Positions 1-64,000 of a stretch of DNA of 64,000 bases are shown one piece after another. Numbering within the stretch: position 1 is the first letter of the stretch; every line of letters starts with the position of its first letter. The stretch spans positions 119,609,343 through 119,673,342 of the forward strand of contig NC_092811.1 of NCBI RefSeq assembly GCF_040954645.1, given 5' to 3'. This DNA comes from Diabrotica undecimpunctata (Eukaryota > Arthropoda > Insecta > Coleoptera > Chrysomelidae). A model generated the notes under the pieces. It had not been told where the DNA came from, did not search any database, and saw only the letters and a list, made by a program, of their open reading frames with translations. A program made the translations under genes and the position numbers.

Positions 1-1016
1 TTTTAAAAGCTACAAGACTAAGTAGATTAAAATATGTTAAAATTCTTTCTGTTTAAATAGTAAAGGGCCAAAGTGCTGATTACCGGTGTGTCAGCCGCTG
101 TATCTCAAACTTCAATTGGCTATATCTCTATTATTTTTTGAGCTAACGAGCTTAACAAAATTAAAAAAATAAAAATTTTTGTTAAGAAAAAAACTACATT
201 TTGGTATATAACCATTTTTCACGCATCTCATAGTTTTAGATTAATTTTGAAAAAATGTAAATTTTTAGATAATTAAAAAAAAAAAAAAATTTTTAATTTA
301 AACATAATGTTTTCAAAAAATACGCATTTTTTAAAACACAAACTTTTAAAACTTATAAATAACACTAAAAAAAAAATTAATTGTAGAAGATATACGTTTA
401 ATTTCAATTCTGATCGAAATAGTGTTACTTATACTGCTCGTTTTTTTTTAAACGCTAGAGTAATTCAAATTCTTTCCTTCGTATTTCGCTTTGTTTTAAT
501 CGAAATGGCTTTTAACATAGCTCATTTTAAAGGTTTTTTCTAGCTCTTTAAAAAGTGTTGTATGAGTTTTTATCAAAAGAGATGTCCATTTTCCGATATT
601 TACAATTATAAATCGCTTAGTATTGTACTTATAAAACTTAATAAAAATCTCTTTGTTTTTTTATAAGCTTTATTTTTGTTCATTATAGATTTTTCAATAA
701 AACGCTTTGTTTTTGAGTTATTCGTACAAAATCATTGGAAAACATGTTTTTTTTTTGCGAAATGTTTACTTTTTCAAGTGCGTATAACTCAAAAAGTATT
801 GATTTAGCGAAAAAAAATTAAATGCCATTTTTTGTTTAAAATTTGATTCTCTATCAATTCCCGGGGTTATTTTGAGTGTAAAAGTTCAACCCCCTAGATG
901 GGGTGCCAACCACCCCAGGGGTAGAAGTACACATCAGCACCATATAACTTATGTTTTTTGAGTAATTTACTACCCACTGTAAAAATTTCAGATAAATCGG
1001 TGTAGTTATAAAAAAT
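1..1016. other. AT-rich non-coding stretch, unclassified repeat
   Basis: No credible gene is visible. The sequence is very AT-rich with long A and T runs; the short reading frame at 307-543 has low-complexity composition and is not supported. The GC-richer patch near 860-930 (paired CCCC/GGGG strings) looks like part of a dispersed repeat that I cannot classify. Confidence 0.4.
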
Positions 1017-1183
1017 TTAAAGGGAAAATGCCACAGTAACTGGACTAATACACGAATGAAGGAAATAGGTCAATCTTCGCTGCTGTCTTCGGAAATAACA
1101 TCCTGTAGGCAGTCGGAGCAAAGGCATTTTGCGTGTTCTAAGCATACAAATGTTTTTACTATTTAAATGGGAATAAGCCAAAA

Positions 1184-4100
1184 ATGCGGTAGCGGGTAAG
1201 TACTCCTCCACAATCCCAGTGGAGGATAGACTTACTTCAGGGATGCGACCCTGCCCTACGCGAGCCTTGATTGTCTCTCAACTCCTATGGAGAGAAATCA
1301 TGTCCTAAACCCATTCCTACCCAATACCTACTATCCTACCAATTTCCCAAACCAACTCACCAACCCGCCTGGCAAGCGTGGTGTTTAAATGCCAAAACCC
1401 CTCAGCATGAATAGACATTCAAGAAAAGGGCCCTCAGTCCCCGGCAGCTCGCTAGTTCCCAACCAAGGTAGCGGTAGGATTCACGGACAGCGGGCAGAGG
1501 GTGCAAAGAATCTCCGGGATGTAAGAGGCTACCAAGAACGACGAACGCTGCACATAATTACGTATAATGTAAGAACCTTATCCAAAGATGAAAAAATGAC
1601 GGAACTGGAGGAAGAACTCAGACATGTGAAATGGGATATTATAGGAATTAGCGAAGTCAAAAGAAGAGGTGAAGATCAGGTCAAACTAAAATCAGGCAAC
1701 ATATTCCACTATAATGGGGAAACAGAATCGACAACTGGAGGAGTAGGTTTATTAGTACACAAAAAATTACAGAAAATGATACAGAGCATTGGCTGCATTT
1801 CCCCAAGAGTTATGTATATAAATCTAAGACTAAATAAGAGATACAATCTGAAAATAATCCAGGTATACGCCCCCACCAGCGATTACGAAGATGAGATTGT
1901 TGAAGCCTTCTATGAGGAAATCGAAAGAGCAAAAGAGCAGGAACCGGCCCATTACAATCTGATAATGGGAGATTTTAACGGGAAACTCGGAAGGAAAAAG
2001 GACGAACAAGAAGTAGCAATCGGAGATTTTGGAATCGGAGTAAGAAACGAAAGAGGCGAAATACTTACCAACTTTCTACTGCAACACAAACTGTATGCAA
2101 TGAACACCTTTTTTAAGCAGAAACAGAGTAGAAAATGGACGTGGGTTAGTCCAGATGGAAGAACTAAGAGCGAATATGATTATATAATAACAGACAAAAA
2201 GCAAATTATTCAAGATGTCACTGTACTTAATAAACTATCAGTAGGAAGCGACCACAGACCAGTAAGAGCTAGAATAACGATAAACCTACAAAAAGAAAGA
2301 GCAAAGATGATAAACAGTGGCAAACGCATAGTTTGGAATTCACCAAATCAGCCACAAGCGTACATAAAAAATATAGCAGAAACTTTACAGAGTAATAATC
2401 CCAAACCTCTAAGTATCGACGATCATAATAAATTAATTACAGACTCGGTTAGAAACGCACAACTCAAATTTTGCAAGAAAAATTACACCAAAAGTGAAAA
2501 GATTAGCAAAGACACAAAAGCTCTCATGGAAATACGACGAAACCTAAGCGAGAAAGAAAAGGGAAACAAAGAAGAATATAGAAAACTAAATAAAAGAATT
2601 TCAGCGGATATTAGAAGAGATATAAGAAGATATAATACTAATGTAATTACTCAAACAGTAGAAAAGAACAAAGGTTTAAAGATAATGAAAAGAGAACTCA
2701 CACAAAGTAAAAAAGAAATATACAAGCTAGAAGATAAAGACGGAAAGGCAACAACAGATAAACAAAACATTCTGAAAATAACTAGAGAGTTTTATAAAGA
2801 CTTCTATACCAGCCAAAGATCACAAGAAAATTTACCGACACGAGTAAAGACTCTTATAAATCAGGGATCGGAAATACTTTTACCCATTACTGTGTCAGAA
2901 GTAAGATCAGCTTTAAAGGAAATGAAGAACCATCGATCGCCTGGTGACGATGGACTCGTTATTGAGGCAATAAAAGCAGGAGGAGAAATTCTATTAAAAT
3001 CAGTAAGCGAACTGTTTAATAAATGCTTACATGCGGGTACGATTCCTAAAGACTTTAACAATGCAGTGATAGTCTTGTTACACAAAAAAGGTGATATTAC
3101 TAAATTAGAAAATTATAGACCCATCAGCCTCTTGACACATATGTATAAACTCTTTATGAAAATCTTAACAAAGAGACTAACACCTAAACTTGATTTCTAT
3201 CAGCCCAAAGAACAGGCAGGCTTTAGGAGAGGATATGGCACAAATGACCATTTGCACACCATAAAGATCTTAATTGAAAAATGCATCGAGTACAACATAC
3301 CACTGGTTCTTGCATTTGTCGATTACGAGAAGGCTTTTGATACTGTAGAGTTTGAAACCGTACTGGAAGCCCTAAATCAAAGCCGAATAGATTACAGGTA
3401 CACGTCACTAATCAAAAACATCTACGAGAACGCTACATCAAGTATACGACTACACGAAGACACAGAAAAATTCAGCTTAGGTCGAGGAGTAAGACAAGGA
3501 GACAATATTTCACCAAAATTGTTCACGGCAGCTCTAGAGTCAATATTTAAGAACACCCAATGGCAAGATATGGGCATCAATATAGATGGAGAAAGATTAA
3601 ATCATCTGAGGTTTGCAGATGATGTCGTATTAATCGCAGATAACTTACAGGATACGGTTTCTATGCTACATTCGCTTAAAAGTCTGTCTGAAAGAGCAGG
3701 ATTAAAGATAAACTTTGAGAAAACTAAACTTATGACAAATCTCGTAATGAGTGGAAATATAACTATCGACAATAATACCATACAACAAACAGACACTTAC
3801 AAATATCTGGGACACGAGATCAAAATAAACAGAGACAATCAAACAAATGAAATACAGAGGCGAATAGGCCTGACATGGGCAGCATTTGGCAAACTAAGCC
3901 ATATTCTAAAAAGTTCAATTCCCATGTGTCTCAAGCGAAAAGTTTATAACCAATGTGTTTTGCCTGTACAAACTTATGGAGCAGAGACTTTAACACTCAC
4001 GCAGAAATCTGCGAATAAACTAAGAGTTACACAACGAGCCATGGAACGTGCAATGCTGAATGTGAGCCTCCGAGATCACATAACAAACCGACAAATCAGG

Positions 4101-4381
4101 CAAAGATCAGGAGTTCAAGACGTCATCGAAAGAACCACGAGACTTAAGTGGAACTGGGCAGGACACTTAGCCAGAACACAAGATGGACGATGGACAAGAC
4201 GAATTATGGAATGGAGGCCCAGAAATTATAAAAGAAGCCGAGGACGACCACCGACTAGATGGACCGACGACATAAAAAGAGTAGCGGGAAACTGGCTACA
4301 AGCGGCCCAGTGTAGAGAACACTGGAAAGAACTGAGGGAGGCCTATGTCCAGCAGTGGACGGGATTGGCTGATTGATGATG
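1184..4381 (+). mobile_element. Full-length RTE-like non-LTR retrotransposon
   Basis: A 3.2-kb element with a short 5' leader, one long reading frame and almost no 3' UTR, ending in a TGATGATGA-type tail directly after the stop codon. It is flanked by a perfect 9-bp direct repeat AAGCCAAAA (1175-1183 and 4382-4390). The sequence left of the element (TTTAAATGGGAATAAGCC) and right of it joins into a repeat that recurs near 56275 and 57520-57590, which confirms both boundaries. Length, single-ORF layout and microsatellite-like tail fit the RTE group. The intact frame suggests a fairly young insertion. Confidence 0.85.
1389..4376 (+). CDS. RTE-like endonuclease/reverse transcriptase, 995 aa, intact
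   Basis: This single polyprotein would nick target DNA and prime reverse transcription of its own mRNA in the nucleus. Residues about 50-290 are an APE-type endonuclease: ITYNVRTL at the start, GISEVK, a GDFNGKLG metal-site motif near residue 194 and SDHRP near 287. Residues about 500-850 are the reverse transcriptase: NYRPISLL, QAGFRRG, palm motif A FVDYEKAFD near 642, GVRQGD, and FADD near 742. The C-terminus has WAGHLAR and RGRPPTRW, typical of RTE-type proteins. No stop or frameshift interrupts it. The first ~45 residues look poorly conserved, so translation may begin later; the annotated ATG is the first in frame. Confidence 0.9.
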   Translation: MPKPLSMNRHSRKGPSVPGSSLVPNQGSGRIHGQRAEGAKNLRDVRGYQERRTLHIITYNVRTLSKDEKMTELEEELRHVKWDIIGISEVKRRGEDQVKLKSGNIFHYNGETESTTGGVGLLVHKKLQKMIQSIGCISPRVMYINLRLNKRYNLKIIQVYAPTSDYEDEIVEAFYEEIERAKEQEPAHYNLIMGDFNGKLGRKKDEQEVAIGDFGIGVRNERGEILTNFLLQHKLYAMNTFFKQKQSRKWTWVSPDGRTKSEYDYIITDKKQIIQDVTVLNKLSVGSDHRPVRARITINLQKERAKMINSGKRIVWNSPNQPQAYIKNIAETLQSNNPKPLSIDDHNKLITDSVRNAQLKFCKKNYTKSEKISKDTKALMEIRRNLSEKEKGNKEEYRKLNKRISADIRRDIRRYNTNVITQTVEKNKGLKIMKRELTQSKKEIYKLEDKDGKATTDKQNILKITREFYKDFYTSQRSQENLPTRVKTLINQGSEILLPITVSEVRSALKEMKNHRSPGDDGLVIEAIKAGGEILLKSVSELFNKCLHAGTIPKDFNNAVIVLLHKKGDITKLENYRPISLLTHMYKLFMKILTKRLTPKLDFYQPKEQAGFRRGYGTNDHLHTIKILIEKCIEYNIPLVLAFVDYEKAFDTVEFETVLEALNQSRIDYRYTSLIKNIYENATSSIRLHEDTEKFSLGRGVRQGDNISPKLFTAALESIFKNTQWQDMGINIDGERLNHLRFADDVVLIADNLQDTVSMLHSLKSLSERAGLKINFEKTKLMTNLVMSGNITIDNNTIQQTDTYKYLGHEIKINRDNQTNEIQRRIGLTWAAFGKLSHILKSSIPMCLKRKVYNQCVLPVQTYGAETLTLTQKSANKLRVTQRAMERAMLNVSLRDHITNRQIRQRSGVQDVIERTTRLKWNWAGHLARTQDGRWTRRIMEWRPRNYKRSRGRPPTRWTDDIKRVAGNWLQAAQCREHWKELREAYVQQWTGLAD

Positions 4382-4480
4382 AAGCCAAAATTAAAGGTTA
4401 AAGTACGTTTATTGACGTTTCAATTTCCACTTCGGAAATCGTTCTCGAAATACAAACATTAATAAATTAAACAAATTTTG
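4382..4480 (-). repeat. Dispersed repeat, probably a Penelope-type terminal segment
   Basis: This segment continues the sequence at 1157-1183 and was split by the RTE insertion. Related copies lie at about 56271-56330 and, inverted, 57522-57588. On the minus strand it contains a GAAACGTC box after a hairpin (ATTTCC/GGAAAT), the arrangement seen 3' of stem II in hammerhead-like motifs of Penelope elements. It lies just downstream, on the same strand, of the GIY-YIG domain at 4932-5319, as a Penelope terminal repeat would. The repeat itself is seen; the Penelope assignment is inferred. Confidence 0.5.
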
Positions 4481-4931
4481 TTTTTTTTGTTACTTAGTGA
4501 AAAATTCTTCTAATAATTTAATTTTATCTGACTCATTTATATTGACAATTCAGACATACATTATACATTTTAAAGTAGACGACTTTAAAATGATATTGCC
4601 AATATTGTTGAGTTGCGCTCCTGGGACGACTTTACTTATAAGGTAGTTCATTCGATTACATGAAATCAACTTTAACTTGAGAATATCCATCAGAAAAGAC
4701 CATAGCATGTAATTCGTCTTTAAAAAGACAAATACATGCCATGATGATAGTAAAATTCTCCTGTTAGTGATTCCATAGTAAATTATGAGGGAAAACCAGG
4801 AAAAAAACCTCATAATACTATCCCGACATGGTAAATATTTGGTCGTGCATTTAGTTTACCCACAATAAGCACCAAATTCTGACTTTATATGTTTGTTATT
4901 TAAAAAACATAAATGACGTATACTCTATATG

Positions 4932-5319
4932 TTACTGAATTACTAATACTGATATTTTTCTTTTAATAACTTCCTCTTTCCATATGGGTAACCAGATCCT
5001 ACTACATTCTGCCGAGGAATTTGCGACACAATTGGTCTCATTTAGCATAATTAGAGCTGCTTCTTTGATTTTTCTCTTTTTACCATCCGTTTTTTTTAGG
5101 ACTATATTTGAATCATTCCATTGAACCCTATGTTCATTATCCCATGCGTGTTTATATATTTGAGATCTATCAAATTCTCTATTTTTAATATAGGATTGAT
5201 GTTCACTTATTCTAACATTTAATGGCCTTGATGTTTCACCTAAATAAAATTGATCGCATTCACAAGGTATTTTATAAATGCAATTCTTTGTCCTTTCTTG
5301 TTCATTGTTAGGTTTAGGG
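4932..5319 (-). pseudogene. Penelope-like element, C-terminal GIY-YIG endonuclease fragment
   Basis: The minus strand reads open for about 125 codons to a TAA at 4932-4934 with no in-frame stop. It shows CIYKIPCECDQFYLGETSR (the GIY-YIG core in its Penelope form), then RISEHQ, IYKHAW, and a C-terminal Cys/Trp-rich tail. Penelope-like elements encode a reverse transcriptase followed by a GIY-YIG nuclease that cuts the target DNA; only the nuclease remains here because an in-frame stop lies just upstream (about 5325-5335) and no RT precedes it. The repeat at 4382-4480 lies downstream on the same strand. Nothing around 4481-4931 is recognisable and it may be the 3' UTR of this element. Confidence 0.8.
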
Positions 5320-5668
5320 TTTTAGTTAGAACGGCTTTCCCATTTTTCCGGATAGCGCTGCTAGGAGTCTAGACCTTTTTTCTTACCCTGTCTAGGGTGT
5401 TACTTACTGACCCACTTCTGAGTAAATATTAATACCTGTTTTTCTAGCGATTCAGGTGGGTTGATTACGAGAAATAACATTTAACGATCAGCTGTAAGTT
5501 TGCAAAAATGGAAATTTTCGACTGATGACGAGGTATATCGGATCGGATGCGAACATGATGATGATGAACTTTTCGTATTTTAAATTATTAATTGTAACAT
5601 AAAGAATTAAATATTCTTGATGGTATGTTAAAACTTTAACACTAATTTAATGTTTTTTTTCTTTACAG
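5320..5668. other. Non-coding, with an (ATG)n tail
   Basis: No gene is seen. A short ATGATGATGATGA run at about 5551-5564 resembles the 3' tail of an RTE-like or SINE insertion. The final bases (TTTTTTTTCTTTACAG) are the polypyrimidine tract and acceptor of the exon beginning at 5669. Confidence 0.4.
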
Positions 5669-5834
5669 ACAGTGTATGTTAGTACTGTGAGACACTTTAG
5701 GACACACTTTTCATCGAGTGTAGTGTTAAATTCTAATAAAAAGGAAGAAACCGAACATAAAGGTGCCCCATCTTCTTCCTCGTCTTCCTCATCCTCGGAC
5801 AGCGAAGGGGATAGTGATTCGGAATCAGAAGAAG
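5669..5834 (+). CDS. Internal exon of an unidentified host gene (Ser/Asp/Glu-rich)
   Basis: A textbook internal exon: a strong polypyrimidine tract and CAG acceptor end at 5668, and GTAAGT follows 5834. Read in phase 0 it encodes 55 residues plus one base, beginning TVYVSTVRHFRTHFSSS and then a polyserine/acidic stretch (SSSSSSDSEGDSDSES). The Arg/Ser-rich start is reminiscent of a mitochondrial presequence, but this is only composition. It ends in phase 1, which matches the acceptor phase of the candidate terminal exon at 52926. I do not recognise the protein. The shadow frame on the minus strand is not supported. Confidence 0.65.
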
Positions 5835-6372
5835 GTAAGTTATCGCATAGATTTTTGTGCATGATTAATAAAAAATAAGAAGAACACAATTTAGATTCTT
5901 AACTCATTTTCAACGTATGACCATGAAAGTTTATTGCATGTACGTATTTTTGAGTTGTTTATGCTTTTTCAAGATTATGGATAAGACGTTGAACATGTTT
6001 ACCCTTCGATCTTCGATAAAAACAGCAAAATAGCGAAACATCTGTAATTAAAATAATTGTTCATGTAATTGCTGAAACTATTGTAATTGACAACGAATTC
6101 ATACAGAAAATTTTACATAATAATTTTAACCGGTAAGATAGTTTCGAAACAAATTCAGATTTCTGCTTTAATCTGAACCTTCTATAAATGCAAGGTATAA
6201 CAGACGTTGATAAAGATGTTAATAGAGACATGGGGAATCTAAAATTTGCATTCCACGACATGTCTATTCAACTAAGCAGAAATCCTTAACGAATTTGTTT
6301 CTTGTACTCATACAGAGTAGATCCGAATAAAAAGAAAAAGACAGCAAAGATTTGATTTCACGTACAAAGCGT

Positions 6373-6432
6373 CTATGTATCTGTTGATACGTATTTCGAC
6401 TTAATAAGTCTCATCAGAACAGTTATTCATAG
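6373..6432 (-). ncRNA. Type I hammerhead ribozyme, copy 1
   Basis: On the minus strand all hammerhead core elements are present in order: stem I strand CUAUG-AAUAA-CUGUU, core CUGAUGA, stem II GACUU/AAGUC with loop AUU and the required G-C closing pair, GAA, a very short palindromic stem III AUACGUAU, then C17. After the cleavage site come AACAG and CAUAG, which pair with CUGUU and CUAUG. The predicted cut lies between 6386 and 6385. Such a short palindromic stem III is typical of hammerheads that work as dimers. No activity can be shown from sequence. Confidence 0.85.
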
Positions 6433-6769
6433 CCGTTCTCAACGTGAAAAATAATCTTTTCTGTCTTTTAAGAAGCAACAATAAAATGGCTTCGTTATGG
6501 ACGCAATAGCGACATCTGATAGAAAAATCGGTAAGATAGTTTCGAAACAAATTCAGATTTCTGCTTTAATCTGAACCTTCTATAAATGCAAGGTATAACA
6601 GACGTTGATAAAGATGTTAATAGAGACATGGGGAATCTAAAATTTGCATTCCACGACATTTCTATCAACTAAGCAGAAATCCTTAACGAATTTGTTTCTT
6701 GTACTCATACAGAGTAGATCCGAATAAAAAGAAAAAGACAGCAAAGATTTGATTTTACGTACAAAGCGT

Positions 6770-6829
6770 CTATGTATCTGTTGATACGTATTTCGACTTA
6801 ATAAGTCTCATCAGAACAGTTATTCATAG
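6770..6829 (-). ncRNA. Type I hammerhead ribozyme, copy 2
   Basis: Identical in core and stems to the copy at 6373-6432, one repeat unit away. The predicted cut lies between 6783 and 6782, so two cleavages would release a 397-nt RNA unit with the 2',3'-cyclic phosphate and 5'-hydroxyl ends expected of hammerhead products. Confidence 0.85.
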
Positions 6830-7000
6830 CCGTTCTCAACGTGAAAAATAATCTTTTCTGTCTTTTAAGAAGCAACAATAAAATGGCTTCGTTATGGACG
6901 CAATAGCGACATCTGATAGAAAAATTGGTAAGATAGTTTCGAAACAAATTCAGATTTCTGCTTTAATCCGAACCTTCTATAAATGCAAGGTATAACAGAA

Positions 7001-7084
7001 GTCTGATGAGACTTATTAAGTTGAAATACGTATCAACAGATACATAGACGCTTTGTACGTGAAATCAAATCTTTGCTGTCTTTT
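7001..7084 (+). repeat. Inverted partial copy with a broken hammerhead
   Basis: This is the reverse complement of the ribozyme region of the upstream units. The core CTGATGA and the GAAA box remain, but the 5' strand of stem I is replaced and the base closing stem II is changed from C to T, so the ribozyme should not fold properly. The inversion at one end of the array is comparable to 5' inversions made during target-primed reverse transcription. Confidence 0.7.
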
Positions 7085-7900
7085 TTTTTTCTTTTTTTTT
7101 CTTCTTAATAATTTTAACATTCGTTATCTGTTTGCCAAAATGTGTAATTTCGCAAAAATAATTTGTACTCATAAAAATTAAAAGCGATGATAGTTTTGAT
7201 GAGCTGGCATTGCAACGATCAGTCTATATTTTATTATATATCTATGCATAGTCGTATTTCGGTGAGACTGTGTAAAAATATATGTATCTGTAATAAAAGC
7301 AGGCAAAATTAAAATAAAAGTACTCTACCAGGAGTAGTTATTAACTGCAAAATTATCAATGACTGAGATTTATAATTATACAAAATTGTAATATTTTCAT
7401 CGATATTTACATTCAGATCTGCCTGGTATTATGTTTGAAAATATGGGCATTCACCCAGTTGAAGTTTTCATCGAACTGTTGATCGAGCCACGTGGATCAA
7501 AAAGCCAATCAAAACATCAGATATCGCTATTAGGACAAATCATAATGCGTTATCTTTTATCGGCAAACTTATGCATAATTCGGGTAAGATATAACAATAT
7601 TTGCTTGAGCGACCGAAACCATAAAATAGTTTATCCGGAAAATTCACCTTTCGCCCGTCCAGTGTTTTGCACTTGGGTAGGTAGGTATAATATTTTATTT
7701 TTAAACCAGCGAAAGCAGATTTTGCGAAACAAGAATATTTTTAGTATAACCATAACTACTACAGCGTTCAGTTAAATTCAAATAGTGAACTACAAGTGAG
7801 TTTGGTTGTGACTTTGTCAGTGTTGTTTCTAAACATATTTTACCATTTAACGAAGATACTTTAAAAAAAACGGGTGTGGCAGTCCAGTGGGACTGCCGGT

Positions 7901-8590
7901 AGAAGTTATACTTCTATACACGCGTTCTTCGTTACAAATTTATATGGGAGTCAATCTGCACAATCATTACATATGTAATGCTATAGGTAAGAGGGAGCAG
8001 AAAGAGAAAAAGAATTAGGTATACAGGTATATGGTGCATCGTTTGCTGTATATAAACATTTGACCTGTAATAGGAGTATTATAGTAAATGAGGGATTGAA
8101 ACAATATTTTAATGAAAATATATATTTTTATTTTCATATATGTATAAAAGGAGTTGAATGCAAAAAAATTTTTTTACACATACTCTGCAGTAAAATTTAT
8201 TGTTAATTTTGTTATTAATATAAAAATACAATACACTGCAACATAATTCAATATAATAATATAATATAAATTAAAATGCAATATTCATAAGTATTTAAAA
8301 ATGACAATATACGTAACTTACTTACGCATATGTTTAATTTACCATGATAACAATATTAATAAAAAAAATATTGTTTGGTTATACAACTGTCAATTTATCT
8401 GACATTGACAAAAACAATATTTAATTGTTGTTTGTTGTGTATATAAGTACACATTTGAACATTCTTGAGATATTTACAAGTTTTAATTTATAATTTAACA
8501 TGCCTAACGAGACTTGTTACTCGCGTGCAAATTTCCGATTCACTCCCGTACAAATTTCCAAAGTCGAACGCGCGTATAGAAGTATAACTT
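7901..8590. mobile_element. MITE-like element with inverted ends (copy 1)
   Basis: The ends AAGTTATACTTCTATAC plus a CGCGTTC extension (7901-7927) recur in inverse orientation at 8566-8590. A third, direct copy of the same motif lies at 8893-8918. There is no coding capacity in between. Family uncertain; the motif is itself partly palindromic, so the boundaries could be misjudged. Confidence 0.5.
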
Positions 8591-8724
8591 TAAAAACAAA
8601 CAACTCGGATTATGTTGTAAATTTTCATTTTATTTTAAAATTTAGCATTTTTGCGTATATTACATATATTTAATAAAATTAAGGTGGGGTTTTTAAATAT
8701 TTCAAAAATAAAAAACGAAATTCA

Positions 8725-8795
8725 TATTGGGATTCGAACTCACATACACCAGCGTATGAACCAAACACGTAATATATTTGCCAATTAGACATGAC
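8725..8795 (-). repeat. tRNA-related SINE-like segment (also at 10578-10648)
   Basis: On the minus strand GAGTTCGAATCCC is a good RNA polymerase III B box, preceded about 50 bases upstream by a weak A-box-like TTGGCAAATATATTACG. The rest does not fold as a clear tRNA. It is probably the head of an old tRNA-derived SINE; the copy at 10578-10648 comes from the tandem duplication. Confidence 0.4.
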
Positions 8796-9030
8796 ACAAA
8801 CGTATTTCAAAATTGACAGTTCTCGGTCATACAGTGATTTATTGAGATTAATATTATGAAATACAAAAGACTAAAATAATTATGAACACGTGGAGCGCGC
8901 GTATAGAAGTATAACTTCAATATGGCGTCCATGGCATGATAATAATTCTGCATCTGAAGAGCCAATGGGGCCCTCTAATCAATTGGAAGATTTACAAAGG
9001 TGTGTAGTAAAACGTAAGCGACATTTTCGA

Positions 9031-10883
9031 AATTAAAAGCGATGATAGTTTTGCTGGGCTGGCATTGCAACGGTCAGTCTATATTTTATTATATATCTAT
9101 GCATAGTCGTATTTCGGTGAGACTGTGTAAAAATATATGTATCTGTAATAAAAGCAGGCAAAATTAAAATGAAAGTACTATACCAGGAGTAGTTATTAAC
9201 TGCAAAATTATCAATGATTGAGATTTATAATTATACAAAATTTTAATATTCTCATCGATATTTACATTCAGATGTGCCTGGTATTATGTTTGAAAATATG
9301 GGCATTCACCCAGTTGAAGTTTTCATCGAACTGTTGATCGAGCCACGTGGATCAAAAAGCCAATCAAAACATCAGATATCGCTATTATGACGAATCATAA
9401 TGCGTTATCTTTTATCGGCAAACTTATGCATAATTCGGGTAAGATATAACAATATTTGCTTGAGCGACCGAAACCATAAAATAGTTTATCCGGAAAATTC
9501 ACCTTTCGCCCGTCCAGTGTTTTGCACTTGGGTAGGTAGGTATAATATTTTATTTTTAAACCAGCGAAAGCAGATTTTGCGAAACAAGAATATTTTTAGT
9601 ATAACCATAACTACTACAGCGTTCAGTTAAATTCAAATAGTGAACTACAAGTGAGTTTGGTTGTGACTTTGTCAGTGTTGTTTCTAAACATATTTTACCA
9701 TTTAACGAAGATACTTTAAAAAAAACGGGTGTGGCAGTCCAGTGGGACTGCTGGTAGAAGTTATACTTCTATACACGCGTTCGTCGTTACAAATTTATAT
9801 GGGAGTCAATCTGCACAATCATTACATATGTAATGCTATAGGTAAGAGGGAGCAGAAAGAGAAAAAGAATTAGGTATACAGGTATATGGTGCATCGTTTG
9901 CTGTATATAAACATTTGACCTGTAATAGGAGTATTATAGTAAATGAGGGATTGAATCAATATTTTAATGAAAATATATATTTTTATTTTCATATATGTAT
10001 AAAAGGAGTTGAATGCAAAAAAATTTTTTTACACATACTCTGCAGTAAAATTTATTGTTAATTTTGTTATTAATATAAAAATACAATACACTGCAACATA
10101 ATTCAATATAATAATATAATATAAATTAAAATGCAATATTCATAAGTATTTAAAAATGACAATATACGTAACTTACTTACGCATATGTTTAATTTACCAT
10201 GATAACAATATTAATAAAAAAAATATTGTTTGGTTATACAACTGTCAATTTATCTGACATTGACAAAAACAATATTTAATTGTTGTTTGTTGTGTATATA
10301 AGTACACATTTGAACATTCTTGAGATATTTACAAGTTTTAATTTATAATTTAACATGCCTAACGAGACTTGTTACTCGCGTGCAAATTTCCGATTCACTC
10401 CCGTACAAATTTCCAAAGTCGAACGCGCGTATAGAAGTATAACTTTAAAAACAAACAACTCGGATTATGTTGTAAATTTTCATTTTATTTTAAAATTTAG
10501 CATTTTTGCGTATATTACATATATTTAATAAAATTAAGGTGGGGTTTTTAAATATTTCAAAAATAAAAAACGAAATTCATATTGGGATTCGAACTCACAT
10601 ACACCAGCGTATGAACCAAACACGTAATATATTTGCCAATTAGACATGACACAAACGTATTTCAAAATTGACAGTTCTCGGTCATACAGTGATTTATTGA
10701 GATTAATATTATGAAATACAAAAGACTAAAATAATTATGAACACGTGGAGCGCGCGTATAGAAGTATAACTTCAATATGGCGTCCGTGGCATGATAATAA
10801 TTCTGCATCTGAAGAGCCAATGGGGCCCTCTAATCAATTGGAAGATTTACAAAGGTGTGTAGTAAAACGTAAGCGACATTTTC
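9031..10883. repeat. 1.85-kb tandem duplication, copy 2
   Basis: Second copy of the unit at 7178-9030. The junction reads CGACATTTTC then GAAATTAAAAGCG; in copy 2 the same CGACATTTTC runs on into unduplicated sequence (AATACCTC), which fixes the right breakpoint. The small but real divergence argues against an assembly artefact. Confidence 0.85.
9754..10443. mobile_element. MITE-like element with inverted ends (copy 2)
   Basis: Same structure as 7901-8590, duplicated with the surrounding 1.85-kb unit. The extra direct motif lies at about 10748-10771. Confidence 0.5.
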
Positions 10884-10975
10884 AATACCTCTCTGATAAT
10901 GCCAAACGTATGTTGAAACATGTTTATGAAGACCTGTGTCTAAATCAGAGGCAATTGCAGAAACATGTTGTTTAA
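10745..10975 (+). pseudogene. Coding remnant, possible transposase N-terminus
   Basis: A 76-codon frame whose second half (KRKRHFQYLSDNAKRMLKHV, then YEDLCLNQRQLQKHVV) looks like real protein; after the stop, another frame continues with CPKLPATRLYEKHL. It resembles helix-turn-helix starts of insect DDE transposases, but I cannot name a family. The first ten codons lie in the inverted-repeat motif. Only its start is present in duplication copy 1. Real coding origin is likely, function unknown. Confidence 0.3.
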
Positions 10976-11092
10976 CCAGAGTGCCCAAAGCTACCTGCTA
11001 CAAGATTATATGAAAAACATCTTCTAGACAGAGAAGAAAGGATTGTGGCAGAAGACAAATAGAACCACACTGAATTAAACCAATCTCATATT

Positions 11093-11531
11093 TGAACTTT
11101 GAAAAATTAAAGGCAAATATCGAGCACAATTTTAATAATCAAATCTTGCCCAAGTACTTTCGCTTTCTACAGAGCATTATCAGGGGCATTTCGTCAAATT
11201 TGGGCTATCCAGCAAGCGCAGAATGTAATAAACATGAAATTAAACATAAATTGTACATAACACTACACTAGAACAAGGACAAACAGTTTAAAATTATTTG
11301 AAAAATATTCTACGCTACATTCTTGTCGACAACAGGAGAGAGAATGAGAGAAATCTCGTGTAGTGTTATGTACAATTTATGTTTAATTTCATGTTTATTA
11401 GATTCTGCGCTTGCTGGATAGCCAAAATTTGACGAAATGCCCCTGATGATGCTGTAGAAAGCGAAAGTACTTGGACAAGATTTGATTATTAAAATTGTGC
11501 TCGATATTTGCCTTTAATTTTTCAAAGTTCA
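11093..11531. repeat. Foldback element with ~175-bp inverted arms
   Basis: The left arm (11093-11268) and right arm (11358-11531) are reverse complements with a few differences, around an 89-bp spacer. Each arm holds a hammerhead-like motif: TGCCC, CTGATGA, a small hairpin, GAAA, the palindrome AGTACT, T, then GGGCA (GGACA in the right arm). One extra T before stem II departs from the consensus. A diverged single arm recurs at about 61590-61690, downstream of a Penelope RT fragment, so the arms may be Penelope terminal repeats. Confidence 0.8.
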
Positions 11532-11868
11532 TTTATTCGAGCATTCAACCTTATATCAATCTTATATTTAGCAAAAACACTTTGATTATTTCTTAGAGCC
11601 AATAATTTTAAGTACAAAACTATAGACAAGCGCCCGACACTAACGGAAAGTACTAGAATAATTTCTATAAGAAACAATTATATCAAGACAGATAACTGAG
11701 TATTGAAAAATGAAACGAAATTGTGTATTCAGATGAGACCTAGTGTGATACTCACGACACCATGAAAAAAAGTTAAACGAATAATAACAAAAAGTGGTTT
11801 TTACTAATCGAATATTGGTAGACCCATAATTACTATGTTATTTCTTTTCATCTGTTTTTCAATTCTTT

Positions 11869-12105
11869 CTATAAATACTTTGTTTTCAATTTGTTTTTTG
11901 TTTCATCCAATTCTTGCTTTATCTTTAAATTTTCTTTTTTCAGCTCTATCATCTCTTCTTTATATTCCTTATTTTCATTCCTGATTTCTTGCAATTCTCC
12001 CGTCATCTTCTTGACCACACTCATAACGTCGTCCTCATCCTCTGAATCGTCTTCCCTTGTTTTTCTTTTGCTTGGGGTTCTGGCAGTATTTTTGCTCTGC
12101 AGCAC
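11869..12105 (-). CDS. Charged coiled-coil fragment, possible non-LTR ORF1
   Basis: A 78-codon frame begins SKNTARTPSKRKTRED, has an acidic patch (DDSEDEDDV) and then a heptad-like coiled coil rich in Glu/Lys (residues ~35-75). Open sequence continues upstream of the first Met. A basic N-terminus, acidic linker and coiled coil is the usual layout of ORF1 proteins of non-LTR retrotransposons, but no RNA-binding domain is present and no ORF2 follows, so this is a fragment at best. A host coiled-coil exon is the alternative. Confidence 0.35.
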   Translation of the reverse strand: MLQSKNTARTPSKRKTREDDSEDEDDVMSVVKKMTGELQEIRNENKEYKEEMIELKKENLKIKQELDETKNKLKTKYL

Positions 12106-12474
12106 TGGCGAAGTTGACCCTCTATCTTTTGTCCTCTTGCCATCTGGCGCGTAATCATCACTGTCTGTGAAAGGGACTAGATCTGCTTCAACCGCTCAAA
12201 AATCCAGCTCCTAACAGTCCTCAGTTAGCAGAATTATTTTTAACTTTGACAACGTCGCAAATCTAACGGACAGAGTTCCACCGATTATGACTGCTTCGAA
12301 TTGTAAACAACCTCACTTACTCGTTATCACTTTAATCACTAGTTTTTACTATAAGTTTTTATTTTCAGGAATACGCTATTACGAAGTCCTTTTAAATTCA
12401 CATATTATGTAAATAAACCGTAAATTATTTTTCGCTACTAATCGCGATATTTGGGGTTTAGTAGGAGACAAATA

Positions 12475-12885
12475 GTCGTTTCCGAAAGTTCCCCTTGTTC
12501 CGAGGCAAATGTTTAGGTTTCATAACAGTGTGTTTTTCCGGGAGTGGGTTGTTAGCCCACTGCCCAACCTTCCTCCTTTACCCGGGCTTAGGACCGGCAA
12601 TGGTGACTCCTGAGCTACTCAATCCACCCATTAGTCACCACAGGCGGAGTTGTGATACGAATGGGAGAGGATAGGCTACCAAAACGAGCACTGAACGCCA
12701 GAATGCAGGGAAAGAGACCAGTTGGAAAGCCAAGAAAGCGCTGGGAAGACACAGTAAGCAGCGACGCACAAGCACTTTTAGGAGTCCGTGTATGGAGAAG
12801 AGCAGCCACAGACAGACAAGGGTGGAGGCAAAAAATAAAGGAGGCCAAGGCTCATTTTGGGCTGTAGTGCCGTAGAAGAAGAAGA
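12475..12885 (+). mobile_element. Internally deleted RTE-like element, 411 bp
   Basis: A perfect 12-bp duplication AGGAGACAAATA (12463-12474 and 12886-12897) brackets 411 bp. The first ~170 bp is leader-like and GC-richer (GTTAGCCCACTGCCCAACC, CCGGGCTTAGGACCGGC). At about 12650 it joins the last 70 codons of an RTE-type reverse transcriptase, and it ends in GTAGAAGAAGAAGAAGG. Having the two ends of a retrotransposon with the middle missing defines a short internally deleted, non-autonomous derivative rather than simple 5' truncation. Confidence 0.75.
12652..12867 (+). pseudogene. RTE-type reverse transcriptase C-terminal tail
   Basis: 71 codons: RLPKRALNARMQGKRPVGKP, RKRWED, WRRAATDRQGWR and a terminal KAHFGL, followed by a stop and a GAAGAA tail. 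This is the conserved C-terminal tail of RTE-like proteins. No catalytic residues are present, so the segment is probably kept only as the 3' end recognised in trans by a partner element's enzyme. Confidence 0.75.
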
Positions 12886-12897
12886 AGGAGACAAATA

Positions 12898-13182
12898 AAT
12901 TTACTTTTATCTGTAGTACACTGTTGCCCTTCAATTTAATAATAGTTTCTATTTATTTCCGAGCAGTGTATTCAGCATTATGTGCGTGGGAAACGAATTT
13001 GGGATGCGCCGTGATCAAAATGGAACATAGACATTAAAGTGCTGTCACTCGAGTGAACCCTTAGATAAGGAAATAGAGGGGACACGTAATCCTATGGAAT
13101 TGACTGAAGCCAAACTGGTACCAAACCGGCACCAGAAAGGTTGCCAGGTCATACTTTATTTCTTCAGTAGATTGAGAATAAT

Positions 13183-13234
<52 letters not shown>

Positions 13235-16135
13235 ATAAATAGATTTTTTTTCAAAATTTATAATTGAACACTGACATAATGATTACTTTTTGTACATGAT
13301 TTTATCATTAAAAATTTTTCAGTAGATCGATATAGTGTTTCAGTAAATCAGTAAGTTGAAGTTGAAATCAGTAGACCTGTTAACCCTGCGAGAGGTAGTA
13401 ATGGGCAACGTACAGGCACCAAAACATGGCGGTCACTTCGAAACTGGCTTCACTTCTCGAAGGTTTATTAAATGAGTGTTACCTGTCCTCTCTTTCCTTG
13501 TCTAAGAGTGAACCTACTGATTCTTTTAGCTCTATACTTACTGCGGTCTAGTGGCGCATTTTTGCCAAATTGCCAATGAATGTAGGACGTAGGTTTTACT
13601 GGAGTATCCTTCTTTGCATTAAGCACGGCGTTCAACGATTTATATATACTCAAAATTGTAATTGCGAAGTTGCAAAAAAGACTTCTACCGTCTAATAAAT
13701 GAATAAATATTTCGTTTAGTCCTCGTATAAAAAAGAAACCGAATTTTCTTACTTACGAAAAAGAGGAGAAGCCACCACTTCTCGCTCTCGGAGAAAAAAC
13801 GTCAAAAACCGTGTAGTAAGCATCTTGAGAGCCTCGTTAAAATTTTAAGCAGGTATTAGTTCTTCCTCCACCTCCCTTAATTGCTCCTCGGAGCATTCTT
13901 GGATGAATTTTGCATTACGCAACAATATACCACTCCTGTACGAGAAAGGCTGTTAAGCTCTAGAGCTTTTCCAGTTATGATACGAGTTACACCAAATTGG
14001 AATTGTGAATTCGGTGACCCAGTATATTGCTTTGTAATCTGCGACATAAGGAAATGCCCGGTCCGAAGCGGAGTATTACCAATTTACCAGACAAATAGGT
14101 AGTATCGACCAAATTCTGTAGAGTATAGGTCAGCGGTTGCCTAAGTTTGCGAAAAGTAAACGAAGGTAGCGCAAGATTTAATTTATAGGTATCTTCTCTA
14201 AAATCTTTTTATTGTTTAATAAAAGCTTAACACTACAAAAAAAAATAAAAGTAGTAACTATTATGTTTGGAGGCAGCTTACTATTGTTACGACAGTTCCG
14301 TATAGGATAGAGCATAGAGAATCGTAGTAAGACAGTAAGAGAACTTCATCACACAATTGATACAGATGATATAAAAACCGTACTTGTGAAAAAACGCCAC
14401 CATGTTCAAAAAATAACTGTTAAACTGTAACATTTTTTTTATAGTTAATATATTAAATTATTTCTAATCCCTTTACCTCCGTTGCTGATACGCCCATGGT
14501 CGTATTCGCAAATAGGTTGTTAAATTTTATTGGAAACTACCGAAATATTACGGAAGAATCTACCTACTTATTTAAAGACGCCGGTTTGGTTAATCCTTAG
14601 TTAATCTCTTTCCGGTGTCGCGTCTGTTCCTTTTAATAGATTTGTTAAATATCGTCGAAAGCACGTCTATAGTAATTTTTCTGTAAAAACCTAATTCCGA
14701 AGATTTTATTTTCGTCACGTTCCAAGTTACTAGTACCGTATTTACCTCGAACTTTCCGATAGTCGTTAGAACTTTACCTGCTTAGAAATGAATACTGTCC
14801 TATCATTTTTAAGTGGGAGATATCCCTTCTTTTTTTGGTGGAAGTTTGTAAAATTTGGGGAGAAGAATTTTACTTCTAGTTGGGCGATCTTAGAGGAAAG
14901 ACGCTTGTTAACCTACGGTCTCTGTGCATTTTCTTTCTAAGTGTGTATACACTTATATATTTGAGTTCTTTTAATCTAATATCATATTAGATTAAATATT
15001 GGTATACAATACTTTTTAATTTAAATAACTTCAGTGCTTGATACAAGTATAGTATATAGCTTTAGTGCAGTGTAGCAGTTATCGAGAATTACTGTAAGTT
15101 ATCATAATCATAGTATCTTCAATTATCTGGGCGAATCTACGTTCATCCATGCCTTCACATGTAGTTAAGAGTTACTACTGATTTTTGCATTCAATTTAAA
15201 GAACATTCAATATTTTCTTACGAACTTTCCATCAGCTACTAAGAAATTCTAATAAATAATAATTACGAACATTTAATTCTCCGTTAATCATTAAACAACG
15301 GTGTGAACAGATAATTGACTTAACCAGTGCGGGTTGGTTAAATTTTTATTTCTGTAATCTTGTCGTATTCTTTGAATTTAACTTTGTTATTTGTTATTCA
15401 TTTTATATTTACTACACCCAGTATCTCAAGATATGTTCATTAAACAGCAAAGAGAGACTTTCTTTAATCAACTTTAGTTGAATATTTTTATATAGCATCA
15501 GACTCTCTTCGCTGATAATTTAATTTGTGTATGATTTCATCATATTGTATTTGTAAAGGTATTTCCTAATTGTAATACTGTTCATTTTTATATGTATACC
15601 ACCATTTAATAATTGATGGTGTATTTTTATTACTTGAGTGTACATTCAGCCGCCTATATAATTGTGTTGTTGAATATATTATTTTTGTTTTATGTATGAA
15701 TTTTATTTGTCGACTCCTAACAAGTTTCCTAATATAACATAATAACTCTGAATATTTGCTTTTTATATTAAATTATTATTATACCTTCGACCAGAAGAAA
15801 GATCAGGCTGATTAAGTTTCATAGGTAAGTAGGTGGACGGAGACCACCTAATATATTTATTATTTGTTTGTATAGTGTGTTGACCAAATTTATTTAATAA
15901 TTAACTGTTGATATCTTTCCTTGGATTTGGTCTCAGAACCAAAATATTTTTCCTTATCTTTTTTCTTTTCTAAGGTTTCTTAATTTTCTCCTTAAACCCC
16001 AAAAAATTAAGTGGCGCCCTGTTCCTATCTTATCTTATCTTTGGTAATTTTACCCATCTATCTTTGTGTTTATTTCGGTATCTTTTCTAATACGTCTTAT
16101 CCTGTCATATCTTTACTTATTTCGTCTGTTGGACC
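12898..16135. other. Long gene-poor stretch with a (TA)n run
   Basis: No supported gene. A (TA)n microsatellite occupies about 13181-13232. Short frames at 13468-13653, 13881-14102 and elsewhere lack any recognisable motif. The region is moderately AT-rich and otherwise featureless to me. Confidence 0.5.
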
Positions 16136-16139
16136 CATT

Positions 16140-16230
16140 CCCGGTTCCAAAAGCTAGTTTCGAACCCACGACTCTCTCTCCACCAACCATCTGGCTGCCG
16201 TCCGCAGTGTCTGCATTGGTGATCTTTCTA
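16140..16230 (-). repeat. Possible tRNA-derived SINE head
   Basis: On the minus strand GTGGGTTCGAAAC is a good B box, about 30 bases after a weaker A-box-like GCAGCCAGATGGTTGG. It abuts the jockey remnant that follows and is translated as the odd start of the frame at 16066, which is therefore not a real N-terminus. Confidence 0.35.
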
Positions 16231-16235
16231 GCACC

Positions 16236-17605
16236 ATCCAAAAAGGTTTCCGAGGTTACAAAACATAGACTAACAAAAGAACCTCTTCCACTATTCTTTA
16301 TCGATCTTGAACCCAACACAAATAATAAAAAAGTATACGAAATGGAATTTTTATTAAACTCAAAAATTAACGTAGAGGCTCCAAGACAAAAGAATAGTAT
16401 AATCCAGTGCACCAGATGCCAAGCCTATGGGCACTCCAAATCATATTGCTTAAAAGCATATAATTGCGTAAAATGCGGTGGTTCACATGATACAAATCTG
16501 CAACTTGCGCTTTATGTAATGGTAGTCATCCAGCTAATTACAGAGGTTGCAATGTATATAGAGACTTAATAAAACACAGAAACAGAAATAATCTAAATAA
16601 AACACATAAAAAATACCCAGACTACAATGCAGCGTACAACCCAGAAAACACAGTGCAGCAGCCAATCACATATAAAGGTAGTTATTCCCAAGTGGTTTGA
16701 GGAAATCCCCAAAAATAAAATGAAAACAGTAATAACAAAGATGTAACTACGCTAATGTCAGACTTTCTAAATGAATTTAAAATGTTATTTAATCAATTGC
16801 TTAATCAGAACAGCATGATTCCCAACACGCAACAACAGCTATAAGCAAAATGACAAATTAATGGCTAAGCAAATAAGAACGGCCTGTAATACCAACAAAT
16901 CATGTCCAAGAAATTACGTTATTTTTAAAAGTTAACAAAATAGATATAGTATTAGTTTCAGAGAGTCATTCAACTGATAAAACAGTTGTCAAAATTCCAT
17001 TTTACACGACATATTTTACCTACCATCCCGACGGAACAGCCCATGCAGAATCGGCAATCATAGCCAGATCATCTGCTAAACATAATATTTTACAAAGTTA
17101 TTCCACACCTAAAATTCAGCGCACTTCAATCAGAATAGTAACGTTCTCGTGGGTATTGGCCAGTGGCCGTTTGGTTTTCGTCAAAAATATGCAACAATCC
17201 AACAGTGTCATAGAATAGTCAATAAAATCAAGAAAACGTTGGAAGAAAAGAGTATATGTGCCTCAGTATTTCTCGTTATTCAGCAGGCTTTTGATAAAGT
17301 CTGGCACAACGGTTTGCAATATACAATAAAATAATTACTGCCTAGCGATATGTACCCTATCCTGAAGTTATATTAAAGAACGTTCGTTCCAAGTAAAAAT
17401 CAATAATGATTTTTCAATCCGGAGTTCCTCAGGGAAGTGAGTCCCTTCCCGTACCTAATCTTTACTGCTGACATACCTAATTTAGATGACGTCACAGTGG
17501 CGACTTTTGCAGATGATACAGCCGTTTTAGTTTCAAACAAAGACTCAGACATAGTCTCTGAAAAGTTGCAAAATTACTTCCATACATTAGAAAATTGGTT
17601 AACCA
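16236..17605 (+). pseudogene. Jockey-type non-LTR retrotransposon, decayed
   Basis: Three collinear pieces remain. ORF1: LTKEPLPLFFIDLEPN followed by zinc knuckles CTRCQAYGHSKSYC and CVKCGG, then after a +1 frameshift CALCNGSHPANYRGC (to about 16700), the gag-like nucleic-acid binding protein of jockey elements. ORF2 endonuclease start: IDIVLVSESH (about 16940-17090). Reverse transcriptase: FGFRQKYATIQQCHRIVNKI, then VFLVIQQAFDKVWHNGL (17160-17320), and after a break IFTADIPNLDDVTVATFADD (17455-17515). Much of the endonuclease and RT N-terminus is deleted. Not functional. Confidence 0.75.
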
Positions 17606-19352
17606 TAACCTACCACTCTCTAAATCAACTCTACACAGAAGCTCCTAACCACGATATTAAAATAATACTAGGTGATCTAAACGCAAAGGTAGGCACAGAA
17701 GATTACGTAATACAGGTGGCAGGAAGATATAGTCTACATGAAGTTACAAACGATAATGGATCACGTTTGGTCGATTTTGCGACAGGCTGCAACTTAGCCA
17801 TCAAAAGCACCCTGTTCGCTAGAAAAAAGATTCACAAGGCAACATGGAGATCAAACGATGGAAGAACAAATAATCAAATAGATCACGTATTGATTGATGG
17901 CAGACATTCTAGCAGCATAATAAGTGTAAGAACTATGAGGGGGCCGGACAGCGACACAGACCATTTTCTCGTAAAGGCCAAGCTCAGAACAAGAATTTCA
18001 ACACAAACAACAGATAAACACACAAAAATGGAACGATGGAATGTGGCGAAGCTGAAAGAAGAAAATAATCAAAGATAGTACCAAGTAGAATTAAGAAATA
18101 GGTTTCAGGTTTTGGAAATAAATGAAAATGAAAGTGAAGATATAGATCAGCGATGGAACTCTATAAAAACAACTATTACAGAAGCAGCAGAGAAATCTAT
18201 CGGAAGAGCGAAAAAAACAAAAAAGAAAAAATGGTTCGACGACGAATGTGAAAGAACTCTAAAAGAAGCAAACAAAAGAAGCATTGATTATCTGTCGAAT
18301 CCATCAGAAGAAAAACGTATACGATTTCACAGAGAGAGAGAGAGCCGCAGCTAGAAGAACACTTAGACAAAAAAAGAGACAATATCTGCAGCAACAAATT
18401 GAAAAAGTAGAAGGAGAACACAGACGAAATCAAAATAAAAATTTCTACAGAGAAGCAAAACAACATAAGAGAGGCTCGTACATAAGTACACTGATGAATA
18501 TCCAAAATTTCACTGAAGAAAACAATGAAAATGGTGGAAACAACGGAGAACATGAGTATCAAACGGTCGAATTAGAAATACCCCCACCAACCATGGAAGA
18601 AATTACGCATGCCATAAAAATGCTTAAAAACGATAAATCCCCTGGTCTGGACAATATTGATGCCGAGCTAATTAAAACAGGCGATCATGAACTCATAAGT
18701 AAAATCCATCAATTACTAGAAATGGCCTGGCAACAAGAAATAATGCCGAAAGAATGGTGTGGTAGTATTATTGTACCAATACACAAGAAAGGAAAAAAGG
18801 AATCATGCATGAATTACAGAGAAATCTCACTAATCAACACTACATATAAAATAATGGCTTCGATATTATTAAAAAGATTAGTACCATACGCCGAATAAAT
18901 AGTTGGTGACTACCAGTGTGGTTTCAGGCCTGGCAGATGGACTATTGATCAAATATTTACAATAAGACAAATGCTTGAAAAGTATTGGGAATATAATCAC
19001 GACGTGCATCAGATTTTTATAGACTTCAAACAGACTTATGATTCAATTAATCGTGCAACATTTTGGAAGACAATGATCGAGCTCGGCATACCCAAGAAAC
19101 TAGCTGCGGTAACACAAATGTATGTATGTAACTCTTTTGCACAAGTTAGAATAGGGGGAAAAATATCAAATGCTTCATGCGTAAATTCTGGACTGAGACA
19201 GTGAGATCCGTTGTCCCCATTGCTGTTTAACCTGGCCTTAGAATATGTCATGAAAAATATATCCAAAAATCAAACCAGACATAACTGCTCGGGGAGCAAA
19301 AATCATACTCGCCTTTGCCGATGACGTAGACGCAGTAGCACAATCTATTGGA
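17606..19352 (+). pseudogene. RTE-like retrotransposon, truncated at both ends
   Basis: The copy begins inside the endonuclease (IILGDLNAKVG, NNQIDHVLIDGRH, SDTDHFLVKA), continues through a basic linker (18112-18420) and into the reverse transcriptase (18560-19340): LKNDKSPGLDNIDAELI, CGFRPGRWTIDQIF, IFIDFKQTYDSIN, LFNLALEYV and FADDVDAVAQ. Several in-frame stops and a frameshift near 18350 kill it. Its relatives here are the intact copy at 45449-48357 and the fragment at 59590. At its left edge it is fused in frame to the jockey RT, giving the chimeric frame 17437-18078. Its right edge is a perfect hairpin at 19335-19367. Confidence 0.8.
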
Positions 19353-19367
19353 AATAGATTGTGCTAC
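19335..19367. repeat. Perfect 15-bp inverted repeat at a retrotransposon break
   Basis: GTAGCACAATCTATT (19335-19349), GGA, then AATAGATTGTGCTAC (19353-19367). The left arm is native RTE coding sequence (VAQSIGN); the right arm is its exact inverse and marks where RTE similarity stops. Confidence 0.85.
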
Positions 19368-20836
19368 CATTAGAAATTAGGGATATTTTTACCTCTTGAC
19401 ACAATAAAAGAAAATACATTTCTATGATCTGCCTTGTTGTTTCAGGAATAATAAACTGTTGCACCTATCTTCGTACATGATCCTGTACCTGGCTATCTTG
19501 TTTCTGCTGTACCTAAAATGTTGATGTTCATCTTATCATTTCCTCAAACGTATTATCAGGTTTTTCTGCTGCAAAGAGCGTTCGTGTGTTACAAGAGGAA
19601 GACCTAAATAAATTAAATGTCCATATTAATTTATTTGCTGCCAGCTTTAAACATACCTTAAAAAAATCCCACGCAAATTCAGCTGTCTATTAAATAGACA
19701 GATCACTTTTTTAAATCCGCAGAATTAAAATTTATAAGACGACTGAGTATTTTGAAAATATATAGTTGTTTTACAGCGATATTGTTACCGATATTTTTGA
19801 GGATTCCTGTAGATCTAAATATAAACCGTAAAGTAAATATTTTCAAATTATTAAACTATTTGTAAAAGATTCAACACTTACACATCTTTTTTATCTCCAC
19901 TTTTTTATCGTTCAACCAACTTGCTCCACCTGTTCAAAATATAAAGTTGTTAGTATTTGTTATTTATATTGACTATTTGTCTGATATTTCTTAAAATAGC
20001 TTCTATTAGAGTTTGTCAAAATTTAAAACTGGTATACTACCACAGTGAATCTGTAAAAATACCATCGATTTCACGTAAACGTGCAGGTTTTTGAAATTTC
20101 TAAAAGTATATGAGGGATAGTTGATGACTATACTTGCCAAATATGAAAAAAGTGAAAAATATGCACTAATTTGCCCAAAAATATGCATTAGATATGCATT
20201 TCTTTTAGATAATATGCATTTTTTTTAGAAAATATGCATATTGTCAATGGAAGTATATATTTATTAATGGTATATTAATTATTGTTTATTTTAATAATTT
20301 GAAAACATTATAAATAAATTTAAAAGCTAAGTATGTAATTGAAATTTACTAATTAATTGTAATCAAAGTAGTAAAAAAGTAAAATACTATTCCTTAGATT
20401 TATAGAAACGTTTTGACGTAACATTGCCTAATTATAATACTAAGGTAATAACTCACCTCTGTTGTTGATATTTATGAAGTTTTTGGAGTTTTAGTACTTA
20501 ATGATTTTTTTCTGCAACTAACTTGGCTAAAACCTTAAATAAAACAATTAATTAACTTAATTGCGATTTTATTATAAAGAGATTTTATAACAAAAACTGA
20601 AAAAAAAAGCTGAATAAATGAACTAATTCTTCTTGTATAACAAAAACTGAATAAAAAATTGAATAAATGAACTCATTCATCTTCAGATTTACCATGATTA
20701 GGTTCCGGTAAACGATCTGAGCCGGTTGTTTCAACTGAAGGTAAGTTTTTATACTAGGCAGCTACTTCTTCTAGTATTGTGTCCTGATGTGACTAATTTT
20801 AAACGATTAGATTTTTTCTTACTTGACATCGGTGAA
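19368..20836. other. Gene-poor stretch with ATGCAT-rich patch
   Basis: No gene is supported. Between about 20155 and 20235 ATATGCAT-type words repeat at 15-25 base intervals. The rest is AT-rich unique-looking sequence. Confidence 0.45.
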
Positions 20837-21713
20837 AGTTCAGTCGAAAGTAGGTCGGCCTCGTCCAGAGATATTTACTTTTTTATAATCACTTGAATGG
20901 TCATATCTGTAAAAGAATTCTTCTGGATTTTCCTTCTGAAACCTCAAGCATTTTATATTCAACCATGAAACTGTTTCCCCATTATCATCTTTATTTCTGT
21001 TTTGAATAAGATCTGAGGATAACTCTTGGGTTGAAGAAGTCTGTATATTTAAGGATATGCACCTCATATTCACCTTTCTTTTTATTTTTTTGGGTCGAAG
21101 GAACGGGCAGATTTAAACATTCTCGCCCAATCGTTCATGGTAAAGGCACTCTCATATTTTTTTGCAGACTCCATTGCTGAATGCATGGAGTCGCATTCCA
21201 TATGAGAATGCCCTGACACCAAAAATTTTATCTCGATTATCTTTAGGTTTGGAATAATTTGTACAGCATACAACATCACCGCAGCAACATTTTAGTTTCG
21301 ATTTTGCCCACCGAGTGTATCACAAAAGAGAGAAACATGATTAGAAAGCAATGTGCTTTATCCCCATAATCAACATAAATAGTGAGATTGTATACACAAA
21401 TTTTTGTGGAATAATAGAACACAGAAACACCAGAGGAAGGTAATTGTAGGACACTTTGCAGGTCAAAGGAACACATAGTAAATGTAGGGTCGTTTTTACA
21501 GCGTATTTTATCATTTTCCTTTGCGTCGTTACACTGATTCTTTCTCATTAAATGAAAAGTATATTGAGCTTCCAGTTCATGTTTTTCAGTAAGTGAAGCT
21601 TGTTCATATTTGGTGCAAGTTGAACAAAGATCCTTTTTTGCTTTGAAGAAAGAGTAATTATATCCGTGGCAAAATATTATACGATAAGTTTTTTCACTGA
21701 CTAGATTATCCAA
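20837..21713 (-). pseudogene. Uncharacterised DDE-like repetitive protein, relic A
   Basis: Read 5' to 3' on the minus strand: SEKTYRIIFCHGYNYSFFK, a Cys pair (CSTCTKYE), FDLQSVLQLP, CVYNLTIY (21276-21713), then after a frameshift the hallmark SGHSHMECDSMHSAMESAKK (about 21190-21230), and a C-terminal piece WLNIKCLRFQKENPEEFFY (20930-21000). The order D-L-Q, a damaged QN motif, then H-S-H-M-E-C-D is shared with the relic at 53315-54615. I know this as a widespread, unnamed family in insect genomes (I believe Pfam's DUF7869 group). The spaced acidic residues suggest an RNase H-fold nuclease; that is inference. At least two frameshifts make it dead. Confidence 0.65.
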
Positions 21714-23602
21714 GTTATTGTTTTTACAAAAACGTATGTTGGAATGTATGTAACATGGCGACGTATGGCTCTACATAGGTTACATGGTCTTGAGACAAAG
21801 TGTCTTCGAGGACCTGTTGATAACAAGAGTTGTTATTGTTGAGCTGTAATTTTCACTTTATCACCATAAATTTTATTCACAGTTTCCAGATTCGAACGCA
21901 AAAAGTTGCACAGCGATTCATCTTGCTACGAAAAATTGGTATAAGTACTTCGTGCTTCGTTTCCTCGCCTAAATAGATATAATAGTTTTTTTTCCTAGGT
22001 TAATGACACTGGCAAAGCCAAAAGCCCAGTCATGGTTATAATAGTTAACAGTAGCGGCTCACGTAACAGAAGAATAATATTGGTTGACAAATCTGTATAA
22101 ATGGTGCAGACACATCGCAGTTCGCTCTTTTGAAACGTTGTGATTATTGGTCTCTATTGTTCAAAGAGCATGGCATTTCCAGAAGACTAAGATTTGCCCT
22201 CAATATGCAGTCAAATTCAGTGTATTGTTTGTGTGCTAGTGTATTATTTATTTCGTAATGTAATCGATCTATTGTGTATTTTTGAGCTGGCACAACTAAT
22301 TCATCACAGTCTATTATTGACGATCGGTCCATTTTACCGTAATTTGCTATGCAATTCTGCTTTATACTTTACAGACAGTAATAACGAATCAATGATCTGC
22401 GCGATTGCCAATTATGCGATATACATGAACGGAGTCTGGAGTAATGATCCTAATCATTTTGTACAGCATTGATCGTCAGCACGATCGGGTAACAATAAAG
22501 CGACCGAACGTTTATCATATCCGTTTGTGCTTTGTACTACAAGAAGTTAATGACTCTTATACTTATCAAAACATCCTAAAGAAACTTTAAAATTTTCAAA
22601 CTAATAACTGACATTTATATAAAGATTTAAAGTGAAAATAAAGGAGAAATTATAACAAACAAGAAATAAACCAAATTCGCGCAAGATATAACTTTAATTA
22701 TAAATGAAAATTGTATTTTCATTTCCTTAATTGAAACATGAAGTAAAACTGATGGTGTTCCAAACTATGGCAACCAGGAAAGCGGGCAAGTTAATTAAAA
22801 TTTTTCTTTACAGCTTTTGAGATATTATTTTAACAAAGCATAGCACATTTGTAAACAAAAGCCAAAAAACTAAGTTTGTTTAATAAAGAAGAACACATAT
22901 TTATATCCCTACAGTTTGAATTAAAATTAGACTTTAGAACTTTAATAAAATTATATTCGGCATATCCAATGGCGTCCCAAAAAACCGAAACGAATCAGTT
23001 GCTACATAAAGCATAAATTTAGTTAAACATAAATATTTTTCGTATAAAATATAGAGGAATACAGAGATGCAAACTATAAAAGGAGCTTAGACAAAACTTT
23101 AAATGGGATATTTAAAGTGTTTAAGGTGAAACTGAGGGGACATTTACGCAAACGCTCCTACAAATAAATACAATGACGTCTATGAAGCTAAATGTGTTCA
23201 TCAGACATTTGGGTTGGGTTTCGGTGAAATGTAAACACCAAAGAGGCGTGCCGGGTTTCTTTGATATTACACTATTTTATTACTTTATTAGGTAATACAA
23301 CTGTAATAAAAAAAATATACTATTTTTAATATAAATGAAAAAAAAATGGTAGAATGATGGTTCAGAAACCAGAAAGAGAATCTAATATTTCACTTTGTTA
23401 GTTTTAAATATTTGTGTGCTTTGAGTGGTTGTACTCTTAAAAGTTCCGAAAGTAACGGATATAACATACCGGCTATTGATAGTGGAAAGTACCGAGTCGT
23501 TACAGATATTAAAAATTAACGAAAATTTACATACAGTTTCATATATCGCCGACTGATTTTAGTTTTAAAAACCGTCCGTATAAAGGCGTCCGGTGAAGAT
23601 AG
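21714..23602. other. Gene-poor stretch
   Basis: No supported gene or recognised element. The opposite-strand frames around 22144-22472 overlap each other and lack motifs. Confidence 0.45.
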
Positions 23603-23917
23603 ATGTCCGTAAAAAGAGAGAGTTTAGTGTCGTGTATTTGTTTATTGATGCCAAAAATGCCGAGCCGTGTTTTAGATGTAGACAACTTTATATTTAATGT
23701 ACTTTCTTATTCTACTGCTGAGAAAACCGAAGGGGGCCCTTTGCGACCAGTTCAGTCCGTACATAAACATGAGTGTGATGCACTCTGTATTAGTGAAACA
23801 AAACTAAAGTCGGTTTTGCAAAAAGCAAAAAAAAGTGGACAAAGTGAACAAAATGTCGGACAATATAAATCTCGCCGACAACCAAAGACTATAGATCTTC
23901 TCGAAGATTTCACTTGA
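23603..23917 (+). CDS. Hypothetical 104-codon frame
   Basis: The stretch FIFNVLSYSTAEKTEGGPL followed by ALCISETKLKSVLQKAKKSG looks like the N-terminal helix-turn-helix part found in some insect DDE-type repetitive proteins. No catalytic domain follows within 700 bases. It could be a first exon or a relic; I do not recognise it. Confidence 0.3.
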   Translation: MSVKRESLVSCICLLMPKMPSRVLDVDNFIFNVLSYSTAEKTEGGPLRPVQSVHKHECDALCISETKLKSVLQKAKKSGQSEQNVGQYKSRRQPKTIDLLEDFT

Positions 23918-24689
23918 GCCACATTTCCATAACTAGATCATATGAAATGTTTACGTAGCCTAACTGTACAACTCGCGCCATCTCTTCGTATACAGCGAAA
24001 TGTTAGTTAAGCCACTTTGAAATGAAAGATATGATAAAATTCCACCTATTCTACTACCTATCTCAATTATTAATAAGATTCCTTAGAATTTATGTTACGT
24101 TTGTATTAGGCTGTGTAGTTTTTGAATAAACCTCGTAAGATCCAATCTCTCGCCGAGTCCTTTTCTTAATGTAAAAAGTGGAATATTGCAAAAACCGTAA
24201 CGTTATCAACGTTTTATTCACCAGGAAGTTCCAGCCATAACCCGCCGGTTTCGCGGCGTTGTGATGATAAATAAAAATTAAATGAGTATACAGTAGTCGG
24301 TAGCACTAGCTGCTGCTTGTCGGAGGCCAGTAACTTCATCATTTTTTTAGAAACCGTCCTTAGTATCTTTTCTAATTTACTGTCAAGATTTATGCGGTCT
24401 TACGTTTTTTGGGCGAACGGTTTTTCGTCCTCGTTTGAGTTTAAATGAAAATTTATGTAGTGGACGATGTCAACATTAACGAGAAATGTTTTGGAGCTAA
24501 AAACAACAATCGATGTGACAAATATAATGTTCTAATATAAGTTTTAACAGTTCTGCTTTAAGATATAATGAGGCGGATGATTGTTCTGGTAATTAAATAT
24601 GTAGTTAAAAATATTTATTTTTTGCTTAGTTATATAGATTTTGCTATATTGCAAACCATAGATATATATCTTCCTTGTTTTGTTTTGCC
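23918..24689. other. Gene-poor stretch
   Basis: No supported gene; AT-rich, with no repeat structure I could recognise. Confidence 0.4.
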
Positions 24690-29870
<5,181 letters not shown>

Positions 29871-29881
29871 ATCTACAATGA

Positions 29882-30023
29882 AGATACGCATCTCCTGGTT
29901 AAATAATTTGAGAGCTTGGTTTAACTGCACTTCTGCTGACCTCTTTAGAGTAGCGGCGTCGAAAGTGCGAATTGCCATGATGGTCGCCAACCTTCTTAGA
30001 GAAGATGGCACGTGAAGAAGAAG
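29882..30023 (+). mobile_element. 142-bp 5'-truncated RTE-type 3' end
   Basis: A perfect 11-bp duplication ATCTACAATGA (29871-29881 and 30024-30034) flanks 142 bp. It reads RISWLNNLRAWFNCTS, FRVAASKVRIAMMVANLL, then a stop and a GAAGAAGA tail: the last ~45 codons and 3' end of an RTE-type element of a different lineage from the others in the window. Complete target duplications on such a short stub show an ordinary 5'-truncated retrotransposition. Confidence 0.85.
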
Positions 30024-30059
30024 ATCTACAATGATATGACATTTTATTACTTTCTTAGT

Positions 30060-31110
30060 CAACTAATACACTCACGTTTTACACTGCTGTGCTTGTTGCA
30101 AACGCTCTTGCTGCAACTATTACAAGTTTGTTTTTGTGTTGACTGAGGTGTGGCACTTATGGCAGTTGCTTCTATGCTGCAAAGTTCGCCATAAGGGATC
30201 TGGGCAATTTAGACAGTCCTACTTTCGATCTGCGGATAATATGGAGCTTTATACGTTGTTCTGTTGTTTCAATTATGAATGTCTTTTTTCGTGTCTTTTT
30301 ATGTTCCAGTTTGGATGCAGGTTGATCCAAATAACATAAGATGCTAGACAGCATACACCTAACATATTTATAAAATATGCGAAAGTCCAACGGTTGGTTC
30401 TACGTTTGCACATATATTGATGCACCATCTGGTCGAGCGAGTCAACTCCACCTCTTGTTTTATTATAGTCGAGAATAATCTCTGGTTTATGGTTCATCTC
30501 CTCTCTAATCTCATTCGACTAATGCATTGTTGACAACACTATGACACTTGTCATAAGCTCTGGCACGTATGATGTACTATGCACTAATGTTGCCTTTTTT
30601 TTTAAACCAAATGTAGAAGACAATGGTTCCTTGTTCTTACAGGGTTGAAACTCAGGAGGAATAAACTTTTTATTTTTTCTAACTGTGCCAACACTTGTTA
30701 AACCATTAGATAGCATATTATAAGCCATATCTAAGTCCGTAAAATAGTTATCAAATGTTACGTTCCTGTTGGCTCGATAATAAGGTTCACTTAGTGATTC
30801 TATCACTTTACGTCCCAACCAGTAGCTACTTGGTTACCTCCTTTGCCGAAATATCGAATCGCATTTAGAGGATAAACAGTTTCTGAGTCACATGCCCACT
30901 ATATTTTCATTCCATACTTCTCGGGTTTTTGAGAGAATATATTGTTTAAACGGACATCTTCCACCATAAGGAATCAACTGCTCGTCGATTGTTATATTTC
31001 GTCTTGGCAAATAATGCTTTTTCAAATTTCCTACTACTTGATCCCATATATCCCGTATAGCAGCCAGTTTATCTTTTTTACGTCCAAGAAACTTTTTTAT
31101 AACGTAATGA
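30060..31110 (-). pseudogene. piggyBac transposase-derived relic
   Basis: Minus-strand order: LAAIRDIWDQVVGNLKKHY, TIDEQLIPYGGRCPFKQY (first Asp), then after a one-base insertion KYGMKI and a stop, WACDSETVYPLNAIRYFGK, VTFDNYFTD (second Asp), LTSVGTVRKNKK, KPEIILDYNKTRGGVDSLDQ (third Asp), and a Cys-rich end (CHKCH, CNSCSKSVCNKH) corresponding to the C-terminal zinc domain. All three catalytic Asp are visible but a frameshift near 30935, stops near 30820 and 30520 and a missing N-terminus mean it is dead. piggyBac enzymes cut and paste at TTAA sites. Confidence 0.85.
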
Positions 31111-31199
31111 AAACTATTGATTAAACAGAATAATAATAAATTAAAAAAAAAAAACGCATAGAATATGTAATATTAACAAAAAAAAATGTGAAAGTTCAC

Positions 31200-33200
31200 C
31201 ACTGAGTTACATCCGCTTTATTTTTAATATATATGTACAAGGATTTTCACAGTTTTTACTGTATTCCTTCACTCAACCGTTTTCTCCAATTTTTCCTGTT
31301 TAGCCAGTCCCCTTCCTGTAAGTTTCTTCTACTCATTGCTTCGTCCACTTCATCTCTGAAAGATCTTCGGGGTCTGCCTCTCTTTCTTCTTCCTATCGGG
31401 CTCCACTCTGTTATTCTATTTATCCACCCATTTTGGTCTGCTCTTCTGACATGTCCGTACCAGGTTAACCTCTTCTGTTCAATGTAGTCTATTATGTCGG
31501 AGTTCATTCCCATTCTCCTCTTAATCTCCATGTTATTTATTCTTGTTACTCTGCAGCTTCTCCTTAGGAATTCCATCTCTGTTGCTCTTATTTTGTTTTT
31601 GGTTTTCTTATTTATTGTCCAATTTTCACACCCATAAGTGAGGATACTTCTTGTCATGGTATTATATATTTTTTTCTTTGTTTTCATGCTGATGTTCTTA
31701 TCCCATAGTACCGGGTTCAATTTTCGTATGCAGTCTCTTGTTTGTCCTAGTCTATTTTTTATATCTTCCTCCGTTGTTCCTTTGTTTTATATTATGAAGC
31801 CTAAATACTTATACTTGTCTGTTCCTTTGATTTGTTTACCTTCGTCTATTTCCAGCTGTTTTATTTCTGTATTCTCCGTTGTTAGGTATTCAGTTTTCTT
31901 TAGGTTTATTTCCATCCCATTCTTTGTATATTCCTGCTCCAGTTTTCCCATCATAAAACTGAGGTCATCCTAGTCTTGTACGATCACTATTTGGTCGTCG
32001 GCAAAACTTAGCGTATATAGATATTCGTTCCTTACTGGTATACCCATTCCTTCACACTTTCTTTTCCATGGTTTCAGGGTTTTTTCCAGGAATATTTTGA
32101 ACAGAATATTTTGGCAGGTGAAACCTGCCTGGTCTTCTCCGATTTTATCTTGTATATATATTTCTAATTTTTCCTTTATGGTCTTTCCACACAGTCTGCC
32201 TATAGACGATATAATGCTGATTCCCCCATAGTTTTCGCAGTTTTTTCTATTTCCTTTCTTATATATTGATGTCATATATGCTTGGGTCCATTCTGTCGGT
32301 AACTCTTCTCCATTCAGTGCTCTCTCAAACATTTTATGTATCATACGGAATAACTTTTCCGATCCGTTTTTTATCAATTCATTTGGTATTCCGCCGGGAC
32401 CTTCTGCTTTTTTGTTCTTTAGAGTTTTGATCGTTCTTTTTACCTCAGCTAGGCTTAATTCGATTTCGTCATGTGTGTAGATTTCTATTCCGTCTATTTC
32501 TGATTGTTTGAATTCGGGGCAGTCTTCGGTTAGCAATTTTTTATAGTATTCTTGCCATTCGTTTTCTTTGATTTGACCGATCTTGATTTTCTCTGTCTTA
32601 TTTCTTTGGAGCGACTTTAAGATGCGCCATGGCTCTGAATTTCTCGTTCCTCCTATGTGGTTTTCTATCTCTGTGCATGTTTTTTCCCATCTTTCATTTT
32701 TTTCATTTGCCACTTTTCTTTTCACTTCTTTATTGTTTTTCCTGTATAGTTCCAAGTCCTCATAGTTTTTTTGTGTTCAGGTATTTTATATGGAGTTCTT
32801 TTTTCTCTTTTATGTATGTTAGTGTGTCTTCGGTTAATTTCGTAGTTTGGTGGGTGTATTTTTGGTCCACTTCTCCAAGAGCTTCTAGGGCTGCTGTCTT
32901 CATGCAGGTTTTTATGTGTTCGTATGTTTGTTCTAATGATTCATACCGAAACTCTTCTAGCTTTTGGTCAAATTTTCGCTTATATAGGTCTTTTATTGAG
33001 TCTTCTTCTAATAAATTGATTTTGAATTTCTTTTCTTGTGTTGAGCACGTATTGACAGGTGTAGCCGGAGCCGTAACTTGGTCAGACTCTCCCTGGGTCG
33101 GTTTCTGTTGGGTCCATATGAAGGGGAATTCCATCCAAGCGATTACTAGTTTGTGATCTGTGCCGCATTCTGCGCCTCGCTTTACTCTCACGTCTTTTAT
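31200..33200 (-). pseudogene. Non-LTR retrotransposon (RTE-like), internally deleted
   Basis: The minus strand starts at the end of the endonuclease (CGTDHKLVIA, 33150), then a linker (33140-32760), RT (32755-31980: NKKAEGPGGIPNELIKNG, YKKGNRKNCENYGGISI, DQAGFTCQN), and then jumps at about 32085 to GMGIPVRNEYLYTLSFADDQ. The jump removes palm motif A and everything to just before FADD, about 120 codons. Thumb and C-terminal tail (YGCENWTINKK, WYGHVRRADQ, RRKRGRPRRS) follow to 31256. A stop lies at 31970 and another before 31720. Upstream is truncated. Related to the remnant at 56466-57480. Confidence 0.8.
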
Positions 33201-34142
33201 TTTTATCGAGCTTTTTTCTCATTCGACCCATTGTACAATCCACAAACGGCAAAAAGCTTTACAATATTACAAAATAAATTTGACATTAACTGACAATATT
33301 ATTGTTTTGATGTCATTTTTCCATAGCTACCTCCATAGATTTAACGTAATTATGAAAAAATCAACGTATGTTGATATAAGTACATAGCCAGGGTTTAGTG
33401 AAATTTTTTTTATTGTTGAAAATAAATAAAAAACCATAAGGGTAATGTTTTTAATAAATATTAATAAACATGCCATATTAATTAATATGGGAACTTATAA
33501 AAACATGCAGAGTATAATTTTTTTATAGTAATCGACTTAAACTGCAAATTCCATAGGTGGGCCAACTGATATGGGAAGGGGCTCCTATATCACAAAAGAC
33601 AATTATTTACCTACTTTGAAATTAGAATTTTAGTATTTAATTGTAAAATTATTAGGATCACTCTGTAAGAGATACTTCTCTTTTTGAATATGTAATTCAC
33701 TCAGACATTAATATAAACGGATTAGAATGAATTCTCACTAATGTTTGTTGAAGAACTTAATTATGCAAGGAAGCTACACAAAATTTTTAGCCCATCTCTA
33801 TTAAAAAGAAAAATAGTTGAGTAAGTACAGTAAAGTCAGCTACCTTAATTAAAAAATAGTAATATGCGATTTTCAAACGAGAACACAAAGAAGAGAGTTT
33901 TGCGAAGGTAAACTAGAACGAAAATAATATTTAGACTCGAAAATAAATTTGTCTTTAGGCTTTAGTAAACTCATAACTCGTGTAAAAGTAACAGGTATAT
34001 TTGGATTGCTTACTTTAGTAACAAGTCTCTAAAATTTATCGTATTGTTTGTTTCGTTGAGTAGATTTTGGTGCCAATTGGGACGACTATACAATCAATGA
34101 ATATATACACAATCATCGATGGTTAACGCTTATGGAGACAAT
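33201..34142. other. Gene-poor stretch
   Basis: No supported gene; AT-rich. Confidence 0.45.
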
Positions 34143-34399
34143 GGGGGCTATGATGTATCATTTACGTAAATAATTACATACTAGTGTAAAATTCAGAAAA
34201 CGTACATCAGATTACAGTTCTCAAAACATAATGTGTAAAAACGGTATGATGTATCATGCCCTGCGTTGCTATGCGTAAAATGACCAAGCCACAGCAGAAA
34301 ATTACATAAAACGTTATTTTCGGTTCTGTCATATCCTGAAGATCTGTCAGATAATTCAAATTAACCTAACTTTTGGCTTCTTGTTTGTTTTTGAAAAAA

Positions 34400-34696
34400 T
34401 GGATTTTGTAAATTTGTTATTACTCAATGAATTGAATGATGTGGCAGAAAGAAATTATGTAAATGTAGAGCAACTTCAGTTACGGGACACCAGTAACCCA
34501 TTTGAAATAGATAACCAACTCTAACTAAATTGCAATAGAATTAAAGGTTCTCTCCCTACTTAATTTTGTAGGAAATGAAAGTTACCAAAAATGTACTGGT
34601 AACAACCTGTTATTTTCAATGGAACAAAGTACATTTAGTAAAGTATTAACAGAAATAGCTGCAGGGATAGTGGAACACTTTGTGCCAAAATGGTGA
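34400..34696 (+). pseudogene. PIF/Harbinger transposase N-terminal remnant
   Basis: The plus strand reads MDFVNLLLLNELNDVAERNY, VEQLQLRDTSNPFEID, a break, then GNESYQKCTGNNLLFSMEQS, TFSKVLTEIAAGIVEHFVPKW. GSYQ...G...SMSQSTFSKV is the conserved region before the first catalytic Asp in Harbinger nucleases. The DDE catalytic part is absent; degenerate repeats replace it. Confidence 0.7.
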
Positions 34697-34749
34697 AAAA
34701 GATGAAGTACAGTGTAGTTCTCATAGAAATGATTCCAAAGGAGGCAAAT

Positions 34750-36310
34750 CAAAACAATGGTTGGGTGTTGGAAGCACAGAGAATAGGAAGTGTTATTGCT
34801 GCAAACTTTGTGTAGTGAAACAAAAACTTATTAATATTTTCATAATTTATTTATTTCACAATGATAAATAGTGATATAGTTTTATAATCAAATATAGTTT
34901 AGTAATATAATTTTACAATTTAGTGATATTTCATCATCTTATAATATATATGATAAAGTTTTATAATCTAGTATAGTTTAGTGATATAAATGTTAATATT
35001 TCAATTAATTACAAAAAGCTCAAAACAAACAATCTAAAACATATTACTCAGTGGCTCAAAATTTTTTTAAACTGTTTAGATAATACGAAGATATTATATT
35101 GCTGCACACTGTATTAAATTAAAAATGTTTATATATTGTTAAAAACAAAAACATAAATCATGTATGTTACAATTAATTACAAAAATGACACAACACTAAC
35201 AAAATAAAAATATATTACAACCTGGCTCAAAAGTTTTGAAAACCTTAGAGAATATAAAGAAGTGTTATCGCTGCAAATGTTGTTATAAAATATTTAAATA
35301 AAAATGTTTATCCTCAGTTTATTTTATAATTATATGATTTATATTTATACAAACTTTGTGTTACAAAATTGTTAAATAAAAATGTTTAAAAACATAAAAC
35401 CCGTATGTTACAATTAATTGCAAAAAGTTCAAAATAAACAAATTTAAAATATATTAAAAAGTAGTCCAAAATTTGTTAAAACCCTTGGAAAATTAAAACA
35501 TACAAGTGAAAAATACAATTTCAAAAATTAACGCAAACCTAAAATATACCACAAAGTAAACCTACAAATACACCTAAAATATACTACTACAAAGAACAAG
35601 GTTTGTAGCACAAACATTACAACTTTGGGTTGTATAGAACCTGACATAAAATTCATTAAGGTAGCATACCTTACATGGATAGAGCAGAGCATTTCATCAG
35701 GCAAGAGGTAGGTGCAACAGTCGGAAAGGTTTTTAACAGAAGAGGAAGAAGGATTGATGGGACAATAAACCAGAAGAAAACCAAGACTTAGGTATCAAGA
35801 CAATTTAGACGATGATTTAAAATCTATTGGAGTTAGAATGTACAGAAGAGTTGGTAGACACAGGGGTGAATGGAGGATTGTCCTAAAGAATTATTTGCAC
35901 AATCACAGAGTTTTACATTATAGCCTTGTTAAAGCTGGAAACATATATTCCTGTGTTGCATTGATGTTGACTAATGATAATGGTAAAACAAACTAAAATA
36001 TATTACAAAATGGTCCAAATGTGCTCATAACCCTTAGAGAATATGAAGAAGTATTATTGCTGCAAACTTCGGTGTTATAAGATAAAAAAAACAAATAAAT
36101 AAAAGTGTTTATAATTAGTATATTTCATAATGATATGTAGGTATTTATGTTACAATTAGTTACAAAATCAAAAAGAATAACACAAAGATCAAGACAAAAC
36201 AAAAATCTGAAACATATTACAAAGTGGCTAAAAAATTTTGAGTTATAAAATTGTTAAATAAAAATGTTTGTATTCAGTTTATTCCATAATTGAGATATAA
36301 TTTTGTAAAG
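34750..36310. repeat. Degenerate AT-rich tandem repeats inside the Harbinger element
   Basis: A motif of roughly 120-150 bp recurs about six times with drift: TTAGAGAATAT, GAAGTATTATTGCTGCAAAC, GTTATAAAATTGTTAAATA, AAAATGTTTAT, then TTACAAAA and TATATTACAAAGTGGC (for example at 34770, 35090, 35250, 35480, 36040, 36220). The unit seems to derive from the transposase 3' flank. Confidence 0.6.
35775..35919 (+). pseudogene. Short RTE-type C-terminal fragment
   Basis: Reads RKPRLRYQDNLDDDLKSIGV, then RMYRRVGRHRGEWRIVLKN, matching the PRLRW-D-(7)-LG-WR-A-DR-W tail of non-LTR reverse transcriptases. No tail or target duplication seen. Confidence 0.45.
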
Positions 36311-36449
36311 GATATGTTTATAGAATTTTAAATAAAACTATTGCATTTTTAATTTTTACAGGTTGACTTCCTTTTCCTTCTAAAAAATATTATACACCAT
36401 AATAAACATAATACATCAATAATTAATCTTTACTTTTAAACTCCAATGT

Positions 36450-36761
36450 ATTTATAATCTGGGGCTCCCCAAGATGAATCTTTGAAATGAGTTGCAAAAT
36501 CTTCCACTCATTGAACACCTAAAAATTTAGCATTTATTAAATTTGATAGTAACAGAAATTAATCTTCTTACATGTCTTCATTGTTCTCCTGTTTTTTAGG
36601 GCCACCATCTACTGTATTTACCATGATAGCAAATTCCTCTCACAATTGGGCTACTTTCTTAGCTTTCCTTGACTATTTTGCCAGTAAGCACTATTTATTT
36701 TTATGAAGTCTAACATCACTTACAATTGTTTCCTAGTTGTTTTCTTTTTAATTGAAGCCAT
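36450..36761 (-). pseudogene. Harbinger Myb/SANT-like partner protein remnant
   Basis: From the ATG at 36761: MASIKKKTTRKQL, stop, VMLDFIKINSAYWQNSQGK, then after a frameshift REEFAIMVNTVDGGPKK, the start of the Myb/SANT-like domain found in the second gene of PIF/Harbinger elements. The C-terminus may be VEDFATHFKDSSWG near 36500. Two stops and a frameshift break it; the helix-3 region is missing. Confidence 0.6.
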
Positions 36762-37857
36762 TAGTTTATTTTATTATAATTATAAAAAAATAGTAACTTG
36801 TTTCCACAAATTACATACAATAACATAACCTAACTAAAAGCGAAAACGGCACCTAATTTTAGACAGCTTAAAAATTACATTTACATATAGATAAATTACA
36901 TATCAAGGTAGGCAACCCGTTATACGTAGTTCTTACATCATACCGATTTGAAAATTTTTACATAAATGTGTTAAAATCGGAGTTTACAGCATGTAATTAT
37001 TTCACATAAACGATACATCATAGCCCTCAATGTTCTCTATTTTAAATGTAAATAAAAATTGTAACCCGACCGACACAGGTGCCGGTAAAACAGAAATGCG
37101 GTCGCTTTTACTTATTTTTGATTTTGATATTTTTGATATACCGTTGTATTTGTGTATTACAATATTTTTATACTACATTACAAAATAATAAACGTGAGAA
37201 GATATACTACACGGTTCCTGGGCCATCCCTTAAATCACAACCCCTAAAATCGCAACCCCCGGTCGTAAGTGCCAAACGGCTTAACCTAGGATGACGTACG
37301 AGGGCTCGTTGGAAAGGGGATGAAAAATGTGGTTGAACGCAGTATGTGCCGTGCGCATCGAAGCATGCCGAAAGGGCATTACGTCATGTCTTCGTTTCTA
37401 TTGGTCCGATCGTGACGTACGAGGGCTCGTTGAAACGGGGAGGAGGTAACGAATACGTTAACACAAAAAACAAAGATGGCGGCATTGCCAAATGGGCGCT
37501 AGAACGTATCTTCGTTGCTATTGGTCCTATTTTGACGTAACGGGGTCAGAAGAAAGCGTTGTTGACACAGAAGCCAACTGTTTGGCTTCTGTCAACGTTC
37601 AATATAAACATTCTTCTTCTTTTACGTACAGTGCCTAACAGAACGTGACAGTCTACGCAGAATGTGAAATGTCACGTGAAGTGACGTGACATTCGACGCA
37701 GGACGTGACATTTATGTGTTAGACAACACAAGACGTCGCTTGACGTACATATAGAGTAATGGAATTTAAATAAAACAACAACAACATAAACAATGTATTT
37801 TTTTTATTAAAAGAACTACCACTAAGAAGGAACACAGCAACCTTTATTCGTATATAG

Positions 37858-38150
37858 TTAGAATTTTGTTTAACAAAGTTTTTAATTGTTTTAATAGATC
37901 GTCTTCAGGGCAGGGTATCCCAAAAAGTTCCCTGAACGTTCCTGGTGCTACAAATTTACGTATGTATTCGCTGTACTTATAATAGGTATTGTTCTGAAAA
38001 AAGTAAATAAACCCATCCGTGTAGCGGAATCCTGATGTTATTTTATCTGGTAGTCCGGGGAAGAGATAATTTATTGGTCCACGGTTTAAAACATCTCCAG
38101 CTTCATTAAATTCAGTATAAGAATTATCTTTATTGATCGAGTCTTATATT
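37858..38150 (-). CDS. Hemopexin-like domain fragment
   Basis: The minus strand is open from about 38150 to a TAA at 37858 for ~97 codons without a Met start. It contains NYLFPGLPDKITSGFRY, TDGFIYFFQNNTYYKYSEY and FGIPCPEDD. FPG(L/I)P-D-...-AF-...-DG-(I/T)YFF-...-YY(K/R)Y is the signature of a hemopexin blade, found in matrix metalloproteinases. A TAAG at its upstream edge could be a degenerate splice acceptor. Only about one blade is present, so I see it as a captured fragment. It has no stop in frame. Confidence 0.55.
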
Positions 38151-38272
38151 ACATGAAGATTCAAATTTTCTCTTTACAATTTAAAAAATAATTTTTAAAA
38201 TTAAGATAAATACAGATGTTATTACACATGGCATTGCAAAGATTTATTTCGTTTCAAAGTCTATTTCATTTT

Positions 38273-38533
38273 TCATATTCTCGCCGGTGTTGTTGTTGTT
38301 GTTGCTGGCACCCATGGCGTAGGTTGAATACGTCTTAATGGATATGTAGCTGGTGGCAGTTTTCTAAAGGCGTAAATCCAGGTGTCTTGCTGCTGCTGTA
38401 AATTCAACTCTTCCGGTTTCCACGTTTTGTTGTTGTCAAAATGCAGGCTATCTAATTGTCTTTTAATTTGTTTTATATCCTCATATGATTTAATGTCTTT
38501 ATTTAACTGGTTAAGTTTTCTTTGAAATTCCAT
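38273..38533 (-). CDS. Element-borne ORF, exon-like part 1 (linker-like, Pro/Thr-rich end)
   Basis: An 86-codon frame whose ATG (38533) lies inside the right inverted arm; the left arm keeps the matching ATGGAATTT at 37759, where the frame dies within a few codons. Residues ~5-45 are charged and helical (KLNQLNKDIKSYEDIKQIKR); the end is LPPATYPLRRIQPTPWVP then polythreonine. It precedes, on the same strand, the hemopexin-like segment at 37858-38150, as the proline/threonine hinge of a matrix metalloproteinase would. The promoter would lie in the arm. Confidence 0.5.
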   Translation of the reverse strand: MEFQRKLNQLNKDIKSYEDIKQIKRQLDSLHFDNNKTWKPEELNLQQQQDTWIYAFRKLPPATYPLRRIQPTPWVPATTTTTPARI

Positions 38534-39044
38534 TACTCTATGTATGTACTATCACATAACTGTCACGTCCTGCGTCGAATGTCACGTTCTGTTAGGCACG
38601 TTACGGAAAAGAAGAAGAATGTTCATATTGAACGTTGACAGAAGCCAAACAGTTGGATTCTGTGTCAACAACGCTTTCATTTGACACCCCATACGTCAAA
38701 ATCAGATCAATAGCAACGAAGATATGGTCTAGCGTCCATTTGGCAATGCCGCCATCTTTGTTTTTGTGTTAACGTATTCGTTATCTCCTCCCCGTTCCAA
38801 CGAGTACTCGTACATCACGATCGGACCAATAGAAACGAAGATATGACGTAATGCCATTTCGACATGCTCCTATGCGCACGGCACATACTGCGTTCAACCC
38901 CATTTTTCATCCCCTTTCCAACGAGCCCTCGTACGTCATCCTAGGTTAAGCCGTTTGGCACTTACGACCGGGGTTGCGATTTTAGGGGTTGTGATTTAAG
39001 GGATGGCCCAGGAACCGTGTAGTATATCTATTAACGTGAGAAAT

Positions 39045-40440
39045 TCATACGTACACATAAAATATTGGTTTTTTTGGTATGCAACGTTGTAAGCGCAAAA
39101 AAATCGCTCCTTAAATTCACTTAAGCAAATCATTTAATTTATATTCCTCTGTGATAAATTCGATGCCAATTTTGCCATTTCAGTTTCATTTAAAAAAAGT
39201 TAACAATAACATATCAATAATACAGTTGAGCCCATATAACAATAACATATCAATAATACAGTTGTTTACCCGTGCGTCATTCGTTTGCACGCCTTTGCAT
39301 TTGTTTATTTTTTTTTGTTCTAATAAGTGTATCCGGTTGGTATTTTTATGAAATTTCGTTGTTTGACCTTCACTTTTTGTTCATTTCTTATTTACCAATA
39401 AAGCATATTTGTGGTACCTGATGGTACACCTAATAATGGCGTCGTGTCGAGTGACGGATCCGGAGCGAGTACTTCCGTCTTCTACATGAGCGCGAGTGGT
39501 GCAAGGTTAAGGGACTCATATCAGATCTTCTTTTTATCCTCTTTCTGCTGTTATAGATGTTTATTCATACCTACTCAATTAGATATTCCATACCTTCAGT
39601 TTAAATTACTTCTACCTATGTTATCATCAAAGTGTTTGTACCTATTCGGCTGGTTTTTAACTGTTTTTGCATAGAATGATGAAATTATCACTTTTGAATC
39701 ACTAACTTGCTTTAAACAATAAGTCAAATTCTGTTATCTCGATTTTTTTAGGTTCAAATAGGAGAGTTTTTATAATTAATTTTCACTTCCAGCTCCAACG
39801 TTGCCAATTCCCTCCTAGCTCTCATACTATTTTATATTATTTCCGTAAGACAGCTGCTGTCCTAAAATCCGACATATTTCACCTGATGACAAGACCTGCT
39901 ATTCATCTGTTCATATAAACGGTTAATTAGTTCTAAGTAATATAAATTTACAAAGTAAACACAATAATAGAAAAGTGGAATCGTATGATGATAATTATTT
40001 ATTTTTCATATTATGAGTAGTTTATGAAAGGAATAAGATGTATCTTTATTCCACCCACCAGTTATATACGTTTATATTATAAGTAAACAATAAAAACCTA
40101 TCACCCTATTTAGTCAGGTTTCTTAAAATTAATTTCCTATGCTGTATAAAATTCTTTCTACAATTTTACTAATTATTCTCGTTCTAGTCATTTTGCCTAT
40201 CGCCATGCGACGATTATCCAATCAGTTGCCCTACAGTCACTACACTCAATTTTTTTTATTTCCTCCTATTTTATCGTATCTCCCTCCAATTTGTTCTTAC
40301 ATTCTTCAAGGCCTCTTCAAGTCACTCCATTACGTTGGAGTCGCAATTTTCGGCGATTTTGAGTCGCTCTGAAGTTGCTTCAGAAGGACCTAAGATGTAG
40401 AACTGAAACAACCTTCGATTCTGACCTTCATCTGGATGAA
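39045..40440. other. Gene-poor stretch with a small tandem duplication
   Basis: No supported gene. AACAATAACATATCAATAAT repeats at about 39201 and 39239 (38-bp spacing). The frames at 39411-39674 and 40139-40372 have no motifs. Confidence 0.4.
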
Positions 40441-40449
40441 GTGTCCCTG

Positions 40450-41330
40450 TCAAAGAGTAAATATGGGTTCATACGGTCTATAACCAGGAGAAGCAGCTAG
40501 GTTTACTTTGGACGCAAAGGCGAAGGAACTATTGATGCTCCTTATATTTTCCATTAATCCATTACTCGTGGGATCGTTTTCTGTCATTAGGTTTTGGAGA
40601 AGCGGCGGATAATGATTGAGGGAAACTGTAACTTTTCCCTTCTGGCAGCACATCGTGAATGTTCCATCCGTTGGTCGTTCTGCGATGAAGTGCTTGGCTG
40701 TACAAAATTGGCAGCGAACGTCCATTGCTCCACACGAATGTTCAGTGACTGCGTTTTCATCATCCAGCATTGCCTCTGCGTCTTCCTGCAAGCGATTTAG
40801 TGCAAAACGCACCCTTTGGTTGTATATATTTCTTTGTGAAGCAAGTTTTTGTTGTTGATACAACAGATATCTCCTGTTTCTAACATCGGTGCGTCTCGGG
40901 ACAATCTCGCTTGACGATCCTCATCGGTCTCCTGAGCTCGATGGAGACGTTGCCACTCAGCATCACGATCCGTTTTACTGGTGGCTTCCATAAGATTTTA
41001 CACACTCTGGCGAGCTTGGCGAAGTACGACCTTTATGACGATCTTGCGTGTCGTTCCTCCTCAGTCTTCAGATCTCGATGTCGACGAAGCCGTACCAAGT
41101 TGCCCTCGCTTCTGAAGTTCCTCTGGAGTTTCTTGACATTGGCTTGCCTGCCGAAGTACTGAATCTTGATCGAGTCGACCATCGTTCAAGTGTCTTCTGT
41201 GACGCGGATTCTCGCTGCTGCCTACTTAATCTACCTTCAGAGCCCGTTGTTCTTTATTTTCCTGAGTTCTTACTTCCCCTCTTCGAGCATTCCTAGCTTC
41301 TTTTAGTTTTTCATCGGTATTATATTTTTT
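40450..41330 (-). pseudogene. Helitron replicase/helicase N-terminal relic
   Basis: The minus strand first shows Arg/Glu/Asp-rich repeats (RAQETDEDRQARLSRDA, ETPEELQKR; 41330-40800), typical of the leader of insect Helitron proteins, then CGAMDVRCQFCTAKHFIAER, FTMCCQKGKVTV, PPLLQNLM and MENIRSINSSFAFAS (40740-40480), the conserved zinc-finger and Helitron-like N-terminal domain. The Rep HUH motif and the SF1 helicase are absent. Several frames are used, so it is a decayed fragment of a rolling-circle transposon. Confidence 0.75.
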
Positions 41331-42240
41331 AGATCTCACCATATTTGACATAAAACTTGTCAACGTTGCGAGTCGCTTCGTCAGTGACACTATCCATATA
41401 GACATCTAAGCGGTTCTTGATCAACTAAACGTTCGGTGCCAGAATTTGAAATCTGCTAGCGCGCATAGTATATTCACGTCTACACATATTCTGGTTTACC
41501 TGTACCAGTTTTATTAAATCGAGTTGGAGACTTCTCAAGCTATTGAAGGCAACTAAGTAAATATAATACTGCCTGCAGTTTTGTATTGGCGGAAGTAAAA
41601 TAATCAGCTTCATTTGCTTCGCATTAATTAAAGAGTTCTTAAAAATATCGTGCCTACACTTACAATACGTCTTCTCTTCCATTGATCAGTTGACTTTCCT
41701 TATCCTTAATAATAATTCGATTTTTGATTGAAAACCGTTTTTTATTGTATCAATTCTCTTATAAAAGCCCTTACGTTTCTACTTTTTTAATATTTTTTAA
41801 CTCTTCTAAGATCAAGTTTTCATATTCTTTATGTTTTTGTCTACATTTAACTGCTTTTATCAAAGCCATAGTGCTTACATTCTAAATTGTTAAAACTACA
41901 ATATTATTCCTACATGTTCTGTATCCTCGATTTGTAACTCTACCATTTTATCTGTAATTATAGTTGTTGTTCTTAACAAGAGCGTTTTTAGGAGATGGTG
42001 TTGTTGTCCCTATGCCCTGTAGGGCTAGTTATGTTCTTTAATTTTTAGAAATTAACTTTCCTAGATGGAGTTGCATTATCTCAATTCCAATGCATGCAGT
42101 TATTCCGCTAATCCATTAGTTTTTACACTGTACGTTACATTGTCTTCACTTGTCTTGTCTTGTCTTCACTTGTTTTGTCTTGTCTTCACTTGTCTTTTGA
42201 TCTCTCAACGTATTTCCTGAATTATTCTCAGTACTCACAA
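41331..42240. other. Gene-poor stretch with a TTGTCTTCAC tandem repeat
   Basis: No supported gene. Units of CACTTGTCTTGTCTTGTCTT repeat between about 42147 and 42197. Confidence 0.4.
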
Positions 42241-42249
42241 CTATACCGT

Positions 42250-42600
42250 TTCCAGTAGTCTTTGTGTTGTTGCTGTGTTGGGTCTTGTTTCTGAGGCATG
42301 TGTCATTATTGGTCGTACACTAACTTTATAAATTATTGACTTCATGTCAGTGTTAATGTGTCTATTTCGCCATATAGTGTTATGGCATCCTGCCAGTCTA
42401 TTTGCTTTTTGTACTTAATCTCTCACTTCTTTGTCCTTGTCTTCATAGCTGGACAGTGTAATTCCAAGGTATTTTATTTTCAACACTTGTTCAATACTGA
42501 TGCCATCAATTTTTATTTTACCTCTGGTTGGTTCTTTGCTGATTACTATTGTTTATTTGGCCGAGGCTAAGATATTAGACTTAATTTTTGCCCAGCTTTC
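42250..42600 (-). pseudogene. Non-LTR reverse transcriptase thumb-region fragment
   Basis: The minus strand reads GKIKIDGISIEQVLKIKYLG, ITLSSYEDKDKEVRD, a stop, VQKANRLAGCHNTIWRN, RPIMTHASETRPNT. KYLG, EVR..V.KANR.AGC and RPIMTYA(A/S)ETRP are the thumb and connection motifs of RTE-type reverse transcriptases. Palm and endonuclease are gone. Confidence 0.75.
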
Positions 42601-43187
42601 TTCGACTGCATCACTTTCTATGATGTATGTGTGGTAAGTAATGACAGGAATTCAAGTAGTAGTTATGTTGCGCTGCGAAGTCGTAAAAATTATCATCCTC
42701 TTGGCGGTTGGACGCCCTATTTACGTACACGGGTCTACATTCCTCTCAAACGCTAGGGGTAGATATTTAAGTCACGCGTGGGAAACAACCAAAATCTTGA
42801 CTCACGTGCTTTATCGCAATACTAAAATCAAAAGTGCTTGTCAAGTTAATAATTTTCTTGATAAGGGTTAAGCGTTCTTGGAGTAAAATCGATGAATTTT
42901 TTTACACAAATGCTTTAAATCGTATGTGGTTCTCAGTATAGTGTCTTTGCATGCTTCTATAATATAGAGGTTGTCAATTTGAGGCGAAAAAGTTATTAAA
43001 AAAAATTAAATTGTCGATCGGATAGTGTTGTAGGGGTTTTAGTTAAATATTATTAGAATTTCACGTGTAATATTACAAAAACAAAATCCCTTAAACAAAA
43101 CTGTATCGTTGAAGAAAAAACGCATTTAAAATATTTTTAAAACGAGTAACTTGACAAATAGCGTCTTTATCCTAAGTTTGATATTAT
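42601..43187. other. Gene-poor stretch
   Basis: No supported gene; the frame 42641-42871 lacks motifs. Confidence 0.4.
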
Positions 43188-43195
43188 GAGAATAG

Positions 43196-43800
43196 CATCG
43201 AGTTAGAATCTATGGAGAGGGCATCACGTGACTAAAAACGACCTCACTTCGGCCATATTGTTAAGATTGTTTTGACACTTTAGACAGATCGTATATGTTT
43301 GTTTACGTTTGTTGTTTTTCGAATATTTTTAGTTTTATAATACTTTTATAGAAACTGTAATAATATATTGTGATAGTGCATAATAATGGTTTCTTGTTCT
43401 AAACGTAGTTGCCGTAGCAGAAGCAATGTTAATAAAAAATCTTCAGGAATAACGTTCTACAGGTTAGTATACAAATATGTAAACAAAGTAATGGCCCGTA
43501 CTACAGAGAATAAATTAATAGTATTTGACTGTATTAATTTATCTTTATGTATAATATATCGTGTTTTTAGTGTTTACCGCGGGATAAATAAATCATAATT
43601 TATTAAAAATGTATTGCACTTTTTTAGATTATGATTAATCTTCTGAATAACTAGTGATATTTTTATAGTAGTTTTAATATTATTGAGTCCGGCTATGATC
43701 CCACCGCCATATTGGTATCATCGTTAGCCACGCCTACCTACGCCGTTTTTAATACACACGTTAATATGCTCATACCTTCTCCATAGATTCTAACTCGATG
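43196..43800 (+). mobile_element. Short P-type element, 605 bp
   Basis: Perfect 23-bp inverted ends begin CATCGAGTTAGAATCTATGG on both sides, and the element is flanked by an exact 8-bp duplication GAGAATAG (43188-43195 and 43801-43808). An 8-bp duplication, a CAT-starting inverted repeat and a THAP-domain exon inside all match the P superfamily. With no transposase catalytic region it is non-autonomous. Confidence 0.85.
43386..43462 (+). CDS. THAP zinc-finger first exon within the P-type element
   Basis: From ATG: MVSCSKRSCRSRSNVNKKSS then GITFYR, followed by a splice-donor-like AG/GTTAGT at 43462/43463. MV-x-C-x(4)-C at the start and GITFYR about 20 residues on are the N-terminal half of a THAP domain (C2CH zinc finger), the DNA-binding domain of P transposases. 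The Cys pair and aromatic segment are present; the second Cys and His would be in a later exon that is missing. An ISL2EU-type Harbinger also uses THAP proteins, but the 8-bp duplication favours P. Confidence 0.7.
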
Positions 43801-44227
43801 GAGAATAGAGAGATATCGCAAGTGCATTTTTATCGCACGCTAATAGCGGAATTCGCAAATTTGACATGTACGCAAGCGCATAGTAAATGTTACGTTAATA
43901 CCGTATAAGGCCTGTCGCTATTTGGGTCGAAATAAGGGATAGTAAATAACGTTAAACAATAATTTGACATTTGGGATGAAACATAAAAATAATTCATAGA
44001 ATACAAATTTTAGAAACCAAAAACTTAACTGTGAATTTCAATGCTGAGAAGCATCTTGTTTGTCGAGAACCATGAACCATATTTTTTGTCTGTAAACACG
44101 TGCGTTCTTATTTTGTCTTTTTATACTTTTTGTGCTTAAAATATTAGTTACTCAAATATTTTATATTACCATTACTTTCTAACGTGTTTCTTTTTTAAAT
44201 GTCTGTTACTTTATTCCTATTGGCAGT

Positions 44228-44440
44228 TCATATTTCATTTGGAATTTTTAACAAATTGACTAATAATCTAATATCATGGGAGCTAAACCTAAAGAAATCT
44301 TTGCATTGATTGTTGGTTAAATCATTAAAATGCACGTCAACCTGCTCAATATCTTTTTCTAGCAAATTAACAAGAATTAAATCTTCAATTTCATTGTCAT
44401 CAGCACCAGCTATTATTGCTGTATCAATTTCCAAATCCAT
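44228..44440 (-). pseudogene. PIF/Harbinger nuclease N-terminal exon remnant
   Basis: 70 codons ending FNDLTNNQCKDFFRFSSHDI, RLLVNLLKIPNEI. The F-RF-DI-LL-L-IP pattern is the helical N-terminal region of Harbinger nucleases. The frame ends just there and no DDE region follows; an intron or deletion is possible. Partly matching flanks (CGTTAATACCGTA with TATCGCAA) at about 43815-43905 and 44800-44845 in inverse orientation may be the ends of the parent element. Confidence 0.6.
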
Positions 44441-44551
44441 TTTTCAAAAAACATAAAAAAAAAAACCGTTACAGTATTCCTATTCCTCAACATTAATTTC
44501 TAGGTTACATTTAATGCCAAATGTCTGTTGTCATAATAACGTTAAGTCTTA

Positions 44552-44715
44552 GTGTGCGTTCATAACGAGGCGCCGACCCTCGATCGGACCATAGGATGGT
44601 ATTATATTATCATCGCCACGTAAAATAAATGCATTATTTTAAATGCGAGCGTTCACTGTCAGTGCTATGCTCTAGGCGAGGATACTATGCTATGGTCCCC
44701 GTAATGAACGCACCC
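44552..44715. mobile_element. 164-bp MITE, Harbinger-type
   Basis: Ends GTGCGTTCAT-A-ACG and its inverse CGT-A-ATGAACGCAC are flanked by TTA on both sides (44549-44551 and 44716-44718), the usual Harbinger target duplication. Confidence 0.6.
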
Positions 44716-45216
44716 TTATCGTACTCCACCCCAGAACATTTGCGATAACTCTCTTGATGTCTGTGTTTAAATACACCGTTATCCGCTATTTACGTTTTGA
44801 TACGGTACGGTATTAACGTTTGACTTTGCGATAACACTCTAATGATAAGTATGAGCACAGTATATTAATAAAGAATTCTTTAGCAATATACTGTGGTATG
44901 AGTGTCGACCTCTCTCTATCTCCATCTATCTGCAACACCATTAGGTTAAACACAGACAGGGCGGCGTTTAAAGCAATCTCTCGTCTATGGTACTTCTGTT
45001 GTGCAACACAGACGAGCCGTTGTTTGTCAGCTCGCCGCGTCGGCCGCCGCGCGGCCTATGCTGAGCTGAGTACATGCCCATGCGCCGTCGGCAGTTTTAT
45101 GACTTATGGCGACACATCAGTAATAGATATCTCGTGCTTCCACACGGACGTGTGACTGTTTTGCAACGGTTTTATTTGATTACTTTTGTGAGTGTTTGCC
45201 AAATTTTGTATATATT

Positions 45217-45381
45217 ATGGAAGCTATAGACATCGATAAATTAATTACCGAAATTTACACACGGCCAGCAATTTGGGATATGCGCTCAAATGAACATTCG
45301 ATTAAAATAAAGAAAAAATATGCTTGGGAAGAGGTTACCCACAGTTTTATTTCGGAAGATGCTTTCGTGGACCATTTTTAA
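45217..45381 (+). CDS. MADF-domain exon, copy 1
   Basis: 54 codons: MEAIDIDKLITEIYTRPAIW, DMRSNEHSIKIKKKYAWEE, then a stop. L-I-E-(I/V)-x-x-RP-x-(I/L)WD-x-R and AWEE are the conserved core of MADF domains, which bind DNA. The third helix is missing, so this is a first exon or a truncated protein. The whole frame lies in the duplicated 232 bp and recurs at 48358-48522. Confidence 0.7.
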   Translation: MEAIDIDKLITEIYTRPAIWDMRSNEHSIKIKKKYAWEEVTHSFISEDAFVDHF

Positions 45382-45448
45382 TTTCGTTAACTAACGTGTA
45401 AAACATTCCTTTATTTTTTCATTCATTTACTATAGGATGTATCCAATA
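45217..45448 (+). repeat. 232-bp target-site duplication, upstream copy
   Basis: From ATGGAAGCTATAG to GTATCCAATA, matching 48358-48589 with one substitution seen (T to C in the Lys-Tyr codon area). The duplication directly abuts both ends of the RTE element. Confidence 0.9.
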
Positions 45449-45461
45449 GTAAATGAATGAA
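45418..45461. repeat. Perfect 15-bp inverted repeat at the RTE 5' junction
   Basis: TTCATTCATTTACTA (45418-45432), 14-base spacer, TAGTAAATGAATGAA (45447-45461). The left arm is target sequence, also present in the downstream copy; the right arm straddles the insertion point and is absent downstream. Confidence 0.9.
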
Positions 45462-48357
45462 CTTAACGAACCTGGAAACATCCGCAAACTGTGTGACATA
45501 TTAGCACAATATAATGCTGATATTACTGCAATACAAGAAGTACGATGGACAGGTCATGGCATAATCCAAAAAGCAAACTACAATATATACTATAGTTGCC
45601 ATAGAACCAGACATGAATTTGGGACAGCCTTTATAGTCAATAATAAAGTCAAGCACTTGGTTATAGATTTTAAGCCGATAAATCCGCGAATGAGCTGCTT
45701 AAGGATCAGGGGCAAGTTTTTTAATATTAGCCTTATTAATGTACATGCCCCAACAGAGGACAAGCAAGACGAAGAAAAAGACAATTTCTATGATGAATTA
45801 GAAAGAACATATGACAATTGTCCCAGAAATGACATTAAAATAATAATCGGTGATCTGAACGCAAAAATCGGAAGGGAAGAAATATATCTACCGCACATTG
45901 GTAAATATAGTCTCCATAATAATACTAATTCGAATGGACACCGAGCAGTCACCTTCGCAGCCTCAAAGAACATGATCGTAGGAAGCACATGTTTTCTACA
46001 CAAAAAAATACATATGGGGACTTGGACCTCGCCTGATGGATTAACGAACAACCAAATTGATCATGTGATCATAGATGCTAGACACTTCTCCAACCTTATG
46101 GAGGTCCGCACCTATCGAGGCGCCAATATTGATTCAGATCATTTTCTAGTTGGCACAAGAATTCGGGCTAGAATCTCAAATGCGAAGAAGGAGAGAAGTA
46201 CCAAAACAAGGCGCCTTAATATTGAACTCCTCAAAAACCCGCAAACGGTAGAAAGGTTCCAAAACTATATCGAAACTAAATACATAACTAAAGAGAATCT
46301 AACAATTAGTGAACAATGGGAAATGTGTAAAAATTACATTAAAGACGCAGCAAATAACATTCTAGGGCCGCAAAGACCACCACCACGCAATGAGTGGTTC
46401 GATGCTGAATGCGAGGACATTACAAGAAGAAAGAACAATGCATATAAACTGATGCAGCAAAGAAGAACCCGAGAAAAAGAACAAAAATATAAAGATCTCA
46501 GAAGAGAAGAGAAGTACATCCATCGGAGAAAAAAGCGAACTTATGAAAATAGAATATTGGAAGAACTTGAGGCATTAAAAAAGGAAAATCAAACAAGAAA
46601 ATTCTATAAAAATCTAAATAAAGCAAGAAAAGAATTTAAACCAAGGATCGGACTATGTAAGGATAAGGAGGGGCATATACTCAATACAAAAGAAGAAGTA
46701 TTGAAAAGGTGGGTGGAACACTATAAAGAACTGCTTACTATCGAAGTAGAAGATCCAAATCAACCACCCCCAGGAGCAAACAACAATACACCATTGGAGC
46801 CTCCATCAATTCAGGAAGTACGGGATGCAATAAAACACCTAAAAAATAATAAATCTCCAGGAAGTGATGGTATACCCGCGGAACTTATTAAATGTGGAGG
46901 TGCTACTCTGACTAATCATATATATAAAATCATACTGAGAGCCTGGAATGAGGAACAAATCCCAGAAGAGTGGTGTATTGGGATCGTTTGCCCGCTACAC
47001 AAAAAGGGCGATGAATTAGAATGTAGAAACTATAGGGGAATAACCCTCCTTAATACAGCATACAAAATATTTTCGAGTATTTTATATGGTCGTCTGAGTG
47101 AATATTCAGAGGAGCTTCTTGGCGAATATCAAAGTGGTTTTAGGCCTGGTCGATCAACAACAGACCAGATCTTTGTGCTAAGGCAAATACTGGAAAAAAC
47201 CAATGAATTTAATATCGACACATACCATCTTTTCGTAGATTTTAAATCGGCCTATGATAGTGTCCTAAGAAATAAATTGTATGAAGCCATGGATGAATTC
47301 CACATCCCCGATAAACTGATAAGATTGGTTAAGGCTACAATGCGTAAAGTTGTTTGCAAAGTCCAAATACAGGGCGAACAATCACAGGCATTTGAAACGC
47401 ATGTTGGGTTGCGACAGGGAGATGCGCTGGCGTGTCTCCTTTTCAACATAGCTTTGGAAAAGGCGGTCAGGGATGCCCAAATAGACAGCAGAGGAAACAT
47501 TTTTAATAAATCATCCCAAATTTTGGCATATGCAGATGATGTTGATCTAGTTGCCCGCACAACACGCAAGCTAGAAGAAATGTATACCACCTTGTCACAC
47601 GCCTCAAAAAATATGGGCCTGCAAGTAAATGAAAATAAAACTAAGATAATGGCATCAACACCCAACAATAGAGCCAGAAACATCGGCCACCAACTCACGG
47701 TTGATAATTCTACCTTTGAAGTGGTGGACAAATTCACATACTTGGGCTCCCTGATCACCAAGGAGAACGTCATGACTGAAGAAATCAAGCGAAGAATAAT
47801 CCTAGCAAACAAATGCTATTTTGGACTGAGTAGACATATGAGAAGCAGAAACTTAAGCCAAAAAACAAAAATAACCATATACAAAACCCTTATACAACCA
47901 GTGTTGACATATGGGTCTGAGGCATGGACCATTTCCAAGGCAGATGAAAATCTCCTGCTTATATTTGAACGAAGGATCCTGAGAAGAATATTTGGTGGTA
48001 TCTGTGAAAATGGTGTTTGGAGAAGGAGGTACAACTACGAGATATATCACAGATATAAACATATATTTGGTGGTAAAGACGTAGTATCCTTTATAAAAAT
48101 AGGAAGACTAAGATGGGCAGGACATCTGGCAAGATCACAGCAGAACAACCCTCCTAGAAGAATCCTTATGTCACAACCTGTGGGAAGTAGAAAAAGGGGT
48201 AGACCAAAACTCAGATGGAGGGATGGTGTAGATGAGGATGGTAGACAAATAGGCGCAGCAAACTGGCAACAGTTGGCAATGGATAAAACTGACTGGCGTA
48301 ATAGACTTGGGAAGGTCGAGGCTCTTTTATAGGGCTGTAGCACCAATGATGATGATG
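45449..48357 (+). mobile_element. RTE-like retrotransposon, nearly complete, with very long target duplication
   Basis: 2,909 bp, ending in ATGATGATGATG. The left end begins with 13 bases (GTAAATGAATGAA) that are an inverted copy of the adjacent target, then enters the element at the codons LNEPGNI, just past the WNVRT start of the endonuclease, so only the leader and about ten codons are lost. Near-identical target copies and the intact frame point to a recent event. Confidence 0.9.
45453..48332 (+). CDS. RTE-like endonuclease/reverse transcriptase, 959 aa, intact
   Basis: Uninterrupted polyprotein. Endonuclease, residues ~1-260: TAIQEVRWTG, VHAPTEDKQDEE, IIIGDLNAKIGREE, TWTSPDGLTNNQIDHVI, DSDHFLVGTR. 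RT, residues ~480-780: NNKSPGSDGIPAELI, HKKGDELECRNYRGITLLN, YQSGFRPGRSTTDQIF, palm A LFVDFKSAYDS, LRQGDALACLLFNIALE, palm C AYADDVDLV. Tail: YGSEAWTISK, WAGHLARSQQ, SRKRGRPKLRWRDGVDEDGR. The native N-terminal strand with the catalytic Asn (WNVRT) is lost, so endonuclease activity is doubtful while RT looks complete. The first ATG lies in templated filler DNA, not element sequence. Confidence 0.9.
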   Translation: MNELNEPGNIRKLCDILAQYNADITAIQEVRWTGHGIIQKANYNIYYSCHRTRHEFGTAFIVNNKVKHLVIDFKPINPRMSCLRIRGKFFNISLINVHAPTEDKQDEEKDNFYDELERTYDNCPRNDIKIIIGDLNAKIGREEIYLPHIGKYSLHNNTNSNGHRAVTFAASKNMIVGSTCFLHKKIHMGTWTSPDGLTNNQIDHVIIDARHFSNLMEVRTYRGANIDSDHFLVGTRIRARISNAKKERSTKTRRLNIELLKNPQTVERFQNYIETKYITKENLTISEQWEMCKNYIKDAANNILGPQRPPPRNEWFDAECEDITRRKNNAYKLMQQRRTREKEQKYKDLRREEKYIHRRKKRTYENRILEELEALKKENQTRKFYKNLNKARKEFKPRIGLCKDKEGHILNTKEEVLKRWVEHYKELLTIEVEDPNQPPPGANNNTPLEPPSIQEVRDAIKHLKNNKSPGSDGIPAELIKCGGATLTNHIYKIILRAWNEEQIPEEWCIGIVCPLHKKGDELECRNYRGITLLNTAYKIFSSILYGRLSEYSEELLGEYQSGFRPGRSTTDQIFVLRQILEKTNEFNIDTYHLFVDFKSAYDSVLRNKLYEAMDEFHIPDKLIRLVKATMRKVVCKVQIQGEQSQAFETHVGLRQGDALACLLFNIALEKAVRDAQIDSRGNIFNKSSQILAYADDVDLVARTTRKLEEMYTTLSHASKNMGLQVNENKTKIMASTPNNRARNIGHQLTVDNSTFEVVDKFTYLGSLITKENVMTEEIKRRIILANKCYFGLSRHMRSRNLSQKTKITIYKTLIQPVLTYGSEAWTISKADENLLLIFERRILRRIFGGICENGVWRRRYNYEIYHRYKHIFGGKDVVSFIKIGRLRWAGHLARSQQNNPPRRILMSQPVGSRKRGRPKLRWRDGVDEDGRQIGAANWQQLAMDKTDWRNRLGKVEALL

Positions 48358-48522
48358 ATGGAAGCTATAGACATCGATAAATTAATTACCGAAATTTACA
48401 CACGGCCAGCAATTTGGGATATGCGCTCAAATGAACATTCGATTAAAATAAAGAAAAAACATGCTTGGGAAGAGGTTACCCACAGTTTTATTTCGGAAGA
48501 TGCTTTCGTGGACCATTTTTAA
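48358..48522 (+). CDS. MADF-domain exon, copy 2 (target duplication)
   Basis: Same frame as 45217-45381 with a Tyr-to-His change (TAT to CAT) in KKKYAWEE. It begins at the ATG that is also the last unit of the RTE's ATGATGATG tail. It was created by the RTE insertion, not by gene duplication. Confidence 0.7.
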   Translation: MEAIDIDKLITEIYTRPAIWDMRSNEHSIKIKKKHAWEEVTHSFISEDAFVDHF

Positions 48523-48589
48523 TTTCGTTAACTAACGTGTAAAACATTCCTTTATTTTTTCATTCATTTACTATAGGATGTATCCAATA
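48358..48589 (+). repeat. 232-bp target-site duplication, downstream copy
   Basis: Second copy of 45217-45448; it then continues into sequence (CCTTCTTCTTTG) that must originally have followed the target. Confidence 0.9.
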
Positions 48590-48836
48590 CCTTCTTCTTT
48601 GATCTGATATGAAGTAAAGTTACACTTATTAGGAAAAACAAATCGTCGTCACTTTCACTAGATGATTCTAGAGACATCATCATACCATTCTACGTTCAAA
48701 GCTCGACTAAATTTGACAACAACGAATACAATGGCAAAACTACTGCCACTTTTAAACCGCCTCATGTGTGTTAAGCCGCGCGGCAGCCGACGAGGCGCAG
48801 ACGCGGCGCAAGCTGCCCTGTCTGTGTTTAACCTTA

Positions 48837-50470
48837 GAGGGGTGTAGAAGTTTTAAAAAGCGTTATGTTATGTTAAAAAAATGTGATATGATAAAAATAC
48901 TATATAATAATATTTATACATATAAGAAACTAAACATTTTTTTCAAACAACTGGGCTGTTTAATTTCGTTTCAACCTCACTTTTGGATTGATCTTGTTTA
49001 GATCGTTTGCTGTATGTATTAAGCGCATATAATAAGCACATATATGATGGATTCCATCAATAAGCCCTCTTCCTGTTGATGAATGCATATTTCAAGTAAC
49101 GAAATCATAAATCACACATCCGTTAATTTGCCCAGATAGCCATTCAGTACGAACAAGGAACTCGATGATTTTGTGGTTAAGCGGTAGAATATGAGCCGTG
49201 CTTTTGAGGCGTTATTAATCGATCACGTCATAGATTTATGGCATCAACTAATTGTCTTTAAAATTTACGTTCATATCAATATTTCAATCTCCGCTCCAAA
49301 ATCAAAACCCATTGAAATATTAACGCAGCCAAATTTATCATCGACATAAATCTATATTGCAGGGTTCGTTATATTTTTTTTTCCAGATTATAATGACGTA
49401 GTGATATAGTAAATTCTTCGTATTAATTTATACAGAGTGGACCAAAAGTCTGGAAACGCCTCGGTATTTGTTAAATGGCTTATTTTTACAGAAAAAGACT
49501 GAATGTGCTCCGGACGAATTGCCTGACCTCTTTAGAAAATGCATTAGAGGTTGATTGTTTTCCGCGTAAATCTCTAGGTGATTTTTCCTGCTCTGGCAGA
49601 TTTTAAAGTTTTTTATTTGGGTTTGTGTCTCTCACCTTGTCGAGGACGACGATGCTTAATACATCAATAATGTTCTGTAGAAAGATGTCTTGTTCGTCTT
49701 TGGATTGAAGAAAATAGAACTGTTGATAAATTTGCAATTTATCATCATCACTGAACTTCTCACATCATTGTAGCCTACAAATAAAGTAATATTGTTAGAT
49801 TTTTATTGTAAAAATATATTACAGAAATTAACTGTTACTTTTCTGGAACTTGCTTTCTTCGTAATACTGTAGTCGTATTTCGAAGGATCACTTTTCTTTC
49901 ACGTGTTTCACTATTGTCCTCCATTTTTAATAAGAACGTGATATGACGTAAGAAAACAAACAACAAACTAAAACAGACAACTCACGACGTGGTGACGATA
50001 TACTTGAGGCGCTTGCTTCGAAATCCCACCATCGCTATATCTTAGACGCTAGGCGTAAAGGAAACATGTCACCGACGGTCACATGTCACTCCGGTTTAAT
50101 TGAGTTCAACAAAGCCAAACTATTGACTTAATAAACTGCTTCTCTATTAAGATGTCGATGTAATTAAAGGTGTTTGCCTATCATTTAGATCTGATACGAT
50201 GCATCCGTATCTCAATCCTGTCATTTACACAACTCAATTTGTAATCAGTGAACGATGATTCTTAACAACAACTGAATACTGCAGACTATGTTTAATTAAT
50301 GGGTAATTTCGCATATATAACTACGATTTCATTGTCTTGTGTAAAGGTATTGATTGCCATACATTTACCAGAAACACATCTTAGTGGGAATTTCAACTAG
50401 ACGTAATCTGATTATGTGTTGATTTCACAGATGGGAGAAAATATTTTCTTATATCTACTAGAGTTCGTTC
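48837..50470. other. Gene-poor stretch
   Basis: No supported gene. Near 49435 ACAGAGTGGACCAAAAGTCT resembles the ends of some insect mariner-type MITEs, but no partner end was found. Confidence 0.4.
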
Positions 50471-50479
50471 GTTTAGAAG

Positions 50480-51870
50480 TTGGTTTTTTGCTTTAGATAC
50501 TTCAAATAAAACATTCAACAATATACTTAAAAGTTTAATAGTTTCTTCAACTGTACATTTTAAACCTTAATCATTTAATAAAACTGATTGCGGAACAGCC
50601 CCAGAGGTAGTACTTAATTCGTCTCTCTGATACAGTACTTGTAATTCAGTTTTAAGCCGAGTTTTGTTTAAAAATAAAAATTGTCTGCATGTTTCATTAA
50701 AAAATGATTCGGGGATCTGATGCTGATAAGCATAAAATTTTCGATTTAAATAAATTCGCAACTAAATGTCCGGAGAAGGTAAACCTTGTTTTTATTTGTA
50801 GTGTTATGTTTTTATTATTCTTCTAATTTATTGTTTTCATTTATTTATTAAAGGTTCTATTTATAACACTTACAAATTTATTAAAGTCTTTATTACTAAT
50901 TTATCTTACACGAACAATTATACAATTTATTATAATACGGGCGTTACATTTTAAAATACGCGGCGCGATCTTCAAAAATTAACTGTTCTCCTTAAATGAA
51001 ATGTCCCATTTATATATATAAAATGCCGTTATCTAGAAGGATCGATGACCTTCTCCATTAGAACCCATCGAATAGACGAGAACGTCCCTCAAGGACTGGT
51101 CTTTCGGCGAATTTACTAGAAATTCGTCGACGGCTGAAACTGGTTTTTTAACTGAGCGCCGAAATAACTAGAACAGAAAAGATATTAGCAATAAATATGT
51201 TTACAGTTTTGAGTCATATGACACGTCATTATTTATCGTAACAGTAGCAAAACTGCGTCGCATATCTCTAAGGCTTCCCGTTTTCTGCTGGCCCTGCCCT
51301 CTTCTTGGTTCATCATTATCATTATCCGTTTGTCTCTGTGACGTGTTTATTTCTTCTTGAATGTTATCAATACTGACGTCCATTTGCTCCCTTATACCAT
51401 GAATTGCTGCTTCAAAATTCTCCAAATCTTTTTTCACTTGAACAGAATCAGTGCATAATTGATGAAAAATAATTTCGACGTGAGGTATTATTTTATTAAA
51501 AATAAATAACCAAAATACAAAATGTTTATCCTGGAGCTTTAATTTATAACCATTTGCTTGATTAATGGATGACAAATCAAGTGAAGTACTTTGTATACTG
51601 TCCATAACTACAAGGAGGGTCTTTTCTATTTTCATGAACAGTATGAACACCCCGTGATTGAAAATTTCAACGTGTATGGAAAGATTTTGGCATTCTTTAA
51701 AACTATAACTAATTAAAATTCACCGGCAACGTCTGTCGTTTCATCGGCAATCACTGCAACATAAAGAGAATTTTCAATTTATTTCTTAATTTCCTCGTGG
51801 TAAACATCCAATATGCACTCAAGGAGTTTATTTTGGGTTGTTTTTGAGGTACCTTTAAAAGATTTCTAAC
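50480..51870 (-). pseudogene. hAT transposase relic (ZMYM1/DUF4371-like)
   Basis: Minus-strand order: NKLLECILDVYHEEIKK, stop, IENSLYVAVIADETTDVAG (51860-51720; the DETTD is the first catalytic region), then DKHFVFWLFIFNKIIPHVEI and DSVQVKKDLENFEAAIHGIR (51550-51370), then SFFNETCRQFLFLNKTRLKT, ELQVLYQRDELSTTSGAVPQ (50710-50590) and VEETIKLLSILLNVLFE (50550-50490). These are collinear with hAT transposases of the DUF4371 type. The stretch 50762-51200 between the last two blocks contains unrelated AT-rich DNA, perhaps another insertion. Confidence 0.75.
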
Positions 51871-52925
51871 TTTGAATATGAACCTTAAAGTCGTTGTCCA
51901 ATTCGGCGCTAAAATTGACCAGCCAGTAAAATCTTTCTCTTTTCATAGGAGCCGCTATGATATTGACACCAGCAGGTTATCCGCTCCGCAGTGGGTTGCT
52001 AGTATCGGTTGTGAGAATTGTATTGCTCACACAGTTGCCAGATTTCATATAATTTATGAAGATAAAAAAAAATACACACAAAATAATTAATAGGCATTAG
52101 GATGTTTTAAAGATACAACGTTATGTTTCTGCATAGTTAGCAAGGTAGTTCCATGGCTATATAGCGGGCCGCCACTGTGATAGAACGATTCATTATATAC
52201 AAAAAGTGCTAATAAACATTTTTGTTCAAAATTATCTCGTCCATATTCCTCAGATACAGATGCTTGGTATACCGCTGGTTTTGGTTCCCCCCACTACGAG
52301 AAGGGTTAGGGAGAAACCCTGGGGGGTAGCACTGGCAAACTTTTTTTGCATATTTTTTGGAGTCTCAAAATTGACATTCTCAGCAAAATTCAGGTTGCTC
52401 GTATGATTTTTAGAGGTTGAGTTGCGTGAGATAGTACACAAAAAAGTTTCAGCACATAAAGACAATCATAATAATTATAATCTTTCTATTTTTTGGATTT
52501 CCTAAAATGAAATACGCAAGTATAAATAAACGTTTAGTACTTTTTCAACCGTGTCTAAAAATTTGGGCCTGCCAATAAATGAGGAAAAACCAAAAAGATC
52601 ATCTAACGCCCAACAACATATCAGTGATCTTAATATTATCTCTAATTAGAACTGAAATCTAATTTCTTATTAAATTATTATGTTCCCTATATTATTTCTA
52701 ATACTTCTATAACAAAAAGCGAGTATTTTGCATGCTATATATTTTTAATTAATTTATCATTGGTCTTGTCCAATTTTACGATGATGATGTCCATTTGACG
52801 TTTTATTTAATATCTCTAAACTTACGAAGCAACCCTCGCAAATATTTTATTTTACAGCTATATAAAAAAATGGACTTAAGAAGAAATAATATCTACATTT
52901 TCTAAGCATCTATTTTTATTTTTAG
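51871..52925. other. Gene-poor stretch
   Basis: No supported gene. The last ~20 bases (CATCTATTTTTATTTTTAG) form a good splice acceptor for the exon at 52926. Confidence 0.4.
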
Positions 52926-53044
52926 GTGATCTTTACCCCGACACAAAAATCCCCGATAACATCACAATTACAGATAAAGGTGTGTATTTGCTAGATGTGA
53001 AACCCCCACCCTTGCCAAATATGTTGTATATAACACCGCATTAA
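52926..53044 (+). CDS. Candidate terminal exon of a host gene
   Basis: After a strong acceptor, 39 residues run to a TAA: (G)DLYPDTKIPDNITITDKG, VYLLDVKPPPLPNMLYITPH. Reading requires two bases to complete the first codon, exactly what the phase-1 donor at 5834 leaves (G plus GT gives Gly). Codon use is balanced and unlike the surrounding AT-rich noise. I do not recognise the protein. Chance phase agreement is one in three, so the link to 5669-5834 is a hypothesis. Confidence 0.45.
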
Positions 53045-53212
53045 GTGTGAATTTTTGTTGAAAAGTTTTGTTTTTTTTATATTGTTAATAAGTTATACGA
53101 ATAACAGAAGTTTACGTTTGAGTTGAATAAGTGTTTTTTCTGCGACCGAAAACTATGACTTATCGGCCGACACGACGATTTTCTGTTTATTGCACATATA
53201 TTTTTCAGGTAA

Positions 53213-53215
<3 letters not shown>

Positions 53216-53294
<79 letters not shown>

Positions 53295-53297
53295 TTT
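53216..53297. repeat. (TA)n microsatellite with TATG interruptions
   Basis: About 80 bases of TA with TATGTATA interruptions; frames through it are not coding. Confidence 0.9.
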
Positions 53298-53314
53298 TTT
53301 TTCTAACGACTCTT

Positions 53315-54615
53315 GGATTTTCTAAAGAAAATAACTCAGTTATTTATGATACTGTAACATCTGGTGACAAAAATACGATGACAGGTACGGCGTCAGGTGT
53401 AACCGACAAAAGGAGAAAGTATTCTAATCATAAGAAAATTGACAGAAGCGTCATTAGAAATCATATAGAGAGTTACAACCCAAGTATTGCTCATTACAGA
53501 AGAGAACATGCACCAAATCGCCGATACCTCCCAAATGATGTGACCATTCAAAGGATGTATGATGACTTTAGACGAAGTGAAAACTTTTGTGACTGTTCTT
53601 ACAATTTATACAGAAAAGTTGTTAATGAACTCAATATATCATTCACGAAACTCGGTCGTGAAGAATGTGTCATGTGCTTTAAGTTTAAAGAACATAATAA
53701 AGACTACAGTCAGGAAAACTTATCATCAGATTGTTTGGTTTGCGTCTGTTGGAACGTTGGAAGAGCCATATTGCAAAAGCTACAGAATCAAGACAATTAT
53801 ATAAAGAGCATACAAAACTACAGTCTTCCAATGACACAATGTTCTTTTGTGCTGATCTTCAAAAAGTCATCATGTTGCCACGCATGACCAAACCTCTCGC
53901 GGTATTGTGGCATGAGGCAATAAGTGGAAGAAAAAAGGAAGACCAGAATGCCTAGAATCCTAAATGCCTTTTACTCGTTTTTTTACCATTTCAAAGATGT
54001 AAAACATATTTGTATTTGGCTGGACAATTGCTCGGCACAAAATAAGAACTGGACTTTCTTTACCTTTTTGGTGTATATTGTTAATTATTGCAAGGAGATT
54101 TCTGTCGACGCCATTGATATTTTTTATTTCGAACCAGGTCTCACTTTTATGGCTGCTGACTCCTTTCACCATCAGGTAGAATTAGCTATGAAGCATAGTG
54201 GAAAAGTGTACGATTTCCAAGATTTTGTTAAGTGTGTTCAGGAAGCAAACTTAGGGAAAGTGGAAACAAAGGATCTTAGTGGTGAGGATCTTTTCGCTTG
54301 GAAAGCCAAGCTACACTTCCAAGCCAAAACTTAAGCATCGTGGCAACGATAGCGTTCCGTATCTTACAGACATTGGAAAAATAATAGTTAAGCGAGACAA
54401 TACAAATCTACTATGTCGTATATTAAACTGATTACCAAGAATCTAATACCAGAGTGCTAAATTTCTTACAAGCTAAATATATCAAGAACTTTCCAATGCC
54501 TGAGAAAACTAAAGCAGTAAAAGGATTTAATAAAGCTAAGAAAAAAGAAATAGTTGAACAATTGGGCCCTCCTATGCCATCTAATCGCCGTGGATTATGG
54601 TTAACCATTCAATAG
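53315..54615 (+). pseudogene. Uncharacterised DDE-like repetitive protein, relic B
   Basis: Collinear blocks in three frames: VIRNHIESYNPSIAHYRREH, NRRYLPNDVTIQRMYDDF (53450-53575), LYRKVVNELNISFTKLGREE, a Cys pair, then WKSHIAKATESRQLYK, FFCADLQKVIMLPRM (53760-53890), WHEAISGRK, IWLDNCSAQNKNWTFFTFL (54010-54070), FEPGLTFMAADSFHHQVE (54130-54180) and a C-terminal LGPPMPSNRRGLWLTI (54570-54610). D in ADLQ, D in LDNC and E in VE could be a DDE-type triad. Frameshifts near 53740 and 53930 and stops after 54334 inactivate it. Same family as 20837-21713. Confidence 0.7.
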
Positions 54616-55174
54616 TCAGAGGAGCCAGATTTATTAAACACTGACTGACGCTGAATTAGTCATAAAACCAATTTTTCCCTTATGTTACTTAGTTTTAAAT
54701 TATTTCATAACTTTTTATTCTTAGATATTACACAGTTCTTAAAAACATAAGTTGTATTTTCAATAAACCTTTTATGTTCAGTATGTATAAAATTAATTAA
54801 TTTTTAAAGTAAAAAGCTTTAACTGCCTATACGAGGGAGTTAGGGCTTCTTAGAATCTGATATGGCAGCATCCAACTTTAAAATAAAAAGCCCTAAATCC
54901 ATTTTTCTCCTAAAAAATTTAAATATTCTTATGTTAACGTTAAAACCATAATTTTAACATTGAAACAAAACCATTTACACATTAAATTCATTTAAAAATA
55001 TCAAAACTGTGATGCTGGAGAAAAAATTGGTTTTCCTTGTCTCTTGTAAAATTTTGTTCTTTGGAGATAGGGCTTTTTAGCGTATGAGGGCAGATTAATT
55101 CATATCGTGTCGATAAACAAGAAAACAGTGGAACCTGTTTAATTTACTAGTTATTGTTGTTGAAAATAAACTAA
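54616..55174. other. Gene-poor stretch
   Basis: No gene seen; AT-rich 3' flank of the preceding relic. Confidence 0.4.
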
Positions 55175-55893
55175 TTATTCATGAACTTCGTCTGCAGGTG
55201 GATGGTTTTCAAAGTTGTCTCGTTCTAAAACTTGTTTAAAATAACTTAATTCTTCAATACTCTTCCAGTTTAAATCATAATGTTTTTCTATCAATTTTCT
55301 AATATCAACTGCTTTTTCTTTTTTTACTTGTAAAGTAAATCTTTGCCTTTTAAAGCACATGGTCTTAAGAGATGTATTTATTAAGACCGGTTTCAACATT
55401 GGGACTCCTGATATATTGCTACAAAGTATGTAATAATGTTACTCGATCTTTACTTGCTTTATATCTACTTGCAGTTTTTTCATCCTTTGCGATGTAAGTA
55501 CGGTTAGGCATTTTTTTCCAATAGAGTCCCGTTTCATCAGCGTTAAATACTTGATTGGCACAATAGTCCCCATCTTCAATAATTTTCGCTAGCTTCTGTG
55601 GAAATATTTTGATATTATGAAATGCATTTCTTTTCATAAACCCGATTGGTGTTTGGTGACTCTGACTGTTTCATTAACTCATAAAACTGAAGAGCTTTTT
55701 CCTGGATTAAATAACCACTTACAGAAATTCTTCTTTGAATTAGTTCCTCAATCCAAATTGCGATGTCTCTTTCGGTTCTTTCTAATAATACATCCCTTGA
55801 GTAAGATGAAAATTTGGCGCTTAATTTTGTAGCAGAAATTATAGATTTTCTTACAGCAACTTCATTCTTCTTAATTGCTCTTACTGATAACAC
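55175..55893 (-). pseudogene. pogo/Tigger (jerky-like) transposase relic
   Basis: Minus strand: a CENP-B-type HTH part (ERTERDIAIWIEELIQRRIS, QEKALQFYELMKQ; 55830-55690), a small deletion, then LAKIIEDGDYCANQVFNADE, TGLYWKKMPNRTYIAKDE, KASKDRVTLL (55580-55430). NADETGLYWK carries the first catalytic Asp of Tigger DDE domains. The region of the second and third acidic residues is replaced: the frame jumps to KPVLINTSLKTMCFKRQR and a Leu-rich tail. At least two frame breaks. Tigger enzymes mobilise elements at TA sites. Confidence 0.8.
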
Positions 55894-56227
55894 GAATCAA
55901 TACACCAATGAATTGTAACACCCCAATGTAATTCTAAGGGGTGTGCAAGCAGTGGCGCACCCAGAATTTGTCTTAGGGGGGGTTTTGAAATTTTTTTATG
56001 CTGCCTCCATGTTGAGTCCCTACAATTTGGGTTTTAGTTTAATTTAAAGTACTAAAGATAGCAGTTCCAAAGATTCAGGTATCTATTATCCTACCTACCA
56101 ACTAAAACCACCCTCTCTTACTTATGCGCAGTTGACTGTCGCACGTACCGTACTCCGAAAGTGGGATGGCCACTGTAAGGCTAACGACATTTTTGGAACA
56201 CTCCCTTCTCTTATCTAGATCTTATCT

Positions 56228-57586
56228 ATTGTTCTGAAGCTATTTTCTTGTGGCATTTTAAAGTAATGACTATTTTAATGGGAACAAGCCAAAATTGAAG
56301 GTTAAAATAAGGTTATTGACGTTTGACATTAATCGAACTTGTAAATACAATACATTTTGAAGGCGGCTATCGCCGTATTCACGTTCTCCTCCGGGAATCC
56401 TCCCGGTGCAAGGCATGCTCCTCCTCCAAACCTGTCGATTCCATCGATCTTCTAATTCCTTCATTTCAAGAGCGTTGAGGTCTACCTCTTTTTTTTCTTC
56501 CAGGGGGCTTCGATTTGTGAAGTTTTTGGGGCCAACAATTGTCAGACATTCTCAATTGATGTCCAAACCATTTTGAACCTCTTCTTTCTATTCTGTCAAT
56601 GACCGTTTCTGTAGCATTCATGTTATTTCTTATAGATTCGTTAGTCTTCCTTTCCTGCCTTGATATTCTAGCACTTCTCAAATAATCCATTTCAACTGTC
56701 AACAATCTTCTCTTCTGGTCTGCATTAATTGTCCATACTTCAGAGCCATAGAACAAAGAACTGATTCAACCATGGTTTGCCCTATTCTTTTTTTTTGTTC
56801 CTTTTGGAAATGTGGTGATCCCACCATAAGGAGTTCAGACATCCTACAATTTTACGTCCCTGATTACTTCGTGTTTAATTTCGGTTTCTCCCAAGCCGTT
56901 CTTAGCAATGAGTGGATCTAAATATTTAAATTTTTTCACTTGTTTGATTTCCATGTCCGCGTCTATCAACACTTCAAACCTTGCATCTGAACTGATAATT
57001 AAGTAAATATTCTGTTTTCTTCATGCTGACTTGTGACCCCCATTTTAAATATTCTCTCTATAGACACTTTATCATAAATTCTAGATCATAAGAATCTTGA
57101 GCTAGGATGACTTGGTCATCCGCAAAGTTTAGGGAGAACAGTACGTCATTTCCTATGGGGATTCCCATTCCCTGGCAGTAGTTTTTCCAATTTTGGAGGG
57201 CTTCCTCAATATATAAATTAAACAGTAAGGGTGACATACTGCATCCTTGTTTTAGTCCTTTAGTTTCTTTTATTGGCTCTGATAGTCTATATCCGATTTT
57301 TAGGTAAGTAGTGTTATCCCTGTATACTTCTGTGATTATTCCTAAAAGGTATGGACTAATGTCGAGTTGTTGTTAAGCTTGCCACAATTTAAGTCTTGGA
57401 ACTGTATTATACGCCTATTCTGGGTCGATGAAGGCTAGATGTACTTCTGTACCAACCGCTATTCTTTTTTATATTAATTGTTGGAGTATAAACAAGTTAT
57501 CAGTGCAAGATCAAAGATCAAAAATTCAAACGTCAATAAACTTATTTTAACCTTCAATTGCGACTTATTCCCATTAAAATAGTAAT
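56228..57586 (-). mobile_element. Nested composite: RT remnant between inverted Penelope-like repeats
   Basis: A 12-bp direct repeat TAGATCTTATCT (56216-56227 and 57587-57598) brackets 1.36 kb. Near each end is the same ~60-bp segment in opposite orientation (TACTATTTTAATGGGAA, AATTGAAGGTTAAAATAAG, TTATTGACGTTTGA), the repeat also cut by the RTE element at 1184. Between them is a reverse-strand RTE-like RT remnant. The order of insertion is not resolved. Confidence 0.6.
56466..57480 (-). pseudogene. RTE-like reverse transcriptase remnant
   Basis: Minus strand: GTEVHLAFIDPE-AYNTVPR (palm A, with a stop), IGYRLSEPIKETKGLKQGCS, SPLLFNLYIEEALQNW, GMGIPIGNDVLFSLNFADDQ (palm C, 57120), a ~240-bp decayed stretch, then FYGSEVWTINADQKRRL, WFGHQLRMSDN and KKRGRPQRS (56750-56470). 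No endonuclease. It is related to the copy at 31200-33200 (same GMGIP...FADDQ and RGRP tail). Confidence 0.75.
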
Positions 57587-57639
57587 TAGATCTTATCTCT
57601 GTCATTAGCCCGGTTGGTATTTCTCTTCTTCTTCTTTAT

Positions 57640-57995
57640 TTTTAATGACTGCTTGGATGTAATTGTGAACACTATTCCATCCCTCCGTATTTCCCGTCAT
57701 CTTTACGATCATCTCTTACAGTCACAGGGTTCATACCTATTTCTTTATACATTCTGTTTCTCTCCACTGTACATCTATTACACTCCAGCATTGTGTGAGT
57801 AACAGTGTCGGAATATTCGCAGTATAGGCATTTATCTGCATCTGTCTTTCTGAACCTATGAAGATACGCCCTAAAACAGACAATCTACCCAGTCCCTTAG
57901 GCTCGGGATCAGCATCTTTGTTCACTGAGCAACATCTTCCTTGTTGTTCCACTCTTCTTGCCATTTTTCCATTGATCTTTCCCTTTCTTTTTTTT
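57640..57995 (-). pseudogene. C-terminal fragment of another non-LTR element (R1/I-like)
   Basis: Minus strand shows ARRVEQQGRCCSVNKDADPE (one frame) and then, in another frame, DKCLYCEYSDTVTHTMLEC followed by TVERNRMYKEIG. C-x2-C-x8-H-x4-C is the zinc-finger-like motif at the C-terminus of R1, I and related non-LTR proteins, distinct from RTE. Only this tail survives. Confidence 0.55.
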
Positions 57996-58479
57996 ATAGC
58001 TGTTTTCAAATGCTTTCTTCTCCCATAGAGATGTCTCTTTTCTTTTCTACTGCTCTAACACATGCAGAGGAACACAACCCGTGATAGTCCACAAGGCCGC
58101 CGCAGATACAGTCCTGTAGGCGCATGCTACTCGCAACAGACTCGTTCTGTCTAATTTTGTATAAGCCTAATATTAGGTATCTATATCTAAATATAATGAA
58201 AAATATTATTAATTATTGCGTATTTATACAATAATTATTGTGTTCTACATATTTAAAGTGGTAATTTAATTATTCAATCAGCGTTTTGGATTTTTTGTAT
58301 TGTGTGTGAAAGACAAGTTACATTTTTCTACTATTCTTTATATATTGTTTACTTTATATGCCCTGGGGGGGGGGGGTTAACCCCCAAAACCCCCCCCTGG
58401 GTGCGCCACAGTGTGCAAGTCTCTCACACTGGGTTAATCAAATTGCTTGCTTGATCAATTTCTCAAGTGAACAATATCG

Positions 58480-58690
58480 AAAAAGAAACTTAGTTATAAC
58501 TATCATGACATACACCGCTGAAACGAGACCAAAACTAGCATAACAAGAAGATTCCTAGAAACAAGTGAAAGGAAAATTCTGAGATGAGTTGGAATGACAA
58601 CATTCTAATAGGAGAAGCTACAATATTTAAAAAAAAAGGAATATGCCTAGATAAAAGAACAAGAAGAATTTGTGGTTAATTCCCAACTAG
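58480..58690 (+). pseudogene. Non-LTR reverse transcriptase fragment
   Basis: Plus strand reads LVITIMTYTAETRPKLA, then in other frames RRFLETSERKILR and GICLDKRTRRICG. MTYTAETRP is the connection motif also seen in the fragment at 42250-42600. Very decayed. Confidence 0.5.
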
Positions 58691-59095
58691 TTATTTGATA
58701 AAACCTGAGAAGCTATAAGAGTCTCTGAACAATATTATCTCTTTTTATACAAAAATTGTATTCTTTGAAGGTTACTCATATCACATACAATTCCAGAAAT
58801 TTAGAAATTCTCATTTCGTCGATTCACATATACAAAACAGTCGGTTCTATTTATTTCTGCCGGTGTCGTTTTTATTTTTAAACACATTGCAATACTATAT
58901 CTCCTCTGTTTATTTATAAATTTCCCAAGCTAATGATCCAAGAACGCACGCATTAAAAAACATTTACTTCAAATTTTTATTTCGAACACTTTATAACATT
59001 TTTAATAGAAAAAAAAGATTACTATTAAATACATTATAGTATATACAGGGTACACCAAACCTCCGGTTTTCTTTTGTTACGGCTAAACTATGGAA
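58691..59095. other. Gene-poor stretch
   Basis: No gene. At 59041 ATATACAGGGT matches, in inverse orientation, ACCCTGTATAT near 60399-60409, outside the Tc1 ends, so an older MITE may enclose the Tc1 element. Confidence 0.4.
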
Positions 59096-59288
59096 TACAG
59101 TGCCGGCAAAAAAATATCTTTACACAGTGAATAAAACAGATAAATCAGGATAATTGTTATATTAATTTTACAAATTAATACTTTGTCATATCACCCTTGT
59201 AGTCGATGACAAGCTGGATTCTCTTGGGCATGGATTGAACAAGGTTCAAGAAATATTCTTCTTCCATGGTTACCCACAACCTCTTCAA

Positions 59289-59588
59289 CTACTCTTTCAG
59301 CTGATTTATGTTGCTCGGTCGACACTCTTGAACCATATTTTTCATCATTTTCCATGCGTTCTCGATGGCATTAAGGTTGGACAAGTTACCTGGCCATTTC
59401 AATACGTTGATGTTGTGATCATTCAAGAACTTTGACATTGTCTTGGCCTTGTGAGCAGGGGCACCATCGTCCATAAAGAATTCACATTCGTGAATTTCCC
59501 ACAAGTTCAATAAATGTTCTAGAACAGTCACACAGTTGCTTGCCCTCATTGTAACACTCTTAGGCAAAATAGATCTACCATTGACCAA
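59289..59588 (-). pseudogene. Tc1-like transposase, C-terminal catalytic part
   Basis: ILPKSVTMRASNCVTVLEHL, FFMDDGAPAHKAK (second catalytic Asp), then VLKWPGNLSNLNAIENAWKM (the Glu of the DDE triad about 34 residues later, as usual for Tc1). The frame is open to 59289. The first Asp is lost with the deleted middle. Confidence 0.85.
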
Positions 59589-59589
59589 C

Positions 59590-59885
59590 TATTTACAGTT
59601 AAAAATACTAGCCAAAGCATGGGAATATGACATGGACATTTACAATCTCTTTGTAGGTTTCAAACAAGCCTATGATTCAATAGATAGAACAATTCTACCT
59701 AATATATTGGAAGAACTTGGCATACCATCAAAATCAATACGACTAGTGCAAATGAGAATGACAGAAACAGAAGCACATGTATGTATTCAGGGACGTATCA
59801 CTGATGCGTTTACGATTACGCAAGGACTGAAACAAGGCGACGAACTGGCTCCAACGCTCTTTAATCTTGTTCTTGAATATGTACA
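59590..59885 (+). pseudogene. RTE-like reverse transcriptase fragment lodged in the Tc1 element
   Basis: An open stretch: NLFVGFKQAYDSIDRTILPN (palm A), IPSKSIRLVQMRMTETEAHV, GLKQGDELAPTLFNLVLEYV (motif B), stopping before FADD. It has neither RTE end, no tail and no target duplication, so it did not arrive by normal retrotransposition of this piece. Closest to the remnant at 17606-19352 (similar IFIDFKQTYDSINR and IPKKLAAVTQM). Confidence 0.8.
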
Positions 59886-60033
59886 ACGCAGCCGACCGTT
59901 TCAATTGATAAATTGCCTCCCTTGAAACACCAATATCACGTGCTACGGTAATTACAGAGTCTCCTTTCTCAAGTAACGTTAAAGCACGAACTTTGTCCTG
60001 TTGTGTGAGTTTCTTTCGACCCACATTTTTCAC
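59886..60033 (-). pseudogene. Tc1-like transposase, N-terminal HTH
   Basis: MKNVGRKKLTQQDKVRALTL, LEKGDSVITVARDIGVSREA, IYQLKRSA: a homeodomain-like helix-turn-helix that binds the transposon ends. It breaks at about 59886 where the foreign RT sequence starts. Confidence 0.75.
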
Positions 60034-60307
60034 TTCAATTTAGAGTTTAACGATCCCAACCTTTACTGAGTAAATAAAAAGAAGTTTAATACTGACTACT
60101 CGTACAAAGCCAACTGTCCACTAACTGCCAACAAACACGCAGAATAAACTACAGAAACTAAGCGGTTATTAAACTACAGACAGCCGCCGTCGCAAGTACG
60201 TTATCCCCTCTCCCCTCAAATTCTAAACAAGCGCAAACAAAACATATGCAATTTTTCTTCGAATTTGGTGATTTATTTGGCAATGTAAATATTTTTTTGC
60301 CGGCACA

Positions 60308-61019
60308 AAAATGTGTATAACAAAACTGATTTAAAAAAATATTTTCGATTACAGTCAGAACAAGAAAACAAACCAAAGCTGTTTTTTTTAATATAACACC
60401 CTGTATATTAACCCTATGGAAATGTATTTCAATTTAATTAGAATGCAAATTGTGTTTGTTTTGTGTCCATATTATATACATTACCAGAAACTACTAAAAT
60501 AGGAATTAGCTCGTTTTTGTATTGAACGTAACAATTTTACTGAATGTTTCATCAGTTGTTTTAATATATTTCTCTTTTGTTGATTCTTATCCGTCATCAT
60601 TACTTTGTACAATAAAAACTAACTCAATATTTTGTCTACCTAGTAACTACCATATTTACTTTGTTCCTCGTTCCTGTATAAACAGTTATTTGCAATTTCC
60701 CGTGTACAAACCGACGGTCTTTCTTTAATATGCACTCTGATATTACTACTGAAATGTGGTTCATTTAATTAAATTTGTGAAACAGTACACGATGATTCCT
60801 GCAATAACAAAACGCCACCAGGTAGTTTTAATAACATTAAATGTGCAGTCAAAATTTATTAAAGGATTTCAATTGTTGTCATGCATTATTAGGCCGGGAA
60901 TATTCGTTTATCGCTAAACGGTGACCTAATTTCTGAATATTTTAGATGCTGTCAAGCTTTTCGTAAATAGAATACCCCATTTTGTTCAGCAAGGTTCTGA
61001 AACTACTGTAATTATAGAC
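60308..61019. other. Gene-poor stretch
   Basis: No supported gene; the short frame 60522-60728 lacks motifs. Confidence 0.4.
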
Positions 61020-61305
61020 AAAAGCTAATGCCAGAAGAAAATTCAGGAATTTATCACAAGTGGATCTTACATCAAACTAAAAAAAGAACCAAACAAATCA
61101 CTGGAAAACAAAATATTCAAAACACTGTACAAATTTAAGGAATACCTGACAAACTACCAAAGAAAAACATGAACACCACACTACAGCAGGACACCACACT
61201 TTTATGGAGTTCCAAATTTCACAAAGATAATGTGTCCCTCAGACTGATTTGTAGCAGCATGGGTTACCCTTGGAGCAGACTGTCAAAGTTTCTCCTAGAC
61301 GTAAC
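61020..61305 (+). pseudogene. Penelope-like reverse transcriptase fragment
   Basis: Plus strand: ARRKIQEFITSGSYIKLKKE, PNKSLENKIFKTLYKFKEYL, a stop, TPHFYGVPNF, and after a frameshift KFHKDNVSLRLICSSMGYPW, SRLSKFLLDV. (P)xFYGLPKIHK-x-VPLRPI-SS is the signature of Penelope-type RT domains. The GIY-YIG domain is absent here. A diverged copy of the hammerhead-like foldback arm lies 280 bp downstream. Confidence 0.75.
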
Positions 61306-61584
61306 ATAATCCATAGCCTCAGTCCCTCTAGCATAGCCATAGTCCCTCTAGCACACAACACGGTGTCCGCAACATCGGCACGGCATTCACCCGATCTCTC
61401 CTTCACGTACATTTCTCAGGCATTCTAGCACTTTCTCACTGAGATTGAATTCTTCCCTCCCTAAGCTACATTTCTGTCTTCGGCTTCTGTACGCAATGTA
61501 GCTATTCTTCAATAATTTTAAAGTGTTTGTTTGTCCTTGTGTAGTGTAGTGTGTTGTACAATTATATGTTTATGACATTTTATT

Positions 61585-61690
61585 CTTGTCGGATAGGCCG
61601 CAATTGACGAAATGCCTCTGAAGATGATCTAGGGATCGAAAGTACTTGGGCAAGATTAAATTAAACTGTTCTCGATATATGCCTTTTATT
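61585..61690 (+). repeat. Diverged single arm of the 11-kb foldback, hammerhead-like
   Basis: Shares GACGAAATGCC, CTGA-GATGA, GAAAGTACTTGG, CAAGATT and CTCGATAT-TGCCTTT with the right arm at 11358-11531. The motif TGCCT-CTGAAGA-hairpin-GAAAGTACTT-GGGCA keeps pairing of stem I and a GATC/GATC stem II, with one extra base before stem II. Confidence 0.6.
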
Positions 61691-61949
61691 TGATCAAAAA
61701 ACTATTTTTGCTCAAATTAAGTTACACAATCACAACTATGATATAATTTTTTTACACAAACAAAGAACATACAATAAATTCAGCGATTTGCGGTTCTTGG
61801 TTCTTTTGAAAGTCACAAAAAAAGTCAAAGTAATCATTATCACAAATTACTAAGAAGCGTTTGATAGGGTGCAGATAGTTGATCTAAGAGAAGATTTCTT
61901 TTCGGGAAATTGCGAATAGGGTTCACAGAAGTTCAAATAATGTGTTAAG

Positions 61950-62138
61950 ATGTTATCGGGCAAGGCGTCAAGAAGACCGATCACGAAGATCGAGAGGCAC
62001 AAGGCGGCACCGAAGAACAACAGAGCGTCAATATCCCTGTCTAAAGTTGATGGATTTAAGAAACCGCTTCTCCACATGGAAGACCAATTGAGATACGAGC
62101 AATTTCTTAGCCAAATTCGCAGTTTTGATCATTATTAA
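61950..62138 (+). CDS. Hypothetical 62-aa frame, possible exon
   Basis: A locally GC-richer open frame: MLSGKASRRPITKIERHKAA, PKNNRASISLSKVDGFKKPL, LHMEDQLRYEQFLSQIRSF, ending in TAA. Strongly basic in the first half. Codon use (GCG, AAG, ATC, GAC) differs from the AT-rich surroundings, which is the only argument for coding. The opposite strand is also open here, so support is weak and I do not recognise it. Confidence 0.3.
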   Translation: MLSGKASRRPITKIERHKAAPKNNRASISLSKVDGFKKPLLHMEDQLRYEQFLSQIRSFDHY

Positions 62139-63050
62139 ATTTTTCATATACGAAAAACAATACTATATTTTTCGCTGTATAAAATCCAAAATTACCACCC
62201 CCAATGTCAAATTATTACCTAAGGCAACCCTTAGTAATAACTTCCTCTACCGAAGTATACACATTCTTGGACAATGCAACAAAAAATGTCTCTTTCTTGA
62301 CTGTTGGCTTCCGTAGACAACAGACGCTTTTTCCGTCTCTCTTAGAGAACGACTACTCACAAAACAACAGTATCATGTATACCAACGCCTTAATTGTACA
62401 CTCATCTTAAATGGTGCAGAGAACGATTGGCTTGGGATCATTGACGGAAGGGGGTTGTCTTTAGTGATAAATCTCGATTCTGTTTAGGGATACATGATAG
62501 CCGAGCTAGGGTCAAAAGACGATTTTTGTTTGTAAATTTTGCTACCCTGTACAAAATATTTTCAAAATATAATAAATAATAATGGCTGTTCTGATTTCTA
62601 TGTTACTTAATATATTTTGCTAATTAAACCTTTTAGTTTTCTTCTTAAAACTTATGTCTCTTGTGTTAATAGCACATTTTGCGGATTATTTTTTAAATAT
62701 TTTCAAAATCTCAAATCAATAATCTTAGCGCAAAAGAATTCTTTTTAGAAAATCATCATATCCTGGACTATATTAAATTTCGTGAAATACAAGCACGGGT
62801 TAAGGAGCTTCATCAGCATACAAGAAAACGTAATTTTACAAAGTTTGACGAGTGTAAAACTAGGATTACTTTGTACCTAGTGAAAAACTAGCAAAACTTA
62901 AAGGAAACTTTCTAAATTTAGGGAGATATTCTCCTACTCCATAATATGTTAGAGAGCATAATCAGAAAATACAACAATGGGCAATATGCCTAGAATATCT
63001 CGTTCAATTTAACAATTATTTATTTATGTGTTGACGTTTTAACAGTAGTA
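62139..63050. other. Gene-poor stretch
   Basis: No supported gene or recognised repeat. Confidence 0.4.
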
Positions 63051-63056
63051 TAGTAG

Positions 63057-63172
63057 TTACAAAAAAACCAATTAAAACTTACCATAAAACGTAAACTAGT
63101 CCATTTGGGAAGACGTGGGGTGGACTAATATATGTTTTATGGTAAGTTTAGTTTTGTAGTTTTTTTTGTAAC
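63057..63172. repeat. Inverted repeat with ~48-bp arms
   Basis: GTTACAAAAAAACCA ... CTTACCATAAAACGTA ... TAGTCCA (63057-63104) is inverted at 63122-63172 with small gaps. It directly precedes a degenerate hammerhead-like motif at 63173-63213 (AGTT, TTGATAA, GACA/TGTC hairpin, GAAACGTC, AACT), so it may be another Penelope-type terminal remnant. Confidence 0.65.
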
Positions 63173-63332
63173 AGTTTTGATAAAGACATGGAATACCTGT
63201 CGAAACGTCAACTCATGAATAAAACAAAAACTTTTAATAATATCATCTAGTTTTAAGTGAACCTATTACTAAGAAAGTTTTTTCAAAAAATAAACTAAGA
63301 GTCAAGAAATTAAATAAACTGTATATATTAGA

Positions 63333-64000
63333 AGGGGTTGCTCTCGGGGGAACCTGTAACCCCTAGAGAGCGCGTCCCCAGGTGGCGGATAGGGGAATGC
63401 CCCACCCGGTTTACCGGTGGGTAGGAGAGCAATAAAATACCTCCCGTGGATCAACAGGTAATTCACCGAATGATTGCCGGTATAAGCGATCCCACCATTT
63501 ACTGGCCAACGGCTTCGGGCGGATGAGCTAGTATGTGGAATGGCACTCTTTTGTCCTGAGATTGAGAAATCGGTCTCGAAGGCGGATGAACCAAGGATGG
63601 TCAACGGCGGAAGGATGCAAAAGGGAACGGGGAACACTGCATAGAGTACCCCTAGTTAAGTGTGTACACCAAATTATTATGGTGTACACCAAAAATACTG
63701 AAAACCATACTGATCATGGGAATAGGATACTAAAATCCGGCAGAGTGAGAGAAACACTACAAGGCTCACTTGGTCGTAAACATGCGAAATCCTTGTACAA
63801 GAGCGCAGAAACCAACAAGTTTAAGAGTTACAATGTGGAATGTTAAAAGTTTGTTCTCTATAGGAAAACTGGATAATGTTGAACAAGAAATGATTAGACT
63901 AAACATCGATGTTTTAGGAATCAGCGATACACAATGGCCAGGATCTGGGAAATGTTCAACACGAAATGATGGCGTATTTAATTACTCCGGAATCGACAAC
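63333..64000 (+). mobile_element. RTE-like element, 5' end, cut by the window end
   Basis: A GC-rich leader (GGTGGCGGATAGGGGAATGC, CACCCGGTTTACCGGTGGG, ATCAACAGGTAATTC) of the kind that starts insect RTE-like elements leads to an endonuclease start. An exact GGTGTACACCA word is duplicated locally at 63680. The frame 63535-63846 runs through the leader and is not a gene. Confidence 0.75.
63833..64000 (+). CDS. RTE-like endonuclease/RT, N-terminal part only
   Basis: Reads MWNVKSLFSIGKLDNVEQEM, IRLNIDVLGISDTQWPGSGK and so on to the window edge with no stop. WNVKSL carries the first catalytic Asn and (L)GISDTQW the conserved E/D-containing strand of APE endonucleases. Open sequence extends upstream (KPTSLRVT), so the true start could be earlier. 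This is the N-terminal strand missing from the copy at 45449. Confidence 0.8.
   Translation, partial: MWNVKSLFSIGKLDNVEQEMIRLNIDVLGISDTQWPGSGKCSTRNDGVFNYSGIDN

What the first reader, a model, noticed from the sequence alone, without database searches (positions are those of the whole stretch)
6131..7105. Tandem 397-bp units each with a complete hammerhead ribozyme: an insect retrozyme
Two full units and a partial one carry a minus-strand type I hammerhead with every core position present: CUGAUGA, GACUU/AAGUC stem II, GAA, palindromic AUACGUAU stem III, C17, and a two-part stem I (CUGUU with AACAG, CUAUG with CAUAG). The two cut sites are 397 nt apart, so a transcript would release unit-length RNA. 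A 13-bp target duplication shows the array moved as a unit, and its inverted tail suggests how it integrated. The fold is read directly; the retrozyme label rests on published descriptions of tandem hammerhead elements in animals, recalled from memory.
Basis: partly seen in the sequence, partly recalled or inferred. Interest (0 to 1): 0.93.

Follow-up and report, generated by a model that had tools for sequence, protein, structure and literature searches.

The report
Insect retrozyme array with hammerhead ribozymes
A short stretch of probably insect DNA holds back-to-back copies of a 397-letter mobile element whose RNA appears to carry a self-cutting ribozyme; the kind is known in animals, but this copy keeps the scars of its insertion, including an inverted piece at one end.

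Summary
Window 6131-7105 is one insertion flanked by a 13-bp target duplication: 2.2 tandem 397-bp units, an inverted 89-nt piece and a T-rich tract. Both full units carry, on the minus strand, every core base of a type I hammerhead, stems I and II, and a palindromic stem III; the cut sites are 397 nt apart. No Rfam family reaches its gathering score; the best ribozyme match is sub-threshold RAGATH-1-hammerhead (21.9 bits). A strict descriptor hits only these two sites and nothing in 100 shuffled windows. Stem III has only two A-U pairs, so cleavage alone or as a dimer is open. The sequence features tested fit published animal non-LTR retrozymes, already reported from insects. Copy number (own-genome search did not complete), transcription and cleavage are untested. 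Unusual is the junction: the insert starts inside the monomer, spans the ribozyme cut site three times and ends in a head-to-head inverted piece at the sense 5' end. Penelope-like elements are published with that layout, and a GIY-YIG-like fragment, probably Penelope-like, lies 0.8 kb away. A LINE with twin priming is not excluded. Verdict: new member of a known kind.

The parts
6118..6130 (.). left copy of 13-bp target-site duplication TAATAATTTTAAC
6131..6528 (-). unit 1 (398 nt)
6373..6432 (-). type I hammerhead of unit 1; expected cut between 6386 and 6385
   Evidence: sub-threshold RAGATH-1-hammerhead match
6529..6925 (-). unit 2 (397 nt)
6770..6829 (-). type I hammerhead of unit 2; expected cut between 6783 and 6782
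   Evidence: sub-threshold RAGATH-1-hammerhead match
6926..6999 (-). partial third unit (monomer nt 254 back to 181), no hammerhead
7000..7001 (.). two bases (AG) at the inversion junction that match neither side; they sit in CAGA-AG-TCTG
7002..7090 (+). inverted segment: hammerhead core through the cut site to the U-tract (monomer nt 365-397 and 1-56), head-to-head with the array; no 5' strand of stem I
7091..7105 (+). rest of an expanded T-rich tract ending the insert
7106..7118 (.). right copy of the target-site duplication
4935..5321 (-). GIY-YIG-like endonuclease fragment, probably of a Penelope-like element; not part of the insertion, but a lead to the enzyme family
   Evidence: no significant Pfam hit

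Best explanation
This is a genomic copy of an animal non-LTR retrozyme. Shown: tandem 397-bp units with complete type I hammerhead sequences on the minus strand, in one block with a 13-bp target duplication and an inverted segment. Inferred: minus-strand transcripts cut themselves at each hammerhead, alone or as two hammerheads joined through the palindromic stem III, and the 397-nt RNA is closed into a circle. A reverse transcriptase supplied in trans copied the circle (or an uncut multimer) from a nicked plus strand, starting at monomer nt 254 and going round 2.2 times, while the nicked minus strand primed a second short copy at the U-tract. Joining the two copies made the head-to-head inversion. 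A Penelope-like enzyme is the likeliest helper (about 0.5), a LINE the next. Confidence below is for the retrozyme reading with copying begun at both target ends, whichever the enzyme.
For: Array, units and TSD. Core and stems, 0 descriptor hits in 100 shuffled windows and in 65 fetched prokaryote loci of 466 kb. Circular monomer MFE -95.3 kcal/mol against -71.9 +/- 5.5 in 100 dinucleotide shuffles, z -4.2; 1 of 63 random window stretches of 397 nt with GC up to 0.36 is as stable (7 of all 99). Pairs of stems I and II have probabilities 0.25-0.87 in the circular ensemble. GC 0.33. The hammerhead's CTGANGA box occurs on one polarity only in 6131-7000. The array crosses the cut site twice and the inverted segment once more, so the template was circular or uncleaved. 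[quoted passage not shown] a Penelope enzyme extends both target strands, prefers AT-rich sites and starts inside the RNA at a stem-loop (PMC11167929, main text). The insert starts at a predicted small stem-loop.
Against: No Rfam hit at gathering in the whole window; no Hammerhead type I model appears even at E up to 10. Stem III forms with probability 0.0 in the circular monomer; with 140 nt of context the unconstrained fold beats the hammerhead fold by 5.2 kcal/mol, and the isolated 60-nt motif prefers another fold (-8.5 against -3.0). The antisense circle is as stable as the sense one (-97.1), so stability does not mark the polarity. Paired fraction 65% is below the 70% quoted for metazoan repeats (PMC4918200 passages). 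No second copy in the window; genome copies could not be counted. The T-tract is not a straight copy of the unit. The authors of PMC3846280 explain head-to-head Penelope inversions by self-priming on an antisense template, not by two-ended priming. In PMC11167929 hammerhead mutants did not change insertion in vitro. The stem-loop start is one case, A+C 0.6 over nt 240-254.
Confidence: 0.8

Rival explanations
1. The same retrozyme, but mobilised by a LINE: target-primed reverse transcription with twin priming gave the inverted segment and the TSD. This is nested within the main reading.
For: The window holds two long frames with endonuclease and RT domains. A 15-bp TSD in Nematostella repeats was likened to LINE mobilisation (PMC4918200 passages). 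Twin-primed 5' inversions are known for L1 (recalled).
Against: No poly(A) or A-rich tail at the sense 3' end; the insert starts inside the monomer. Outside the insert the window holds only short chance-level matches to the unit (best 22 nt, E 0.29).
Confidence: 0.35
2. A satellite repeat that grew by unequal exchange, with a hammerhead as a passenger.
For: Hammerheads were described early in satellite DNA of newts and cave crickets (PMC7229834; PMC2837043 passages).
Against: Exact 13-bp TSD around the whole block, an inverted end and only 2.2 units.
Confidence: 0.05
3. DNA copy of a viroid-like or satellite-like circular RNA that is not itself a retroelement family.
For: Small, circular-compatible, highly self-paired unit.
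Against: Hammerhead box on one polarity only; no matching hammerhead in the viral contigs for two exact patterns. One-polarity agents are not excluded by this.
Confidence: 0.07

Closest known systems
Animal non-LTR retrozymes (Cervera and de la Pena 2020, PMC7229834)
   Same: Type I hammerhead, tandem units inside the 170-400 nt range, low GC, TSD over 4 bp, no coding capacity seen, stable circular fold
   Different: No inverted 5' segment is described in the parts read (1-4 of 6), and 'inverted' occurs 0 times in that paper. Circular RNA not shown here
Penelope-like elements with minimal type I hammerheads (PMC3846280, PMC11167929, PMC7761336)
   Same: Tandem or partial-tandem copies, inverted repeat at the 5' end in some copies, AT-rich target, variable TSD, internal RT start
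   Different: No RT/EN reading frame in the insert; stem I has two parts with an internal loop, unlike the minimal variants said to lack helix III or loop-loop contacts (PMC7761336 passages)
Newt and axolotl hammerhead repeats (described in PMC7229834)
   Same: Units of about 330-350 bp; weak stem III, in one class with a palindromic loop, cleaving best as dimers
   Different: Here two A-U pairs with an ACGU loop; that paper likens a two-pair stem with tetraloop to invertebrate motifs, most of which cleave well as monomers
RAGATH-1-hammerhead (Rfam RF03152)
   Same: Only ribozyme among the four relaxed Rfam matches; covers core and flanks at both sites
   Different: 21.9 bits against a gathering score of 56.3

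Membership tests
Animal non-LTR retrozyme | Type I hammerhead with full core | tested here: met
Animal non-LTR retrozyme | Tandem repeats of about 170-400 bp | tested here: met
   397-bp period, 2.2 copies
Animal non-LTR retrozyme | Low GC (under 45%) | tested here: met
   0.33
Animal non-LTR retrozyme | TSD longer than 4 bp | tested here: met
   13 bp, exact
Animal non-LTR retrozyme | No coding capacity | tested here: met
   no ORF of 120 aa or more in the insert; stop-to-stop frames lying wholly within 6131-7105 are at most 57 aa
Animal non-LTR retrozyme | No LTR, primer-binding site or polypurine tract | not tested
   no search for a tRNA-complementary site or polypurine tract was made
Animal non-LTR retrozyme | Highly self-paired circular monomer | tested here: met
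   z -4.2 against shuffles, 65% paired; short of the 70% quoted in PMC4918200
Animal non-LTR retrozyme | Multiple dispersed genomic copies | tested here: inconclusive
   own-genome search did not complete (10 tries); one insertion in 64 kb
Animal non-LTR retrozyme | Self-cleavage and circular RNA in tissue | not testable with these tools
   needs transcripts or RNA-seq
Animal non-LTR retrozyme | Loop 1-loop 2 tertiary contacts | not tested
   internal loop AAUAA/AUA and loop AUU are present, contacts not modelled
Rfam hammerhead models | Score above the curated gathering cut-off | tested here: not met
   0 hits; 21.9 of 56.3 bits for RF03152
Penelope-like element (the insert) | Single ORF with RT and GIY-YIG endonuclease | tested here: not met
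   no such ORF in 6131-7105
Penelope-like element (the insert) | Direct repeats plus inverted repeat at the 5' end, TSD | tested here: met
   same layout (compare PMC3846280 passages); it is optional in that family
Penelope-like element (fragment 4935-5321) | GIY-YIG endonuclease domain | tested here: inconclusive
LINE-mobilised SINE | A-rich or partner-LINE-like 3' end | tested here: inconclusive
   no A-rich end: sense 3' end is CTATCTTACCG next to the TSD; likeness to a partner LINE tested only within the window, none found

The most novel reading that the evidence does not exclude
The junctions record a retrozyme circle copied from both nicked strands by a Penelope-type reverse transcriptase: internal start in a small stem-loop, rolling copy past the ribozyme cut site, and a second primed copy that left the head-to-head inversion. 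If other copies share the same start site and inversion, the suspected helper of animal retrozymes would be identified from genomic scars.
Probability: 0.4. Interest if true: 0.7.

Novelty: new member of a known kind. Interest (0 to 1): 0.5.

Why it matters
Which enzyme inserts animal retrozymes was left open in the papers I read; Penelope-like elements were named a strong candidate because of shared type I hammerheads, tandem copies and co-existence (PMC7229834). This insertion has both ends readable, a clear TSD and an inverted segment of the layout published for some Penelope-like copies, so the idea can be tested by reading the ends of other copies in the same genome. The two near-identical units also make a ready substrate for asking whether the hammerhead cuts alone or as a dimer.

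Tried and rejected
Rfam at gathering over the window found nothing; around the endonuclease fragment the relaxed search gave 10 weak matches, none a hammerhead. Exact hammerhead patterns in viral contigs: 0 matches in two scans. A looser pattern in prokaryote genomes gave 65 loci, 0 of which pass the stem descriptor, so I take them as chance. A bare CTGANGA...GAAA pattern gives 11 matches in the window, 3 of them in the insert, against a mean of 4.2; 2 of 100 shuffles reach 11. The claim therefore rests on the full descriptor. The dimeric hammerhead fold was not evaluated, being a pseudoknot for the folding program.

Considered and dropped: calling the element a Penelope-like element (no ORF); calling it a plain satellite (TSD, inverted end); stating a copy number or species; stating that cleavage must be dimeric.

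Literature: PMC4209133 (hammerheads in Penelope-like elements) is not held. Work by others on dimeric Penelope hammerheads is recalled only. Of the papers cited I saw: PMC7229834 parts 1-4 of 6; PMC11167929 outline and main text; passages only of PMC7761336, PMC2837043, PMC3846280, PMC4918200 and PMC7936874.

Full report
What is there. Window 6131-7105 is a single insertion between two copies of TAATAATTTTAAC (6118-6130 and 7106-7118). The 13-mer occurs nowhere else in the window on either strand, and in 0 of 2000 shuffles of 7091-7190 (its last 11 bases in 1 of 2000). Inside are unit 1 (6131-6528), unit 2 (6529-6925) and 74 nt of a third unit (6926-6999), with period 397 and 98% matches. Units 1 and 2 differ by two substitutions and one single-base indel; the 74 nt of the third differ from unit 2 by two substitutions. 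After two bases that match neither side (7000-7001) comes an 89-nt segment in opposite orientation (7002-7090), 98% and 97% complementary to 6330-6418 and 6727-6815. It runs into a T-tract longer than that in the units, up to 7105. No other copy of the unit lies in the 64 kb; outside the insert the best match to the unit is 22 nt, E 0.29.

The ribozyme. On the minus strand each full unit reads CUAUG-AAUAA-CUGUU-CUGAUGA-GACUU-AUU-AAGUC-GAA-AUACGUAU-C-AACAG-AUA-CAUAG (6432-6373 and 6829-6770). That is the complete core of a type I hammerhead (core positions recalled) with a two-part stem I, a 5-bp stem II and a palindromic stem III. A descriptor demanding the core, stem I of at least 5 bp, stem II of at least 3 bp closed by G-C, and stem III of at least 2 bp finds these two sites and no other in the window, and nothing in 100 dinucleotide-preserving shuffles of it. 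It finds nothing in 65 prokaryote loci (466 kb) that a looser sequence pattern had picked. Rfam gives no match at gathering scores. With relaxed settings on 6100-7150 there are four matches: RAGATH-1-hammerhead at both sites, 21.9 bits against a cut-off of 56.3, E 0.59, and two non-ribozyme families with E above 4; no other hammerhead family appears. The third core, at 7003 on the plus strand, sits in the inverted segment, has a G-U in place of the G-C pair at the base of stem II and lacks the 5' strand of stem I; I expect it to be inactive.

Fold. The 397-nt circular monomer has a minimum energy of -95.3 kcal/mol; 100 dinucleotide shuffles average -71.9 +/- 5.5, none as low; the antisense circle is as stable, -97.1. 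Of 99 random 397-nt stretches of the window 7 are as stable, but only 1 of the 63 with GC up to 0.36. The hammerhead sits at the tip of a long imperfect stem formed by 6336-6380 and 6425-6469, 78% complementary. In the circular ensemble the pairs of stems I and II have probabilities 0.25-0.87, but the two A-U pairs of stem III 0.0; with 140 nt of context the hammerhead fold lies 5.2 kcal/mol above the best fold. In PMC7229834 amphibian motifs with a weak stem III cleave best as dimers, while most invertebrate motifs cleave well alone, and a two-pair stem III with tetraloop is likened to the invertebrate ones. So whether this one acts alone or as a dimer is open; the palindrome allows the dimer. 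No activity was measured.

How it got there. Number the monomer from the first base after the cut. The plus strand of the insert starts opposite nt 254, continues past the cut site twice and stops opposite nt 181 in the third round; the inverted piece covers nt 365-397 and 1-56 and so also spans the cut site. If the units were made by reverse transcription, the template was circular or an uncleaved multimer. In the predicted circular fold nt 254 is the first 3' stem base of a small hairpin with loop UUACC. In sense orientation the inverted piece lies at the 5' end, head-to-head; the junction reads CAGA-AG-TCTG. My account is two-ended priming: both nicked target strands were extended on the same RNA and the two products joined. 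[quoted passage not shown] Two points in these papers cut the other way: the rotifer authors explain such inversions by self-priming on an antisense template, and the lizard enzyme's insertion did not need hammerhead cleavage in vitro. L1-type twin priming (recalled) would also give a 5' inversion, but here the sense 3' end has no A-tail and lies inside the monomer. One copy cannot settle this; I put Penelope-type at about 0.5 and LINE at about 0.35.

What it is. [quoted passage not shown] they are stated to occur in insects among other groups (PMC7229834). The sequence features I tested are met; PBS, PPT and loop contacts were not tested, copy number is inconclusive because the own-genome search did not complete, and cleavage and circular RNA cannot be tested here. 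I file it as a new member of that known kind. The head-to-head inverted end is the unusual part. Three searches of the held library (retrozyme, hammerhead, insect, Penelope-like; retrozyme, circRNA, Penelope, mobiliz, inverted; retrozyme, target site duplication, head-to-head) listed no title or abstract start that reports it, and 'inverted' occurs 0 times in PMC7229834. I opened only some of the listed papers, most as passages; supplements and subscription papers were not searched. This is not a claim of first description.

Noticed in passing
7175-9028 and 9030-10883: A 1.85-kb direct tandem duplication, 99.2% identical, begins 57 bp past the end of the retrozyme's right TSD copy.
   Followed up: no
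45214-45448 and 48355-48589: 235-bp direct repeats, 99% identical, flank the 959-aa endonuclease-RT frame at 45453-48332, a layout I find unusual for a LINE.
   Followed up: no
11093-11531: A 439-bp imperfect palindrome (85%) whose parts recur at 61503-61691 at about 75% identity.
   Followed up: no
37192-37667 and 38563-39037: Inverted repeat, 92% identical over 477 alignment columns, about 0.9 kb apart.
   Followed up: no
4935-5321 minus: GIY-YIG-like endonuclease fragment, probably a Penelope-like remnant, 0.8 kb from the array and on the same strand as the hammerheads.
   Followed up: yes
5651-5834: Serine- and acid-rich open frame followed by a splice-donor-like GTAAGT at 5835; the array may lie in an intron, with hammerheads antisense to the gene.
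   Followed up: no
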